A stretch of DNA of 64,000 bases from assembly GCF_004331955.1 (NCBI RefSeq), contig NZ_CP036532.1:1488001-1552000 (forward strand), given 5' to 3'. This document shows, piece by piece, positions 1-64,000 of the stretch. Within the stretch, counting starts at the first letter, position 1; each line of letters starts with the position of its first letter. The translations under genes and the position numbers were made by a program. The notes under the pieces are model-generated. The model saw only the letters and a program-made list of their open reading frames with translations. It made no database searches and was not told the DNA's origin. Source of the DNA: Roseitalea porphyridii. Lineage in GTDB: Bacteria; Pseudomonadota; Alphaproteobacteria; Rhizobiales; Rhizobiaceae.

Positions 1-2
1 CC

Positions 3-3000
3 GGCAATGTCTTCAATGTCGCCGGCGAGACCGAGGTCAACGCCACTGCAGGCTCGATCTCGGCCGAAAGCGGCAACGCCATCCTGTTCCTCGACCATTC
101 CCGCTTCGAGGCGGCCGGCGACATCTCCGGCGCCGACTTCATCACCACAAGGCGTCTTGGCGGCGGCCTGACCGGCGGCGGGTTCACCGAACGCACCGCG
201 CGCACCGGTGTCGCCGACATGGTGATCGACCAGAACGACGGCGCGCGCCTGTTCGCCCAGTCCAACGGCGGCGACGTGCTGCTGCGCGAACTGTCCGGCA
301 ACATCACGGTCAGCCAGGTGTCGGGCAACCGCGTCCGGCTCGTCTCGCCCGGCTCGATCTTCCGCGAGAACCGGCTCAACCGTCCCAACCCCGCATTCGG
401 CGCCGACACGCTGGAACTGATCGCCGAAAGCGGCGCCATCGGGACGCCGCAAGGGCCGCTGCCGGCCATTGTGGCGACACGCCTCGACGCCCGGGCGCTG
501 GGCAACATCTCCATCAGTTCGCCCTTCTCCGATCTGCCGGTCGGCCACGTCCAGTCGACCGATGGCGAGGTGTTGCTGACCTCGACCCGCTCGATCACCG
601 ACGCCAACGACAATGCCGTGCCCGACCGCCGCGCCATCGACGGGCTGCTCGACGAATTGTGGGACGAGATCGGCCTGCGCGATCTCGGAACGGCGTCCGA
701 CGGCCGGCGCGAGGAGGTCACGCGCGGGCTCGAAGCGGCCGAACGCGCCGATTACGAGTTCTACTGGTCGGTCCGCCGCCAGATCGAGATCACGCGGAAC
801 GAGACCGGCGAAGTCGTCGACAAGCGCGTCCGGGATCTGGGCTACGACGAGGACTACCAGTTCAAGTTCACCGACGAACAGGTCGACGCCATGCTCGATG
901 GCAAGGCGAGCGGCGTCCCGCTGACCCAGGAGCAGATCGACGCCGAGGCCGAGGCCAGAACCGAGGCCTACCACCGCATCCATGAGAAGTATGGCGAGGG
1001 GCCCTACGATGTCGATGTCCGCATCAAGCTCGATGATGAGATCGTCGCCGAGACGCAAAGGGCGATGTTCTTCACCGACGCGCAGCTTCAGAACCGGCTG
1101 CGCGCCGAGCTGGTGCTCGGCATCACCGACACCGAACTGACCATCGAGGAGGCCAACATCACCGCCGACACGGCGAACCTTTCTGCCAGCATTTCGATCG
1201 GCAGCCGCATCGAACCGGTCGTGCTGCGGGACGGGGACGAACTGACCGAGGAACTGCTCACCGCGCTTTGGACGGCCGAGCCGGGCGATATCGTTCGCAA
1301 GGGCGACCAGACGGTGATCACCATCTTCGACGATGTCGATGTCGATCTTCAGGGCGAATTGACCGCGTTCGCGTTCAACGACGCGCTGATCGGCTCGGAA
1401 GGCGATCTGCGGATCAATTCGGTCGACGCCAACGAGATCGTCCGTCTGAAGGCCGGCGGCTCGATCGTCCGCGCGCCGGGCGCGGGTGTCGACGACATCG
1501 TTTCTGGCAACCGGATCCTGCTGGAAGCCGCCCAAGGCGGCATCGGCACCAGCCCCGCTCCGGTTCGCGTCGGCACCGAGGGCGCCGAACCGTCCGTCTC
1601 CGCGCGGGCGAGCGGCAATATCTTCATCACCGCGAACGGCGATCTGCCGATCGGCACCATCTTCACCCCGTCCAGCGTCCGGCTGACCGCCGATGGCGGC
1701 ACGATCAGCGCCGTTGCCGGCCAGACCACCCCGCATGTGACCGCAACCGCGGCCTATCTCGCCGCCCAGGGCTCGATCGGCCCTGGTGGCAGGGCGCCGC
1801 TGGTCGCCGGCATCGACGGCGCGCCGGTCGTGGTGCGCACGCAATCGGGCGGCGGGGTCGCCTTCGACGTCGCGCCGGGCGAGACGGCGCGCTATTGGCT
1901 CGGCGGCGCAATCCTGCCGCAGACGATCACGATCGGCGGCGAGGGCGATCTCGAACTCGGCGATTCGATCTTCGCCTGGAACGCGATCGACATCGCGGTG
2001 GATGATCTGGACCTGTCGCAGTTCATGGTGTCGAACAATGGCGGCGGCATCGAACTGAACGTCACCGGCGAACTGGACGCCTCCTCGCCGGATGCCTGGA
2101 TCGGCGCCGTCGGGGGCCTGACGCTCGATATCGGTCGCCTTTTGACCGGAGATGAGGGCGCGCTGCGCATCGACACCGATCGTCTCGACGCGCGGATCGG
2201 GGGCGGCAACGCTCTTATCTCCAACGGTCAGCGCCTGCGGCTCGACGAACTCGTGCTCGATGGTGGCGGCGTGATGCAGCTTGTCACCGAAGGCCCGCTG
2301 ACGCTGAACGGCAAGATGGGCGTTGCCGGCGGCGGCACGATGGTCCTGACCGGTACGAACGGCATCGCGGGTACCGGCCAGCTCACCGGAGGACAGGCCT
2401 TCTTCACCGCCAACGCGGGCAATATCGATGTCGACCTGACGGTCGACGATCTGGACGTCCTGAACCTTGCCGCTTACGCCGGCTCGATCCTGGTCGATCT
2501 GGCGAGCGGCAACATGCGGAGCGATTTCGTCACGGCGGCGCAGGGCGATGTCTTCATCACCCACTTCAATGCGGGCGACGAGGTCGCGATCGAACGGATC
2601 GGCGCAGTCCAGGATCCGCAGATCGTGGCCTCCGCGTTCGGGTTCGACCAGTGGGGCGCCGAACCGGTCGATCTGCTGCGCGCATTCGACTTCCCGGCCG
2701 TGCGGCCCGAACTCTATACACCGACCGCGGTCCCCGGACCCGGTGAACCCGGCGAGGGCGGCGGCGAAGTCGGTGGCGGCGGCAACACCGGTGGTGGCGG
2801 CGGCGGCAATACCGGTGGTGGCGGCGGCGGCAATACCGGTGGCGGCGGCGGTGGAAACTCCGGTACTGGCGGCAACGCCGGCGGCGGCACCGGTGGCGGC
2901 AATGCCGGTGGCGGTACGGGTGGCGGCCGCAATCCGGGCGGCGTCATCAACGACAATGGACGGGTCCCCGATGGCATCGTCCGCGGTCCCGGCGGCAATA

Positions 3001-3314
3001 CCGGTGGCGGGTCGGGCGGCTTTGATCCGGGCGGCGGCAAGCCGGGCCTCGGTCCGGCGGGCGGCGGTTTCACGCCAGCCCCCGGAGGCGGCAACGGGCG
3101 CGGTCCCGGCCTTTCGAGACCGGGTGGAGGCGCGCCCGAGACCGGCGACGGACCGCTGTTCGAGACCCGCAGCACCGCCGGCGGCCCGAACGTGCGCATC
3201 CAGAACTCGACCGGTTTCGGCTCCGGTGGTACGAGCGGCGGGTCCGAACGGACCGGAGGCAGCGCGGACGATGAGGAAGAAGAGCGCGACGACGACCGCC
3301 GCGCGCGGCGCTGA
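3..3314 (+). CDS. Filamentous-haemagglutinin-like giant secreted protein, C-terminal part (5' truncated)
   Basis: The frame is open from the window edge, so 1103 residues of a larger protein are visible and its start lies upstream. The first 850 or so residues are rich in Gly, Ala, Asn, Asp and Ile/Val in short beta-strand-like steps such as GNITVSQVSGNRVRLVS and GDVFITHFNAGDEVAIER. This is the look of right-handed beta-helix adhesins of the filamentous-haemagglutinin type. A charged helical insert (around window 640-1060) interrupts the helix. The last 250 residues are a low-complexity Gly/Asn/Pro linker with tandem GGGGGGNT units, ending in an acidic then basic tail (DDEEEERDDDRRARR). No C-terminal toxin domain or beta-barrel is visible. 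The stop lies 44 nt inside the next gene. Secretion through a two-partner system is an inference; the signal peptide and any partner are outside the window. Confidence 0.7.
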   Translation, partial: GNVFNVAGETEVNATAGSISAESGNAILFLDHSRFEAAGDISGADFITTRRLGGGLTGGGFTERTARTGVADMVIDQNDGARLFAQSNGGDVLLRELSGNITVSQVSGNRVRLVSPGSIFRENRLNRPNPAFGADTLELIAESGAIGTPQGPLPAIVATRLDARALGNISISSPFSDLPVGHVQSTDGEVLLTSTRSITDANDNAVPDRRAIDGLLDELWDEIGLRDLGTASDGRREEVTRGLEAAERADYEFYWSVRRQIEITRNETGEVVDKRVRDLGYDEDYQFKFTDEQVDAMLDGKASGVPLTQEQIDAEAEARTEAYHRIHEKYGEGPYDVDVRIKLDDEIVAETQRAMFFTDAQLQNRLRAELVLGITDTELTIEEANITADTANLSASISIGSRIEPVVLRDGDELTEELLTALWTAEPGDIVRKGDQTVITIFDDVDVDLQGELTAFAFNDALIGSEGDLRINSVDANEIVRLKAGGSIVRAPGAGVDDIVSGNRILLEAAQGGIGTSPAPVRVGTEGAEPSVSARASGNIFITANGDLPIGTIFTPSSVRLTADGGTISAVAGQTTPHVTATAAYLAAQGSIGPGGRAPLVAGIDGAPVVVRTQSGGGVAFDVAPGETARYWLGGAILPQTITIGGEGDLELGDSIFAWNAIDIAVDDLDLSQFMVSNNGGGIELNVTGELDASSPDAWIGAVGGLTLDIGRLLTGDEGALRIDTDRLDARIGGGNALISNGQRLRLDELVLDGGGVMQLVTEGPLTLNGKMGVAGGGTMVLTGTNGIAGTGQLTGGQAFFTANAGNIDVDLTVDDLDVLNLAAYAGSILVDLASGNMRSDFVTAAQGDVFITHFNAGDEVAIERIGAVQDPQIVASAFGFDQWGAEPVDLLRAFDFPAVRPELYTPTAVPGPGEPGEGGGEVGGGGNTGGGGGGNTGGGGGGNTGGGGGGNSGTGGNAGGGTGGGNAGGGTGGGRNPGGVINDNGRVPDGIVRGPGGNTGGGSGGFDPGGGKPGLGPAGGGFTPAPGGGNGRGPGLSRPGGGAPETGDGPLFETRSTAGGPNVRIQNSTGFGSGGTSGGSERTGGSADDEEEERDDDRRARR
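2772..2861 (+). repeat. Tandem 24-bp coding repeats, Gly-rich linker
   Basis: One 18-bp unit is followed by three 24-bp units (starting at 2790, 2814 and 2838), each encoding GGGGGGN followed by T, T and S. They are nearly identical at the DNA level, so copy number could change by slippage. They sit in the flexible linker of the giant secreted protein. Confidence 0.8.
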
Positions 3315-3837
3315 TGTGACGGTGCCCGGGGCACCCGGTTTCGCATTCGCCCTTGCCTTGGCCGCGCTCGCCTTCTGTCTGCTTCCGATGACGGCGGCGG
3401 CGCAGGACGCTCGCGCCGACCGGTTCCGCGACTGGATGCTCTACCGCGCCGGAGGGCAATGCCTTTTGACGACGCAGATCGCCAGCAGGGCATCCGGTTC
3501 CACCATCGCCGAGGTGATCCTGCGCCCGCGCGGCGACGGCGAGCCGGGCGCGGCGATCGGCGTGCGCGTCCCGAACGGCGTATCGCTCGCCGACGCCATC
3601 GCCTACGTTCATCCAGAGCGCCCGGGCGAGGCGGTCGGTCTTCAGTGGCAATCGTGCGACGCGGAACGGTGCCTTGCCGCCGGAACGCTGAGCGAGGCCG
3701 GTCTCGACCGGCTCAAGCGTGGCCGCTTCATCGTTCTCGGCTTCCGCCCCGTCGCCGGCGCGCGCACGCTCAATGTCGACATTCCGCTGTTCGGCGTGAC
3801 TGCCGGCTGGCGGGCGCTCGAGGCCTGCGCCGAATGA
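3271..3837 (+). CDS. Invasion-associated locus B (IalB) family periplasmic protein
   Basis: This 188-residue protein starts at ATG 3271, chosen because GGAGG lies 11 nt upstream and because a hydrophobic signal segment (about residues 22-45, cleavage near TAAAQD) then falls at the N-terminus. The mature part opens with FRDWMLY, then a Cys (QCLL) and later a paired C..C motif (SCDAERC). The order of strands, the two Cys regions and the VPNGVSLADAI stretch fit the IalB family, small secreted beta-proteins first described in Bartonella invasion and common in Hyphomicrobiales. The function in free-living species is not settled. It overlaps the adhesin gene by 44 nt, which suggests translational coupling and a shared secretion-related role. 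That functional link is inference. Confidence 0.72.
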   Translation: MRKKSATTTAARGADVTVPGAPGFAFALALAALAFCLLPMTAAAQDARADRFRDWMLYRAGGQCLLTTQIASRASGSTIAEVILRPRGDGEPGAAIGVRVPNGVSLADAIAYVHPERPGEAVGLQWQSCDAERCLAAGTLSEAGLDRLKRGRFIVLGFRPVAGARTLNVDIPLFGVTAGWRALEACAE

Positions 3838-3848
3838 CCGTGCCGACC

Positions 3849-3877
3849 CTTGCACCCTCGTCCGCAAGGCGATAACT
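3849..3877 (+). promoter_or_regulatory. Candidate promoter for the nuo operon
   Basis: CTTGCA (3849-3854) and ATAACT (3872-3877) are separated by 17 nt, about 120 nt before nuoA. The match to the alphaproteobacterial housekeeping consensus is partial and no other obvious element was found in the 159-nt gap after the ialB-like gene. Confidence 0.28.
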
Positions 3878-3996
3878 GGCCTGTCAGAAAAAGAGCGCGC
3901 CCGCCTTCTGCCCCGTGCGGCTTTCGGCCATATGGTGCGCCGCGACGAATGGGACTAGATGAATCGCAGTCCCACGAACCATCGGGGTGTTGTCAC

Positions 3997-4362
3997 ATGG
4001 AAGCCGTTGTCGCCTCCTATCTGCCGATCATCATCTTTCTCGTCGTGTGTTTCGGCATCGGCGCCGCGCTGCTGATCGCGCCGTTCATCGTCGCCTATCA
4101 GAGCCCGGACCCGGAAAAGCTGTCGGCCTACGAGTGCGGCTTCAACGCCTTCGACGATGCGCGCATGAAGTTTGACGTGCGCTTCTATCTCGTGGCGATC
4201 CTGTTCATCATCTTCGACCTGGAAGTGGCGTTCCTGTTTCCCTGGGCGGTCTCGTTCGGCGAACTGGGCATGTTCGGCTTCTGGTCGATGATGGTCTTCC
4301 TTGGCGTTCTGACGGTCGGCTTCATATATGAGTGGCGCAAAGGAGCGCTGGAATGGGATTGA
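3997..4362 (+). CDS. nuoA: NADH-quinone oxidoreductase subunit A
   Basis: This is a small membrane subunit of complex I, 121 residues with three predicted membrane helices. Diagnostic stretches are [24 protein letters not shown] and the FLFPWAV segment, which form the TM1-2 loop near the quinone channel and the second helix. The ATG at 3997 was chosen over an upstream in-frame ATG (3850) because the protein then starts directly before the first helix, as in other NuoA proteins. It opens the 14-subunit operon, and its last 10 nt overlap nuoB. Confidence 0.95.
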
Positions 4363-4931
4363 ACGACGACCAGACACTTCTCGCGCCGCAGCCGCGCGGC
4401 GTCATCGACCCGAAGACGGGCAAGCCGATCGGCCATGACGACTCCTTCTTCGGCGAGATCGACAACGAACTGGCCGACAAGGGCTTTCTGGTCACCTCGA
4501 CCGACGAGCTGATCAACTGGGCCCGCACCGGCTCGCTCATGTGGATGACGTTCGGGCTCGCCTGCTGCGCCGTCGAGATGATGCACACATCGATGCCGCG
4601 CTACGATGCCGAGCGCTTCGGCGTGGCGCCGCGCGCCTCGCCGCGCCAGTCCGACGTGATGATCGTCGCCGGCACGCTGACCAACAAGATGGCGCCGGCG
4701 CTGCGCAAGGTCTACGACCAGATGCCCGAACCGCGTTACGTGATTTCGATGGGCTCGTGCGCCAATGGCGGCGGCTACTACCACTATTCCTATTCGGTGG
4801 TGCGCGGCTGCGACCGCATCGTGCCGATCGACATCTACGTGCCCGGCTGTCCGCCGACCGCCGAGGCGCTGCTCTACGGCATCCTGATGCTGCAAAAGAA
4901 GATCCGCCGCACCGGCACGATCGAACGCTGA
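4353..4931 (+). CDS. nuoB: NADH-quinone oxidoreductase subunit B
   Basis: This 192-residue peripheral-arm subunit holds the terminal [4Fe-4S] cluster N2 that reduces quinone. The ligands are visible as the tandem C71-C72 (GLACCAVEM), C136 (GSCANGGG) and C166 (VPGCPPT). The start ATG 4353 has AAAGGAG upstream at 4339-4345. A GTG at 4332 is in frame but would add seven residues not normal for the family. It overlaps nuoA by 10 nt. Confidence 0.97.
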
Positions 4932-4965
4932 CCCGCGCCGGTCGCCGCAAAACGGAAAGCCATTG

Positions 4966-5577
4966 ATGGCCACGCTTGAAAATCTCGACGATCTGGCGAG
5001 CACCGTCGCCGACACGCTCGGCGACATCGACCACGAGGCGCACACCGCCTGGGGCGAACTGTCGATCACCGTCGGCGTCGAGGATATCATCCCCACGCTG
5101 ACGCGGCTGCGCGATTCCATGCAGACCGGCTTCGTCTCATTCATCGACCTGTCCGGCGTCGACTATCCCGAGCGGGACAAGCGCTTTGACGTCGTCTACC
5201 ACCTGCTGAGCCCGACGCTGAACCAGCGGCTGCGCGTCCGGGTGATGACCGACGAGGAAACGCCGGTTCCTTCGGCCACGGGCGTGTTTCCCGGCGCCAA
5301 CTGGTACGAGCGCGAGGCCTACGACCTTTACGGGATCCTCTTCACCGGCCATCCGGACCTGCGCCGGCTGCTGACCGATTACGGTTTCGAGGGCCATCCG
5401 CTGCGCAAGGATTTCCCGCTGACCGGCTTCGTCGAGGTGCGCTATGACGACGAGGCCAAGCGGGTGATCTACGAGCCCGTCAGCCTGCGCCAGGAGTTCC
5501 GCGATTTCGACTTCCTGTCGCCGTGGGAGGGGACGGAGTATGTGTTGCCGGGGGATGAGAAAGCCGAAGGGAAGTGA
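4966..5577 (+). CDS. nuoC: NADH-quinone oxidoreductase subunit C
   Basis: The 203-residue '30-kDa' subunit of the peripheral arm is of usual length for the family. The signature [20 protein letters not shown] and the following [10 protein letters not shown] are present. The ATG at 4966 is used; a TTG three bases upstream is the only close alternative. The stop codon TGA (5575-5577) lies inside the left inverted repeat (5574-5603) of the four-helix-bundle cassette, so the repeat now defines the C-terminus. The end (PGDEKAEGK) looks normal, so function is probably intact. Confidence 0.96.
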
Positions 5578-5603
5578 ATGGTGAAGTGGTGAGTAGTGAA
5601 TAG
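5574..5603 (+). repeat. Left inverted repeat of the four-helix-bundle cassette
   Basis: This 30-nt stretch is built from degenerate GTGAATGG / GTGAATAG units. The reverse complement of 5996-6025 matches it at about 25 of 29 positions with one gap, starting with an identical GTGAATGGTGAA. It contains the nuoC stop codon and the GTG start used by the inserted gene. Confidence 0.8.
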
Positions 5604-5985
5604 TCGAGACCGCCACGCACCCATTCACGACTATCGGGATCTTACGGTCTGGAAGGATTCAATGGCGCTGGCAGTTGAGATTTATCAGTTGACGAAGTCC
5701 TTCCCGCCGGACGAGCGCTTCGGAATGAGCAGTCAAATGCGGCGATGCGCAACATCCATCCCGGCCAACATTGCCGAAGGATTCGGTCGGGAGAGCCGGC
5801 AGTCTTTCATCCAGTACTTGCGGATCGCGCAGGGCTCGCTGAAGGAACTTGAAACGCTCTCCGAATTGGCACGGCGGGTCGGCTTGCTGGGTGGAGATGA
5901 AAGCGAAGGGGTGGCCTCGAAATGCACGAGCCTTGGCAAGATGCTTCGGTCACTGATCCGCAAGCTCGAGCAAAAGGGCCGATAG
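5596..5985 (+). CDS. Four-helix-bundle protein (23S rRNA intervening-sequence / S23 family)
   Basis: This 129-residue protein carries the family signature: DLTVWKDSMALAVEIYQLTKSFP, then FGMSSQMRRCATSIPANIAEGFGR, then FIQYLRIAQGSLKELET. The family is best known from open reading frames inside intervening sequences of 23S rRNA genes and occurs scattered in genomes. Its biochemical role is not established. GTG 5596 is the first start after an in-frame stop at 5590; the next ATG (5662) would cut the conserved N-terminal motif. Base composition is visibly less GC-rich than the flanking nuo genes (a 60-nt sample at 5641-5700 is about half GC). With the flanking inverted repeats this marks an acquired insertion between nuoC and nuoD. 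Confidence 0.85.
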   Translation: MNSRDRHAPIHDYRDLTVWKDSMALAVEIYQLTKSFPPDERFGMSSQMRRCATSIPANIAEGFGRESRQSFIQYLRIAQGSLKELETLSELARRVGLLGGDESEGVASKCTSLGKMLRSLIRKLEQKGR

Positions 5986-5995
5986 CGTCGGCATG

Positions 5996-6025
5996 ACCAT
6001 TCACCAATCACCATTCACCATTCAC
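5996..6025 (+). repeat. Right inverted repeat of the four-helix-bundle cassette
   Basis: This 30-nt run of CCATTCAC-type units is the inverted partner of 5574-5603. It ends 8 nt before the nuoD ribosome-binding site (AGGAG, 6034-6038), so the insertion leaves nuoD translation signals intact. No flanking target duplication is evident. Confidence 0.8.
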
Positions 6026-6045
6026 GCGCCCGCCAGGAGCGCTCC

Positions 6046-7236
6046 ATGACCGAACACAACGTCCGCAACTTCAATATCAATTTCGGTCCGCAGCACCCTG
6101 CGGCGCACGGCGTGTTGCGCCTGGTGCTCGAGCTTGACGGCGAACTGTGCGAGCGCGTCGATCCGCATATCGGCCTGCTGCATCGCGGCACCGAGAAGCT
6201 GATCGAGCACAAGACCTACCTGCAGGCCGTGCCCTATTTCGACCGGCTCGACTACGTCGCGCCGATGAACCAGGAGCACGCCTTCGCGCTCGCGGTCGAA
6301 CGTCTTCTGGAGGTCGAGGTGCCGCGCCGGGGCCAGCTCATCCGCGTGCTCTACTCGGAGATCGGCCGGATCCTGTCGCACCTTCTGAACGTGACAACCC
6401 AGGCGCTCGATGTCGGCGCGCTCACCCCGCCGCTGTGGGGGTTCGAGGAGCGCGAAAAGCTGATGATGTTCTACGAGCGGGCCTGCGGCGCGCGTCTGCA
6501 CGCGGCCTACTTCCGGCCCGGCGGCGTCCACCAGGACCTGCCGCCCAAGCTTGTCGAGGACATCGGCGACTGGATCGATCCGTTCCTGAAGGTCGTCGAC
6601 GACATTGACGGGCTCCTGACCGGCAACCGCATCTTCAAGCAGCGCAACGTCGACATTGGCGTGGTCGATCTGGACGATGCCTGGGCCTGGGGCTTTTCGG
6701 GCGTGATGGTGCGCGGCTCGGGCGCGAAATGGGACCTGCGCCGTTCACAGCCCTACGAATGCTACGACGAGATGGAATTCCAGATCCCGATCGGCAAGAA
6801 CGGCGACTGTTTCGACCGCTATCTGATCCGCATGGAGGAGATGCGCCAGTCCGCCGCGATCATGCGCCAGTGCGTCGACAAGTTGATGAGCGCCGACGGC
6901 CAGGGCCCGGTTTCCGACACCGACGGCAAGATCGTGCCGCCCAAGCGCGGACAGATGAAGCGCTCGATGGAAGCGCTCATCCACCATTTCAAGCTCTACA
7001 CCGAAGGCTACAAGGTGCCGCCCGGCGAGGTCTACGCCGCCGTCGAGGCGCCCAAGGGCGAGTTCGGCGTCTATCTTGTCGCCGACGGCACCAACAAGCC
7101 CTACCGCTGCAAGCTGCGCGCGCCCGGGTTCGCGCATCTGCAGGCCATGGATTTCCTCAGCCGCGGCCACATGCTGGCCGACGTCTCGGCGATCCTTGGT
7201 TCGCTCGACATCGTGTTCGGAGAGGTTGACCGATAA
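6046..7236 (+). CDS. nuoD: NADH-quinone oxidoreductase subunit D
   Basis: The 396-residue '49-kDa' subunit, related to the hydrogenase large subunit, forms much of the quinone pocket with NuoB. The N-terminal [18 protein letters not shown] and the C-terminal ending [13 protein letters not shown] are hallmarks, and length is typical. ATG 6046 has a good AGGAG 8 nt upstream. Its stop overlaps the nuoE start by one base (TAATG). Confidence 0.97.
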
Positions 7237-8636
7237 TGTCCGTACGCCGTCTCGCCGAAGACACGCTCCAGCCCGAAGGCTTCAAGTTCGACCGCGCCAA
7301 TGCGGCCGAGGCCAAGGGGTGGATCAGGAAGTATCCCAAGGGCCGCCAGCATTCGGCGGTGATCCCGCTTCTGATGCTGGCCCAGGACCAGGAAGGCTGG
7401 GTGACCCGTGCCGCGATCGAGCATGTCGCCGAGATGCTCGATATGCCGCTGATCCGCGTCATGGAGGTCGCCACATTCTATACCCAGTTCCAGCTGGAGC
7501 CGGTCGGCACGAAGGCGCATGTGCAGGTGTGCGGCACCACGCCCTGCATGCTGCGCGGCGCCGAGGAACTGATGGCGGTCTGCCAGCGCAAGATCAACGA
7601 GCGCCAGTTCGTGCGCAACGATGCGGGCACGCTGTCCTGGGAAGAGGTCGAGTGCCAGGGCGCATGCGTGAACGCGCCCATGGCGATCATCGGGCGCGAC
7701 GCCTACGAAGACCTGACGCCTGAACGGCTCGAGGAGATCATCGACGCGTTCGAGGCGGGCAGGGGCGACGAGATCGAGCCGGGCCCGCAGATCGACCGGG
7801 TCTATTCGGCGCCGGTAACCGGCCTGACGAGCCTGCTCGACGATGACGGGAAAAAGCCTGCTTCAAGGGCGCGCAAGACACCGGGAACGAAGAGCAAGGC
7901 CGCCGCGGCCAAAGGACCGGATGCGGCCAAGGCCAAGCCCGGCACGGCGAAGACGAAGACCAAGGTCAGCCCGACGGCTGCGATCGCCTCCACCGCGAGC
8001 GCTGTCCGCCCCAGCAAGAAGCAGCCGGCCAAGTCCGTGGCCGAAGGCAATCCGACCATGAAGCTCGCCGCGACCGCCTCGGGCCGGGCCAAGAAGCCCC
8101 CGAAACGCTCCGAACTGACCGGTTCGGAGAGTCCGGCCGCGGCGGCACAATCCAGGGCGGCGGGCCGGGACACGCCGCAGACAGCGCCGAAGAGTCCGGC
8201 CCGCACCCGCAAGCCGGCCAAGGGCGCGCCGGCGGCCACCGCGCGTGGCGCCGCGTCCGACAAGACCGTCAAGGCCGCCTCGCAAAGCGGCACCAGGGCG
8301 TCGGGCGCCGCCATGCGCGATCCGGTGGTCCACGACGAGATGGGCGGCCTGCGCGCGGACAAGAACCGGCCGGCGGCGATGGAGCGTCCCGCCGCGCCCG
8401 ACGATCTCAAGCTGATCTCCGGCGTCGGGCCGAAGCTCGAGGAAAAGCTCAACGGTCTGGGCATCTACACGTTCGGCCAGATCGCCAAGTGGAAGAAGGC
8501 CGAGCGCGAATGGGTCGACGGCTATCTGAGCTTCAAGGGCCGCATCGAACGCGACGACTGGGTCAAGCAGGCCAAGGCCTTGGCCAAGGGCGGCGTGGAC
8601 GAGTATGTTCGTGTCTTCGGCAAGAAGCCGCGATGA
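7236..8636 (+). CDS. nuoE: NADH-quinone oxidoreductase subunit E with basic linker and C-terminal helix-hairpin-helix domain
   Basis: Residues 1-190 are a normal NuoE ('24-kDa' subunit) carrying the [2Fe-2S] cluster N1a on C99, C104, C140 and C144. The whole protein is 466 residues, about 250 longer than a minimal NuoE. Residues 205-380 form a Lys/Ala/Pro/Thr-rich, disordered, strongly basic linker. The last 79 residues (PDDLKLISGVGPKLEEKLNG to the end) form a helix-hairpin-helix domain with the IxGVGPKLE nucleic-acid-binding hairpin, of the type annotated as a FEN1-like or H3TH domain. NuoE extensions of this kind are recalled from Hyphomicrobiales. Its role is unknown. A paralogous domain ends the protein at 10392-11366. 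Confidence 0.92.
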   Translation: MSVRRLAEDTLQPEGFKFDRANAAEAKGWIRKYPKGRQHSAVIPLLMLAQDQEGWVTRAAIEHVAEMLDMPLIRVMEVATFYTQFQLEPVGTKAHVQVCGTTPCMLRGAEELMAVCQRKINERQFVRNDAGTLSWEEVECQGACVNAPMAIIGRDAYEDLTPERLEEIIDAFEAGRGDEIEPGPQIDRVYSAPVTGLTSLLDDDGKKPASRARKTPGTKSKAAAAKGPDAAKAKPGTAKTKTKVSPTAAIASTASAVRPSKKQPAKSVAEGNPTMKLAATASGRAKKPPKRSELTGSESPAAAAQSRAAGRDTPQTAPKSPARTRKPAKGAPAATARGAASDKTVKAASQSGTRASGAAMRDPVVHDEMGGLRADKNRPAAMERPAAPDDLKLISGVGPKLEEKLNGLGIYTFGQIAKWKKAEREWVDGYLSFKGRIERDDWVKQAKALAKGGVDEYVRVFGKKPR

Positions 8637-8643
8637 GGCAGCG

Positions 8644-8877
8644 ATGACGGATCAGACCCAGGAACTGATGTTCGAGATACTGAAGAACCTCCAAGGTGAG
8701 GTCCGCATGCTTCGCGAAGGTCAGCGAGACATAAAGGAAGAGCTTATCGCCGTGCGCCTGCACCAGCATGCGGCGCAGGGAGAGCTCAATGCCCTGCTTT
8801 CCCGCATGGGAGGCGTGGAAAACCGTCTCGAACGCATCGAACGACGCCTCGACATCGTATCGGAACCGGCGAACTGA
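8644..8877 (+). CDS. Small coiled-coil protein embedded in the nuo operon
   Basis: This is a 77-residue acidic, helical protein with heptad-like spacing from about residue 8 to 70 (LMFEILKNLQGEVRMLREG; then VENRLERIERRLDIV). It starts at ATG 8644, seven nt after the nuoE stop, and ends nine nt before nuoF, so it must be co-transcribed with complex I. No catalytic motif, signal or membrane segment is present. Similar short coiled-coil proteins are recalled from rhizobia, sometimes near toxin-antitoxin genes, but I cannot assign a function. An assembly or accessory role in the NADH module is only a guess from location. Confidence 0.7.
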   Translation: MTDQTQELMFEILKNLQGEVRMLREGQRDIKEELIAVRLHQHAAQGELNALLSRMGGVENRLERIERRLDIVSEPAN

Positions 8878-8886
8878 GAGAAAACC

Positions 8887-10191
<1,305 letters not shown>

Positions 10192-10391
10192 AATTTCGCC
10201 GAGAATTATGCTGCAATGCAGCACGCGTTCCCTTGCCTGTTCTCTTTGTGTTGATCGAAAGGGCCGGGCTAGGGGGCGAACGAGACCATGAAGAGACCGT
10301 TACCGGTCCGCCCGGACGCCGTTACGACGAGCGTCCGGCACGAGGAAACACCACGGAACGGCGAACGCAAGCGACAGCTGAGGAGAGACAC

Positions 10392-11366
10392 ATGTCGATG
10401 TTTCCGTTCGCAGACGACTGGATGAGCCCGCAGGCCAGGGAAAACCCGTTCGTGGCGCTGATGCCGGGCATGGAGCCGCTGCAGAAGACCACCGAAGACT
10501 GGCTTCGCGGCATGGGTGTGCCGAGAGTTCCGGACATGTCCGGCATGGCCGTGCTGCCCGACGCCAAGGCAATCGAAGCCAACATGGAGACGATGCTCAA
10601 CGCGGTGCCGGGCTTCGAGGGCATGCCGAATCTCGCCACTCATCCCGTGGCCGCGATGGCCGCCGGCACCGCCGTGTCGATGGGCGCGGCGAGCCAGATG
10701 ATGGGCACCATGTTCGGCGCGATGACGGGCATGATGGACACCGCCATGCGCATGCAGAAGGCGACCCGCGAGGTCTCGCCCTTCGCGCCGCCCGGGACGG
10801 ACATGACCAACCCGCTCAAGTTCGAGTGGGCGTTCGGCCTGGCTGAAGAGATGGCCGGGAATGCCGCAACCGTGGCCGAGACCACGCCGAAGGCCGAGGT
10901 CCGCGCGCCCCGCAAGAAGGCAACCGCCAGGAGCAACGGCAAGACGAAGCTCGCGCTGGAACCGGCGGCGGCCGTGGCGCCGACGCCCGATGGCGCGCCG
11001 GCCGCGACGATCCCCGCCGCGGAGGCCGTTGCGACCGAGCTTCCGGCCCGCCCCGGAGGCCCGGCCCCGCTCGACATCATGCCCGAGGATTTTCGTCAGC
11101 CACGCAAGGTGGAAAAGCCGGCATCGCCCGACGATCTGAAGATGATCTCGGGCGTCGGTCCCAAGCTCGAAAGCGTGCTCAACAGCCTCGGCATCTGGAC
11201 CTTCGCACAGATCGCCGAGTGGACCCCCGAGGAAGTCGCCTGGGTGGACGATTATCTCCAGTTCAAGGGCCGCATCGAGCGTGACGGCTGGATCGCCCAG
11301 GCTGCCGCGCTCGCCAAGGGCGGCCGCGACGAATATGTCAGGATGTTCGGCAAGGAGCCGCGCTGA
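10392..11366 (+). CDS. Met-rich protein with C-terminal helix-hairpin-helix domain, nuo-embedded
   Basis: This 324-residue protein has no assigned function. It starts at ATG 10392 behind GAGGAGAG. Residues 1-150 are rich in Met, Gly and Ala (GMEPLQ, AASQMMGTMFGAMTGMMDTAMRMQ) and may form an amphipathic helical region. Residues 155-245 are an Ala/Pro/Lys linker. The last 79 residues are about 73% identical, by eye, to the C-terminal domain of NuoE in this same operon (both share ISGVGPKLE, FKGRIERD and the ALAKGG.DEYVR.FGK.PR ending). The two proteins have therefore received the same domain by duplication. Location between nuoF and nuoG suggests a link to the NADH module; the Met-rich half could be membrane-associated. 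Both ideas are inference. Confidence 0.75.
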   Translation: MSMFPFADDWMSPQARENPFVALMPGMEPLQKTTEDWLRGMGVPRVPDMSGMAVLPDAKAIEANMETMLNAVPGFEGMPNLATHPVAAMAAGTAVSMGAASQMMGTMFGAMTGMMDTAMRMQKATREVSPFAPPGTDMTNPLKFEWAFGLAEEMAGNAATVAETTPKAEVRAPRKKATARSNGKTKLALEPAAAVAPTPDGAPAATIPAAEAVATELPARPGGPAPLDIMPEDFRQPRKVEKPASPDDLKMISGVGPKLESVLNSLGIWTFAQIAEWTPEEVAWVDDYLQFKGRIERDGWIAQAAALAKGGRDEYVRMFGKEPR

Positions 11367-11457
11367 GACGGACCCATCGGCCCGGGCGCCAAGGCGTCCG
11401 GGCCGGCCCATTGACCGGCACTTGCAGAAGGCCGGCGACAAAAACGGAGGAAAGCCC

Positions 11458-11919
11458 TTGCTGCTGGCCGAGGCAAACATTGCTCGCGCAAAAAAACCGC
11501 TCGACGATCCGGCCATGGCCGATTTCGTTGCAAGGATCGACCAGGTGAACGCGGTCGCCGAACGCTCGGACGGCTTTGTCTGGCGCTATCAGGTTGCAGA
11601 GGGCAACACGCTCGCGATGGGCGTTTTTGACGATCCGATGGTGATCTTCAACATGAGCGTCTGGGAAACACCCCGGCACCTCGAACACTATGTCTGGAAT
11701 ACCGTCCACAAGCACGTTTACCGGCGCAAGGCCGAGTGGTTCGACGCGATCGAGTCCCATAACTTTGCGATGTGGTGGGTGGAGGACGGGCATCGACCTT
11801 CGCCTGATGAAGCACGCCAACGGCTTGACCATTTGGACCGGCACGGCAATACGGACCATGCGTTCGACTGGGCGCACTTGCCGCACGTCAAGCTGTGGCA
11901 GAGCCAGCGCTGCGCGTGA
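11458..11919 (+). CDS. DUF3291 domain protein
   Basis: This 153-residue protein matches DUF3291 by the recalled pattern LAEANIARAKKPLDDPAMADF, INM/NMSVWETP, HKHVYRRKAEWFD and MWWVEDGHRPSPDEA. The fold is expected to be a dimeric alpha-beta barrel like antibiotic-biosynthesis monooxygenases; no enzymatic role is established. TTG 11458 is taken as start because GGAGG (11446-11450) lies seven nt upstream and no ATG or GTG fits the conserved N-terminus. It lies between the Met-rich HHH gene and nuoG, so it is expressed with complex I. Confidence 0.8.
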   Translation: MLLAEANIARAKKPLDDPAMADFVARIDQVNAVAERSDGFVWRYQVAEGNTLAMGVFDDPMVIFNMSVWETPRHLEHYVWNTVHKHVYRRKAEWFDAIESHNFAMWWVEDGHRPSPDEARQRLDHLDRHGNTDHAFDWAHLPHVKLWQSQRCA

Positions 11920-11948
11920 GATGACGACTGAGAGACGGAAAGGCGCCC

Positions 11949-14036
11949 ATGGCCCTGATCAAGGTTGACGGCAAGGAAATCGAGGTTCCCGACCACTACA
12001 CGCTGTTGCAGGCGTGCGAGGAAGCCGGCGCCGAGATTCCGCGTTTTTGCTATCACGAGCGCCTGTCGATCGCCGGCAACTGCCGGATGTGCCTGGTCGA
12101 GGTGAAGGGCGGGCCGCCCAAGCCCGCCGCGTCCTGCGCGATGGGCGTGCGCGATCTGCGCCCGGGCCCCGAGGGACAGCCGCCTGAGGTTTTCACGACC
12201 ACGCCGATGGTCAAGAAGGCTCGCGAAGGCGTGATGGAATTCCTGCTGATCAACCATCCGCTCGATTGCCCGATCTGCGACCAGGGCGGCGAGTGCGACC
12301 TGCAGGACCAGGCGATGGCCTACGGCATCGATTCCTCGCGCTTCCAGGAGAACAAGCGCGCCGTCGAGGACAAATATATCGGCCCGCTCGTCAAGACGAT
12401 CATGACGCGCTGCATCCACTGCACCCGCTGCGTCCGCTTCACGACCGAGGTCGCCGGAATTTCCGAGCTTGGCCTGATCGGTCGCGGCGAGGACGCCGAG
12501 ATCACCACCTATCTCGAACAGGCGATGACGTCCGAACTGCAGGGCAATGTCATCGACCTTTGCCCGGTCGGCGCGCTCACCTCGCGCCCCTACGCCTTCC
12601 AGGCGCGCCCATGGGAGCTGACCAAGACCGAATCGATCGACGTGATGGACGCGGTCGGCTCGGCCATCCGCGTCGACACGCGCGGCCGCGAGGTCAAGCG
12701 CATCATGCCGCGCGTCAACGAGCAGGTGAACGAGGAGTGGATCTCCGACAAGACCCGCTTCGTCTGGGACGGCCTGCGCACCCAGCGGCTCGACCGGCCC
12801 TACGTGCGCGGCGCCGACGGCAGGCTCAAGCCCGCCGCGTGGAGCGAGGCATTCGCTGCCGTCAAGGCGGCGCTCGACGGCAAGGCGGGCGACCGGATCG
12901 GCGCCATCGCCGGCGATCTGTCCGGTGTCGAGGAGATGTTCGCCGCCAAGCTCCTGATGGAAAGTCTTGGTTCGCCGAACGTCGATTGCCGCCAGGACGG
13001 CGCCGCGCTCGATCCCGCGCTCGGCCGCGCCTCCTACCTGTTCAACGCCACCATCGAAGGCATTGAGGATGCCGACGCGATCCTGATCGTCGGCGCCAAT
13101 CCGCGCTTTGAGGCCTCGGTCCTGAACGCGCGCATCCGCAAGGCCTGGCGCGCCGCGCCGATCCCGATCGGCGTGATCGGCGACATGGGCGATCTGCGCT
13201 ACGATTACGAGGCGCTCGGCGCGGGTCCCGAAACGCTCAAGGATCTGGTCGAAAAGGGCGGCAAGTTCGTCACCAGGCTCAAGAAGGCCAAGCGGCCGCT
13301 GATCATCGTCGGCCAGGGCGCGCTGGCGCGCGGCGACGGCCGCGCCGTGCTCGGCCTTGCCGCAAGCCTTGCTGATCAGGTCGGCGCGCTGACCGAAGAC
13401 TGGAACGGCCTGTGCGTCCTGCACACGGCCGCCGCGCGCGTCGGCGGGCTCGACATCGGCATGGTGCCGGGCGAGGGCGGTCTGAACGCGGCCAGGATGG
13501 TCGCAGAGACCGACGTGCTGTTCCTGCTTGGCGCGGACGAGATGGATCTTCGCAAGCGCAAGCAGGGCGCGACGACCATCTATATCGGCACCCACGGCGA
13601 TGTCGGCGCCCACCATGCCGACATCATCCTGCCGGCCGCGGCCTACACCGAGAAGTCGGCGATCTACGTCAATACCGAGGGTCGCGTGCAGATGACCAAC
13701 CGCGCCGGCTTCCCCCCGGGCGAAGCGCGCGAGGACTGGGCGATCCTGCGCGCCCTGTCCGACGTGATCGGCCACAAGCTGCCGTTCGATTCGCTTGGCC
13801 AGTTGCGCGCGAAACTGTTCGAGGCGCACCCGCATCTGGCCGCGATCGGCACGATCCAGCCCGGCGACGCCGACGCCATGCGTGCATTGGCCTCCAAGGG
13901 CGGACGGCTGGGGAAATCGGCGTTTGCATCACCGGTCAAAGACTTCTATCTGACCAACCCGATCGCCCGCGCCTCGGCCGTCATGGCCGAATGCTCGGCG
14001 CTGGCGCGCAACGCCATGCCCGAAGCGGCGGAATAA
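11949..14036 (+). CDS. nuoG: NADH-quinone oxidoreductase subunit G
   Basis: The 695-residue '75-kDa' subunit extends the Fe-S wire. Its N-terminus binds [2Fe-2S] N1b on C34, C45, C48 and C63. A HxxxCxxCxxxxxC segment ([15 protein letters not shown]) and the CIHCTRC..LCPVGAL segment hold the two [4Fe-4S] clusters N5 and N4. The remainder is the molybdopterin-oxidoreductase-like domain without cofactor function. ATG 11949 has GGAAAGG upstream. It is 29 nt downstream of the DUF3291 gene. Confidence 0.97.
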
Positions 14037-14057
14037 GCCGGCGATTGGACCGATATC

Positions 14058-15092
14058 ATGCTTGAGACCTACGTCATTCCCGGCCTGCTGATCCTCGCCC
14101 AGTCGCTGGCGTTCCTGACGGTGCTGCTCGTGTTCACCGCGTTCGTGCTGTACGCCGACCGCAAGATCTGGGCTGCCGTGCAGAGCCGGAAGGGCCCCAA
14201 CGTGGTCGGCCCGTTCGGCCTGCTGCAGTCCTTCGCCGACCTTTTGAAGTTCGTCATCAAGGAACCGATCATTCCCGCCGGCGCAAACCGGGGCATCTTC
14301 CTGTTCGCGCCGCTCGTGTCGGCCGGCCTTGCGCTGATCGCCTGGGCCGTGATCCCGGTGCAGGAAGGCTGGGCGATCGCCAATATCAATGTCGGCATCC
14401 TGTTCGTGTTCGCCGTCTCCGCGCTCGAGGTCTACGGCGTGATCATGGCCGGCTGGGCGTCGAACTCGAAATATCCGTTCCTGGGCGCGCTGCGCTCGGC
14501 CGCGCAGATGGTCTCCTACGAGGTCTCCATCGGCTTCGTGATCGTCACCGTGCTGCTGCTGGTGGGTTCGCTCAACCTGACCGACATCGTGCTCGCCCAG
14601 CGCGACGGCATCGGCACCTGGCTGGGCCTGCCGAACACGTTCCTCGACTGGCACTGGCTCGGCCTTTTGCCGATGTTCGTGATCTTCTTCATCTCCGCGC
14701 TCGCCGAGACCAACCGGCCGCCCTTCGATCTGGTCGAGGCCGAATCGGAACTCGTCGCCGGTCACATGATCGAATATTCGTCGACGCCCTACATGCTGTT
14801 CATGCTGGGCGAGTACATCGCCATCCTTCTGATGTGCGCGCTGACCGTGATCCTGTTCATGGGCGGATGGCTGCCGCCTTTCGATTTCGCGCCGTTCACC
14901 TGGCTGCCCGGCGTGTTCTGGTTCATGTTCAAGCTGTGTCTGGTCTTCTTCATGTTCGCCATGGTGAAGGCGATCGTGCCGCGCTACCGCTACGACCAGC
15001 TCATGCGCCTTGGCTGGAAGGTGTTCCTGCCCATATCCCTGTTCATGGTGGTGGCCACCGCCGCCTTCCTCAAGCTGACCGGCTGGGCTTAA
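14058..15092 (+). CDS. nuoH: NADH-quinone oxidoreductase subunit H
   Basis: This 344-residue membrane subunit with about eight helices joins the peripheral arm to the membrane arm and lines the quinone channel. Conserved landmarks are [39 protein letters not shown] and [23 protein letters not shown], the last carrying the acidic loop residues near the E-channel. ATG 14058 follows nuoG by 21 nt. Confidence 0.97.
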
Positions 15093-15116
15093 GCCAAAGG
15101 ACCGGAGACCGAACCG

Positions 15117-15608
15117 ATGACAACATTCGCGCAAGCCGCCAAATCGCTGCTGTTGGCCGAGTTCGTCAGCGCCTTCTTCATGGCGATGCGCCGGTTCGTG
15201 GCGCCCAAGGCGACGATCAACTACCCGCACGAGAAGGGCAAGCTGAGCCCGCGCTTCAGGGGTGAGCACGCGCTGCGCCGCTATCCCAATGGCGAGGAGC
15301 GCTGCATCGCCTGCAAGCTGTGCGAGGCGATCTGCCCGGCCCAGGCGATCACCATCGAGGCCGGCCCGCGCCGCAACGACGGCACGCGGCGCACGGTCCG
15401 CTACGACATCGACATGGTCAAATGCATCTATTGCGGCTTCTGCCAGGAGGCCTGTCCGGTCGATGCGATCGTCGAGGGACCGAACTTCGAGTTCGCCACC
15501 GAGACGCGCGAGGAACTGTACTACGACAAGGAAAAACTGCTGGCCAACGGGGACCGGTGGGAACGCGAGATCGCCCGCAACATGGCGCTCGACGCGCCCT
15601 ACCGTTGA
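15117..15608 (+). CDS. nuoI: NADH-quinone oxidoreductase subunit I
   Basis: This is a 163-residue ferredoxin-like subunit with two [4Fe-4S] clusters, N6a and N6b. The ligand sets are C63, C66, C69, C73 ([12 protein letters not shown]) and C103, C106, C109, C113 ([12 protein letters not shown]). An N-terminal amphipathic helix anchors it to NuoH. ATG 15117 is preceded by GGAG. A 111-nt gap before nuoJ is the largest break among the canonical nuo genes and may hold an internal promoter, but no clear one was found. Confidence 0.97.
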
Positions 15609-15719
15609 GGCCGGCGACAAGAAAAGTCCACGGGGCGGGGCGGTTCAACCAAATGCGCCTAGCCCCAGCGCGCCGGGCCTGCTAGAGCGCAGCCGGCACA
15701 CCACAGATCGGGGAAACAC

Positions 15720-16346
15720 ATGCTGTTGACCGGCCTTTCGGCGGCATTCTTCTACATGTTCGCGCTCGTTGCGGTGACATGCTCGGTCATGGTCGTCGTG
15801 GCGCGCAATCCGGTGCATTCGGTGCTCTACCTGATCGCGGTGTTCTTCAACACCGCCGCGCTCTTCATCCTGACCGGCGCCGAGTTCCTCGGCATGATCC
15901 TGCTGGCGGTCTATGTCGGCGCCGTGGCGGTGCTGTTCCTGTTCGTCGTCATGATGCTCGAGGTCAATCGCGCCTCCGTGCGCCAGGGCATCGCGGAATA
16001 CGCGCCGGTTGGCGTTCTGATCGGCATCGTCATCGCCGCCCAGCTTCTGATCGTTGTGGTCGGCCAGTCCTTTGCCGTGGCGACGCCCGGCACGGCCGAA
16101 CTGCCGATGCCGGACCCGGCGGTGCGCCACAACACGGCCGCGCTCGGCGACGTGCTCTACACCGACTATGTCTACTTCTTCCAGATCGCCGGCATGGTGC
16201 TGCTGGTGGCGATGATCGGCGCCATCGTTTTGACGCTTCGCGACCCCCGTCCGCAGGTCAAGCGCCAGGACATCGGCGCCCAGGTCGGCCGCGATCCGAA
16301 GAAGGCGATCGAACTGGTCGATGTCGACAGCGGCAAGGGGCTCTGA
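15720..16346 (+). CDS. nuoJ: NADH-quinone oxidoreductase subunit J
   Basis: This 208-residue membrane subunit has five predicted helices. The conserved third-helix region [25 protein letters not shown], which undergoes the pi-bulge transition during coupling, is intact. The C-terminus extends as a polar tail ([18 protein letters not shown]) usual for alphaproteobacteria. ATG 15720 follows GGGGAA. Confidence 0.96.
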
Positions 16347-16354
16347 AAGACGCC

Positions 16355-16663
16355 ATGACCATCACCATCGCCCACTTTCTGACCGTCTCGGCGCTGATGT
16401 TCGTCATCGGCATCTTCGGCATCTTCCTCAACCGCAAGTCCGTCATCGTCATCCTGATGAGCGTCGAACTGATCCTTCTGTCGGTGAACCTGAACTTCAT
16501 CGCCTTTTCGGCGCACCTGCAGGATCTGGTCGGCCAGGTCTTCGCCCTGTTCGTGCTGACCGTCGCGGCGGCCGAAGCCGCCATCGGGCTTGCCATCCTC
16601 GTTGTCTTCTACCGCAATCGCGGCTCGATCGCCGTTGAAGACGTCTCCACGATGAAGGGCTGA
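16355..16663 (+). CDS. nuoK: NADH-quinone oxidoreductase subunit K
   Basis: This 102-residue, three-helix subunit is homologous to MrpC. The membrane glutamates needed for proton transfer are visible in [11 protein letters not shown] (second helix) and in [14 protein letters not shown] 16355 lies eight nt after the nuoJ stop. It is a short reading frame but unmistakable. Confidence 0.96.
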
Positions 16664-16671
16664 TCGCACCC

Positions 16672-18681
16672 ATGTATCACGCCATCGTCTTCCTGCCCCT
16701 TCTGGGCGCGCTGATTGCCGGCTTCGGCGGACGCGCGCTCGGCGCAAAGGCCTGCGAATACGTCACCTCCGGCTTTCTGGTGATCGCCGCGATCCTGTCG
16801 TGGATCGCGCTGATCACGGTCGGCTTCTCGGAAGCCGATCCGCGCACGGTCCAGGTCATGCGGTTCATGGATTCGGGCAATCTGGATGTCGACTGGGCCT
16901 TCCGCATCGACACGCTGACGGTGGTCATGCTCGTCGTCGTGACGACCGTCTCCTCGCTCGTGCACATCTATTCGATCGGCTACATGCACCACGACCCGCA
17001 CCGGCCGCGGTTCTTCGCCTATCTGTCGCTGTTCACCTTCGCCATGCTGATGCTGGTGACCGCCGACAATCTGATCCAGATGTTCTTCGGCTGGGAGGGC
17101 GTCGGGCTCGCCTCCTATCTGCTGATCGGCTTCTGGTACAAGAAGGCCTCGGCCAACAACGCCGCCATGAAGGCGTTCATCGTCAACAGGGTTGGCGATT
17201 TCGGCTTCATCCTGGGCATTTTCGGCGTGTTCGTGCTGTTCGGCTCGGTCAATTTCGACACGATCTTCGCCAATGCCGCCGCCTTCGCGTCCGTCGACGG
17301 CGAGGCATCCGAGGCGGCGCGCGAGGTGCTGCTGACCTTCCTCTGGATGGACCTGACCGCCGGCGAGGCGCTGACCGCCGTGTGCCTGCTGCTGTTCCTG
17401 GGCGCGATGGGCAAGTCGGCCCAGTTCCTGCTGCACACCTGGCTGCCCGACGCGATGGAGGGCCCGACGCCGGTCTCCGCGCTCATCCATGCCGCCACCA
17501 TGGTCACGGCGGGCGTGTTCATGGTCGCGCGCCTGTCGCCGATCTTCGAATATTCACAGGACGCGCTGACCGTCGTCACCATCGTCGGCGCCATCACCGC
17601 CTTCTTCGCCGCCACGGTCGGCCTCGTCCAGAACGACATCAAGCGCGTCATCGCCTATTCGACCTGCTCGCAGCTCGGCTACATGTTCGTCGCGCTCGGC
17701 ATCGGCGCCTATGGCGCCGCGATGTTCCACCTGTTCACCCACGCCTTCTTCAAGGCGCTCTTGTTCCTGGGCGCCGGCTCGGTGATCCACGCGGTCTCCG
17801 ACGAGCAGGACATGCGCAAGATGGGCGGGCTCCGCAAGCACATCCCGATGACCTACTGGATGATGATCATCGGCACGGTCGCGCTGACCGGGGTCGGCAT
17901 TCCGGGCACTTACATTGGCACCGCCGGCTTCTTCTCCAAGGACGCCATCATCGAGAGCGCTTTCGTCGGCCAGAACGCGGCCGCCGGCATCGCCTTCGGC
18001 CTGCTGGTGATCGCCGCGCTGTTCACCTCGTTCTATTCCTGGCGCCTGATCTTCATGACCTTCCACGGCAAGCCGCGCGCCACGGCCGATGTCATGCACC
18101 ATGTGCACGAATCGCCGCCCGTGATGCTGGTGCCGCTCTACGTGCTTGCGGCGGGCGCCCTGTTTGCCGGCGTCCTCTTCTATTCGGCGTTCGTCGGCCA
18201 CGGCCACCACGAGGGCTGGTACAACGACTTCTTCCGCACGGCGCTGTTCGCCGGACCCGACAACCATGTTCTCGACGAGTTCCACGACGTTCCCTACTGG
18301 GTGAAGTGGAGCCCGTTCGTGGTCATGGCCATCGGCCTTGTGACGGCGTGGTACATGTATATCCGCTCGCCGGAGACCCCGGCCGCACTCGCCCGCCAGC
18401 ACGCCGGCCTTTACCGGTTCCTGCTCAACAAATGGTATTTCGACGAACTCTACGACTTCCTGTTCGTCCGCCCGGCAAAGCGTCTCGGCACCTTCCTGTG
18501 GAAGCGCGGAGACGGCTGGCTGATCGACGGGTTCGGACCGGACGGCGTCGCCAGACGCGTCACCGACGTCACCGGCCGCGTGGTCAAGTGGCAGACCGGC
18601 TACATCTACCACTACGCCTTCGCCATGGTGATCGGCATCGCCGCGCTCGTCACCTGGATGATGCTCGGAGGAGTGCTGTGA
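16672..18681 (+). CDS. nuoL: NADH-quinone oxidoreductase subunit L
   Basis: At 669 residues this is the largest antiporter-like proton-pumping subunit, with about 16 helices and the long lateral helix at the C-terminus. Family motifs include [51 protein letters not shown] and [23 protein letters not shown] 16672 begins right at the first helix. Its TGA overlaps the nuoM ATG by one base. Confidence 0.97.
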
Positions 18682-20201
18682 TGGCCGGCATGCCGCTTCT
18701 GTCGCTGGTCACCTTCCTGCCGCTGGTCGGTGTCCTCGTCATCTTCTTCATCTCCGACGAGACGGAGATGGGCCTGCGCAACATCCGCATGGTCGCGCTG
18801 CTGACGACCGTGTTCACGTTCCTCGTCTCGCTGCTGATCTGGGCCGGCTTCGACACGTCCAATCCCGGTTTCCAGTTCGTCGAGGAGGCCGAGTGGCTCG
18901 GCGGTGGGCTGACCTACCGTATGGGCGTCGACGGCATCTCGATGCTGTTCGTCATCCTGACCACCTTCCTGATGCCGATCTGCATCCTGGCGAGCTGGGA
19001 GGCGGTGCAGAGCCGCGTGAAGGCCTACATGCTCGCCTTCCTGATCCTCGAGACGCTGATGATCGGCGTGTTCTGCGCGCTCGACATCGTGCTGTTCTAC
19101 GTCTTCTTCGAGGGCGGCCTGATCCCGATGTTCATCATCATCGGCGTGTGGGGCGGCAAGCGGCGCGTCTACGCCTCGTTCAAGTTCTTCCTCTACACGC
19201 TGCTCGGCTCGGTGCTGATGCTGCTCGCCATCATGGCCATGTACTGGGAGGCGGGCACGACCTCGATCCCCGAACTTCTCGCCCATGATTTCCCGCCGCA
19301 GATGCAGTTCTGGCTGTGGCTGGCCTTCTTTGCGTCCTTCGCCGTCAAGATGCCGATGTGGCCGGTGCACACCTGGTTGCCGGACGCCCACGTCGAGGCG
19401 CCGACGGCCGGCTCGGTGATCCTTGCCGGCATCCTGCTCAAGCTCGGCGGCTATGGCTTCATCCGCTTTTCGCTGGGCATGTTCCCGCTCGCCTCGGCCG
19501 ATCTGGCCTGGCTCGTGTTCACCCTGTCGGTGATCGCCATCGTCTACACCTCGCTGGTGGCGATGATGCAGCAGGACATGAAGAAGCTGATCGCCTATTC
19601 GTCGGTCGCCCATATGGGCTTCGTGACGATGGGCATCTTCGCCGCCAACGTGCAGGGCCTTGAGGGCGCGATCTTCCAGATGCTCAGCCACGGCCTCGTC
19701 TCGGGCGCGCTGTTCCTGTGCGTCGGCGTCGTCTACGACCGGCTGCACACGCGCGAAATCGCCGCCTATGGCGGGCTGGTCCACAACATGCCGGCCTATG
19801 CGGTCGCCTTCATGGTGTTCACCATGGCCAATGTCGGCCTGCCGGGCACGTCGGGCTTCGTCGGCGAGTTCCTCACCCTGATGGGCATGTTCCGCGTCAA
19901 CACCTGGTTCGCCCTGTTTGCGGCGACCGGCGTGATCCTGTCGGCCTGCTATGCGCTGTGGCTCTATCGGCGCGTCATCTTCGGCGCGCTCGAAAAGGAG
20001 ACGCTGAAATCGCTGCTCGATCTTTCCACCCGCGAGAAGGTCACGCTCTACCCGCTCGTCGTGCTGACGATCTTCTTCGGCGTCTATCCCGCGCCCATCC
20101 TCGATGTGATCGGCCCCTCGGTCGAGGCGCTGCTGGTCGACTACCAGGCCGCGCTCGATGCGGCCGCCGCGGCCGGTGACGTTGCCGCGCAGATGAACTG
20201 A
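18681..20201 (+). CDS. nuoM: NADH-quinone oxidoreductase subunit M
   Basis: This is a 506-residue antiporter-like subunit. The start ATG 18681 overlaps the nuoL stop (TGATG) and puts the first hydrophobic helix at residues 5-25. Diagnostic stretches are [21 protein letters not shown], with the conserved pumping glutamate, [27 protein letters not shown] and [18 protein letters not shown]. The C-terminus ends in an Ala-rich tail. Confidence 0.97.
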
Positions 20202-20212
20202 ACGGACCCACG

Positions 20213-21655
20213 ATGACCGCCCAAGACCTTGCCCAGAGCCTTGTCATCGCAGCGCCCGAGCTGATCATCGCGGTCGGCGCGATGGCGCTCCTGATGGTCG
20301 GCGTGTTCGTCCACAAGGACCGCGCCAACGCGATCGTGACGTCGCTCACGGTGGCGCTTCTGGTCGCCGCGCTCGGCTGGATGGTCTTCTTCACGCCGAC
20401 GGGCCCGGCCTTCGGCGGCGCCTATGTCCATGACGCCTTCAGCCTGTTCATGAAGACGCTCGTGCTGGTCGGTTCGACCGTTGCGCTCGTCATGTCGGTC
20501 GGCTTTGCCCGCGAGGAGAAGTTCGACCGGTTCGAGTTCCCGATCCTGATCGCGCTGGCGACGCTGGGCATGATGCTGATGGTCTCGGCCGACAATCTGC
20601 TCGGGCTCTACATGGCGCTCGAACTGCAGTCGCTGGCGCTCTACGTGATTGCCGCGATCAACCGCGATTCGATCCGCTCGACGGAAGCGGGCCTGAAATA
20701 TTTCGTCTTGGGCGCGCTGTCGTCGGGCATGATGCTGTACGGCATCTCGCTGATCTACGGCTTTACCGGCCACATCGACTATCAGGCGATCGCCGGAGCG
20801 ATAGGCGGCGAGCGCTCGATCGGGCTGCTGTTCGGCCTCGTTTTCCTGCTCGTCGGGCTGGCCTTCAAGATCTCGGCCGTGCCGTTCCACATGTGGACCC
20901 CCGACGTCTACGAGGGCGCGCCGACACCGGTGACGGCCTTCCTCGCCGCCGCGCCGAAGATGGCCGCCATGGCGCTTCTTGTGCGCGTGGTCATGGAGGC
21001 GTTCCAGCCCGTGACCACCGACTGGCAGCAGATCATCGTCTTCATCTCGATCGCCTCGATGCTGCTCGGCTCGTTCGCCGCCATCGGCCAGAGCAACATC
21101 AAGCGCCTGATGGCCTATTCGTCGATCGGCCATATGGGCTACGCGCTGGTCGGCCTCGCGGCCGGCTCGGTCGCCGGCGTTCAGGGCGTCATGCTGTACA
21201 TGGCGATCTATCTGGCGATGACGCTGGGCACCTTCGCCTTCATCCTGGCCATGCGGCGCAAGGACGAGGGCAATGTCGAGCAGATTTCCGATCTTGCCGG
21301 CTATGCAGCCAACAATCCGCTGATGGCGACGATCCTGACCGCGCTGATGTTCTCGCTGACCGGCATCCCGCCGCTCGCCGGCTTCTGGGCCAAATGGTAT
21401 GTCTTCCTCGCCGCCGTGGAGGCGGGGCTGTGGCCGCTGGCGATCATCGGCGTGCTCGCCTCGGTGGTCGGCGCCTACTATTATCTGCGCATCATCAAGA
21501 TCATGTGGTTCGACGACGCCGAGGCGCGCTTTGTTGCCCCGGCGGGCGAACTGCGGCTGGTGATGGGCGCAAGCGGCCTGTTCGTTCTGGCCTACATCGT
21601 CTTCGGCGGGCCGATCGCGGCCTATGCCGAAACCGCCGCGCGGACCTTCTTCTGA
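20213..21655 (+). CDS. nuoN: NADH-quinone oxidoreductase subunit N
   Basis: This 480-residue antiporter-like subunit completes complex I. Landmarks are [45 protein letters not shown] and [23 protein letters not shown] 20213 follows nuoM by 11 nt, and its TGA is only two nt from the start of birA. The complex is thus complete (A to N, separate C and D) within one transcriptional direction. Confidence 0.97.
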
Positions 21656-21657
21656 TC

Positions 21658-22515
21658 GTGGACACGTTCCGGCTTTCCCCGGATGCCCTGGCCGCCGGCT
21701 ACCGGCTCGAGGCGCACGAGCGGATCGGCTCGACCAACGCACGGGCGCTCGAGCTGGCGGCAAACGGCGAGTCCGGGCCGCTCTGGGTGGTGACGGACGA
21801 CCAGTTCTCCGGCCGCGGGCGGCGCGGACGGCAGTGGCACGGGCCCAAGGGCAATCTCGCCGCATCGCTGCTGATCACGCCGCGCACCGATCTCGGCACG
21901 GCCGCGACGCTCGGCTTTGCCGCAAGCATCGCCCTGTCCGACGCGCTCGGCCGGCTCGCCCCTGAGATGGGCCTTTCCCTGGGGCTCGATGGCATGGACG
22001 CCAACGGCGCGGGCAGGACGCGCCTCGAACTGAAATGGCCCAACGACGTCCTGCTTTCGGGCGCCAAGATCGCCGGCATATTGCTGGAATCGGCGTCGCT
22101 TCGCGGTGGCGCGCCGGCGGTGGTGATCGGTATCGGCGTGAACGTGGTTGCCGCGCCGGAGGATGTGGGCTACCCGGCGACCTCGCTGCGCGCGGTCGGC
22201 TTTCAGGGCTCGGCCGCCGATGTGCTTGCGGTGCTCGCCGATGCGTGGCTTGACGCCCATCGCATCTGGAGCGGGGGCGACGGCCTGCCTCAGGTGCGCC
22301 GGCGCTGGCTCGAACGGGCGGCGGGACTGGATGCGCCCGTGGCGGTGCGGACCGGAGGCGGCATCGTTCGCGGGCGCCTTGAAACGATCGACGACGACTG
22401 CCGGCTGATCGTCAGGCACGACGACGGCACGGTGACGAAGGTTGCGGCCGGCGATGTCCATTTCGGCGCGGTGGCGACCGAACGGCAGGCCGGACAACAC
22501 GGCGGAGAGAACTGA
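21658..22515 (+). CDS. birA: Biotin--[acetyl-CoA-carboxylase] ligase
   Basis: This 285-residue enzyme activates biotin with ATP and attaches it to the biotin carboxyl carrier protein. The biotinyl-AMP loop GRGRRGRQW is at residues 52-60 and the catalytic lysine region LKWPNDVLLSG starts near residue 125. The C-terminal SH3-like domain is present. There is no N-terminal winged helix, so it is a ligase without the repressor function of E. coli BirA. GTG 21658 is two nt after the nuoN stop. birA at this position after nuoN is recalled from other Hyphomicrobiales. Confidence 0.93.
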   Translation: MDTFRLSPDALAAGYRLEAHERIGSTNARALELAANGESGPLWVVTDDQFSGRGRRGRQWHGPKGNLAASLLITPRTDLGTAATLGFAASIALSDALGRLAPEMGLSLGLDGMDANGAGRTRLELKWPNDVLLSGAKIAGILLESASLRGGAPAVVIGIGVNVVAAPEDVGYPATSLRAVGFQGSAADVLAVLADAWLDAHRIWSGGDGLPQVRRRWLERAAGLDAPVAVRTGGGIVRGRLETIDDDCRLIVRHDDGTVTKVAAGDVHFGAVATERQAGQHGGEN

Positions 22516-22516
22516 C

Positions 22517-24202
22517 ATGGCCCCCAAGGGCGAACCCGAACTGGTATTCGTGCCGCTTGGCGGCGTTGGCGAGATCGGCATGAACCTGGCCCTTTACGGC
22601 TATGGTCCCGAGACCCGGCGCCAGTGGCTGATGGTCGACTGCGGCGTGACCTTTCCCGGTCCCGACCTGCCCGGCGTCGATCTGGTCCTGCCCGACATCC
22701 GCTTCGTCGAGGCCGAGCGCAAGAACCTCGCCGGCATCGTCATCACGCACGCACATGAGGACCATTACGGCGCGCTCCTGTCGCTCTATCACCGCCTGTC
22801 GCCGGACGGCTCCATGCCCGTGCACATGACCCCGTTCGGCGCCGGCATGCTCGAAGCCAAGGCGCAGGGCGAGGCCGACGCGCCGAAGGTGCCGATCGAG
22901 ACCTATGATGGCGGCGAGCGCTTCTCGATCGGCCCGTTCGACATCGAGGCCATCGCCGTCACCCATTCGATCCCCGAGCCGGTCTCGCTCGCCATCCGCA
23001 CACCGGCGGGCCTGGTTCTGCACACCGGCGACTGGAAGCACGACATCGATCCGGCGCTCGGCCCGCTGACCGACGAGGACCGCTTCCGGCAACTGGGCGA
23101 CGAGGGCGTTCTGGCGCTGATCTGCGATTCAACCAACGCCATGCGCGAGGGCGAGTCGCCGTCCGAACGGCAGGTCTCGCAGGGGCTCGCCGAGGTGATC
23201 GCCAACGCCAGGGGCCGCGTGGCGATCACGACGTTTTCGTCCAATGTCGGCCGCATCAAGTCGATCGCGCTCGCCGCCCAGGCGGCAGACCGGCGCGTGC
23301 TTCTGATGGGCCGGTCGATGAAGCGGGTCGTCGATGTCGCCACCGACCTTGGCTACATGGAGGGCATCGAGCCGTTTCTCGACGAGGCCGAATTCGCCTC
23401 GGTGCCGCGCGATCAGGTGGTCATCATCCTGACCGGTTCGCAGGGCGAACCGCGCGCCGCGCTGGCCAAGCTCGGCCGTGACGAGATGCGCGATGTCAAG
23501 CTCACCGCCGGCGACATGGTCGTCTATTCCTCGCGGACGATTCCCGGCAACGAGAAGGCCATCCTTGAGACGAAGAACCGGCTCATCGACATGGGCATCG
23601 ACGTGATCGAGGACGGCGACGCGCTGGTCCATGTCTCCGGCCATCCCCGCCGCAGCGAACTGCGCCAGATGTATCAGTGGACGCGCCCGAAGATCGGCGT
23701 GCCGGTGCATGGCGAAGCGGCGCATCTCTCCGCCCATGCGGCGCTGATGCGCGAGGCCGGCATCGCCTCGGTGATGGACGCGCGCAACGGCGATCTGGTG
23801 CGTCTCGCTCCGGGCGACCCGGAAATCATCGACGATGTGCCGCACGGCGAGATCTACAAGGACGGCGCCATCATCGGCGATGATGACGCGGTCGGTGTGG
23901 TCGACCGGCGGCGGCTCTCCTTTGCCGGCCATGTCGCGGTCTCGGTGATCCTCGACAGGAAGCATGAGATCGCGGTGGAACCGCAACTCGTCGCGGTCGG
24001 CATCCCGCGCAACGATGCCCACGGCGAGGATCTCGAGGACATCCTGTTCGAGGCCGCGGTGGGCGCGGTCGAGTCGATGCCGCGCGGCCGGCGCAAGGAC
24101 CTCGATCTGGTCGAGGAGGCGGTGACCAAGGCCGTGCGCGCCGCCGCCCGCAAGGCATGGGGCAAAAAGCCGCTCGTGACGGTGCTCGTCGACCGCGTAT
24201 AG
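22517..24202 (+). CDS. rnj: Ribonuclease J
   Basis: This 561-residue metallo-beta-lactamase/beta-CASP nuclease takes part in mRNA decay and rRNA 5' maturation through endonuclease and 5'-3' exonuclease activity. The zinc motif HxHxDH is H78-A-H80-E-D82-H83 (THAHEDHYG). Further motifs include LHTGDWK, STNAMREGESPSE and the beta-CASP HVSGHP..RSELRQM. A C-terminal domain follows from about residue 470. ATG 22517 lies one nt after the birA stop, implying translational coupling. Confidence 0.94.
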   Translation: MAPKGEPELVFVPLGGVGEIGMNLALYGYGPETRRQWLMVDCGVTFPGPDLPGVDLVLPDIRFVEAERKNLAGIVITHAHEDHYGALLSLYHRLSPDGSMPVHMTPFGAGMLEAKAQGEADAPKVPIETYDGGERFSIGPFDIEAIAVTHSIPEPVSLAIRTPAGLVLHTGDWKHDIDPALGPLTDEDRFRQLGDEGVLALICDSTNAMREGESPSERQVSQGLAEVIANARGRVAITTFSSNVGRIKSIALAAQAADRRVLLMGRSMKRVVDVATDLGYMEGIEPFLDEAEFASVPRDQVVIILTGSQGEPRAALAKLGRDEMRDVKLTAGDMVVYSSRTIPGNEKAILETKNRLIDMGIDVIEDGDALVHVSGHPRRSELRQMYQWTRPKIGVPVHGEAAHLSAHAALMREAGIASVMDARNGDLVRLAPGDPEIIDDVPHGEIYKDGAIIGDDDAVGVVDRRRLSFAGHVAVSVILDRKHEIAVEPQLVAVGIPRNDAHGEDLEDILFEAAVGAVESMPRGRRKDLDLVEEAVTKAVRAAARKAWGKKPLVTVLVDRV

Positions 24203-24210
24203 GTGCCCGC

Positions 24211-24624
24211 ATGCTTGGACGTCTGAACCATGTCGCCATCGCCGTGCCGGATCTGGGCGCCGCCGTCGCGCGCTACCGCGATACGCTTGGCGCGTCCGTC
24301 TCCGCGCCGCAGGCGCTGCCCGAGCACGGCGTGACCGTGGTCTTCGTGGAGCTCGAGAACACCAAGACCGAACTGCTCGAACCGCTTGGCGAGACATCGC
24401 CGATCGCCGCCTTCCTCGAACGCAACCCGTCGGGCGGCATCCACCATATGTGCTATGAGGTGGACGACATCATCGCGGCGCGCGACCGGCTGAAGGCGCA
24501 AGGCGTGCGCGTGCTCGGCGATGGCGAACCGAAGACCGGCGCCCACGGCAACCCGGTCCTGTTCCTGCATCCCAAGGATTTCGACGGCACGCTGATCGAA
24601 CTCGAGGAGGTGCCCGCCCGATGA
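24211..24624 (+). CDS. mce: Methylmalonyl-CoA epimerase
   Basis: The 137-residue vicinal-oxygen-chelate protein interconverts (R)- and (S)-methylmalonyl-CoA in propionyl-CoA metabolism. Metal ligands expected for the family are seen as H7 (RLNHVAIAV), the Glu in VFVELENTKTELLEPLG, the His in GGIHHMCYEV and the Glu in GTLIELEEV. ATG 24211 is eight nt after rnj. Length is standard. Confidence 0.9.
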   Translation: MLGRLNHVAIAVPDLGAAVARYRDTLGASVSAPQALPEHGVTVVFVELENTKTELLEPLGETSPIAAFLERNPSGGIHHMCYEVDDIIAARDRLKAQGVRVLGDGEPKTGAHGNPVLFLHPKDFDGTLIELEEVPAR

Positions 24625-24658
24625 TTGTCACCGCCGGTCGCGCGCGCGGAGCCTCGTG

Positions 24659-24937
24659 ATGGGCTGGCTCTCGGCATTCGCCATCTTCTTCATCATCTGG
24701 TGGGTCGTGCTGTTCGCCGTCCTGCCGATCGGCGTGCGCTCGCAGGCCGAGGACGGCAGCGTCGAGCCGGGCACTGAAGCTGGCGCGCCTGTCGCGCCGC
24801 GCCTCGGCTTCAAGGTGGCGCTGACCACAGCAATCGCCATCGGCGTGTTCTCGATATTCTACGTGCTGACGGTGACGATGGGGCTCAGCGTCGATGACAT
24901 CCCGTCGATCGTCCCCGACTTCTCCGAACCGGGCTGA
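24659..24937 (+). CDS. DUF1467 small membrane protein
   Basis: This 92-residue protein has two membrane helices (residues 5-25 and about 52-75). The opening IFFIIWWVVLFAVLPIGVRSQAE is characteristic of DUF1467, a family largely confined to alphaproteobacteria and of unknown function. ATG 24659 directly follows an in-frame GTG; the ATG is preferred because the family starts MxWxSAFAI. It ends the birA-rnj-mce gene string; the sRNA candidate and proS lie beyond. Confidence 0.87.
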   Translation: MGWLSAFAIFFIIWWVVLFAVLPIGVRSQAEDGSVEPGTEAGAPVAPRLGFKVALTTAIAIGVFSIFYVLTVTMGLSVDDIPSIVPDFSEPG

Positions 24938-24957
24938 TCGCGCGACCCGGTCGCCAC

Positions 24958-24989
24958 AAAAAAATGGCAGGACCGAAGTCCTGCCATTT
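24958..24989 (-). terminator. Intrinsic terminator with TTCG tetraloop (sRNA 3' end)
   Basis: The minus strand reads AAATGGCAGGAC-TTCG-GTCCTGCCATTT followed by further Ts, a perfect 12-bp stem. The A run at 24958-24964 on the plus strand makes the T tract seven long on the minus strand, so direction is minus, away from proS. No annotated minus-strand gene ends here, which points to the sRNA. Confidence 0.9.
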
Positions 24990-25107
24990 CGAAACGGGTG
25001 ATTTTCTTCTCTTCCCGATGGAAGCGGCGGCTCCTTGGAGCGCCCGAAAACCAGTTCCTCCCAAGACTTTGACCCGTTCCGTGGCCGCAGGCGCGCTAAC
25101 GCCTGCG
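24958..25107 (-). ncRNA. Structured trans-acting small RNA candidate, alpha-r9 (Smr9C)-like position
   Basis: Read on the minus strand, about 150 nt fold into a clear modular RNA. A 5' hairpin GCAGGCG-loop-CGCCTGC (25106-25087) is followed by a long-range stem pairing GAACGGGT with ACCCGTTTC. That stem encloses two small hairpins: GCTC-CAAG-GAGC, and CTTCC-ATCG-GGAAG. The RNA ends in a 12-bp terminator stem capped by a TTCG tetraloop and a run of seven T. No credible open reading frame covers it. From memory, the rhizobial alpha-r9 sRNA Smr9C (about 150 nt) lies next to proS in the same setting, so family membership is likely but was not searched. The 5' end is approximate. Confidence 0.68.
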
Positions 25108-25129
25108 AGCGTGGCGGGGAAGCTAGCAA

Positions 25130-25147
25130 TGACAAGCGCGCTTGTCA
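25130..25147. promoter_or_regulatory. Perfect 18-bp palindrome upstream of the sRNA candidate
   Basis: TGACAAGCGCGCTTGTCA is fully self-complementary. It lies 23 nt upstream of the inferred sRNA 5' end and would overlap its -35 region (CTTGTC on the minus strand). It also lies 183 nt upstream of the proS start. It could be a dimeric repressor operator; the regulator is unknown. Confidence 0.45.
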
Positions 25148-25329
25148 CCCGTAAATTGCGGCTAACTTTTGATTTTCGCGACACAATTGCGCCCGGTTCA
25201 TATCGCTGCCGACACAAGCGCGACCGGTGCGCGTCGCGTTTTGCGTTTCGTTGCGACGCGGTCTAGAAGGGCCCCAATTTCGCCGCTGTCGGCGGTGATT
25301 CCATGGCCCTCATTCCGATCGGTCCGACC

Positions 25330-26655
25330 ATGCGCCTGTCCCGCTACTTTCTGCCCATTCTCAAGGAGAATCCCAAGGAAGCCGAGATCGTCTCGCACCG
25401 GCTGATGCTGCGCGCCGGGATGATCCGCCAGCAGTCGGCCGGCATCTATTCTTGGCTGCCGCTCGGCAAGAAGGTGCTCGAGAAGATCAACCAGATCGTG
25501 CGCGAGGAGCAGAACCGGGCAGGGGCCATCGAGATCCTGATGCCGACCATCCAGCCCGCCGACCTGTGGATCGAGAGCGGCCGATACAATGATTACGGCC
25601 AGGAGATGCTGCGCATTCGCGACCGGCATGATCGCGCCATGCTGTTCGGGCCGACCAACGAGGAGATGGTCACCGACATCTTCCGGTCCTACGTGCGTTC
25701 CTACCGGGACCTGCCGCTCAACCTCTACCACATCCAATGGAAGTTCCGCGACGAGGTGCGCCCCCGCTTCGGCGTCATGCGCGGCCGCGAATTCCTGATG
25801 AAGGACGCCTATTCCTTCGATCTCGACTATGAGGGCGCGAAGGCCTCCTACAACCGCATGTTCATCGCCTATCTGCGCACCTTCGAGCGCCTCGGCCTCA
25901 AATCGATCCCGATGCGCGCCGAGACCGGACCGATCGGCGGCGATCTCAGTCACGAATTCATCATCCTGGCCGATACCGGCGAATCCGAAGTGTTCTGCGA
26001 GAAGACGTTCCTCGATATGCCCGTGCCCGGCACCGATGTCGATTTCTTCGACAATGCCGAGATCGCGTCCATAGTCGAGCGCTGGACCACGCCCTACGCG
26101 GCGACCGACGAGATGCACGACGAGGCCGCCTGGGCGGAGATCGCCGATGGCGACAAGGTCTCCGCGCGCGGCATCGAGGTCGGCCACATCTTCCATTTCG
26201 GCACCAAATATTCCGAGCCGATGGGCGCGACCGTCGCCGGCCCGGACGGCAAGGAGGTGCCGGTCTCGATGGGGTCCTACGGCATCGGCCCCTCGCGCCT
26301 GATCGGCGCGATCATCGAGGCATCCCATGACGATAACGGGATCATCTGGCCGGAAAGCGTCGCCCCGTTCGGCGCGGTCGTCATCAACATGAAACCGGGC
26401 GAGGAAGCCTGCGATAACTGGTCCGAACGCGCCTACGCCGCGCTCGGCGAGGCCGGCGTCGACCCGCTCTATGACGACACCGACCAGCGGCCCGGCGCCA
26501 AGTTCGCCACCGCCGACCTGATCGGCCTGCCCTGGCAATTGATCATCGGTCCGCGCGGGGTCAAGGCGGGCACGGTCGAACTCAAGCACCGCGCGACCGG
26601 CGACAAGCACGAGCTCGATCTCGATGCCGCCATCGCGCGCATCACGGGAGCCTGA
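25330..26655 (+). CDS. proS: Prolyl-tRNA synthetase (editing domain lacking)
   Basis: This class II synthetase of 441 residues charges tRNA-Pro. It opens with [23 protein letters not shown], the usual alphaproteobacterial N-terminus, so ATG 25330 is chosen rather than the ATG at 25303. Motif 2 ([20 protein letters not shown]) and the C-terminal anticodon-binding domain are visible. It is about 130 residues shorter than E. coli ProS because the INS editing domain is missing, as is known for alphaproteobacteria, where a separate protein removes mischarged Ala. It is followed by lolC with a four-nt gap. Confidence 0.95.
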
Positions 26656-26659
26656 ACCG

Positions 26660-27985
26660 GTGGACGCGAACGCTCCGGCCGACAAGGCGGGCACGGCGGA
26701 CGGCGCAGCGGTCGCCCGCAAGGACGGCGCCGCAGGCCCGTTCTCGGCCTTCGAGCGGATGATCGCCTGGCGCTATCTCAGGCCCCGCCGCAAGGAGGCG
26801 GCGGTGTCCATCGTCACCATCATTTCGCTGGTCGGCGTCACGCTGGGCGTTGCCGCGCTGATCATCGTCATGGCGGTGATGAACGGGTTCCGCGCCGAAC
26901 TGCTCGACCGCATCCTCGGGCTCAACGGGCACGTCATCATCCAGCCGGTCGAACGGCCGCTCGACGATTATGCGGCGGTCGCGGACCGCATCTCGGGCGT
27001 GGACGGCGTGAAGATCGCCGTGCCGCTGATCGAGGGGCAGACGCTCGCCTCGGGCAATGCCGGCGCCGGAACGGGCGCGCTGGTGCGGGGCGTGCGGACC
27101 CAGGATCTCGATGGCCTGACCTCGATCTCCGAGAACATCGTCGAAGGATCGCTGGTCTCTTTTGCGTCCGGAGATGGCGTCCTGATCGGCAGCCGCATGG
27201 CGCGCAGCATGGGGCTGATCGCCGGCGATTCGATCACCCTGGTCTCCCCCGAAGGCGATGTGACCCCGTTCGGCACCACGCCGCGCGTGAAGACCTACCC
27301 GGTCGCGGCGATCTTCGAGATGGGGATGAGCGAATATGATTCCTCGATCATCTTCATGCCGTTCGAGGAGGCCCAGCTCTACTTCAACTCGGAAGGCGTC
27401 GCCCAGCTCATCGAGGTGTTCATCGACGATCCCGACGCGGTCGACGCTTTCGCGCCGCTGATCGAGGAGGCGGCGGACCGGCCGATCTTCATGGTCGACT
27501 GGCGCCAGCGCAACTCGGCCTTCTTCTCGGCGCTGGTGATCGAGCGCAACGCCATGTTCCTGATCCTGTCGATCGTCGTGCTGGTGGCCTCGCTCAACAT
27601 CATTTCGAGCCTGATCATGCTGGTCAAGGAGAAGGGCAGGGGCATCGCCATCCTGCGCACCATGGGCGCCAGCCAGTCGGCCATCCTGCGCATCTTCATC
27701 ATGGCAGGCACCGGGGTCGGGGTGGTCGGCACCGGCGTGGGTGTGCTGCTCGGCGTGCTCGTGTGCTGGAACATACAGTCGATCCAGCGCTTCATGAACT
27801 GGGCCTCCGGCGCCGAGGTCTGGGACCCGACGATCCGCTTTCTCACCGAGATACCGGCGCGGATGGACGCCGGCGAGACCTTCGCGGTCATCATCCTATC
27901 GCTGACGCTGTCGTTCCTGGCCGCCATCATCCCGGCGCGCCGCGCCGCCCGGCTCGATCCGGTCGAAGCGCTGAGGTACGAGTGA
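26660..27985 (+). CDS. lolC: Lipoprotein-releasing ABC transporter permease (LolC/LolE/LolF type)
   Basis: This 441-residue inner-membrane permease has four helices: one near residues 48-72, a large periplasmic domain, then three at about 290-320, 345-375 and 405-430. The cytoplasmic start [22 protein letters not shown] and the ending [16 protein letters not shown] are typical. Only one permease gene accompanies lolD, so it probably works as a homodimer (a LolF-type arrangement) to extract lipoproteins for LolA. GTG 26660, four nt after proS, is the first good start; the N-terminal 28 residues are Ala/Asp-rich. Confidence 0.9.
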
Positions 27986-28677
27986 TGGCCGACGCGGTGC
28001 TGCGCCTTGAGGCCGTCGAGCGCGCCTATCAGGAGGTCGATCACAAGCTCGAAGTGCTGCGCGGGGCGGACCTCGCCTTGATGCCCGGCGAGATGGTCGC
28101 GCTCGTCGCCCCGTCGGGCGCCGGCAAGTCGACGCTGCTGCACACCGCCGGTCTGCTCGAACGGCCGGACGGCGGCGAGGTCTACCTGTCGGGCAAGCCC
28201 TGCGGCTCGCTCACCGACCGCGAGCGCACCGCGCGCCGGCGCAACGACATCGGCTACGTCTACCAGTTCCACCATCTGCTGCCCGAGTTCTCGGCGCTCG
28301 AGAACGTCATGATCCCGCAGCTCATTCGCGGTCTGCCGCGCCGCGAGGCCGAGGCCCGCGCGCACGAACTGCTCGACTATATGCGCATCGGCCCGCGCGC
28401 CACGCACCGGCCGGCCGAACTGTCCGGCGGCGAGCAGCAGCGCGTGGCGATTGCCCGCGCGGTCGCCAACGCGCCGCTTGTCCTGCTTGCCGACGAGCCG
28501 ACCGGCAATCTCGATCCGGACACCTCCTCCTACGTGTTCGAGGCGCTCGAGGCATTGGTGCGCCAGTCGGGACTTGCCGCGCTGTTCGCCACCCACAACC
28601 ATGCGCTGGCCCGCCGGATGGACCGGATCGTCACCATGGCCGATGGCCACATCGTGCCCTACGACCCGCCGGCCTGA
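27985..28677 (+). CDS. lolD: Lipoprotein-releasing ABC transporter ATPase
   Basis: This 230-residue ABC ATPase powers lipoprotein release. Walker A is APSGAGKST (residues 42-50), the signature is [14 protein letters not shown], Walker B is [12 protein letters not shown], and the switch histidine is in FATHNH. The ATG overlaps the lolC stop (GTGATG, one shared base), a tight coupling expected for subunits of one transporter. Confidence 0.95.
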
Positions 28678-28751
28678 TCCGCTAGCGCGCCAATTCATTC
28701 ACTCTTTGTTCACGCTGCCTTCCGTTCGCGTCCGCCACGGTCGGGCACCCG

Positions 28752-28780
28752 TTGACGCATGAACAGAAATAGAACAAAAT
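28752..28780 (+). promoter_or_regulatory. LexA-repressed promoter (SOS box in the -35/-10 spacer)
   Basis: TTGACG (28752-28757) and CAAAAT (28775-28780) are 17 nt apart. Between and partly overlapping them is GAAC-AGAAATA-GAAC (28761-28775), an exact match to the alphaproteobacterial LexA direct repeat (GTTC-N7-GTTC, read on the other strand). Bound LexA would block RNA polymerase. The first gene downstream is the 28-residue membrane peptide. Confidence 0.8.
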
Positions 28781-28807
28781 GCCAACAGGACAGAACGGGA
28801 GTGAGAC

Positions 28808-28894
28808 ATGACCGACCTCGCACGCGACTTCGCCGCTTTCTTCTCGATCGCGACCTTCGTCGCCACGCTGGCCCTTGCGATCGGCTATCTGTGA
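28808..28894 (+). CDS. SOS-regulated single-pass membrane micropeptide (SidA-like candidate)
   Basis: This 28-codon reading frame starts at ATG 28808 with GGGAG six nt upstream (28797-28801) and lies directly behind the LexA-controlled promoter. The peptide has a short polar start (MTDLARD) and one hydrophobic helix from about residue 8 to the end (FAAFFSIATFVATLALAIGYL region). It is too short for standard gene callers. In Caulobacter the SOS-induced SidA, a 29-residue single-helix membrane peptide, stops division by acting on the FtsW/FtsN machinery. The same size, topology and control make a similar role here plausible. No sequence homology is claimed. It is followed by 111 nt of inverted GGCCGG runs before dnaE. 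Confidence 0.65.
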   Translation: MTDLARDFAAFFSIATFVATLALAIGYL

Positions 28895-29005
28895 CGCCGA
28901 CGGTGGATAGCCGCGCCGGCCGGCTGGACAGGCCGGACCGGCCGGACGACGATCGGTCCGTGACGCGGCGCTGATTCCGGCGCCGCTCGAAGGGCAGGCA
29001 CAACA

Positions 29006-32000
29006 ATGGACAGTGTGGACGATCGCGCAAACGCAGGCGAGGCGCCCGGGGCGGATGCTCCAGAAGCGGGCCTCATCGATCCGGGCTTCATCCATCTGCG
29101 GGTGCATTCGTCCTATTCGCTGCTCGAGGGCGCGCTGAAGCTCGACAGGATCATCGAGTGGGCCAAGCACAACGGCGCCCCCGCGCTCGCCGTGACCGAC
29201 ACGTCGAACCTGTTCGGCGCGCTCGAGTTCGCCCAGAAGGCGTCGGGCGCCGGCATCCAGCCGATCATCGGTTGCCAGCTTGGTCTGCGTTTCGACGCCG
29301 AGGGTGAGGAAACCAGGGGCCGCGCCGGCCGGGCAGGCCATGCCGATCCGGCGATCGTCCTGCTCGCCGCCGACGAGACCGGTTACCGCAACCTCGTCGA
29401 ACTGGTCAGCCGCGCCTATCTGGACGAAGACGATCTCGACGCCGTGCGGGTGCACGACACCTGGCTCGCCCAACGGGCCGAAGGGCTGATCGCGCTGACC
29501 GGTGGGCCGGGCGGGCCGGTCGGTTCCGCGCTCGCCGCCGGCCAGCCAAGGGTCGCCGAGCAGCGGCTCGCATCGCTGGCCGCGCTGTTCGGCGATCGTC
29601 TCTACGTCGAGCTCCAGCGCCATGGCGACTGGGACCGGACCGTCGAGGCGCGCACCGTCGAACTGGCCTACGCCCACCGGCTGCCGCTGGTCGGCACGAA
29701 CGAGGCCTTCTTTTTCGCGCGCGAGGATTTCGAGGCCCACGACGCGCTGATCGCCATCGCCGAGGGTGCGCTTTTGTCGATGGACGATCGCCGCCAGCTG
29801 ACCGCCGATCACTGGCTGAAGCCGCCCGCCGACATGATCACCCTGTTTTCCGATCTGCCCGAGGCGACCGCCAATACGGTCGAGATCGCCCGGCGCTGTT
29901 CCTGGTTCCCGCGCAAGATCAAGCCGATCCTGCCGCGCTTTGCCGCCGTGCCCGAGGGTGCGACGGGCGAGGAGGCCGAACAGGCCGAGGCGGACGAGTT
30001 GCGCCGCCAGGCCGTCGAGGGACTGAACGCCCGGCTCGAGCATCAGGGCCTGGCCGACGGCTACAGCCGCGACGATTACGACGAGCGGCTCGATCACGAA
30101 CTGTCGATCATCGCGCGGATGAAGTTCCCCGGTTACTTCCTGATCGTCGCCGACTTCATCAAGTGGGCCAAGGCGCAGAACATCCCCGTGGGCCCGGGGC
30201 GCGGCTCGGGTGCGGGCTCGCTGGTCGCCTGGGCGCTGACGATCACCGACATCGACCCGCTGCGCTTCTCGCTGCTGTTCGAGCGCTTCCTCAATCCCGA
30301 ACGCGTGTCGATGCCCGACTTCGACATCGACTTCTGCCAGGACCGGCGCGACGAGGTGATCCGCTACGTCCAGGACAAGTACGGCCGCGACCAGGTTGCC
30401 CAGATCATCACCTTCGGAACGCTGCAGGCGCGCGCGGTGCTGCGCGATGTCGGGCGCGTGCTCGAAATGCCCTATGGGCAGGTCGACCGCCTGTGCAAGC
30501 TGGTGCCGAACAACCCGGCGAACCCGACCAAGCTGGCCGATGCGATCGCCGGCGAGGCCAAGTTCGCCGAGGAACGCGAGCGCGAACCGATCGTCGGCCA
30601 GCTGCTCGACATGGCGCTCAAGCTCGAAGGGCTCTACCGGCACGCCTCCACCCACGCCGCCGGCATCGTGATCGGCGACCGGCCGCTGTCACAGCTCGTT
30701 CCGCTCTACCGCGACCCGCGCTCGGACATGCCGGTCACCCAGTTCAACATGAAGTGGGTCGAGGATGCCGGGCTGGTCAAGTTCGACTTTCTCGGCCTAA
30801 AGACGCTGACCGTGCTCGACATGGCGGTGCGGCTGATCGCCCGGCGCGGCGAGACGATCGATCTTTCGGCGCTGCCGCTCGACGACCCGCCGACCTACCA
30901 GATGATGGCGCGCGGCGAGACCGTCGGCATCTTCCAGGTGGAAAGCCCGGGCATGCGCAAGGCGCTGGTCGGCATGAAGCCCGACCGCATCGAGGACATC
31001 ATCGCGCTGGTCGCGCTCTATCGGCCCGGTCCGATGGACAATATCCCCACCTACAATGCGCGCAAGCATGGTGACGAGCAGATCGCCTCGATCCATCCGA
31101 AGATCGATCATCTGGTCGCGGAGACGCAGGGCGTGATCGTCTACCAGGAGCAGGTGATGGAGATCGCCCAGCTTCTGGCCGGCTATTCGCTCGGCGAAGC
31201 CGATCTTCTGCGCCGCGCCATGGGCAAGAAGATCCGCGCCGAGATGGACAAGCAGCGGGTGCGCTTCGTCGAGGGCGCCGTCGAGCGCGGCGTCTCCAAG
31301 GCGCAGGCCGACTTCATCTTCGACCTGCTGGCCAAGTTCGCCGACTACGGCTTCAACAAGTCGCACGCGGCCGCCTACGCCATGGTCGCCTACCAGACGG
31401 CCTATCTGAAGGCGCATTATCCGGTCGAGTTCCTCGCCGCGTCGATGACCTACGACATGGCCAACACCGACAAGCTGAACGATTTCCGCCGCGATGCCGA
31501 ACGGCTCGACATCACGGTCGTGCCGCCCTCGGTGCAGACCTCGTTCCGCGCTTTCGAGGTCGGCGACAGGCGCATCTTCTGGGCGCTGTCGGCGATCAAG
31601 GGCGTCGGCGATGCCGCCGTCGACCACATCGTGGCGGTGCGGCCGGACGGCGGCTTCGACAGCCTTGAGGATTTCGCCCGGCGCATCGATCCCAAGATCG
31701 TCGGCCGGCGCGTTCTCGAAGCGCTGATCGATGCGGGCGCGCTTGACTGCTTCGGCCACGACCGGGCGGTGCTCGCCGCCGGGCTCGACCGGATCCTGGG
31801 CCTTTCTCAGCGTGTCGCCGACGAGGCCGAAAGCGGGCAGGGCGACATCTTCGGCGCTGTCGAGGCGAGCCAGCCCGAACGCCTGTCTCTGCCCGCCGAC
31901 GCGCACTGGCCGGATGCCGAACGGCTGATGCGCGAATTGCGCGCGATCGGCTTCTACTTCTCCGCCCACCCGCTCGACGCCTACGCGCCCATCCTCGAAA

Positions 32001-32539
32001 AGAGGCGCGTTCAGGCCTACGCCGATTTCGCCGCGGCGATCCGCCATGGCGCGACCGCCGGCCGCCTTGCCGGCACCGTCGCGCACAAGCAGGTGCGCCG
32101 CACCCGCAACGGCAACAAGATGGGCATCCTGACCCTGTCCGATCCGACCGGGCAGTATGAAGTCGTCATGTTCTCGGAGATGCTCGAACAGTTCGCCGAT
32201 GCGGCCGAGCCGGGCCGAAGCTTCGTGTTGACCGTCGGCGTGCGGCACCGTGACGACGATTCCATCTCGCTGACGCTCAATTCGCTCAGCGCGCTCGACG
32301 AGCACGCCGGCGCCGATGCAGCCCACATGCTGCGCGTGTTCATGCGCGATGCGGCGCCGGCGCGGTCCGTGGCGCGGCAGCTGCGCCAGAATGGGCCGAG
32401 CCCGGTGTCGCTGATCGTCATCAAGCCGGACGGGGCGGGTGAGGTCGAAATCGAACTGCCCGGCCAGTATTCGGTTTCCGGCCCGGTCGCCAGCGCCATC
32501 AAGGCGGTGCCCGGCGTGGTCGACGTCGAACTCGTCTAG
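29006..32539 (+). CDS. dnaE: DNA polymerase III subunit alpha
   Basis: This is the replicative polymerase subunit, 1177 residues, of DnaE1 length. The PHP domain starts at FIHLRVHSSYSLLEGALKLD (about residue 30). The polymerase palm has catalytic aspartates in MPDFDIDFCQDRRDEV (near residue 437-450). A FADYGFNKSHAAAYA motif, a helix-hairpin-helix and an OB fold follow. ATG 29006 is used; an extra acidic 25-residue N-terminus precedes the PHP domain. It is not the mutagenic DnaE2, since it is long and not linked to imuAB. Its stop overlaps the LysR stop on the other strand by two nt. Confidence 0.95.
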   Translation: MDSVDDRANAGEAPGADAPEAGLIDPGFIHLRVHSSYSLLEGALKLDRIIEWAKHNGAPALAVTDTSNLFGALEFAQKASGAGIQPIIGCQLGLRFDAEGEETRGRAGRAGHADPAIVLLAADETGYRNLVELVSRAYLDEDDLDAVRVHDTWLAQRAEGLIALTGGPGGPVGSALAAGQPRVAEQRLASLAALFGDRLYVELQRHGDWDRTVEARTVELAYAHRLPLVGTNEAFFFAREDFEAHDALIAIAEGALLSMDDRRQLTADHWLKPPADMITLFSDLPEATANTVEIARRCSWFPRKIKPILPRFAAVPEGATGEEAEQAEADELRRQAVEGLNARLEHQGLADGYSRDDYDERLDHELSIIARMKFPGYFLIVADFIKWAKAQNIPVGPGRGSGAGSLVAWALTITDIDPLRFSLLFERFLNPERVSMPDFDIDFCQDRRDEVIRYVQDKYGRDQVAQIITFGTLQARAVLRDVGRVLEMPYGQVDRLCKLVPNNPANPTKLADAIAGEAKFAEEREREPIVGQLLDMALKLEGLYRHASTHAAGIVIGDRPLSQLVPLYRDPRSDMPVTQFNMKWVEDAGLVKFDFLGLKTLTVLDMAVRLIARRGETIDLSALPLDDPPTYQMMARGETVGIFQVESPGMRKALVGMKPDRIEDIIALVALYRPGPMDNIPTYNARKHGDEQIASIHPKIDHLVAETQGVIVYQEQVMEIAQLLAGYSLGEADLLRRAMGKKIRAEMDKQRVRFVEGAVERGVSKAQADFIFDLLAKFADYGFNKSHAAAYAMVAYQTAYLKAHYPVEFLAASMTYDMANTDKLNDFRRDAERLDITVVPPSVQTSFRAFEVGDRRIFWALSAIKGVGDAAVDHIVAVRPDGGFDSLEDFARRIDPKIVGRRVLEALIDAGALDCFGHDRAVLAAGLDRILGLSQRVADEAESGQGDIFGAVEASQPERLSLPADAHWPDAERLMRELRAIGFYFSAHPLDAYAPILEKRRVQAYADFAAAIRHGATAGRLAGTVAHKQVRRTRNGNKMGILTLSDPTGQYEVVMFSEMLEQFADAAEPGRSFVLTVGVRHRDDDSISLTLNSLSALDEHAGADAAHMLRVFMRDAAPARSVARQLRQNGPSPVSLIVIKPDGAGEVEIELPGQYSVSGPVASAIKAVPGVVDVELV

Positions 32540-33501
32540 GTGGCAACCGTGGCGCCGGCTGTTGACTCCTGTTCGCGGCCGACCGCGTCCGTCTCCGGCT
32601 GGCTTCCGTGCGCCACCGTCTCGCGAAGATGGTCGATCATCACGCGCGTCTTGCGTGGCAGGAATTGACGGCTCGGATAGATCAGCCATGCCGCCGTGTC
32701 GAAGCTGGTCGCGGCCACGTCATGTGCGGGGAACAGGTCCCGGCAGCGCCCCGCGGCGAGGTCGTCGGCGATCAGCCAGTCGGCAAGCAGCGCGGGCCCC
32801 GCGCCGGCGAGCATCAGTTCGCGAACCTGCAGCGCGCTCGAACTGAAGACGCCGCCGCGCACCGGCACCTCCTGCACGCGGCCATGCGTGTCCCGGAACA
32901 TCCATCGCGTGCGATAGGCGGGCATGGAAAAGAGCACGCAGTCGGTTCGCACAATGTCTTCCGGCTCGTGAGGCACGGGGTTGGCCGAAAGCCAGTCGTG
33001 CGAGGCGACCACCCGGTAGCGGGTCGGCATGAGCCGGCTGCAGATCACGTCGGCATCGATCTCCGGCGCCAGCCTAATGGCAAGATCGATCCGGTTCTCG
33101 ACCAGATCGAGCATCGTGTCGCTCAGTTCCAGTTCGAGCTTCAGGCGCGGATAACGCGCGCGGAAACCGGCCACCAGCGGCGTCAGCAAGTGGACGCCGA
33201 AAGCGACTGAGGCAGTCATCCGCAGCGTGCCTTCCGGCTCGCCCCGGGCGGCGGTCGCGGCCTCGCCCGCCGCGGCAAGCTCGTCCAGGACCGGTTCGAT
33301 CCGCGCCAGATAGCGCGCGCCGGTTTCGGTCAGCGAAAGGCTGCGCGTCGTGCGATGGAAGAGCCGCGCGCCAAGCGTGCGTTCGAGCTTCGATATCGTG
33401 CGCGAGACCACCGACGGATCGATGGTCCGACGGCGCGCCACGGCGGCGAAGCTCCCATATTGCACAACCTCGCGCAGCATCTGAAGGTCTTCGGTATCCA
33501 T
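32536..33501 (-). CDS. LysR-family transcriptional regulator
   Basis: This 321-residue regulator has an N-terminal winged helix-turn-helix (residues 1-60: LQMLREVVQYGSFAAVARRRTIDPSVVSRTISKLERTLGARLF) and a periplasmic-binding-protein-like effector domain. The effector is not predictable. It is divergent from an SDR gene; a perfect inverted repeat overlaps its start codon, so it probably controls both itself and the SDR. The C-terminal 20 residues are low complexity. Confidence 0.92.
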   Translation of the reverse strand: MDTEDLQMLREVVQYGSFAAVARRRTIDPSVVSRTISKLERTLGARLFHRTTRSLSLTETGARYLARIEPVLDELAAAGEAATAARGEPEGTLRMTASVAFGVHLLTPLVAGFRARYPRLKLELELSDTMLDLVENRIDLAIRLAPEIDADVICSRLMPTRYRVVASHDWLSANPVPHEPEDIVRTDCVLFSMPAYRTRWMFRDTHGRVQEVPVRGGVFSSSALQVRELMLAGAGPALLADWLIADDLAAGRCRDLFPAHDVAATSFDTAAWLIYPSRQFLPRKTRVMIDHLRETVAHGSQPETDAVGREQESTAGATVAT

Positions 33502-33522
33502 TCATGCGAAACTTGCATGAAT
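33500..33522. promoter_or_regulatory. LysR-type operator in the divergent LysR/SDR interval
   Basis: ATTCATGC and GCATGAAT form a perfect 8-bp inverted repeat with a 7-nt spacer, and the inner T-N11-A pattern is typical of LysR-type binding. It overlaps the ATG of the regulator (33501-33499), consistent with autorepression, and lies about 70 nt before the SDR start. A half site, TTTCATGC, follows at 33522-33529. Confidence 0.6.
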
Positions 33523-33592
33523 TTCATGCGCGCGCGAGGGTTTATCCGGGACGCGCGGCGCGCGATCCTGCCCCTGCAGACCGGAGGCCATC

Positions 33593-34363
33593 ATGACAGA
33601 CTTCTCGCAGAAAACCGCCATCATCACCGGCGCCTCGCGCGGCATCGGCGAAGCCGCCGCGCGGGAGCTTGCCGCAGCCGGCATGAACGTCGTCCTCGCG
33701 GCGCGGTCGGCTGCCGACATCGAGCGCATCGCCGCCGAGATCGCCGAGGCGGGCGGCGAGGCGATCGCTATGACCTGCGACGTCGCCGACCACGCTTCGG
33801 TGAAGGCTGTCGTCGATCGCGCGCTCGACGCGTTCGGCACGGTCGACCTGCTCGTCAACAATGCCGGTGTTATCAATCCGATAGCCCGGCTTTCTGAATC
33901 AGATCCGGAGGCGTGGGGCGCGGCCATCGATGTCAACGTCAAGGGCGTCTATCACGGCATTCGTGCCGTGCTGCCGGCGATGGAGCGGCAGGGCGGCGGC
34001 ACGATCATCAACATCTCCTCGGGCGCGGCCTACGGGCCGATGGAGGGCTGGAGCCACTACTGCGCGTCCAAGGCGGCCGTCCTGATGCTGACGCGCGCCG
34101 TGCACAAGGAGCATGGCGAAAGCGGCATCCGTTCGGTGGGGTTGAGCCCGGGCACGGTGGCCACCCAGATGCAGGTCGACATCAAGGCCTCCGGCATCAA
34201 TCCGGTTTCGCAGATGGACCCGGACGCGCATGCGCCGCCCGAATGGATCGGCCGCGCCATCGTCTGGCTGGCCGGCGAGGGGGCGGACGACTATCTCGGC
34301 GGCGATCTCAAGCTGCGCACAGATGCCGAGGCGCGCGCCGCGATCGGACTGCCGCCGGCCTGA
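33593..34363 (+). CDS. Short-chain dehydrogenase/reductase
   Basis: This is a 256-residue classical SDR. The NAD(P)-binding TGASRGIG is at residues 12-19, NNAG at 89-92, catalytic Ser at 142-143 (NISSG), and YxxxK at Y156/K160. An Arg at 38 after the second strand (LAARS) favours NADP over NAD. The substrate is unknown. It is divergent from the LysR regulator, which is its likely controller. Confidence 0.9.
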   Translation: MTDFSQKTAIITGASRGIGEAAARELAAAGMNVVLAARSAADIERIAAEIAEAGGEAIAMTCDVADHASVKAVVDRALDAFGTVDLLVNNAGVINPIARLSESDPEAWGAAIDVNVKGVYHGIRAVLPAMERQGGGTIINISSGAAYGPMEGWSHYCASKAAVLMLTRAVHKEHGESGIRSVGLSPGTVATQMQVDIKASGINPVSQMDPDAHAPPEWIGRAIVWLAGEGADDYLGGDLKLRTDAEARAAIGLPPA

Positions 34364-34369
34364 CTCGGT

Positions 34370-34843
34370 TCATTCGCGGGGCTTGTTCAGCCGGCGCACG
34401 GCGGCGTCCATCGCCTGCAGGAAGCGCGAACGGTCCGCGCGCGTGAACGGCGCCGGCCCGCCGATCTGTTCGCCGCCGGCGCGCAGATCGGCCATGATCG
34501 CTCGGGTCGCCACGGCGTTGCCGATCGAGGCAGTGGTGAAAGGCACGCCCTTGGGGCCGAGCACCGCCGCGCCGGCGGCAAGGCAGCGCTCGGCAAGCAG
34601 GATGTCGGCGGTGATCACCAGAACATGGTCGCCTGCGCGTTCGGCGATCCAGTCGTCCGCGGCGTCGAACCCGTCCGAGACGATGACGCGGTCGATCAGC
34701 GGATCGTCGGGGATCCGGATGAAGCTGTTGGCGACGATCGTCACCGCCACGCCATAGCGCTCGGCGACCCGGTAGACCTCGTCCTTGACGGGACAGGCAT
34801 CGGCGTCGACGAGGATCAGGGGGGCCGGGCGGTCGGTCTGCAT
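34370..34843 (-). CDS. UPF0178 (YaiI/YqxD) family protein
   Basis: This 157-residue protein has the family motif LILVDADACPVKDEVYRVAERYG at the N-terminus, VITADILLAERCLAAGA in the middle and IGNAVATRAIMADLR near the end. The fold is PIN-like with conserved aspartates (VDAD, TAD), so nuclease activity is possible but unproven. It converges on the SDR gene with a six-nt gap. Confidence 0.9.
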   Translation of the reverse strand: MQTDRPAPLILVDADACPVKDEVYRVAERYGVAVTIVANSFIRIPDDPLIDRVIVSDGFDAADDWIAERAGDHVLVITADILLAERCLAAGAAVLGPKGVPFTTASIGNAVATRAIMADLRAGGEQIGGPAPFTRADRSRFLQAMDAAVRRLNKPRE

Positions 34844-34882
34844 GACGGCCTTATCGGGGCGATGGCCGGCGCGCGCAAGCCG

Positions 34883-36187
34883 CTATCCGTCGCGCTGCGG
34901 CCGGCCGCGATGATCGGTGCCGAACGTGTAGCCGGTCTCGACGGCCCGCTCGCCGAACTTGCCGCGCAGCGCGTCGACCGCGCGTTCGGCCTTGGCGCGT
35001 CTTGCCGCGCTCACATCGATCAGATCGTCGGGATCGGCCCGCGCCGGGTCGGCAAAATCGGCGACCCCGACGCCGAGCAGGCGATAGGCGGTCCCGTCCA
35101 GTTCCTTTTCAAGAAGCGGCAGCGCCGCCCGGAAGATGCGGTCGGCAAGCTGAGTGGGATCGGGGAGCTGGCGGTTGCGCGTCTTGGACCGGAAGTCACG
35201 GTCCTTGAGCTTGAGCGTCACCGTGCGTCCCGCCAGCCCTTTTGCCTTCAGCCGCGCCGAAACCTTCTCGGTCAGCGACCGCAGCACCGGCACCAGCGTT
35301 TCGGCGTCCGCATGGTCCTCGTTGAACGTCGTCTCGTGGCTGATCGACTTGGCGCCGCCGCGCGGTTCGACATGGCGCGTGTCCTCGCCGCGCGCCAGAT
35401 GATAGAGCCGCCGGCCCATCACGCCATAGCGCTTCATCAGGGTTGTCTCGTCCATCGTCTGGAGCTGGCCGATGCGCGCGATCCCGTCGCGCTCGAGCAC
35501 GCCGGCGAACGCCTTGCCGACGCCCCAGATCAGCGTCACCGGCTGCCCGGCAAGGAACGTCATCGCCTCGGCCTGACCGATCACCGAGAAGCCGCGCGGC
35601 TTTTCGAGGTCCGAGGCCACCTTGGCGAGGAACTTGCAATAGGAAAGGCCCACCGAAACGGTGATGCCGATCTCGTCCTCGACGCGCCTTGCGAAGCGGG
35701 CGAGCGTGCGCGCCGGCGTGTCGCGGTGCAGCCGCTCCGTGCCGGTCAGGTCCAGGAAGGCCTCGTCGATCGACAGCGGCTCGACGAGCGGCGTCAGTTC
35801 CTCCATCAGCGCGCGCACCTGCCGGCCGACGGCGGCATATTTCTCCATGTTCGGCTTGATCACCACCGCGTCCGGGCACGCCTTGAGCGCCTTGAACATC
35901 GGCATGGCAGACTTCACGCCATTTATCCGCGCCACGTAGCACGCCGTTGAAACGACTCCCCGTCTGCCGCCGCCGATGATCACCGGCTTGTCGGCCAGAT
36001 CGGGATTGTCGCGCTTTTCGACGGCTGCATAGAAGGCATCGCAATCGACATGGGCGATCGACAGCGCCGAAAGCTCGGCGTGGCGCGCCATGCGCGGGCT
36101 GCCGCAGCGGCGGCAGCGTCGCTCGTCAGCCTCGGCGGGGGCCAGGCAGTCGCGGCAGAAGGCGTTGTCGGCGCGCGGCATCGTCAT
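34883..36187 (-). CDS. dinB: DNA polymerase IV with N-terminal zinc ribbon
   Basis: This 434-residue Y-family translesion polymerase has its palm acidic residues in [18 protein letters not shown] (D48) and [12 protein letters not shown]. The thumb HhH region [13 protein letters not shown] and the little-finger domain follow. Residues 11-28 form a small Cys4 ribbon (CRDC...CRRC) that precedes the polymerase and is recalled from other rhizobial DinB proteins. The ATG at 36187 is tentative; a second in-frame ATG lies at 36181. A LexA box is only five nt upstream of the start, so the SOS-induced mRNA may have an extremely short leader. Confidence 0.92.
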
Positions 36188-36192
36188 GGCTT

Positions 36193-36207
36193 GAACATAG
36201 CACGAAC
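36193..36207 (-). promoter_or_regulatory. LexA (SOS) box of dinB
   Basis: On the minus strand this reads GTTC-GTGCTAT-GTTC, an exact alphaproteobacterial LexA direct repeat (GTTC-N7-GTTC), five nt before the dinB ATG. A LexA-controlled dinB agrees with known SOS regulons. Confidence 0.82.
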
Positions 36208-36235
36208 GCCAAGCGGCCGTGAGCGCTTTGCGCGG

Positions 36236-36562
36236 TCAGACGAAGTCGCCGGGGCCGGGCACGGCGCCACCGGCGAGTTCCGCGTGGGCGCGCTGGACGG
36301 TCGCCGGCTCGATGCCGTTGTCGTCGCAAAAGCGCATCAGCGTGGGTTCATGCGCCAGGAGGAATTCGAGCACCCCGGCCAGAAACCCCGGCTCGCTCGC
36401 CGCCTGGCGCATCTGGCCGGGCTCGATGCCGGTCAGCGCACAGAAGCGGCTGATCATCTCGCCGTCGGCGGAAATCCAGGAAAGCGCCGCGATCGCGATC
36501 GACGACCCGTCTGCGTTTATCGCCGCGCCGTGCGCGGCCTGGTGATCGGACTGCCTTTGCAT
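36236..36562 (-). CDS. DUF3572 family protein
   Basis: This 108-residue, acidic, all-helical protein matches DUF3572 by the pattern [50 protein letters not shown]. The family is alphaproteobacterial and commonly lies next to divK-pleD. Function is unknown. No signal or membrane helix is seen. It is divergent from divK, sharing a 115-nt intergenic region. Confidence 0.85.
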
Positions 36563-36677
36563 GCCGGCTTTCGCTCTTTTTCAATCAAATGCTTCTATAG
36601 CCAAGTCCGGGACGGCTTGGGCACAATGTGCCGTGCGGCGATTCTCTCACACAGACCGACCGCCAACGGGGTTCGAT

Positions 36678-37049
36678 ATGACAAAGACCGTGATGATCGT
36701 AGAAGACAACGAGCTCAACATGAAGCTCTTTCGCGACATCATCGAAGCCAGCGGCTACCAGACCGTGCGCACGCGCAACGGGCTCGAGGCGCTCGATCTG
36801 GCGCGGGCCAACCGGCCGGACCTGATCCTGATGGACATCCAGCTTCCCGAGGTCTCGGGCCTGGAAGTGACGAAATGGCTCAAGGCCGACGATGATCTTC
36901 ATCCGATCCCGGTGATCGCGGTGACCGCCTTTGCCATGAAGGGCGACGAGGAGCGCATCCGCCAGGGTGGCTGCGAGGGCTATATCTCCAAGCCGATCTC
37001 GGTCCCTAAGTTTATCGAAACGATTCGCTCCTATCTTGGCGACGCCTGA
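36678..37049 (+). CDS. divK: Single-domain response regulator DivK
   Basis: This is a 123-residue receiver domain with no output domain. The acid pocket is E9/D10, the phosphorylation site D53 (LILMDIQLP) and the conserved K105 (YISKP). In Caulobacter and rhizobia DivK relays signals from PleC/DivJ to DivL-CckA and so controls CtrA and the cell cycle. ATG 36678 is chosen over an upstream in-frame start because it begins directly at the first strand (TKTVMIVED). The PleD gene follows 38 nt downstream. Confidence 0.94.
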
Positions 37050-37087
37050 GCGCCGCATGGCGCCGGCCGTTCGCGCATGGAGCCGAC

Positions 37088-38464
37088 ATGACCGCACGCA
37101 TCCTCGTCGTCGACGACAACCAGCTCAATCTGGATCTGCTCAACGCGCGCCTGACGATGGAATATTACGAGGTCGCCACCGCGCTTGACGGCCATCAGGC
37201 GCTCGAGGCGCTGGCGCGTGAAAGCTTCGACATCGTGCTGCTCGACATCATGATGCCGGGGATCGACGGGTTCGAGGTCTGCCGGCGCATCAAGGCCGAT
37301 CCGGGGACGATGGACATTCCGGTGGTCATGGTCACCGCGCTCGACCAGATGGAGGACCGCGTGCGGGGTCTTCAGGCCGGTGCCGACGACTTCCTGACCA
37401 AACCGGTCAACGAGCTTCAGCTGCTGGCGCGCGTCAAGAGCCTGACCCGGCTGAAGATGCTGACGGACGAATTGCGTCTGCGCGCCCACACCACGCGCGA
37501 CATCGCCATAGAGGAACTGCTGCGGCGCCACGGCACAAAGCCCGAAGCCCGCGCCGAGGTGCTGCTGATCGACGAACGCGCCTCGGTCTTCGAGCGATAC
37601 AGCGGCATTCTGCGCGGCGTCGCCAATCTGCACCACGTCAGGGATCCGCAGGAGGGCGTGCTCGCCGCCGCCGAGGGCGGTTTCGAGTGCGTGATCGTCT
37701 CGGCCGACTTCGCCACCTTCGATCCGCTGCGCGTGATCGCCCAGCTTCGCTCGCTGGATCGCACGCGCTTCCTGCCGATCATCCTGTCCTCGGACACCGA
37801 GAACGATACGCTGATCGCCCGCGCGCTCGAGCTGGGCGTCAACGATTTCGTCGTCCGCCCGGTCGACGCCAACGAATTCGTCGCGCGCCTGCGCACCCAG
37901 GTGCGCCGCAAGGCCTATCATGACGGGCTGCGCTCCAACGTCGCCGAATCGATCGAACTTGCCGTCACCGACGGGCTGACCGGCCTGCACAATCGACGCT
38001 ATCTCGACACCCATCTTCAATCGCTCGTCGACCGCGCCCGCAAGCGCGGCCGCCCGCTGTCGCTGCTGATCACCGACATCGACCACTTCAAGGCCGTCAA
38101 CGACACGCACGGCCACGATGGTGGTGACGAGGTGCTGCGCGAGTTCGGCCGCCGCCTGCGCGGTCAGGTACGCGGCCTGGACCTGGTCTGCCGGTTCGGC
38201 GGCGAGGAGTTCGTGATCGTCATGCCCGACACGTCGGCGGTGATGGCCGCCGAAATCGCCGAGCGGCTTCGGCTCGACGTCGCCGAGACGCCGTTCGCGG
38301 TCGGCGCCGACCGCTCGAAGATCGCGGTGACGGCCTCGCTCGGTGTCGCAACGCTCGATCCCTCATCCGCAGAAGATGGCGCGGCCCTGATCAAGAAAGC
38401 CGATCTCGCGCTCTACGAAGCCAAGAACGGCGGTCGGAACAAGGTTATTGCCAAGGCCGCGTAG
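37088..38464 (+). CDS. pleD: Diguanylate cyclase response regulator PleD
   Basis: This 458-residue protein has two receiver domains and a GGDEF domain. The first receiver has D53 (IVLLDIMMPG); the second (about residues 155-275) is degenerate and serves as dimer adaptor. The cyclase motif is GGEEF (371-375). The inhibitory I-site RxxD (RGLD) lies five residues before it, so product feedback should operate. Full length and motifs predict an active c-di-GMP synthase regulating motility and polar development, coordinated with DivK. Confidence 0.95.
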   Translation: MTARILVVDDNQLNLDLLNARLTMEYYEVATALDGHQALEALARESFDIVLLDIMMPGIDGFEVCRRIKADPGTMDIPVVMVTALDQMEDRVRGLQAGADDFLTKPVNELQLLARVKSLTRLKMLTDELRLRAHTTRDIAIEELLRRHGTKPEARAEVLLIDERASVFERYSGILRGVANLHHVRDPQEGVLAAAEGGFECVIVSADFATFDPLRVIAQLRSLDRTRFLPIILSSDTENDTLIARALELGVNDFVVRPVDANEFVARLRTQVRRKAYHDGLRSNVAESIELAVTDGLTGLHNRRYLDTHLQSLVDRARKRGRPLSLLITDIDHFKAVNDTHGHDGGDEVLREFGRRLRGQVRGLDLVCRFGGEEFVIVMPDTSAVMAAEIAERLRLDVAETPFAVGADRSKIAVTASLGVATLDPSSAEDGAALIKKADLALYEAKNGGRNKVIAKAA

Positions 38465-38480
38465 ATCGCCTGAAATGAGA

Positions 38481-38511
38481 AAACCGCCGGGGCAGGGCGC
38501 CACGGCGGTTT
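38481..38511. terminator. Bidirectional terminator between pleD and rpmG
   Basis: AAACCGCC and GGCGGTTT form an 8-bp stem around a 15-nt loop in the convergent gap. On the minus strand the stem is followed by TTTTCTCATTT, so it serves rpmG best; on the plus strand only three T follow. Confidence 0.65.
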
Positions 38512-38544
38512 GCAGGAAAAGTCCAGGACGGGTGGGGCGAAGCC

Positions 38545-38712
38545 CTACTTGATCTTGGCTTCCTTGAACTCGACGTGCTTCTTGGCGATCGGGTCGTACT
38601 TCCGCTTGACCATCTTCTCGGTCATCGTGCGGCTGTTCTTCTTGGTGACGTAGAAAAAGCCCGTATCGGCCGTCGACTGCAGCTTGATCTTGATGGTTGT
38701 GGCCTTGGCCAT
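38545..38712 (-). CDS. rpmG: Large ribosomal subunit protein bL33
   Basis: This 55-residue ribosomal protein starts [21 protein letters not shown] and ends [12 protein letters not shown], the standard bL33 pattern. No zinc-binding cysteines are present, so it is the C-minus form that does not need zinc. It is the last gene on the minus strand before pleD, likely with its own promoter since a terminator-like hairpin precedes it. Confidence 0.96.
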
Positions 38713-38750
38713 GGTGATGCGCCTCTCGAACGGTGCCGGTGCTGTCGGAC

Positions 38751-38785
38751 AAAAACAAAGCCGGCGCGCGCGAAGGCGGCCCGGC
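38751..38785 (-). terminator. Probable terminator downstream of the NUDIX gene
   Basis: On the minus strand a GC-rich hairpin (GCCGG ... CCGGC outer stem with an inner TTCG loop) is followed by TTTGTTTTTG. It lies between the NUDIX gene and rpmG and suggests that rpmG is transcribed separately. Confidence 0.5.
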
Positions 38786-38837
38786 GTCTGGCGGCAGATG
38801 ACCCATCGGCGGGAAAAAGTCAAGGCCGGCGGGCTGC

Positions 38838-39485
38838 TCAGGGAAACGCGCCGTCCGCCGGATATTCGACGATGCGCCGGCCGTTTCGAACCCGAAAGCA
38901 GGGCACCGGCGCGTCCGAGGCCAGAGCTGGATCGGCGCACAGCCGCTCGTGCGACAGCCGCATCATCACCCGCGTGATCTGGTGCACCGCGTCATCGTCC
39001 TCCCTCGGCAGAGGATACCAGCCGATGTCGGCCAGTTCGCCGTCGGTCGACGCATAATCGAGCCGGGCGCGGTCGACCGAGGCGAGGAAGAAGCGCGTGT
39101 CGTAGCGACGGACCTGACCGGGCGGGGTGATCGCCCGCGCCACATAGCGGATCGGCGTGCGAAGGGCCGCGCCCGCGAGCAGCAGGCCGGTTTCCTCGTG
39201 CGCCTCGCGCAGCGCGCATGTCCCGAAGGCGGCCGCCCGTCGCGATCGGCTGCGGCCGCCCAGCTCGTCGGCCAGCCGTTCGATGTCGGCTGTGGCCAGT
39301 GCGTCCGGCGTCCGCGCGAAGCTGTCGGACCGTTCGACCCTGCCACCGGGAAAGACGCGATTGTGCGCCATGAAGACATGGCCGCCCGAGCGTCGGCCCA
39401 TCAGGAACAGCGGATCCTTGCCGGTCATGTCGGCCAGGATCAGCGAGGCGGCATCGGCGGGCCGGAGGGCGGGGCGCTGCGTCAT
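38838..39485 (-). CDS. NUDIX hydrolase
   Basis: This is a 215-residue NUDIX protein. The second half of the Nudix box, REAHEETG, is at residues 93-100, with the upstream FPGGRV at 45-50. About 40 residues are inserted between them, as in NUDT19-like members that act on CoA derivatives. The substrate cannot be decided. It lies 21 nt after the DUF983 gene in the topA-rnr string. Confidence 0.85.
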
Positions 39486-39506
39486 CGGCGGGCCGGCATG
39501 CGATCG

Positions 39507-39962
39507 TCAGCCGTGCTGACGCGGATCGATGTCGGGGTCGGCGACGTCGTCGGTCTCGCCGCCGAAGCCGTGCATCCGGTTGGCCCATTGCAGGCCGATC
39601 ACCGCGCCCTTGATCGGCGGGATCAGCGCCAGCGCCATGATGATCGTGACCGGGATCCACAGCGCCAGATGCGCCCAGCCGGGCCAGTCCGTCACGCGCT
39701 CGACGAGCAGGAAGCCGGCGACGACGATGTGGCCGACGATGAACACGTTCAGATAGGCCGGCAGGTCGTCGGCGCGGTGATGGAGGATTTCCTCGCCGCA
39801 ATGGCCGCACCGGTCGACCGACTTCGCATAGGCGCGAAACAGGGCGCCCTCGCCGCAGTTCGGGCAACGACCCTTGGCGCCGCGCCACATCGCCGAGAAC
39901 AGGGGCCGACGCGGCTCCAGGCCCGCGCCGCCGAAACTCTGCGTCCGGAACGTCCCGCTCAT
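39507..39962 (-). CDS. DUF983 membrane protein
   Basis: This 151-residue protein has two CxxC pairs (C33/C36, C52/C55) forming a probable zinc ribbon, followed by two membrane helices at about 70-90 and 98-118. The pattern RGRCPNCGEG with LPAYLNVFIVGHIVV is typical of DUF983. The role is unknown, and the family is often near cytochrome oxidase or, as here, rnr. Its start overlaps the rnr stop by four nt. Confidence 0.88.
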   Translation of the reverse strand: MSGTFRTQSFGGAGLEPRRPLFSAMWRGAKGRCPNCGEGALFRAYAKSVDRCGHCGEEILHHRADDLPAYLNVFIVGHIVVAGFLLVERVTDWPGWAHLALWIPVTIIMALALIPPIKGAVIGLQWANRMHGFGGETDDVADPDIDPRQHG

Positions 39963-42241
39963 CGCTTGCCTTTCCCTCGGCCCGCGCGCTGGCTGCGCCG
40001 CGCGGGTCGCCCGCTGCGTTGTCCGCGTGTGGCCTTGTGGCGCGACTTCATCGTCTTGCCCAGATCGCGCGGATCGCTTTCCATGTCAAAGCGGATCGCG
40101 CCGGCCAGCGCCTGCACCTCGGCGAGCCGCACCTCGACCGCATCGCCCAGCCTGTAGCCCTGACCGGTGCGTTCGCCCACCATCGCGTGCAACGCCTCGT
40201 CGTGGCGATAATAGTCCTCGCCCAGCTTCGATGCGGGGATGAACCCGTCCGCGCCATAGGCGTCGAGCGTCACGAAAAGGCCCGAACCTGTCATGCCCGA
40301 CACGCGCGCGTCGAACGTCTCGCCGACGCGCCCGTCCAGATGTTCGGCGATCAGCCGGTCGACCGTGTCGCGCTCGGCATTGACCGCACGCCGTTCGGCC
40401 GACGAGATCAGCCCGGCGATCTCGCGCAGCTGGTCGAGCTCCATCTCGGGCAGTTCGTCGCCGCCGTCGCCCAGACCGAGAGCCCGGATCAGCGCGCGGT
40501 GGACGATCAGGTCCGCATAACGCCGGATCGGCGAGGTGAAATGCGCGTAGCGCTTCAGGTTCAGGCCGAAATGACCGATATTGTCCGGCGAATACTCGGC
40601 CTGGCTCTGCGAGCGCAGCACCACCCCGTGCACCAGCGGCGAGTGATCGGTGTCCTCGACCCGATCGAGGATCGCGTTGAACGCCGACGGGCGGAGCTGG
40701 GCGCCGCGCGCCAGCGGGATGTCGAGGGTCTTGAGGAATTCGCGCAGCGCCTCCTGCTTGGCGAGCGCCGGCGCGTCGTGGATGCGGAAGACCAGCGCCT
40801 GCTTCTTCTTCTCCAGCGTCTCGGCGGCGGCGACGTTCGCCTGGATCATGCATTCCTCGATCAGCTTGTGCGCGTCCAGACGCGGCGGCACGACGACCTT
40901 GTCGACCGTGCCATCCTCGCCAAGCACGATCTCGCGCTCGGGAATGTCCAGCTCCAGCGGTTCGCGGTCCTTGCGGCCCTTCAGCAGACACCGGTACGCC
41001 GCCCACAACGGCTTGAGGATGGTGTCGAGCACCGGGGCGGCGGTCTCGTCGGGCGCGCCATCGATCGCCTGCTGGGCCTGCTCGTAGGACAGCTTGGCGT
41101 GCGAGCGCATCATGATGCGGTGGAAACTGTGCGTTGTCTTGCGCCCGCTCGCGTCGAAGACCATGCGCACGGCCATCGCCGGCCGGTCCTCGTTCTCGCG
41201 CAGAGAACACAGATCGTTGGAGATGCGCTCGGGCAGCATCGGCACGACACGGTCGGGAAAATAGACCGAGTTGCCGCGCTTCTGCGCCTCCCGGTCGAGC
41301 GCCGAGCCGGGCCGCACGAAATGGGCGACATCGGCGATCGCCACCGTGACGATGTGCCCGCCGGGGTTCTTGGGATCGTCGTCGGGCGCGCCATGGACGG
41401 CGTCGTCATGGTCCTTGGCGGTCTCCGGATCGATTGTGATCAGCGGCACATCACGCCAGTCCTCGCGCGGCGGCTTGAGCTTCGGCCGTTTCGCCGCCTC
41501 GGCTTCGGCCAGAACCTCGTCGGGGAAGATGTGCGGAATGCCGTGCGCGTGGATGGCGATCATCGAGACCGCCTTTTCGCTCTTCAGCGAGCCGATCACC
41601 TCGAGCACTTTCGCTTTCGAAAGCCCATGCCGGCCCGAGCGTGTCGTCTCGACCTCGACCAGATCGCCGGGTTTCGCCCCACCCAGATCGGCCTTGTCGA
41701 CCTCCATCTCGCTCTGCTTGCGCTCGGTCGGCTCGATCCGGTAGCCGCCCTTGTCCGTGCGGCGAACGACGCCGAGCACGGCCGCCTTCTTCCTGTCGAG
41801 CCGCTTGATGACGCGGCCGGCATAGGCGCCGTCCTCGGCCTGTTCGCCGATGCGCGTGAGCACCCGGTCGCCGACGCCGGGCACGATCACCTTGGCGCGA
41901 CCCTTCTTGGGCGGCGCGATGGCGATGCGCGGAACAGCGCCGCGTTCGGTGTCCCATTCGATCGGGCGCGCCAGAAGGCCGCCGTCCGGATCGCGGCCGG
42001 TCACTTCGAGCACCATCACGGGGGGCAGGGAGCCGGGCGTTGCAAGGCGCTTTCCGCGCTTTTCGATCAGCCCCTCTTCTTCCAGTTCGCGCAGCACGTG
42101 TTTGAGCGCGACGCGCGCGCCGCCCTTCAGCCCGAAGGCGCGGGCGATGTCGCGCTTGGTGGCCTTTTGCGGATTGTCGCGCACGAAGGCGGCGATCGCC
42201 TCGCGCGATGGCGTGCCTTTGGGGCGAGCGGCCTTACTCAT
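39959..42241 (-). CDS. rnr: Ribonuclease R
   Basis: This is a 760-residue 3'-5' exoribonuclease. An N-terminal winged-helix (KRDIARAFGLKGGARVALKHVLREL) and cold-shock-type domains precede the RNB catalytic domain with its acidic cluster (TIDPETAKDHDDAV, about residue 273). An S1 domain lies near residues 640-720 and a Lys/Arg-rich tail ends the protein. It degrades structured RNA and defective tmRNA-tagged messages. The ATG overlaps the topA stop by eight nt. Confidence 0.95.
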   Translation of the reverse strand: MSKAARPKGTPSREAIAAFVRDNPQKATKRDIARAFGLKGGARVALKHVLRELEEEGLIEKRGKRLATPGSLPPVMVLEVTGRDPDGGLLARPIEWDTERGAVPRIAIAPPKKGRAKVIVPGVGDRVLTRIGEQAEDGAYAGRVIKRLDRKKAAVLGVVRRTDKGGYRIEPTERKQSEMEVDKADLGGAKPGDLVEVETTRSGRHGLSKAKVLEVIGSLKSEKAVSMIAIHAHGIPHIFPDEVLAEAEAAKRPKLKPPREDWRDVPLITIDPETAKDHDDAVHGAPDDDPKNPGGHIVTVAIADVAHFVRPGSALDREAQKRGNSVYFPDRVVPMLPERISNDLCSLRENEDRPAMAVRMVFDASGRKTTHSFHRIMMRSHAKLSYEQAQQAIDGAPDETAAPVLDTILKPLWAAYRCLLKGRKDREPLELDIPEREIVLGEDGTVDKVVVPPRLDAHKLIEECMIQANVAAAETLEKKKQALVFRIHDAPALAKQEALREFLKTLDIPLARGAQLRPSAFNAILDRVEDTDHSPLVHGVVLRSQSQAEYSPDNIGHFGLNLKRYAHFTSPIRRYADLIVHRALIRALGLGDGGDELPEMELDQLREIAGLISSAERRAVNAERDTVDRLIAEHLDGRVGETFDARVSGMTGSGLFVTLDAYGADGFIPASKLGEDYYRHDEALHAMVGERTGQGYRLGDAVEVRLAEVQALAGAIRFDMESDPRDLGKTMKSRHKATRGQRSGRPARRSQRAGRGKGKR

Positions 42242-44873
42242 CGGCCGAGGCCGAAGCGGCCGCCTTGCCCTTGCCTGTCGCCTTCTTCGGCGCCGCCTTC
42301 TTCTTGCCCGTCGCCTTTTTCTTTGCGCCGGACGGGCCCGCGACTTTCTTGCCCGCCTTTTCGGCGCGCGCGGCGATCAGTTCGACCGCTTTTGGCAGGT
42401 CGACGCTCATCGGGTCCGTGCCCTTCGGGATGGTGGCGTTGATCTTGCCATGCTTGACATAGGGCCCGTAGCGGCCGTCATGGACTGTGACCGGACCGCC
42501 CACTTGCGGATGCTCGCCAAGTTCCTTGAGCGCCGCCGCGCCGCGGCCGCGCGCGCCGCCCTTGGCCTTCTTTTCGGCGATCAGCGTGACCGCCCGGTTC
42601 AGCCCGACCGAGAAGACCTCCTCGACGCTTTCGAGGTTGGCGTAGGTGCCGTCATGCAGCACGAACGGGCCGTAGCGGCCAAGCCCGGCCGAGATCATCT
42701 TGCCGGTCTCGGGGTGGGCGCCGACGTCGCGCGGCAGCGACAGCAGCGCCAGCGCCTTTTCATGGTCGATTTCCTCGGGCTTCCAGCCCTTCGGCACGCT
42801 CGTGCGCTTGGCCTCCTTGCCTTCGCCTCGTTGCACGTACGGCCCGAACCGGCCCGTGCGCAGGGTGATCTCCTCGCCGGTGAACGGGTCCTTGCCGAGC
42901 ACCTGCGGGCCGTCGGCGAAGGCATCGGCCTCGCCATTGCCTTCCTGGCCGAGCTGGCGCGTGTAGCTGCAGTCGGGATAGTTCGAGCATCCCACGAACG
43001 AGCCGAACTTGCCCAGTTTCAGGCTGAGCTGGCCGGTGCCGCATTTGGGACAGATGCGCGGATCGGATCCGTCCTCGCGCTTTGGAAAGACCAGCGGTTC
43101 GAGCCGCTCGTTGAGCGCATCGAGCACGTTGGCGATCCGCAGTTCCTTGGTCTCGTCGACATGGGCCGAGAAATCGCGCCAGAAATCGCGCAGCACGTCC
43201 TTCCAGGCAAGCTTGCCGTCGGAGATCAGGTCGAGCTTTTCCTCAAGGTCGGCCGTGAAATCATATTCGACGTAGCGCTCGAAGAAGTCCTGCAGGAACG
43301 CCGTCACCAGCCGGCCCTTGGGTTCGGGCACCAGCGCGCGCTTGTCCAGGCGCACATAGTCGCGATCCTTGAGCGTTGAGACCGTCGCCGAATAGGTCGA
43401 CGGCCGGCCGATGCCGATCTCCTCCATCTTCTTGATCAGCGAGGCTTCGGTGAAGCGCGGCGGCGGCTCGGTGAAGTGCTGGTTCGCCTCGATCGCCTCG
43501 CGCGCGCAGGTCTCGCCCTCGGCCATCGGCGGCAGGCGATTGTCGTCGCCGTCCTCGTCATCGGCCTTCTGGTCGTCGCGGTGTTCGGTGTAGGCGGCAA
43601 AAAAGCCCTCGAAGGTGACGACCGAGCCCGTCGCGCGCAGTTCGGCGCGCTTGCCGTTGCCTTCGGCGAGGATGTCCACGGTCGTGCGTTCGAGCCGCGC
43701 CTGTTCCATCTGGCTGGCGATGCCGCGCTTCCAGATCAGATCGTAGAGCTTGAACTGTTCGTCGGTCAGCACGGAACGGATCGCATCGGGCGCCCGTGTG
43801 AAATCGGTCGGTCGCACCGCTTCGTGCGCTTCCTGCGCGTTCTTTGCCTTGGATGAATAGAAGCGGGGTTTTTCGGGCACGAACCTGCCGCCGAACCGCT
43901 CGCCGATCGCAGACCGGGCGCTGTCGATGGCCTCGGGCGCCATCTGCACGCCGTCGGTCCGCATGTAGGTGATCAGGCCGGCGGTCTCGCTGCCCAGATC
44001 GACGCCCTCGTAAAGCTTCTGGGCGATCTGCATCGTGCGCGCCGGCGCAAAGCCCAGTTTCGCCGAGGCGGCCTGCTGCAGCGTCGATGTGGTGAAGGGC
44101 GGCGGCGGATTGCGCTTGACCGGCTTGGCCTCGACGTTTGCGACCTTGAAGCTGGCCGCCTCCAGCATCGCCTTTATGGCGCCGGCCGTGTCGCCGTCCT
44201 TGACGCCCATCTTGGTCAGCTTCTTGCCGTCGAACCCGGTCAGCCGGGCGGTGAAGGACGCCTCGGCCGCCGTCTTCAGCTGCGCCAGGATGGACCAGTA
44301 TTCCTCGGGCTTGAACTGCTCGATCTCGGTTTCGCGGTCGCAGACGAGACGCAGCGCGACCGACTGGACGCGGCCGGCCGAACGGGCGCCGGGCAGCTTG
44401 CGCCAGAGGACGGGCGACAGGGTGAAGCCGACCAGATAGTCGAGCGCCCGGCGCGCCAGATAGGCGTCGACCAGCGGGCCGTCGATGTCGCGCGGATGGG
44501 CGATGGCGTCGAGAACCGCGTTCTTCGTGATCGCGTTGAAGACGACGCGCTTGACCGGCTTGTCCTTCAGCGCCTTCTTCTTGTTGAGCACTTCCAGCAC
44601 ATGCCAGGAAATCGCCTCGCCCTCGCGATCGGGGTCGGTGGCGAGAATGAGCCCGTCGGCCGCCTTGACCGCCGAGGCGATCTCGTTCAGCCGCTTGTTG
44701 GAGGCGGTGTCGACCTGCCAGGACATGGCGAAGTCGTCCTCGGGCTTGACCGAGCCATCCTTGGCGGGCAGATCACGGACATGGCCGAACGAGGCCAGGA
44801 CCTTGTAGCCCGACCCCAGATATTTGTTGATGGTTTTCGCCTTGGCTGGCGATTCGACGACAACGACTTCCAT
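42234..44873 (-). CDS. topA: DNA topoisomerase I
   Basis: This 879-residue type IA topoisomerase relaxes negative supercoils. The Toprim acidic motifs (E7, and ATDPDREGE at 78-86) and the active-site Y303 in ITYMRTDG are intact. One Cys4 zinc finger (CPKC ... CSNYPDC) follows, then several GRFGPYV / GRYGPFV repeats and a Lys/Ala tail. ATG 44873 is chosen over 44903 since MEVVVVESPAKAKTI is the normal N-terminus. Confidence 0.96.
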   Translation of the reverse strand: MEVVVVESPAKAKTINKYLGSGYKVLASFGHVRDLPAKDGSVKPEDDFAMSWQVDTASNKRLNEIASAVKAADGLILATDPDREGEAISWHVLEVLNKKKALKDKPVKRVVFNAITKNAVLDAIAHPRDIDGPLVDAYLARRALDYLVGFTLSPVLWRKLPGARSAGRVQSVALRLVCDRETEIEQFKPEEYWSILAQLKTAAEASFTARLTGFDGKKLTKMGVKDGDTAGAIKAMLEAASFKVANVEAKPVKRNPPPPFTTSTLQQAASAKLGFAPARTMQIAQKLYEGVDLGSETAGLITYMRTDGVQMAPEAIDSARSAIGERFGGRFVPEKPRFYSSKAKNAQEAHEAVRPTDFTRAPDAIRSVLTDEQFKLYDLIWKRGIASQMEQARLERTTVDILAEGNGKRAELRATGSVVTFEGFFAAYTEHRDDQKADDEDGDDNRLPPMAEGETCAREAIEANQHFTEPPPRFTEASLIKKMEEIGIGRPSTYSATVSTLKDRDYVRLDKRALVPEPKGRLVTAFLQDFFERYVEYDFTADLEEKLDLISDGKLAWKDVLRDFWRDFSAHVDETKELRIANVLDALNERLEPLVFPKREDGSDPRICPKCGTGQLSLKLGKFGSFVGCSNYPDCSYTRQLGQEGNGEADAFADGPQVLGKDPFTGEEITLRTGRFGPYVQRGEGKEAKRTSVPKGWKPEEIDHEKALALLSLPRDVGAHPETGKMISAGLGRYGPFVLHDGTYANLESVEEVFSVGLNRAVTLIAEKKAKGGARGRGAAALKELGEHPQVGGPVTVHDGRYGPYVKHGKINATIPKGTDPMSVDLPKAVELIAARAEKAGKKVAGPSGAKKKATGKKKAAPKKATGKGKAAASASADE

Positions 44874-45111
44874 GAACGACCTGCAAACAGGCGCCTTCTG
44901 CACGGCGCGGCGGCACGGACATGGCCGCGCTGTGCCGTCCGGTCAAGGCCCGACCGGCGCATTTGTGCCCGTCCGCAGGTCATTGCGCGCCCTTCGGAGC
45001 ACACCTTAAGCGTGCAGTTAATGGCGTGTTCGGCTTGAATTACAACCAGAGGTAACATAGTCTGCCATTGTTGCGACATGCTACGCGATGTCGTCGGGTG
45101 AGGAATGAGTC

Positions 45112-45315
45112 GTGTCAGATGTGACCAGTCCATCGCGGATGGACAATATCCGCTATATTCAGGCCATGCTTGGCGAATTGCGCACCATGGCCGAGGCCGA
45201 GCGCAGCGATCTCCTGACCTACATGATCGAGATGGCATATATCGAAGCCAGCGACATCGTGCGCGGCGAACGTCCGTTACGGGTCTCCGAGCAGAAGCGA
45301 AACTCGATTGCCTGA
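45112..45315 (+). CDS. Small conserved-looking protein between topA and dprA, unknown function
   Basis: This 67-residue frame starts at GTG 45112 behind GAGGAATGAG. It encodes a helical protein (MDNIRYIQAMLGELRTMAEAERSDLL; YMIEMAYIEASDIV), acidic in the middle and basic at the end. Similar short proteins are recalled in rhizobia, but no function is assigned. Its 3' end overlaps the dprA 3' end by 39 nt on the opposite strand. It is the only plus-strand gene between pleD and aidB, with a possible promoter TTGAAT/CATAGT about 50 nt upstream. Confidence 0.6.
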   Translation: MSDVTSPSRMDNIRYIQAMLGELRTMAEAERSDLLTYMIEMAYIEASDIVRGERPLRVSEQKRNSIA

Positions 45316-46443
45316 ATGACGCTCGATGCGACCGGCAAGGTCGAGTTCGATGATGATCAGCGCCATCTGCGCCGGGCCGACACCGGCCTCCGCGATCAGA
45401 TCGTCGACCGGCACAGGCGCGGGACCCAGAAGCGCGATCACGCGCTCTCGCGCATCGTCGCCGGGGGGTGGCTCGCCGGGTGAAGGCATGTCGATCGGTG
45501 GCGGAGGCGGCTGATAGAGGCCCGCCTCGGGGTCGAGCGGCGCGATCGCCTCGACGATGTCGTCGACCGAACGCACCAGCGTCGCGCCGTCGCGGATCAG
45601 CGTGTTGGTGCCGTGCGCGCGCGGATCGAGCGGCGAGCCCGGCACGGCAAGGACGAGCCGGCCCAGTTCGCCGGCCAGCCGTGCCGAGGTCAGCGAGCCG
45701 GATCGCGCGGCGGCCTCGACCACCACGAGCGCGATCGACAGCCCTGCTATGATCCGGTTTCGGCGCGGAAAGTCCTTTGAGCGCGGCTGCCAGCCGAACG
45801 GTTTTTCGGTGATCGAGCAGCTCGGCCCCCCGGTCTCGATTCGTTCGAGAAGCGGCACGTTCTCAGGCGGGTAGGGGCGGTCCGGGCCGCCGGCGAGCAC
45901 GGCGATGGTTCCGGTCTCCAGCGCTGCTTCGTGCGCGGCCGCGTCGATGCCGCGCGCAAGGCCCGAGGCGACCGCGTAGCCGGCCTCTCCGAGACCGGCG
46001 GCGAGGCGCCGCGCCATCGTCAGCCCGGCCATCGAGGCGTTGCGCGAGCCGACGATCGCCACGCACGGCTGTCCCAGAACGGCGGCATCACCCTTGACCG
46101 TCACCAACGGCGGCGCCTGGTCGGACAGGCGCAGAAGCGGCGGATAGTCCGGCTCGCCGATGCCGATCAGGCGCGCCCCGTGCCGCGCGATCGCGGCCAG
46201 TTCGGCTTCGGCCTCGTCTTCGGAGGGGATGTGCGGATGACGCTGGCGCCCGCCGCGCGTTGCCAGCGTCGGCAGCATGGAAAGCGCGTTCTCGGCCGAG
46301 CCGCAATGGTTGATCAGGTCGCGGAAGGTCGCCGGGCCGACATTGTCCGTCCGCCAAAGGCGCAGCCAGGCGATCCGCTGCCTGTCGGACAGTTCGAACC
46401 GGATCGGGTCGGCTTCGGTATCGGCCTGCTCGCCTTCCGGCAA
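45277..46443 (-). CDS. dprA: DNA processing protein DprA
   Basis: This 388-residue DprA/Smf protein loads RecA onto incoming single-stranded DNA in natural transformation. The Rossmann core is visible as VAIVGSRNASMAGLTMARRLA, VASGLARGIDAAAHEAAL and FPRRNRIIAGLS. An N-terminal SAM-like part and a C-terminal winged-helix domain flank it. Start TTG 46443 is inferred because GGGGGAG lies six nt upstream and no ATG fits; the reading frame is open further upstream inside plsY. dprA follows plsY by 13 nt in the pyrBC-plsY-dprA string. Confidence 0.9.
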   Translation of the reverse strand: MPEGEQADTEADPIRFELSDRQRIAWLRLWRTDNVGPATFRDLINHCGSAENALSMLPTLATRGGRQRHPHIPSEDEAEAELAAIARHGARLIGIGEPDYPPLLRLSDQAPPLVTVKGDAAVLGQPCVAIVGSRNASMAGLTMARRLAAGLGEAGYAVASGLARGIDAAAHEAALETGTIAVLAGGPDRPYPPENVPLLERIETGGPSCSITEKPFGWQPRSKDFPRRNRIIAGLSIALVVVEAAARSGSLTSARLAGELGRLVLAVPGSPLDPRAHGTNTLIRDGATLVRSVDDIVEAIAPLDPEAGLYQPPPPPIDMPSPGEPPPGDDARERVIALLGPAPVPVDDLIAEAGVGPAQMALIIIELDLAGRIERHSGNRVSLLLGDP

Positions 46444-46456
46444 TGCGTCTCCCCCG

Positions 46457-47065
46457 TCACCCCTTCTGGCCGATCCGGCTTTCGGTGCCGGCGCGCAGCC
46501 TTGCGATGTTCGTGCGATGCTTGAAGACCACAAGCGCCGTCAGCAGAACGTATAGCCAGCCGAGCGCGGTCTGGCCAACAAGGAACAGGGTCAGGGTCGT
46601 CACCGCGACGCCGACGAGCGCCGCAAGCGATGAATAGCGGGTGGCGAACGCGGTCACCAGCCAGCCGACCGCGAACGGCAGCAGCACGGTCCATGAATAG
46701 CCCAGCGAGATGCCGGCGAAGGTGGCAACGCCCTTGCCGCCGCGAAAGCCCAGCCAGACTGGGTAGAGATGGCCGACGAACGCGCCAAGGCCGGCCGCGA
46801 GCGCGGCCTCCAGGCCGAACGCCTTGCCGATCACGACGGGGACGAGCCCCTTGAGCGCGTCGAGCAGCAGCGTGAGAGCGGCCAGCCATTTGTTGCCGGT
46901 GCGCAGCACGTTGGTCGCGCCGATATTGCCCGATCCGATCGACCGGATATCGCCGAGCCCGGCCGCGCGCGTCAGCAGCAGGCCGAACGGGATCGACCCG
47001 CTCAGATAGCCGCCAGCGAGCGCGACGAGGATCGCAAAGATGCTCCAGTCCGTGGCCAGTTCCAT
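46457..47065 (-). CDS. plsY: Glycerol-3-phosphate acyltransferase PlsY
   Basis: This 202-residue integral membrane enzyme with about five to seven helices transfers acyl groups from acyl-phosphate to glycerol-3-phosphate. Conserved motifs are [50 protein letters not shown] and the loop near the C-terminus ([19 protein letters not shown]). It lies 18 nt after the pyrC-like gene. Confidence 0.95.
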
Positions 47066-47083
47066 GATCGCCTCCCGTGCCGA

Positions 47084-48385
47084 CTATGCGGCAAACACGG
47101 TACGGCCGCCAACCACCGTGCGCACCGGCCTGCCCGAAAAGCGCGCCCCGTCGAACGGCGTGTTCTTGGACAGCGATTTCAGATCGGCCGGATCGAGCAC
47201 GAAGGGCGCGTCGAGATCGACCAGCGCGAAATCGGCGGGCGCGCCGGGCGCGAGCGTGCCTGCATCCAGGCCAAGGCGCCGGGCCGGCGCCGTGCTCATC
47301 GCCTCGATCAGGCGCATGAGCGGCACCTCGTCCGAGTGGTAGAGGCGCAGCGCCGCGCTCAGCATCGTCTCGAGCCCGACCGCGCCGTCCTCGGCCTCGG
47401 CGAAGGGCAGGCGCTTGGTGTCCACGTCCTGCGGGTCGTGGTCGGAGCAGATGATGTCGAGCGTGCCGTCGCGCAGGGCCTCGACCATGGCGAGCCGGTC
47501 GTCCTCGTGGCGCAGCGGCGGCGCCAGCTTGAAGAACGTGCGGTACTCGCCGACATCGTTCTCGTTCAGCGACAGATGGTTGACCGACGCGCCGGCGGTG
47601 ACATCGAGCCGTTCGCCCTTGGCCGCGCGGACAGCGTCGGCCGACATGGCGCAGGAGATCTTGGCGGCGTGATAGGCAGCGCCCGTCAGCCGCGCCAGGC
47701 GCAGATCGCGTTCGAGCGGCAAGAGTTCGGCCTCGCGCGGGATGCCGGGCAGACCGAGCAGGCTCGCGAAGAGCCCCTCGTTCATGACGCCGCGCCCGAT
47801 CAGTTCGTCATCGGCGGTATGGTGGGCGATCACCGCGCCGAAATCGCGCGCGTACGTCATCGCGCGGCGCATCACGGCGGCGTTGGCGATCGTCGCGCGC
47901 CCGTCGGTGAACATGACCGCGCCCGCCGCCTTCAGATTGCCGATCTCGGTCATCTCGGCGCCGGCAAGCCCGACCGTGATCGCGGCCGCCGGATGGACGC
48001 GGACCGTGCCGGTCTCGCGCGCGGTGCGCAGCACGAACTCGACCAGCGCCACATCATCGATCACCGGATGGGTGTCGGGCATCATGACGATCGAGGTCAC
48101 GCCGCCCGCAGCCGCCGCCTCGCAGGCCGAGGCGATCGTCTCGCGGTGCTCGCCGCCCGGTTCCTCGACATGCACCCGCATATCGACCAGGCCGGGGATC
48201 AGCGTCAGGCCGGCGCAATCGATGGTCGTCGCACCCTCCGGCATGCCCTGATTGCGCGCACCCGCGCCGCAGGCTGCGATCACGCCATCGGTGACGATCA
48301 GCGTACCGGTCTCGTCGATGCCGCGCGATGGATCGACGATGCGCGCGTTCTGGTAGACCTCGGTACCGGAAGCGGGGGCCATCAT
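47084..48385 (-). CDS. pyrC: Dihydroorotase-like protein (probably non-catalytic, PyrX type)
   Basis: This 433-residue amidohydrolase is of type I dihydroorotase length. In active enzymes the first metal motif is HxH in D-x-H-x-H-x-R-E-P-G. Here the stretch reads [10 protein letters not shown], so the first His is Arg and the substrate-binding Arg is Glu. Later His (AHH, VNHLSL) and Asp (SDHDP) positions remain. Such proteins next to pyrB, as in Pseudomonas PyrC', hold aspartate carbamoyltransferase in its dodecamer without dihydroorotase activity; a second, active dihydroorotase would be encoded elsewhere. ATG 48385 overlaps the pyrB stop as ATGA. Confidence 0.88.
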
Positions 48386-49341
48386 GTCGGCGTCTCCGGC
48401 TTGCGCGGGTCGAGCAGCGCTTCCATCACCGCCATGCGCACGGCCACGCCCATCTCGACCTGCTCCTCGATCACCGATTGCGGCCCGTCGGCGATCTCCG
48501 AGGCGATCTCGACGCCCCGGTTCATCGGCCCCGGATGCATGACCAGGCAATCGGGCCGGGCATGGGCGAGCGTCGGCGCATCGAGCCCGTAATGGCGGAA
48601 ATATTCGCGCACCGAGGGCACGAACGCGCCGGCCTTGCGCTCGCGCTGCAGACGCAGCATCATGACCACATCGGCATCCCTGATCCCGTCGGCCATGCGC
48701 ACATGGTGCTCGGCGCCCATCTCGGCGATGCCCACTGGCATCAGCGTCGACGGACCGACCGCGCGCACCCGTGCGCCCATCGTGTTCAGCAGGATGATGT
48801 TCGAGCGCGCCACGCGGCTGTGCAGGATGTCGCCGCAGATCGCCACCGTCAGCCCGTCGAGCCGACCCTTGTGGCGCCGGATCGTCAGCGCATCGAGCAG
48901 CGCCTGGGTGGGGTGTTCGTGCGCGCCGTCGCCGGCATTGATCACCGAGCAGGCGACCTTGCGCGCCAGAAGGGCGGCCGCGCCCGCCGCGCCATGCCGG
49001 ATCACCAGAATGTCGGGGTGCATGGCGTTCAGCGTCATCGCCGTATCGATCAGCGTCTCGCCCTTCTTCACCGACGAGGAGGCGACCGCCATGTTCATCA
49101 CGTCCGCGCCGAGGCGCTTGCCGGCCAGTTCGAACGAGGCCTGGGTGCGGGTCGACGCCTCGAAGAACAGGTTGATCTGGGTGAGGCCGCGCAGCGTCGC
49201 CCGCTTCTTGTCGCGCTGGCGCGAAACGTCCACGGCGCGGTCAGCCCGGTCGAGCAGGGTTTCGATGTCCGGATAGTTCAGCCCTGCCATGCCCAGAAGG
49301 TGCCGGCGGGCGAAGATCGGAAGGTCTTGCGGGCTGTCCAT
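48382..49341 (-). CDS. pyrB: Aspartate carbamoyltransferase catalytic subunit
   Basis: This 319-residue enzyme makes carbamoyl aspartate in pyrimidine synthesis. Carbamoyl-phosphate binding [13 protein letters not shown], the [12 protein letters not shown] loop and the C-terminal [16 protein letters not shown] are present. It is translationally coupled to the dihydroorotase-like gene by a four-base overlap. No pyrI is near, fitting the class in which PyrB pairs with a DHOase-like partner. Confidence 0.96.
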
Positions 49342-49500
49342 GCTGAATGGGTCGCATAAGCGCTATCGCACCGGCCCGCAAGCGGTCCGCCGACCGGTCG
49401 ACAGGTTTTTGCCGCCATCGGACACGGGCCATTCGCAGCGCGCGGCGCTTGGGTTAGGTTTGGCCTGCAGCGCCAGAATCAAAGGGTCCGGGAACCGACA

Positions 49501-51135
49501 GTGAGCCAGACACACCAGGTCATCAACCAGCCGCCGCCGCGCGCCGGCGGAAATGCCTTTCGCGACGATCCCATGCTGCTGGCCCTGGCGCGGCCGCTGG
49601 GCGATCAATCGATCCGCGAACTCGACGAGATCGGCCGCTACGTGCTGGCGCCCGAGGCCCTCGATCTGGCGCGGCTCGCCAACGAATACGAGCCGAAACT
49701 GAGGACTCACGACCGGCAGGGGCATCGCATCGACCGGATCGAAGTGCATCCGGCCTGGCACGCACTCATGCGCCGGTCGGTCGGCTACGGTCTTTCCGGC
49801 TCGATCTGGGAGGAGGGCGCCGGGCGCTCCGGCGATGCCCATCTGAACCGCGCCGCGCGCTTCTATCTCCTGTCGGGGCTCGAAAGCGGCCATATGTGCC
49901 CGCTGACCATGACGAGCGCGGCAATGGCGGCGCTGCGCGTGTCGCCGCAACTTGCGCGGGAATGGGGACCGCGGCTGACCACGCGCAAATATGACAGCTC
50001 GAACAGGGCGCCGGTCGAAAAGAGCGGCCTGCTGATAGGCATGGGCATGACCGAGAAACAGGGCGGCAGCGACCTGTCCGACATGTCGAGCCGGGCCGAG
50101 CCCGCCGGAAACGGGCTCTACCGGCTGACCGGCCATAAATGGTTCATGTCCGCGCCGATGGCCGACGCGTTCCTGATGCTGGCCCGCGCGCCGGCGGGCA
50201 TTTCGTGTTTTCTGGTGCCGCGCCTGATGGCGAGCGGCGAGCTGAACGGGCTGCGTTTCCAGCGCCTCAAGGACAAGCTCGGCAACCGCTCGAACGCCTC
50301 ATCGGAGGTCGAGTTCGCCGGCGCCATCGGCCAGCTCGTCGGCGAGGAGGGCAGGGGCATCCGCACCATCATCGAGATGGTGACCCTGACGCGGCTCGAT
50401 TGCGCGCTCGGCTCTGCGGGCATGATGCGGGCCGGTCTGGCCGAGGCGGTCCACCATGCGCGCCACCGCAAGGTGCGCGGCGAAGCGCTGATCGACAAGC
50501 CGCTGATGGCGCGCGTGCTCGCCGACATGGCGCTCGATGTCGCCGCCTGCACCGCGCTCGCCTTTCGGCTGGCGCGCGCCTATGACGCTGCATCGAAAGA
50601 CGCGGCCGAAGGCGCCTTCGCCCGCGCCATGACCCCTGCGGTCAAGTACTGGGTATGCAAAACCGCCCCGCCGCTTCTGGCCGAGGCGATGGAGTGCATG
50701 GGCGGCAACGGCTATGTCGAGGAAGGCGTGCTCGCCCGCCATTATCGCGAAGCGCCCGTCAACGCGATCTGGGAGGGTTCGGGCAATGTGATGGCGCTCG
50801 ACGTGATGCGCGTGCACGAAAAGTCGCCCGAGGCGATCGAGACGATCGTCGGCGGGCTCTCAAGGCAGCTTGGCGCGCGCGGCGAAAAGACCGTCGAGGT
50901 GATCCGTGCAGCGCTGGTGCTGGCCGCCCATGACGAGGGCGCCGCGCGCATCGCGACCGAGCAACTCGCAATCGCTTCGGCGGCCGCCGAACTGCGCCGG
51001 CTCGGCATGGGCGCACTGGCCGATGCCTTCGCCGAAACGCGCCTTGGCGGGGCCTGGCGCGCCACCTACGGCATGCTCGACTCGCGGTTCGATGCGCGGG
51101 CCATCATCGACGGGCTCTACGCGCCGCCGAGCTGA
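49501..51135 (+). CDS. aidB: AidB-type acyl-CoA dehydrogenase family protein
   Basis: This 544-residue flavoprotein closely matches E. coli AidB (541 residues) in length and layout: NQPPPRAGGNAFRDDPML at the start, MGMTEKQGGSDLSDM in the middle, then AMECMGGNGYVEEG and the C-terminal helical DNA-binding region. AidB is part of the adaptive response to alkylation and binds DNA; its enzyme activity is weak. GTG 49501 is the first start. No LexA box was found upstream and an Ada site cannot be recognised by eye. The 3' end overlaps the AEC transporter gene on the other strand by 19 nt. Confidence 0.9.
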   Translation: MSQTHQVINQPPPRAGGNAFRDDPMLLALARPLGDQSIRELDEIGRYVLAPEALDLARLANEYEPKLRTHDRQGHRIDRIEVHPAWHALMRRSVGYGLSGSIWEEGAGRSGDAHLNRAARFYLLSGLESGHMCPLTMTSAAMAALRVSPQLAREWGPRLTTRKYDSSNRAPVEKSGLLIGMGMTEKQGGSDLSDMSSRAEPAGNGLYRLTGHKWFMSAPMADAFLMLARAPAGISCFLVPRLMASGELNGLRFQRLKDKLGNRSNASSEVEFAGAIGQLVGEEGRGIRTIIEMVTLTRLDCALGSAGMMRAGLAEAVHHARHRKVRGEALIDKPLMARVLADMALDVAACTALAFRLARAYDAASKDAAEGAFARAMTPAVKYWVCKTAPPLLAEAMECMGGNGYVEEGVLARHYREAPVNAIWEGSGNVMALDVMRVHEKSPEAIETIVGGLSRQLGARGEKTVEVIRAALVLAAHDEGAARIATEQLAIASAAAELRRLGMGALADAFAETRLGGAWRATYGMLDSRFDARAIIDGLYAPPS

Positions 51136-52052
51136 GCGACGATCGCCAGCACGGCCGGCATGGACAGGAAGGCGATCGCGGTCTGAACGGTGACCGTCGC
51201 GGCATAGGCCTCCGCGTCGCCGCCCATCTCGCGGGCCAGCACATAGCCGTTCATCGCGGTGGGCACCGAGGCGCAAAGCGCAAGGTAGCTCAGTTCCGGC
51301 CCCTCGATCCCCACCAGCATGGCAAGTCCGATCATCACGACGGGCAGACCGACGAGCTTGAGCACGGTCGGCGTCGCAATCGCCCAGACCGACAGCGTCC
51401 GCCGGTCCACCTTGAGGCCGGCCCCGATCGCCAGCAGGCCCATGCCGAGCGCGGCGCGGCCGAGAAGATGCAGCGCCTCCATGATCGGACCGGGCAGGGG
51501 CCAGGGCAGCAGCCGCAAGACGATCGCCAGCGCCGTCGCCACGATCAGCGGATTGACGGCGATCTTGGCGAGCGTGCCGCGCAGATTTGGCGCGGCGTCC
51601 GTGAACCAGGCAATGACGCTGACGCAGGCGACGTTGATCGGGATGATCACGACCGCCATGGCCAGCGCGACCATGGCCGCGCCCTCGGGCGGGAACATGG
51701 CCTCGGCGACGGCCAGCGCGATGAAGCCGTTCCAGCGCACCGCGGCCTGGAACACCGATGAAAAGCCCGGCCGGGTGACCCCGCGTGCGCGCAGGGCCGG
51801 CCAGAGCGCGAGCGTAAGCGCGCCGATGGCCATGACCGCCACAAGAAGGATGCCGATCAGCCAGCCGAGGGTCAGTCCGCCGAAATCGGCGCGCACGATC
51901 GTCGTGAACAGCAGCACCGGATAGAGCACGTAGTAGCCCATCCGGTCGAGCCCGCGCCAGAAGGTGGGCTCGAAAAGGGACAGCCGCCTCAGTCCGTTGC
52001 CGGCGAAGATCAGCAGGAAGATCGGCGCGATGGCCGCGAATGTGATCGCCAT
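51117..52052 (-). CDS. AEC family transporter
   Basis: This 311-residue membrane protein has about ten helices in a two-times-five inverted arrangement (first AIAPIFLLIFAGNGLRRL; later LGMGLLAIGAGLKVD and the ending AIAFLSMPAVLAIVAQL). This fits the auxin efflux carrier superfamily, bacterial members of which carry malonate, malate or other small organic acids. The substrate is not predictable. ATG 52052 is chosen over 52088 so that the first helix is at the N-terminus. Confidence 0.87.
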   Translation of the reverse strand: MAITFAAIAPIFLLIFAGNGLRRLSLFEPTFWRGLDRMGYYVLYPVLLFTTIVRADFGGLTLGWLIGILLVAVMAIGALTLALWPALRARGVTRPGFSSVFQAAVRWNGFIALAVAEAMFPPEGAAMVALAMAVVIIPINVACVSVIAWFTDAAPNLRGTLAKIAVNPLIVATALAIVLRLLPWPLPGPIMEALHLLGRAALGMGLLAIGAGLKVDRRTLSVWAIATPTVLKLVGLPVVMIGLAMLVGIEGPELSYLALCASVPTAMNGYVLAREMGGDAEAYAATVTVQTAIAFLSMPAVLAIVAQLGGA

Positions 52053-52213
52053 GGCATGGCCCATACGCCCGCGCGCGCGATCGGGCAATCCGCGACGTCT
52101 TCGGCGTTAGAGGCGGCGGCCGCGTTAACCCTAACGAATGGTTGCCATTGTGCCCCCAATCGCGCTGACCGATAGTGGGGCGGGCAGGGCACGAGCGGCG
52201 AACGGAGCGACAT

Positions 52214-52555
52214 ATGCGCTACATCTTCTGGTTCTGGTTCGTGCCGATGGGCTTCCTGTGGAGCTGGTACTTCCTGTCGCTCAACGACATCAGCCTGGGC
52301 ATGGGCTTCTTTTCGCGCGAAACCCACGACCTCGTGTTCCTGATCTACGGTCATATTCTGGACCTCGAGAAGGACATGATCGTGCGTCTGCTCGTCAAGG
52401 CCTGCATCGTCGACACCGGCCTGATCTTCGCGATCCTGGCATTCCGGCGCCGCAAGCAGATCCGCGCATGGTGGAACGCGCGCCGTGCCGAACAGCGCCC
52501 GGAAGAGGCGGCGACGGCCCGCGCCGAGGTTCAGTTCACGACGCCCGCCGAATAG
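52214..52555 (+). CDS. DUF6105 family membrane protein
   Basis: This 113-residue protein starts with a membrane helix ([20 protein letters not shown]), followed by [25 protein letters not shown] and a second helix near residues 60-78 ([14 protein letters not shown]), then a basic stretch and an Ala/Glu tail. The FFSRxxHDLVF motif is recalled from DUF6105, a Hyphomicrobiales family of unknown role. The ATG has GGAGCGAC upstream. Its 3' end overlaps ruvX by 25 nt on the opposite strand. Confidence 0.75.
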
Positions 52556-53019
52556 AGCCTGTCGAGCGCACCCTGCAGGATGAACGCGGCGGCTTCCGAA
52601 TCGACGCGGTCCGCGCGCTTCTTGCGGCTGACATCCTGATCGATCAGCGACCGTTCGGCGGCGACCGTCGAAAGCCGTTCGTCCCAGAACGCGAACGGCA
52701 GGTTCAGATGCCGGTCCATGTTCCTGGCGAATGCGCGCGTCGCCTGGACGCGCGGGCCCTCCGTCCCGTCCATGTTGACGGGAAGGCCGATCACCACGCC
52801 GCCGACCCGGTCCCTTGCAAGCTGGCGGCCGAGCGCCTCGACGTCGGCGGTGAACTTGCCGCGGCGGATCAGGGTGCGCGGTGTGGCGAACGACAGGCCG
52901 GCATCGGAGACCGCAAGGCCGATCGTCTTCGTGCCCAGATCGAGCGCGGCGAGCGTCTGGCCGCGTTCGAGTCCGTCGGCGATTTCCTCGATGGCGACTT
53001 CCGGCACCGCTTGCCCCAT
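52531..53019 (-). CDS. ruvX: Putative Holliday junction resolvase / pre-16S rRNA nuclease YqgF
   Basis: This 162-residue RNase H-fold protein has [17 protein letters not shown] with the first catalytic Asp (about residue 27), [28 protein letters not shown] and the final Asp in [10 protein letters not shown]. The family matures the 5' end of 16S rRNA in E. coli and was proposed as a resolvase. It is divergent from the UPF0173 gene. Confidence 0.92.
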
Positions 53020-53079
53020 GGACTGTGACCGAGCGCCTTTCTAATGTGCGCCCGGCGCAAAGGCGAGGGAGGTTTGCCG

Positions 53080-53787
53080 ATGAAGATCACCTGGTACGGC
53101 CATTCGGCGTTTCGCATCGATCACGGCGATGCCCGCATCCTGATCGATCCGTTCCTGACCGGCAATCCGTCGTGGGACGGCGGCTGGGAGGGGCCGGCCG
53201 ACGGCGTCACCCACGTGCTGCTCACCCACGGTCATGACGATCATCTCGGCGACAGCGTCGATATCCTGAAGGCGACCGGCGCGATGCTCGTCGCCAATTT
53301 CGAGATCTGCATGTATCTGGTCGGTCAGGGGGTCGACGACGCCAGGATCAATCCCGGCAACCATGGCGGCACGGTCGACTGCGGCGGATTTGCGACCTCG
53401 TTCGTGCGCGCCGAACATTCCTCCTCCAGCCAGACCGACGGCGGGCAGAACGTCTATCTGGGCAACCCCGGCGGCCTCATCCTCGCTTTCGAGGACGCGC
53501 CGAGCGTCTATCACATGGGCGATACCGCCATCTTCGCCGACATGGGGCTGATCGACGAGTTCCATCGGCCGCAGATCGGCATCGTGCCGATCGGCGATCG
53601 GTTCACCATGGGCGCGCAGGCGGCCGCACTCGCCTGCCGGCGCTATTTCAACTTCGACAAGGTGATCCCTTGCCATTTCGGCTCGTTCCCGATCATCGAC
53701 CAGACTGCGGACGCGTTCGTCGATGCGATGGAGGGCGAATCCGGCACGGTGCTCCTGCCGAAGATCGGAGAGCCCGTCGACGTCTGA
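53080..53787 (+). CDS. UPF0173 metal-dependent hydrolase
   Basis: This 235-residue metallo-beta-lactamase-fold hydrolase has the metal motif H50-x-H52-x-D54-H55 (LLTHGHDDHLGD), a further His in VRAEHSSS and Asp in MGDTAIFADM, and the final His in CHFGSFP. The substrate is unknown. ATG 53080 has GAGGGAGG eight nt upstream (53065-53072). Confidence 0.9.
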   Translation: MKITWYGHSAFRIDHGDARILIDPFLTGNPSWDGGWEGPADGVTHVLLTHGHDDHLGDSVDILKATGAMLVANFEICMYLVGQGVDDARINPGNHGGTVDCGGFATSFVRAEHSSSSQTDGGQNVYLGNPGGLILAFEDAPSVYHMGDTAIFADMGLIDEFHRPQIGIVPIGDRFTMGAQAAALACRRYFNFDKVIPCHFGSFPIIDQTADAFVDAMEGESGTVLLPKIGEPVDV

Positions 53788-53852
53788 GGCGCATTCGTGC
53801 GCCCGGGATGATGCAGCCATCAGGCCGCCGGGCCCGGTAGCCCGGGGGGCGT

Positions 53853-53880
53853 TGCGCGGCCACCACGCCATCGCTATAGC
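53853..53880 (+). promoter_or_regulatory. Candidate promoter for gatCA
   Basis: TTGCGC (53853-53858) and CTATAG (53875-53880) are separated by 16 nt, and the gatC start is 30 nt further on. The -10 box matches the usual alphaproteobacterial form. Confidence 0.45.
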
Positions 53881-53909
53881 GGGCCTGCAAGTCCTGCCCG
53901 GAGTTTCCG

Positions 53910-54197
53910 ATGTCCGTCGATACCGCAACCGTCAAGCGCGTCGCCTCGCTTGCCCGCATCCGCGTCACCGATGAGGAAGCAGCCAGCCTCGAAGGCGAAT
54001 TGAACGCGATTCTCGGCTTCGTCGAACAGCTCTCGGAGGTCGATGTCGAGGGCGTCGAGCCGATGACCTCGGTCACCGAGATGACCATGAAGAAGCGCGA
54101 GGACCAGGTGACCGACGGCGGTATCGCCGATGCCGTCACCGCCAACGCGCCCGCGTCCGAAGACAATTTCTTCCTCGTGCCCAAAGTGGTCGAGTGA
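53910..54197 (+). CDS. gatC: Asp-tRNA(Asn)/Glu-tRNA(Gln) amidotransferase subunit C
   Basis: This 95-residue subunit wraps around GatA and stabilises the GatCAB complex. The pattern [44 protein letters not shown] is diagnostic, and the [11 protein letters not shown] ending is typical. It is 19 nt ahead of gatA. Confidence 0.96.
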
Positions 54198-54216
54198 AAG
54201 CGAGCATGTCCAACCC

Positions 54217-55698
54217 ATGACCGACCTGACGCACTTGACCATCGCCGAGGCGCGCGAGCAACTGCGCGGCAAGCAGATCACGGCGAGCGAACTGACCGAT
54301 GCCTATCTCGGCGCGATCGAGGCCGGCAATGGCGCGCTCAACGCCTATATCGCGGTCACCGCGGACCAGGCCCGCGCCATGGCCAGGGCCTCCGACGAAA
54401 GGCTGGGCAAGGGCGAGGGCGGCGCGCTCGAAGGCATTCCGCTCGGCATCAAGGACCTGTTCGCCACGCGCGGCGTCCATACCCAGGCCGGCAGCCACAT
54501 TCTTGACGGGTTCGAGCCGCCCTACGAATCGACCGTCACGTCGAACCTTTGGGCCGACGGCGCGGTCATGCTGGGCAAGCTCAACATGGACGAGTTCGCC
54601 ATGGGCTCGTCCAACGAGACTTCCTATTACGGCCCGGTCACCAACCCCTGGCGGGCGAAGGGCGACAACAAGGCGCTTGTGCCCGGCGGCTCGTCGGGCG
54701 GCTCGGCTGCTGCCGTCGCCGCATGGCTGTGCGCCGGCGCGACCGCGACCGACACGGGCGGGTCGATCCGCCAACCGGCGGCGTTCACCGGCACGGTCGG
54801 CATCAAGCCCACCTATGGCCGCTGCTCGCGCTGGGGCATCGTCGCCTTTGCCTCCTCGCTCGATCAGGCCGGCCCGATCGCGCGCGATGTGCGCGACGCG
54901 GCGATCCTGCTCAAGTCGATGGCGAGCATCGACGACAAGGACACCACATCGGCGGACGTGCCCGTGCCGGACTACGAGGCGGCGATCGGCCGGTCGGTCA
55001 AGGGCATGACCATCGGCGTGCCGGCCGAATACCGCATGGACGGCATGCCCGGCGAGATCGACACGCTATGGCAGCAGGGCATCGAATGGCTGAAGGAGGC
55101 CGGCGCCGAGATCAGGCCGATCTCCCTGCCGCACACCAGGTACGCGCTGCCGGCCTACTACATCGTCGCCCCGGCCGAGGCGTCCTCGAACCTGGCCCGC
55201 TATGACGGGGTCAAGTACGGGCTGCGCGTGCCCGGCAAGGACATCGTCGAGATGTACGAGGCGACCCGCGCGGCCGGCTTCGGCGCCGAGGTCAAGCGCC
55301 GGGTGATGATCGGCACCTATGTCCTGTCGGCCGGCTATTACGACGCCTATTATCTGCGCGCGCAGAAGGTGCGCACGCTGATCAAGCGTGACTTCGAGAC
55401 GGTCTTCGCCGACGGCGTGGACGCGATCCTGACCCCAGCGACGCCCTCGGCCGCGTTCGGCATTGGCGACCAGGACATGGCCGCCGATCCGGTCAAGATG
55501 TATCTCAACGACATCTTCACGGTGACGGTGAACATGGCCGGCCTGCCGGGCATCGCCGTGCCTGCCGGGCTCGACGCCAACGGCCTGCCGCTCGGCCTGC
55601 AGCTGATCGGCAAGCCGTTCGACGAGGAGACGCTGTTCGCCACGGCCAACGTGATCGAACAGGCGGCCGGCCGGTTCACGCCGGAAAAGTGGTGGTGA
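54217..55698 (+). CDS. gatA: Asp-tRNA(Asn)/Glu-tRNA(Gln) amidotransferase subunit A
   Basis: This 493-residue amidase releases ammonia from glutamine for transamidation of Glu-tRNA(Gln) or Asp-tRNA(Asn). The Ser-cisSer-Lys triad is K79 (GIKDLF), S159 (PGGSSGG) and S183 ([10 protein letters not shown]). ATG 54217 fits the family N-terminus; the reading frame is open upstream within gatC. Its last ten nt overlap the next small gene. Its partner gatB is 5.6 kb downstream. Confidence 0.96.
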
Positions 55699-55949
55699 GC
55701 GAGGCAGGAGCCGCGCTCGACGCGCTCAGGGCCGACGGGTTCGCGATGGGCGAGGGCTTCGAGCGCGCCCACGCTATCGCGAAGGCGCACGAAGGCGAGG
55801 CGCCGTTCGACTGGATTCATGCGCTGTGCCACCGCATCGAGGGCGATGCCGGCAACGCGAACTACTGGTATCGCCGCGCCGGCCGCCCGCCTTTCGACGG
55901 CGGGTTCGAGGCCGAAGCCGACGCCATCGCCGCCGAACTGGGCCGATAG
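55689..55949 (+). CDS. Small hypothetical protein overlapping the gatA end
   Basis: This 86-residue protein starts at GTG 55689, overlapping gatA by ten nt, so it is probably translated by coupling. It is acidic with aromatic motifs ([27 protein letters not shown]). I recall the [10 protein letters not shown] stretch from short conserved proteins beside gat genes in alphaproteobacteria, but no function is known. It ends four nt before the converging Uma2 gene. Confidence 0.75.
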
Positions 55950-55952
55950 GCC

Positions 55953-56507
55953 TCAGCCCTTGTAGATATCGGTAAGCGGGATCGACACGCCGAGTCGGGC
56001 GAGCGCGATCGTCGCAGCGCGGTCTTCGAGGATGATCGGTTCGATCTCGAACGCGCCGTCTTCGTTGCGCGTCCACTGCCACACGCGCGGCTCGTCGGCC
56101 GAGAAGATCAGGTACGTATCGAGGCTTTTCAGGCCGAGATATTCCTCGCGCTTTGGCCCGAAATCATTGTGCTGGGTCGAGGGCGACAGCACCTCGACGA
56201 CGACGATGGCGTTCTCGGTCCAGCGCGCGTCGCCCGCTCCACCGGCCGTTTCGACGAAGACATCGGCATAGCGCATCGTATCGTCGTCGGTCGGGATCGC
56301 GAAATCGCCGGCATGGACGCTGTAGGCATCGTTGTCCAGGCTGCTTCTCAGCGCGAAGTAGACATTGCCGGCGATCAGCGAGTGGTTGCGTCTGACATAT
56401 GGCAGCATCACCGGCACCCCCCGCACCAGTTCGTACTTGCGGTCCTGCCGCTGTCCCCAGCGCATGAACTCGTCCAAGCTCATCTTCGGTGGGCTCTGGA
56501 CGTTCAT
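55953..56507 (-). CDS. Uma2 (DUF820) family putative endonuclease, copy 2
   Basis: This 184-residue protein belongs to the Uma2 PD-(D/E)xK nuclease-like family. The core acidic and Lys residues are in YADVFV, VVVEVLSPST and FGPKREEYLGL. It begins MNVQSPPKMSLDEFMRWGQ, almost identical to the adjacent copy, and its last 75 residues are also nearly identical, while residues 45-100 differ. ATG 56507 overlaps the stop of the upstream copy as ATGA. Biological role of the family is not established; it is common in multicopy in cyanobacteria and sporadic elsewhere. Confidence 0.85.
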   Translation of the reverse strand: MNVQSPPKMSLDEFMRWGQRQDRKYELVRGVPVMLPYVRRNHSLIAGNVYFALRSSLDNDAYSVHAGDFAIPTDDDTMRYADVFVETAGGAGDARWTENAIVVVEVLSPSTQHNDFGPKREEYLGLKSLDTYLIFSADEPRVWQWTRNEDGAFEIEPIILEDRAATIALARLGVSIPLTDIYKG

Positions 56508-57082
56508 GCGTCGCTCCTGACGCCCTTTGGGTCCGAATAAATGTCGGCAAGCGGGATCGTCACGCCGAGCCGGGCGAGGGCGATCGTCGCAGCGCGGTCT
56601 TCGAGGATGATCGGTTCGATTTCGAACGCGCCGTCTTCGTTGCGCGTCCATTGCCACACGCGCGGCTCGTCGGCCGAGAAGATCAGGTACGTATCGAGGC
56701 TTTTCAGGCCGAGATATTCCTCGCGCTTTGGCCCGAAATCATTGTGCTGGGTCGAGGGCGACAGCACCTCGACGACGACGATGGCATCATCGATGTGCGG
56801 CGTGTCGCCGGAAAGCCCTGCCGGGATGACCAGAAGGTCGGCGAAGCGAGAGGAGTCGTCCCCGGTTCGCAGGGCGAACTCGGCGTCGGCGAGTTCGAAT
56901 GCCGTGCCTTTCAATTGTGGTCCGATCGTCTGGACAAGTGCCATGACGATCCGTGAATGCTTCAGTCTCACCCATGGCAGCATCACCGGCACCCCCCGCA
57001 CCAGCTCGTACTTGCGGTCTTGGTGCTGTCCCCAGCGCATGAACTCGTCGAAACTCATCTTCGGTGGGCTCTGGACGTTCAT
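56504..57082 (-). CDS. Uma2 (DUF820) family putative endonuclease, copy 1
   Basis: This 192-residue tandem partner is first in the two-gene unit. The same core motifs are present (FADLLVIPAG, VVVEVLSPST, FGPKREEYLGL). Its central region (about residues 45-100) is unlike that of copy 2, whereas both flanks match. The C-terminus is eight residues longer (SDPKGVRSDA). A promoter with CTATAG lies 24 nt upstream and GGAGG precedes the ATG. Confidence 0.85.
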   Translation of the reverse strand: MNVQSPPKMSFDEFMRWGQHQDRKYELVRGVPVMLPWVRLKHSRIVMALVQTIGPQLKGTAFELADAEFALRTGDDSSRFADLLVIPAGLSGDTPHIDDAIVVVEVLSPSTQHNDFGPKREEYLGLKSLDTYLIFSADEPRVWQWTRNEDGAFEIEPIILEDRAATIALARLGVTIPLADIYSDPKGVRSDA

Positions 57083-57105
57083 CGCCGCCTCCGTTGCTGG
57101 CCCGA

Positions 57106-57133
57106 CTATAGCAGCGCGGACCGAGCCGGCAAA
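57106..57133 (-). promoter_or_regulatory. Candidate promoter of the Uma2 pair
   Basis: On the minus strand TTTGCC (57133-57128) and CTATAG (57111-57106) are 16 nt apart, giving a leader of about 17 nt before the Uma2 ATG. It overlaps the T tract of the yjhX terminator, so the two units abut closely. Confidence 0.45.
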
Positions 57134-57159
57134 ACGGGCGCGGCGTTGCGGCCGCGCCC
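57131..57159 (-). terminator. Terminator after the yjhX-type toxin gene
   Basis: The minus strand has GGGCGCGGC-CGCAAC-GCCGCGCCC followed by GTTTTG. The perfect 9-bp GC stem begins seven nt after the yjhX stop codon. Confidence 0.75.
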
Positions 57160-57165
57160 GCCGTC

Positions 57166-57420
57166 TCAGCGATTGTCGAGTTGGCTGCGCACCAGTTCGA
57201 GCCCGCGTCTGGTGATGCGATAGGCGCCGCCATTGAGCGAGCGGATCGCACGCTTGCGCTTGAGCTTGCGGAAGAGGTCGAGGTCGAGATCGGGATATCG
57301 CCACCCCTCGCGGGTGAAGCAGTCGACCTGGATGATGCGCTTGTCGGCCTTGACGGCCCGGATGTGCCCGCCCTGGGCGAGCAGGTGCAGGATGCGCTGT
57401 TCTGCGCGCGAAATGTCCAT
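57166..57420 (-). CDS. yjhX: YjhX family (UPF0386) toxin-like protein
   Basis: This 84-residue protein matches YjhX over its length: MDISRAEQRILHLLAQGGHI at the start, VDCFTREGWRYPDLDLDLFRKLKRK, then the SLNGGAYRITRRGLELVRSQLDNR ending. In E. coli YjhX is a proposed topoisomerase-I-inhibiting toxin with the GNAT protein YjhQ as antitoxin. No GNAT gene is adjacent here; two GNAT genes lie 5 kb away beyond gatB. ATG 57420 is chosen over 57447 to match the family start. A structured leader precedes it. Confidence 0.85.
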   Translation of the reverse strand: MDISRAEQRILHLLAQGGHIRAVKADKRIIQVDCFTREGWRYPDLDLDLFRKLKRKRAIRSLNGGAYRITRRGLELVRSQLDNR

Positions 57421-57441
57421 TGTTCGAAGTCCGGTACTGGC

Positions 57442-57557
57442 GGCCATCTGGCCGCAGACAAAGGCAGGCCGCCGGCGGGCGGCCGGTTGCTTCTGTCTGG
57501 CCCTGATCCGTCGCGGGGACGGTCAGGGCATTACCGGGTCTCGTTCGAACCGAACAT
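57442..57557 (-). promoter_or_regulatory. Structured leader with micro-ORF upstream of yjhX
   Basis: The 190-nt gap before yjhX has no larger gene. On the minus strand it holds CAGGAG followed by a nine-codon frame (57557-57531, MFGSNETR then stop). Next come a long hairpin (57528-57501, CCCTGACCGTC paired with GACGGATCAGGG), a second perfect hairpin GGCCGCC/GGCGGCC (57484-57467), and a third GGCC-ATCT-GGCC (57453-57442). A CTATAT -10 box lies upstream near 57580. The layout resembles a leader-peptide-controlled attenuator or a small RNA; neither is shown. Confidence 0.4.
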
Positions 57558-57611
57558 GAAGGCTCCTGTAGCGCCGCCGATATAGGCGGCGGCAGCCGGC
57601 AAGTCCAGCGC

Positions 57612-58715
57612 TCACAGCGCCGAAACCATCTCCGCGATGCGCTGCTCGACCAAGGCGTTGAAATCGGCCGCCGGCTGCTGGCCGGCGATGCGCGGGCCGA
57701 GCGGGTCCTCGGCGCGGATCGCCGATCCGCTCATCTGTTCGAGCACCGCATGGCCGCAGAACGGCACATGCAGCTCCGAATAGCCGCCCTCATGCGCCAT
57801 GACGAGCCTGCCGCCGCAAAGCCCGGACGCGGCCTCCATCACCATCTGCGTCATCGCGCCGAAGGTGTGTGATCCGGCCATCATCCGCGACAGCGGATCG
57901 ACGCCGGACGCATCGAACCCGCAGGCGACGATGATCACGTCCGGCCGGAACGCGGACAGCGCCGGCAGCACGAGGCGCTCCATCGCCATCAGGTAGCCGG
58001 CATGGCCGGTGCCCGGCGGCAGCGGCACGTTCAGGTTCGCGCCGAGCCCGTCGCCCTGACCGCGCGCGTTGAATTCGCCCGTGTCGAGCGGATAGTTGCG
58101 CTCCTGGTGCAGCGAGATCGTCAGAACGTCGTCGCGCTCGTAGAAGATCGCCTCGGTGCCGTTGCCGTGATGGACGTCCCAGTCGACCACCGCGAACCGC
58201 TCGGCGAGGCCCGCCGCCTTCGCCGCCTCGATGGCGATCGCGATGTTGTTGAGCAGGCAGAACCCGTTCGGAAAGTCGGGCAGGCAGTGATGGCCGGGCG
58301 GACGCGACAGGGCATAGCCATTGTCGAGTTCGCCGCGCAGAACGGTTTCGAGCGCCGTCTTGACCAGTCCTGCCGACAGCGCCGCGATCTCGTAGCCGCC
58401 CGGGCCGAACGGCGTGCGCAGGCCCAGTTCGCCGCCGCCTTCATCGGACCGGCGCTTGAACTCGTCCACGTAAATGTCCGGATGGACTCGCAAAAGGTCC
58501 TCCCGGCTCGCCGGCTCGGCGCCGCGCATGGACAACTCCCGGTCGAGGCCTGTCACGGCAATCAGATTGCGGAAGCGGCGCTTGGTTTCGGGATTTTCCG
58601 GGAGTCCGCCCGCCGCCAGCGGCTGCACCAGCCCGCCCACGGGCGCCAGGAACGCGTAGTTGCCGCCCGAATGCCAGAAGCAGCGCTCGTCGAAGAAGAA
58701 GCCGGTCCGATTCAT
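57612..58715 (-). CDS. Class II histone deacetylase / acetylpolyamine amidohydrolase family protein
   Basis: This 367-residue zinc deacetylase-fold protein has the catalytic His pair H142-H143 (RPPGHHCLPD) and zinc ligands D180 and H182 (VVDWDVHHGNGTEAIF), with the third Asp in ACGFDASGVDPL. The C-terminal loop GGYSELHVPFCGHAVLEQMSG is also typical. Bacterial members remove acetyl groups from polyamines, acetoin-related or protein lysine substrates; the substrate here is unknown. ATG 58715 is chosen over 58772 because MNRTGFFFDERCFWH is the family start. It is divergent from the VWA gene. Confidence 0.9.
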   Translation of the reverse strand: MNRTGFFFDERCFWHSGGNYAFLAPVGGLVQPLAAGGLPENPETKRRFRNLIAVTGLDRELSMRGAEPASREDLLRVHPDIYVDEFKRRSDEGGGELGLRTPFGPGGYEIAALSAGLVKTALETVLRGELDNGYALSRPPGHHCLPDFPNGFCLLNNIAIAIEAAKAAGLAERFAVVDWDVHHGNGTEAIFYERDDVLTISLHQERNYPLDTGEFNARGQGDGLGANLNVPLPPGTGHAGYLMAMERLVLPALSAFRPDVIIVACGFDASGVDPLSRMMAGSHTFGAMTQMVMEAASGLCGGRLVMAHEGGYSELHVPFCGHAVLEQMSGSAIRAEDPLGPRIAGQQPAADFNALVEQRIAEMVSAL

Positions 58716-58757
58716 CGGCAGCACTCGACCCGCTCGCGCGAGCCATGTCAACGGCGC

Positions 58758-58773
58758 TGTGACAACCGTCACA
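58758..58773. promoter_or_regulatory. CRP/FNR-type palindrome in the divergent deacetylase/VWA interval
   Basis: TGTGA-CAACCG-TCACA is an exact match to the TGTGA-N6-TCACA consensus of CRP-family regulators. It lies 42 nt before the deacetylase ATG and 65 nt before the VWA ATG. A -10-like TATGAT (58805-58810) on the plus strand would place it near -51. Which regulator binds is unknown. Confidence 0.5.
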
Positions 58774-58837
58774 TAGTCGAGATGTCCCCGGGCTTAGGCC
58801 GCGCTATGATGGCACGGAAACTCTGCGGAGATCGGAC

Positions 58838-60712
58838 ATGCGGAAACTGACGGCAATCGCGGCGGCGCTGATGGCGGGCCTTGTGATCATGGGCGGCCCG
58901 GCGGCGGCCGCCGAGCGCGCGATCATCGTCATGGACGGGTCGGGCTCGATGTGGGGGCAGATCGACGGCAGGACCAAGATCGAGATCGCGCGTGAAACGC
59001 TCGGTGGCGTGCTGACCGCCATTCCCGATGATCTCGAACTGGGCCTGATCGCCTATGGCCACCGCGAAAGGGGCGCCTGTTCCGACATCGAGGAAATCGT
59101 CGCGCCCGGCACGGGCAACCGCGATGCGATCGCCGAGGCCGTCGGCGCGCTCAACCCCAAGGGCAAGACGCCGATTTCGGATGCGGTGCGGATCGCCGCC
59201 GAAAGCCTGCGCTATACCGAGGACAAGGCGACCGTGATCCTGGTCACCGACGGCATCGAGACCTGCGAGGCGGACCCGTGCGCCGCCGCCACCGCGCTCG
59301 ACCAGCAGGGCATCGATTTCACCGCCCATGTGATCGGTTTCGGCCTGTCCGACGAGGAAGGCGCGCAGGTTTCCTGCCTGGCCGAGAACACGGGCGGCAA
59401 GTTCATCATGGCCGGCAACGCCGACGAACTGGGCGATGCGCTCACCGAGACCGTCACCGCCGAACCCGAGCCGGAGCCGCAATTCGCCATCGGACCGGGC
59501 ATGGAGGACGGTGTCGACAGGCCCGGATCGGATTTCGAACGCATCGTTCTGACCGATGCCGACCCGGCGATCTGCCAGTCCGCCTGCGAGGACAATGCCG
59601 CATGCCTCGCCTGGACCTTCGTCAAGCCCGGCGTGCAGCGCGACGACGCGGTCTGCTACCTCAAGGAGCCCGCACCGGCCGCCCGCGAAAACGATTGCTG
59701 CATTTCGGGCCTCAGCGACAAGCCCGTGCCCGTCGATCGCAATCTCACCGCCATGGCGATGCTGGCCGAGGACGTGCCGCTCGATACGATCGATACGTTC
59801 TGGGAGGTCTTCCCGATCGGCGAAGCCGGGCAGCCGGGCGATCGTGTCGACTACCGCTACGAGCGGGCCGGCTATGACCGTTTTGTGGAGCCGGGCCGCT
59901 ATCTCTTGCGCGGCAGCGCCGGCATGGTCAGCGCCGAGACGACGGTCGATCTGTCCGCGACCGAGACGACCGACACGCGGCTCGTCTACGAAGCCGGCAT
60001 CGTCGATCTGACCGTCGCGCCGGCCGAGGGCCTCGAGCCGGACGGCAACGCCTACATCAACATCGCCGCCGGCGATGAGACCGAGACGGCCTATGGCCGC
60101 CTCGTCCATGTCGTCCCCGCCGGCGCCGTGGACCTGACGGTGCGCATCGGCGAAGCCGAACTGACCGAAACACTGGACATCGCGGCGGGACAGACGCTCG
60201 AGCGCACCGTGATCGTGCCGGCTGGCAGGCTGACCACCGGCGCGCTCTACGCCGAGGGTGGGCCGGTCGTCGAAAGCGGAAACATTCGCTACGATGTCTT
60301 CTCGGCCAAGAAGAAGCTCGATGGCAGCCGCACCGGCTGGACCGGCAGCTACGGCGCGGGCGACTACATGCTGCCACCGGGCGATTACGTGGTCGAGGCG
60401 CGGCTCGGAATCGCCACGGCCGAAGCACCCGTCAGCATCGGTGCCGGCGAACTCAGCGAAGTCGAACTGGTCATGGATGCCGGCGTGCTGGCGATCGAGG
60501 CGCCGGGTGCCCGCCGGATCGATGTGCTCGCGGGCAAGGCGGACATCGAAGGCGATCGAGCCCGGCTCGAAGGCGCCTATGGCGAAGCCCTGCAGGTCAC
60601 CGCGCCGGGCGGCGACTATCTCGTCCGCGTCGAATATCAGGGCGATCGCGCGCCCGTCGAGCAGGCCGTGAGCGTCACCGCGGGCGAGCGCACCGAAACG
60701 ACGATCGAATAG
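58838..60712 (+). CDS. Secreted von Willebrand factor A domain protein with PAN/apple-like and beta-sandwich regions
   Basis: This 624-residue protein begins with a signal peptide (about residues 1-25, ending AAAAERA). The VWA domain spans residues 27-215; its metal-ion-dependent adhesion site is DGSGS (33-37), with TPISDAV and VTDGIETC completing it. A Cys-rich segment (about 235-295: ICQSACEDNAACLAWTF, VCYLKEP, DCCISG) resembles a PAN/apple domain. The remaining half contains several repeated beta-sandwich units of the form PGRYLLRGSAG, PAGAVDLTVRIG, PPGDYVVEARLG, PGGDYLVRVEYQG. A periplasmic or surface binding role is likely; the ligand is unknown. Confidence 0.85.
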   Translation: MRKLTAIAAALMAGLVIMGGPAAAAERAIIVMDGSGSMWGQIDGRTKIEIARETLGGVLTAIPDDLELGLIAYGHRERGACSDIEEIVAPGTGNRDAIAEAVGALNPKGKTPISDAVRIAAESLRYTEDKATVILVTDGIETCEADPCAAATALDQQGIDFTAHVIGFGLSDEEGAQVSCLAENTGGKFIMAGNADELGDALTETVTAEPEPEPQFAIGPGMEDGVDRPGSDFERIVLTDADPAICQSACEDNAACLAWTFVKPGVQRDDAVCYLKEPAPAARENDCCISGLSDKPVPVDRNLTAMAMLAEDVPLDTIDTFWEVFPIGEAGQPGDRVDYRYERAGYDRFVEPGRYLLRGSAGMVSAETTVDLSATETTDTRLVYEAGIVDLTVAPAEGLEPDGNAYINIAAGDETETAYGRLVHVVPAGAVDLTVRIGEAELTETLDIAAGQTLERTVIVPAGRLTTGALYAEGGPVVESGNIRYDVFSAKKKLDGSRTGWTGSYGAGDYMLPPGDYVVEARLGIATAEAPVSIGAGELSEVELVMDAGVLAIEAPGARRIDVLAGKADIEGDRARLEGAYGEALQVTAPGGDYLVRVEYQGDRAPVEQAVSVTAGERTETTIE

Positions 60713-60747
60713 GGGCGCATCCCTTCGGGGGGACCGCCGTCAGCGGC

Positions 60748-60783
60748 AAAAAAAGACCGGGTCCATCCGAAGATGAAGCCCGG
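60748..60783 (-). terminator. Terminator of the DUF6455 gene (TTCG loop)
   Basis: The minus strand reads CCGGGCTTCATC-TTCG-GATGGACCCGG followed by TCTTTTTTT, a strong intrinsic terminator about 30 nt after the DUF6455 stop codon. Stem and tetraloop design resemble the sRNA terminator at 24958-24989. Confidence 0.85.
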
Positions 60784-60812
60784 CCAGTCGGTTGGGAGAC
60801 GTTCGGAGGGGG

Positions 60813-61097
60813 TCAGGCGTGGGTCAGCCGTTCCGCCTCGATATCGTGTTTCAGGCGCTCGAACATGTCGTGGTTGCGGCAGTATCCGGGCGCCTCGTCG
60901 GCGTGGTCGTGCTCGGCCAGCCAGGACTGGCACGCGTCCGGCTCGGCGCAGGTCATGCACCTGTTGGCGGCGCGCCGCAGCACGTTGGCGTGGTCGGCGC
61001 GGGTTTCCAGCGCGTCGCGCACGTCGACCGTGTCGATCATCCGTTCCATCAGATCGGCCTTGCGCATCATGCGCTTGTAAAGGCTCAGAAGGGGCAT
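60813..61097 (-). CDS. DUF6455 family protein
   Basis: This 94-residue soluble protein starts MPLLSLYKRMMRKADLMERMID and carries four cysteines (C47, C50, C56, C73) in a CxxC-x5-C-x16-C arrangement, which could bind zinc or an iron-sulfur cluster. The arrangement fits DUF6455, an alphaproteobacterial family of unknown function. ATG 61097 is preferred over 61121. The gene is monocistronic, ending at a strong terminator, and is divergent from gatB. Confidence 0.75.
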   Translation of the reverse strand: MPLLSLYKRMMRKADLMERMIDTVDVRDALETRADHANVLRRAANRCMTCAEPDACQSWLAEHDHADEAPGYCRNHDMFERLKHDIEAERLTHA

Positions 61098-61269
61098 GGC
61101 GTTTTCCTCGCGTTTGACCAAGCCTGATGCGATTTGCGCCGCGCCTCTTTGACTTCGATCAAGCGTTTTGCGGGGTGGCCGGGCCGGCCGGACCCTTGCG
61201 GGCCGCGCGCCCGTGCACTAACGAGCAGCAGAGACTCCCGTACCGAAAAGAACCGGACGACGGACCGCC

Positions 61270-62769
61270 ATGACGCTCGTTGACACCCGCACGCCCGATC
61301 CCAAACGCCTGATCTCCGGCGCCACCGGCGACTGGGAGGTGATCATCGGCATGGAGGTGCATGCACAGGTCACCTCCAGTGCCAAACTGTTCTCCGGCGC
61401 CTCGACCGAATTTGGCGCCGCGCCGAACGCCAATGTCAGCCTCGTCGACGCTGCGATGCCGGGCATGCTGCCGGTCATCAACGTGGAATGCGTGCGCCAG
61501 GCCGTGCGCACCGGCCTTGGCCTGAAGGCACAGATCAACAAGCGCTCGGTGTTCGACCGCAAGAACTATTTCTACCCGGACCTGCCGCAGGGCTACCAGA
61601 TTTCGCAGTTCAAGCAGCCGATCGTCGGCGAGGGCGTGGTTCAGGTCGCCGTCGGCCCGGACCGGAACGGCGAGTTCGAGGAGGTCGAGGTCGGCATCGA
61701 GCGGCTGCATCTGGAGCAGGATGCCGGCAAGTCCATGCACGACCAGCATCCGACCATGTCCTATGTCGATCTGAACCGCTCGGGCGTTGCGCTGATGGAG
61801 ATCGTCTCCAAGCCCGACCTGCGCTCGGCAGAGGAGGCCAAGGCCTATCTGACCAAGCTGCGCCAGATCCTGCGTTATCTGGGCACCTGCGACGGCAACA
61901 TGGACGAGGGATCGATGCGCGCCGACGTAAACGTATCGGTGCGCCGGCCCGGTGAAGCGTTCGGCACGCGCTGCGAGATCAAGAACGTCAATTCGATCCG
62001 CTTCGTCGGCCAGGCGATCGAATACGAGGCCCAGCGCCAGATCGCCATTCTCGAGGATGGCGGCACGATCGACCAGGAGACGCGCCTGTTCGATCCGCAG
62101 AAGGGCGAGACCCGCTCGATGCGGTCCAAGGAAGAGGCGCACGACTACCGCTACTTCCCCGATCCGGACCTTTTGCCGCTCGAGTTCGACGACGCGTTCA
62201 TCGACGAACTGGCGGCCAATCTGCCCGAACTGCCCGACGAAAAGCGCGCCCGCTTCATGGCCGAGGGGCTGACGGCCTATGACGCTTCGGTGCTCGTCTC
62301 CGAAAAGGCCATCGCCGACTATTTCGAGAAGCTCGCCGCGGGACGCGAGGCCAAGACCGCGGCGAACTGGGTCATCAACGACCTGCTGGGTGCCTTGAAC
62401 AGAACCGGCCAGACCATTGACGAGACTCCGGTTTCTCCCGGCCAGCTCGGCAAGATCATCGATCTGATCCGTGAAGGCACGATCTCCGGCAAGATCGCCA
62501 AGGACCTGTTCGAGATCGTCTGGGAAGAGGGCGGCGACCCCGAAGCGATCGTCGACGAGCGCGGCATGAAGCAGGTCACCGACACCGGCGCCATCGAGGC
62601 CGAGGTCGACAAGGTGATCGCCGCCAACCCGGACAAGGTCGAGCAGGCCAAGGCCAAGCCCAACCTCGCCGGCTGGTTCGTCGGCCAGGTGATGAAGGCG
62701 ACCGGCGGCAAGGCGAACCCGCAGGCGGTCAACGCGCTGGTGCGCGACAAGCTGGGCGTCGATGCGTGA
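61270..62769 (+). CDS. gatB: Asp-tRNA(Asn)/Glu-tRNA(Gln) amidotransferase subunit B
   Basis: This 499-residue subunit binds the misacylated tRNA, activates it with ATP and receives ammonia from GatA. Signature stretches are [41 protein letters not shown] and [14 protein letters not shown]. The C-terminal YqeY-like tail domain ends [14 protein letters not shown]. It has its own start region 173 nt after the divergent DUF6455 gene and overlaps the following GNAT by eight nt. Confidence 0.97.
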
Positions 62770-63259
62770 GGCGGCCGTCCGCCCGTCCGTTCTGGAGGAT
62801 GTGCCGGAGATCATCGCGCTGACCAAGGCGAGCTGGGCGCGCACATACGATCCGATCCTCGGAACGGCCGCCCGGATCGAGGCCTGTGACGCAAAGCACG
62901 TGCCGGCCCTTTTCGAGGCCGAGATCGCCGACCCAGATGGCGTCAGCGCCGTCGCCGAATTCGGCGGCCGGATCGTCGGCCATGCCGGCGGCCGGTTGCG
63001 CACCGACGGCACGCTCTACATCGACCGCCTGCACGTTGCCCCTGAAGGGCAGGGGACCGGCCTTGCAACCCTGTTGCTCGATGCGGTGGTCGATCAGGTT
63101 CGCCCGCGCGTCCGTCTGATCGAGCTTCTCGTGCTCAACGGCAACGGTCGCGCCATGGCGTTCTATCGCAAGAACGGCTTCGAGCCGATCGCCGCGCGCG
63201 GACCGGGTCACGGCCTTGGCGGGGTGGGCGACGTCGCGATGCGCCGCAAACCCGCCTGA
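62762..63259 (+). CDS. GNAT family N-acetyltransferase
   Basis: This 165-residue acetyltransferase has the acetyl-CoA-binding motif [18 protein letters not shown] (R/Q-x-x-G-x-G/A) and the C-terminal [20 protein letters not shown]. The acceptor is unknown. It overlaps gatB by eight nt and is co-transcribed with it. Confidence 0.88.
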
Positions 63260-63349
63260 GTTGCGCGATTCCAGCTTCCCCCTTGTCATTTTGCCGCATT
63301 GCGTCAAGGATGCGGCCGATTGACGCCGGAAAGGGCCAAGACAGAAGCG

Positions 63350-63838
63350 ATGTGGATCCGCACTGCGTCCACCGACGATCTCGAAACGATCTCCGCCATG
63401 CTGACCGAGACATGGCACGATACCTACGATCACATCTACGGCCGCGAGAAGGTGGCCGAACTGACCAAGGCCTGGCATTCGGTGCCCGCGCTCAAGCAGC
63501 GCATGAACAAGCCGCGCACAGAATTCATCGTCTGCGACGACGGCGCTGAGATTTCCGGCATGGCCTATGTGAGCCAGGTCGACAACGAGACCTCGATGCT
63601 GCACCAGCTCTACGTGCGCCCCTCGACCCAGGGCCAGGGCATCGGCAAGAAGCTCCTGATCGAGGTCGAGGCCTGCTTCCCCGACGTGCGAAAGATCCGC
63701 CTCGAGGTCGAGGAGGCGAACGATCGCGCCGTGCGCTTCTATGGTGAGAACGGTTTCCGGCAGGTCGGAACGACGCCCGACTGCGGGGTCAAGGGCTCGG
63801 GCATTCCGGCCGTGATCATGGAGAAGGTGATCTGGTAG
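63350..63838 (+). CDS. GNAT family N-acetyltransferase
   Basis: This 162-residue acetyltransferase is a distant paralogue of the preceding gene: LYVRPSTQGQGIGKKLLIEVE binds acetyl-CoA and VEEANDRAVRFYGENGFRQVG closes the fold. Both share the N-terminal pattern of [12 protein letters not shown] / TETWHDTYDHI. ATG 63350 gives the family start; 63299 would add 17 unrelated residues. Acceptor unknown. Confidence 0.88.
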   Translation: MWIRTASTDDLETISAMLTETWHDTYDHIYGREKVAELTKAWHSVPALKQRMNKPRTEFIVCDDGAEISGMAYVSQVDNETSMLHQLYVRPSTQGQGIGKKLLIEVEACFPDVRKIRLEVEEANDRAVRFYGENGFRQVGTTPDCGVKGSGIPAVIMEKVIW

Positions 63839-63857
63839 CGCCGCGGCCCCGGCGAGC

Positions 63858-64000
63858 CTACCACTCCATCAGCGCCGTGCCTGCCTGATCGTAGACCTGA
63901 GCCAGCGAGCATTCGATCAGATAGTCGCGCTCGGTGCGGTCGCACATGTGCACCGCGGTCGCCCGCGCGATCGTCTCGGTCGGCAGGCCGCAGACGACTT
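63858..64000 (-). CDS. C-terminal part of an unidentified protein (truncated by window end)
   Basis: Reading the minus strand from the edge, an open frame of 46 residues ends at TAG (63858-63860). It shows CGLPTETIARATAVHMCDRTERDYLIECSLAQVYDQAG and ends ALMEW. The codon choice is typical for this genome. I do not recognise a family; the N-terminus lies outside the window. It converges on the GNAT gene with a 19-nt gap. Confidence 0.5.
   Translation of the reverse strand, partial: VVCGLPTETIARATAVHMCDRTERDYLIECSLAQVYDQAGTALMEW

Follow-up and report, generated by a model that had tools for sequence, protein, structure and literature searches.

The cassette between nuoC and nuoD in the 64,000-nucleotide stretch analyzed here (the window, positions 1488001-1552000 of a genome assembled as one contig of 3.54 Mb) is probably a minimal mobile element. 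It would belong to a widespread class with gene-free satellites, in which the IVP protein marks or delivers the element and host enzymes act on it. Anatomy, period, generality, lineage-specific repeat units, empty and re-occupied sites, copies elsewhere and gene-free arrays can be read from the sequences themselves, and movement of the cassette is strongly suggested by them. Recognition of the arms by IVP, wrapping by a pentamer, the use of host enzymes and active movement are steps that we infer. The original prediction, made from the window alone, had already proposed a minimal mobile element; what comparison appears to add is a repeat unit tied to the protein lineage, gene-free palindromes and the wide occurrence of the pattern.

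The cassette (5574-6025, 452 bp) consists of an arm, the IVP gene and the same arm inverted. It lies in a run of nuo genes, of which nuoB, nuoC and nuoD were named by family search and the others by eye, between nuoC (4966-5577, forward strand; PF00329, NF004733) and nuoD (6046-7236, forward strand; PF00346, NF004739). The left arm (5574-5603, forward) repeats a GTGAATG/GTGAATA-type heptad imperfectly about four times, and the right arm (5996-6025, reverse) is its inverse. Their outermost 12 bases are fully complementary, and the inverted-arm score of 25, against a control 99% level of 19, agrees with the 30-nt imperfect inverted repeats first described as framing the gene. The repeats do, as was proposed, supply both the nuoC stop codon (TGA, 5575-5577, forward) and the GTG start of the IVP gene at 5596, and they end before the nuoD Shine-Dalgarno sequence (AGGAG, 6035-6039), which lies in the stretch outside the right arm (6026-6045, forward). 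The cassette was also expected to be poorer in GC than its surroundings, and it is (0.562 vs. 0.644 for nuoC and nuoD); none of the 452-base segments taken every 50 bases over the 64 kb is as GC-poor. The suggestion that the repeats fold in RNA fared less evenly: the arms do pair in the predicted structure, yet 6 of 100 shuffled sequences fold equally well (z -1.9). Such folding may bring the cassette ends together, and IVP may move the element.

Two other features of the window were noted by eye. Upstream of the nuo genes, a 1031-aa ORF (219-3314) has a repetitive surface or filamentous look with a Gly/Pro-rich tail. A nuoE-like ORF has an extended linker rich in Ala and Lys, followed at the C-terminus by a stretch resembling a helix-hairpin-helix, the latter recurring C-terminally in an extra ORF between nuoF and nuoG (7236-8636 and 9927-11366).

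In many bacteria, PF05635 genes bear the annotation 'four helix bundle protein' or 'S23 ribosomal protein', with no function given. Profile matches place the 129-aa product of the IVP gene (5596-5985, forward) in this family, confirming the predicted four-helix-bundle gene: it matches PF05635 (E 2.9e-38, 130.8 bits, curated cut-off 33.8) and TIGR02436, four helix bundle protein (128.6 bits, cut-off 24), and is the sole PF05635 match in the genome. It is also the only gene found in the cassette, and its Pfam matches, PF05635 and a weak one to bAvd, indicate that no transposase is encoded. Family searches found no catalytic domain in IVP, that is, no known nuclease, recombinase or polymerase domain. 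The predicted structure is a four-helix bundle (mean pLDDT 91) whose monomer model is closest to Xcc0516 (2GSC, Z 20.7), then to 2RLD (17.9); the title of the 2GSC paper, which speaks of five four-helix bundles, is our source for the pentameric state.

The same model resembles the Avd proteins of retroelements (Z 14.4-15.1, rmsd 1.6-1.7 over 106-109 residues; unrelated bundles reach 12.7 at best). IVP might accordingly serve as the Avd of an element like a diversity-generating retroelement (DGR), partnered by a reverse transcriptase, with cassettes moving by cDNA. The fold shared with Avd of DGR complexes and with bAvd favors this, as does a Pfam match to bAvd (E 0.00028, 21.8 bits), albeit one under the cut-off of 40; the score against NF033474 (Avd), 23.2, is likewise under the family cut-off of 80. 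Against it, a search of 20 genomes for the reverse transcriptase family PF00078 left 11, the window's included, with no match. The enzyme might lie beyond PF00078 or have been lost since; we consider cDNA-based movement improbable.

Across the family, the IVP gene is present in 93 of 297 genomes, and in the window's genus in two of five. We fetched 111 loci, leaving about ten further places, mostly fragments, unfetched; arm scores were computed for 109, since L103 and L150 have fewer than 100 bases on one side. Inverted arms exceeded the 99% control level at 90 of these 109 loci (37 of 53 at nuoC|nuoD, where the other 16 scored at or under the cut-off, and 53 of 56 elsewhere). Compared as direct repeats, the arms exceeded it at one locus of 109, and left flanks set against the inverted right flank of another locus did so in 76 of 436 comparisons. 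A tandem period of 7 or 8 was detected in 89 left and 96 right flanks of the 109 loci, vs. one of 218 control windows. Where a unit was found in both arms (94 of 111 loci), the period was equal in 92 and the consensus identical in 54.

The units themselves vary by locus and include GTGAATG, GCGAATA, GTGAGTA, GGCAGTA, GGCAGTC and GTCGGTC, as well as octads such as GTAGGGCA and GTAGGGGA. Octad loci fall in one protein clade (30 rows, support 99/84) in a tree that left out four loci with internal stops (L048, L105, L139 and L162). The sole outlier is L143, whose arms disagree (7 and 8). Two members of the clade, L044 and L157, were assigned period 7, each from one arm. At the level of sequence, then, the repeat unit belongs to the IVP protein lineage. 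In 110 of 111 loci the ORF was poorer in GC than the sequence flanking it; omega was 0.05-0.17 in 12 of the 13 pairs yielding a value (0.43 in the remaining pair).

Every one of the 53 cassettes at nuoC|nuoD is oriented like the nuo genes. Other junctions occupied are S02 (glutamine-synthetase-like|FAD-oxidoreductase, 26 loci), S03 (ATP-grasp|alpha-E, 23 loci), S04 (acyl-CoA dehydrogenase|mmsB-like, four loci) and five sites with a single locus each, among them S05, S08, S09 and S11. Gene names at S02-S04, like those of rpsM and rpsK below, were read from translations by eye, and two edge loci were reassigned to their sites by reading. When 30 nuoC loci were sorted by eye, seven held IVP cassettes, 19 were short junctions of -1 to 27 bases, two held gene-free heptad elements of 184 bp (G133 and G035) and two held other ORFs. 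At L069 (in G182, gap 452 bp) and L082 (in G165, gap 212 bp) the small ORFs between nuoC and nuoD seem unrelated to IVP, which suggests that this junction accepts other kinds of insert.

Empty junctions, which the original prediction proposed to seek in relatives, occur in two genomes of the window's genus, G001 and G004, where nuoC and nuoD overlap (AAGTGACCGAA); the empty sites read AAGTGACC, nuoD beginning at an overlapping GTG. The occupied congeners G000 and G003 carry IVPs that are 53% identical and fall in two different supported clades, against identities of 82% for nuoC and 97% for the first part of nuoD. In seven of 17 same-genus nuoC|nuoD pairs, from five genera, nuoC is 91-98% identical but IVP 49-58%, and all seven differ in repeat unit. 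With two congeners empty and these seven pairs diverging beyond nuoC, relatives do not share one equally old cassette. The empty congeners, the mismatch between cassette and nuoC divergence and the copies at different sites described below all favor the earlier reading of a minimal mobile element, one that would have moved.

Mantel tests drew on 104 of the 111 loci (those with internal stops and those with no unit, such as L032, being left out), 48 of them at nuoC|nuoD. At these 48, unit distance correlated with IVP protein distance (r 0.52, p 0.0005) and not with nuoC distance (r 0.06, p 0.12; partial -0.10). IVP and nuoC distances were weakly correlated (r 0.27), reflecting some inheritance in place. 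Cassette and arms move together, largely independent of the host gene. Because unit and protein are physically linked, their correlation alone is no proof of recognition; it shows co-inheritance.

Two genomes hold related copies at two sites each. In G276, L103 and L129 are 84% identical over 438 bp, and the S04 copy (L129) is sister to the S02 copy in the tree. In G145, L035 and L125 are 73% identical over 467 bp, the S05 copy lying near the S02 copy. In both pairs similarity gives out about 8 bases or less from the arms' outer ends. The octad clade contains S02 copies together with copies at five more sites: those at S05, S08, S09 and S11 and L129 at S04 nest in the S02-copy clade, two of them sharing a genome with an S02 copy. 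S04 itself was taken by a heptad lineage and, separately, by an octad lineage. These relationships support relocation of the cassette as one unit. The best identity between copies at different sites is 83-84%; four genomes of one genus held no near-identical copies at new sites, no target-site duplication was seen by eye against empty sites, there being no near-identical pair to compare, and the phage records searched gave no match.

An alternative is that the sites are few and old, and that strains swap cassettes by homologous recombination through the conserved flanking genes, with no transposition. Such exchange would account for the concentration of 102 of 111 loci at nuoC|nuoD, S02 and S03, and copies at nuoC|nuoD could indeed also spread via recombination in their flanks. 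As the whole explanation we think it unlikely, since it leaves aside the copies nested in the S02 clade, the loss of similarity just outside the arms in the two same-genome pairs and the dispersal of gene-free arrays.

The original prediction had suggested looking for further repeat copies in the window's genome, and a search for the heptad repeats returned 34 overlapping hits, four of them in the cassette, against none for the reversed control. By eye, four or more palindromes built of the cassette's unit but lacking a gene were recognized, one of them between rpsM and rpsK. Across the family, at least five GYGAATR/GTMGGCA arrays outside fetched IVP loci were found in 69 of 93 genomes with IVP and in 23 of 204 without (p 5e-27), an odds ratio of 22.6 over the 297 genomes. 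In the 29 genera containing both states, the mean array count was higher with IVP in 22 and lower in four (p 0.0005). Of the short pairs of oppositely oriented arrays among the matches listed, at least 23 were arranged as in the cassette, 13-130 bp apart, and none the other way round. No IVP match was found in 23 gene-free palindrome loci searched; an automatic placing of these 23 relative to open frames was discarded, since the shadow frames of GC-rich DNA made it unreliable. Array-rich genomes with no detected IVP (G012 with 56 arrays, G274 with 53, G282 with 44) have perhaps lost it or hold it in assembly gaps. Separately, dispersed octad arrays in G163, G084 and G276 (L300-L325) are 95-100% identical to a cassette arm over about 57-67 bp. 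Several of these lie at contig starts, and short-read assemblies may therefore undercount such elements.

Tandem heptads are known from some bacteria with no IVP link in the accessible text of the reports (PMC4679880, PMC2700814), and non-functional arrays might grow by replication slippage, with templated hairpin repair accounting for the match between arms and the gene being an incidental neighbor. The regular presence of period-7/8 arrays on both sides of IVP and their co-occurrence with it genome by genome weigh heavily against such an origin, which is disfavored to the point of being very improbable. They likewise contradict a genome-wide scatter of repeats with no tie to this gene family.

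Beyond physical linkage, only matches in trans, between gene-free arrays and the resident IVP lineage, can point to recognition of the unit by IVP, and the evidence here is partial. Of 89 genomes typed, 39 had one arm type only. Among these, at least five GTMGGCA arrays were present in 10 of 11 genomes with that IVP arm type and in 5 of the 28 genomes with the other (p 4e-5); the corresponding comparison for GYGAATR was null (20 of 28 vs. 7 of 11 genomes). The four genomes of the GTCGGTC IVP clade held 22, 42, 42 and, in G207, two GTCGGTC arrays, a few of the counted arrays lying inside cassettes themselves, while 56 others held at most 13. With a threshold of 20, set after the counts were known and with G003 partly known beforehand, three of the four clade genomes and none of the 56 pass, G207 failing; these 60 genomes were chosen by hand.

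The rpsM|rpsK junction shows the same mixture. Its palindrome has GTGAATG units in G000 and GTCGGTC units in G003, each matching its own IVP lineage; mismatched are G007 (GCGAGTA, with IVP arms of GGCAGTA) and G011 (an octad version, with GGCAGTC in the fetched IVP arms). Among IVP-less genomes, G001 and G012 carry a palindrome there and G004 none. The units of these palindromes (L257-L265) differ by genome, as if hairpins at a fixed position had been replaced or rewritten.

Hairpins at conserved junctions such as this one also suit a host regulon, which is the main rival to mobility. IVP would be a beneficial RNA-binding protein, the palindromes its gene-end hairpin sites, stabilizing or separating operon messages, and useful cassettes would spread by ordinary gene transfer. 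Purifying selection on IVP and its Avd-like fold, from a family acting in retroelement ribonucleoproteins, agree with such a role, as does the transcript-stability function suggested for cyanobacterial STRR hairpins in the accessible part of PMC2670836. The patchy presence of IVP (93 of 297 genomes), the occupation of one site by different lineages in the same genus and the related copies at unrelated sites look instead like mobile DNA. We regard the regulon as a serious but clearly less probable account, and the two can hold together.

The mobile reading gains breadth from other phyla. IVP genes on genome contigs were scanned for with an alignment as query (a single-protein query gave none), yielding 80 loci in named genomes, many of them Rhizobiales and some repeating loci of the family set. 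Inverted arms scored above 19 in 64 of the 80 and direct ones in none; period 7 was found in 65 left and 61 right flanks and period 8 in five and three, respectively, whereas one of 157 control windows had period 7. Outside Proteobacteria, arms scored above 19 in five of seven cyanobacterial loci, one of three planctomycete loci and the single loci from Acidobacteria and Chloroflexus; the one locus in a MAG labelled Chitinophaga did not. Plasmid copies of IVP with heptads visible by eye occur in Calothrix, Nostoc, Geminocystis and Riemerella (Bacteroidota). Judging by these flanks, heptad-flanked IVP genes recur in other phyla. Recent movement of two Calothrix plasmid copies was considered and set aside: the plasmids share neighboring genes as well as arms, and the copies were therefore counted as one inherited locus.

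The closest known kind of element is the ORF-bearing intervening sequence (IVS) of 23S rRNA genes, for which mobility has been proposed; that of Coxiella burnetii carries a PF05635-type ORF in 428 nt (PMC4990558, as far as its accessible text goes). Shared features are a single S23/IVP-type ORF, similar length (428 nt vs. 452 bp) and terminal inverted repeats that pair as RNA, a pairing only predicted here (fold z -1.9). By its site, in a protein operon and outside the 23S rRNA gene, the cassette fails the definition of such an IVS. Further differences are the dispersed gene-free arrays and, possibly, the arms of tandem heptads with unit variants per lineage. In REPIN/RAYT systems, dispersed short palindromes are tied to one protein gene, some genomes hold several families, and co-evolution of protein and repeat has been suggested (PMC3116915, accessible text). 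The present system similarly has dispersed palindromes sharing sequence with IVP flanks, the exceptions being G207, G007, G011 and the GYGAATR comparison; unlike REPINs, it has its gene inside the palindrome and repeats in the form of tandem heptads, and the Y1 (RAYT) transposase family PF01797 has no match in the window's genome and some in only four of 20 searched genomes. Terminal inverted repeats and gene-free derivatives recall MITEs and insertion sequences, from which the cassette differs in having no transposase; by eye, no target-site duplication was seen. By enzyme, it fails the definitions of REPIN/RAYT, DGR and IS elements alike.

Work by Mazel in 1990 and Elhai in 2008 reportedly concerned cyanobacterial repeats. 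Cyanobacterial STRRs are 7-bp tandem repeats forming intergenic hairpins, with no function known (PMC2670836, accessible text). Several cyanobacterial IVP genes in our set are likewise flanked by heptads, which may or may not be units of named STRR families; no IVP link appears in the accessible text of PMC2670836. Nor did the accessible text of the literature searched, which fell short of most subscription journals, link IVP genes to tandem-heptad arms.

The element we propose would usually consist of about four tandem heptads or octads, an IVP gene and the same array inverted, some 450 bp in all, placed at gene junctions. IVP, an Avd-like bundle whose relative 2GSC is pentameric, would most likely bind the tandem arm units, one per subunit, and thereby mark or deliver the element; the number of units per arm, about four, and the clade-specific period are in keeping with such a pentamer, which is no proof of it. 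As IVP has no known catalytic domain, cutting or copying would probably fall to host enzymes. Insertion at gene ends would be tolerated, since a stop codon is present in many units (though not in GTCGGCA) and a start codon in some. The gene-free arm palindromes would be non-autonomous derivatives, in a MITE-like or REPIN-like relation to the cassette.

The arm and dispersed-hairpin sequences offer a direct and cheap test of whether each IVP binds its own lineage's unit. A mobile element of this kind would unite three unexplained things: rRNA intervening sequences, intergenic heptamer hairpins and Avd-like proteins outside retroelements. IVP-family genes are also described from cas loci, one such place lying between cmr3 and cmr2 (PMC3936711, accessible text), and intercistronic insertion of cassettes could explain such genes inside cas operons. 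More tentatively, as a possibility we would not yet bet on, the cassettes may represent a new class of mobile DNA in several phyla, whose only protein, an Avd-like pentamer, reads the arms with each subunit taking one heptad (or, in one clade, one octad), and sends cassette and hairpin satellites into gene ends via host enzymes, possibly by homing at the RNA level. If that is true, heptamer families such as the cyanobacterial STRRs would be satellites of these elements.
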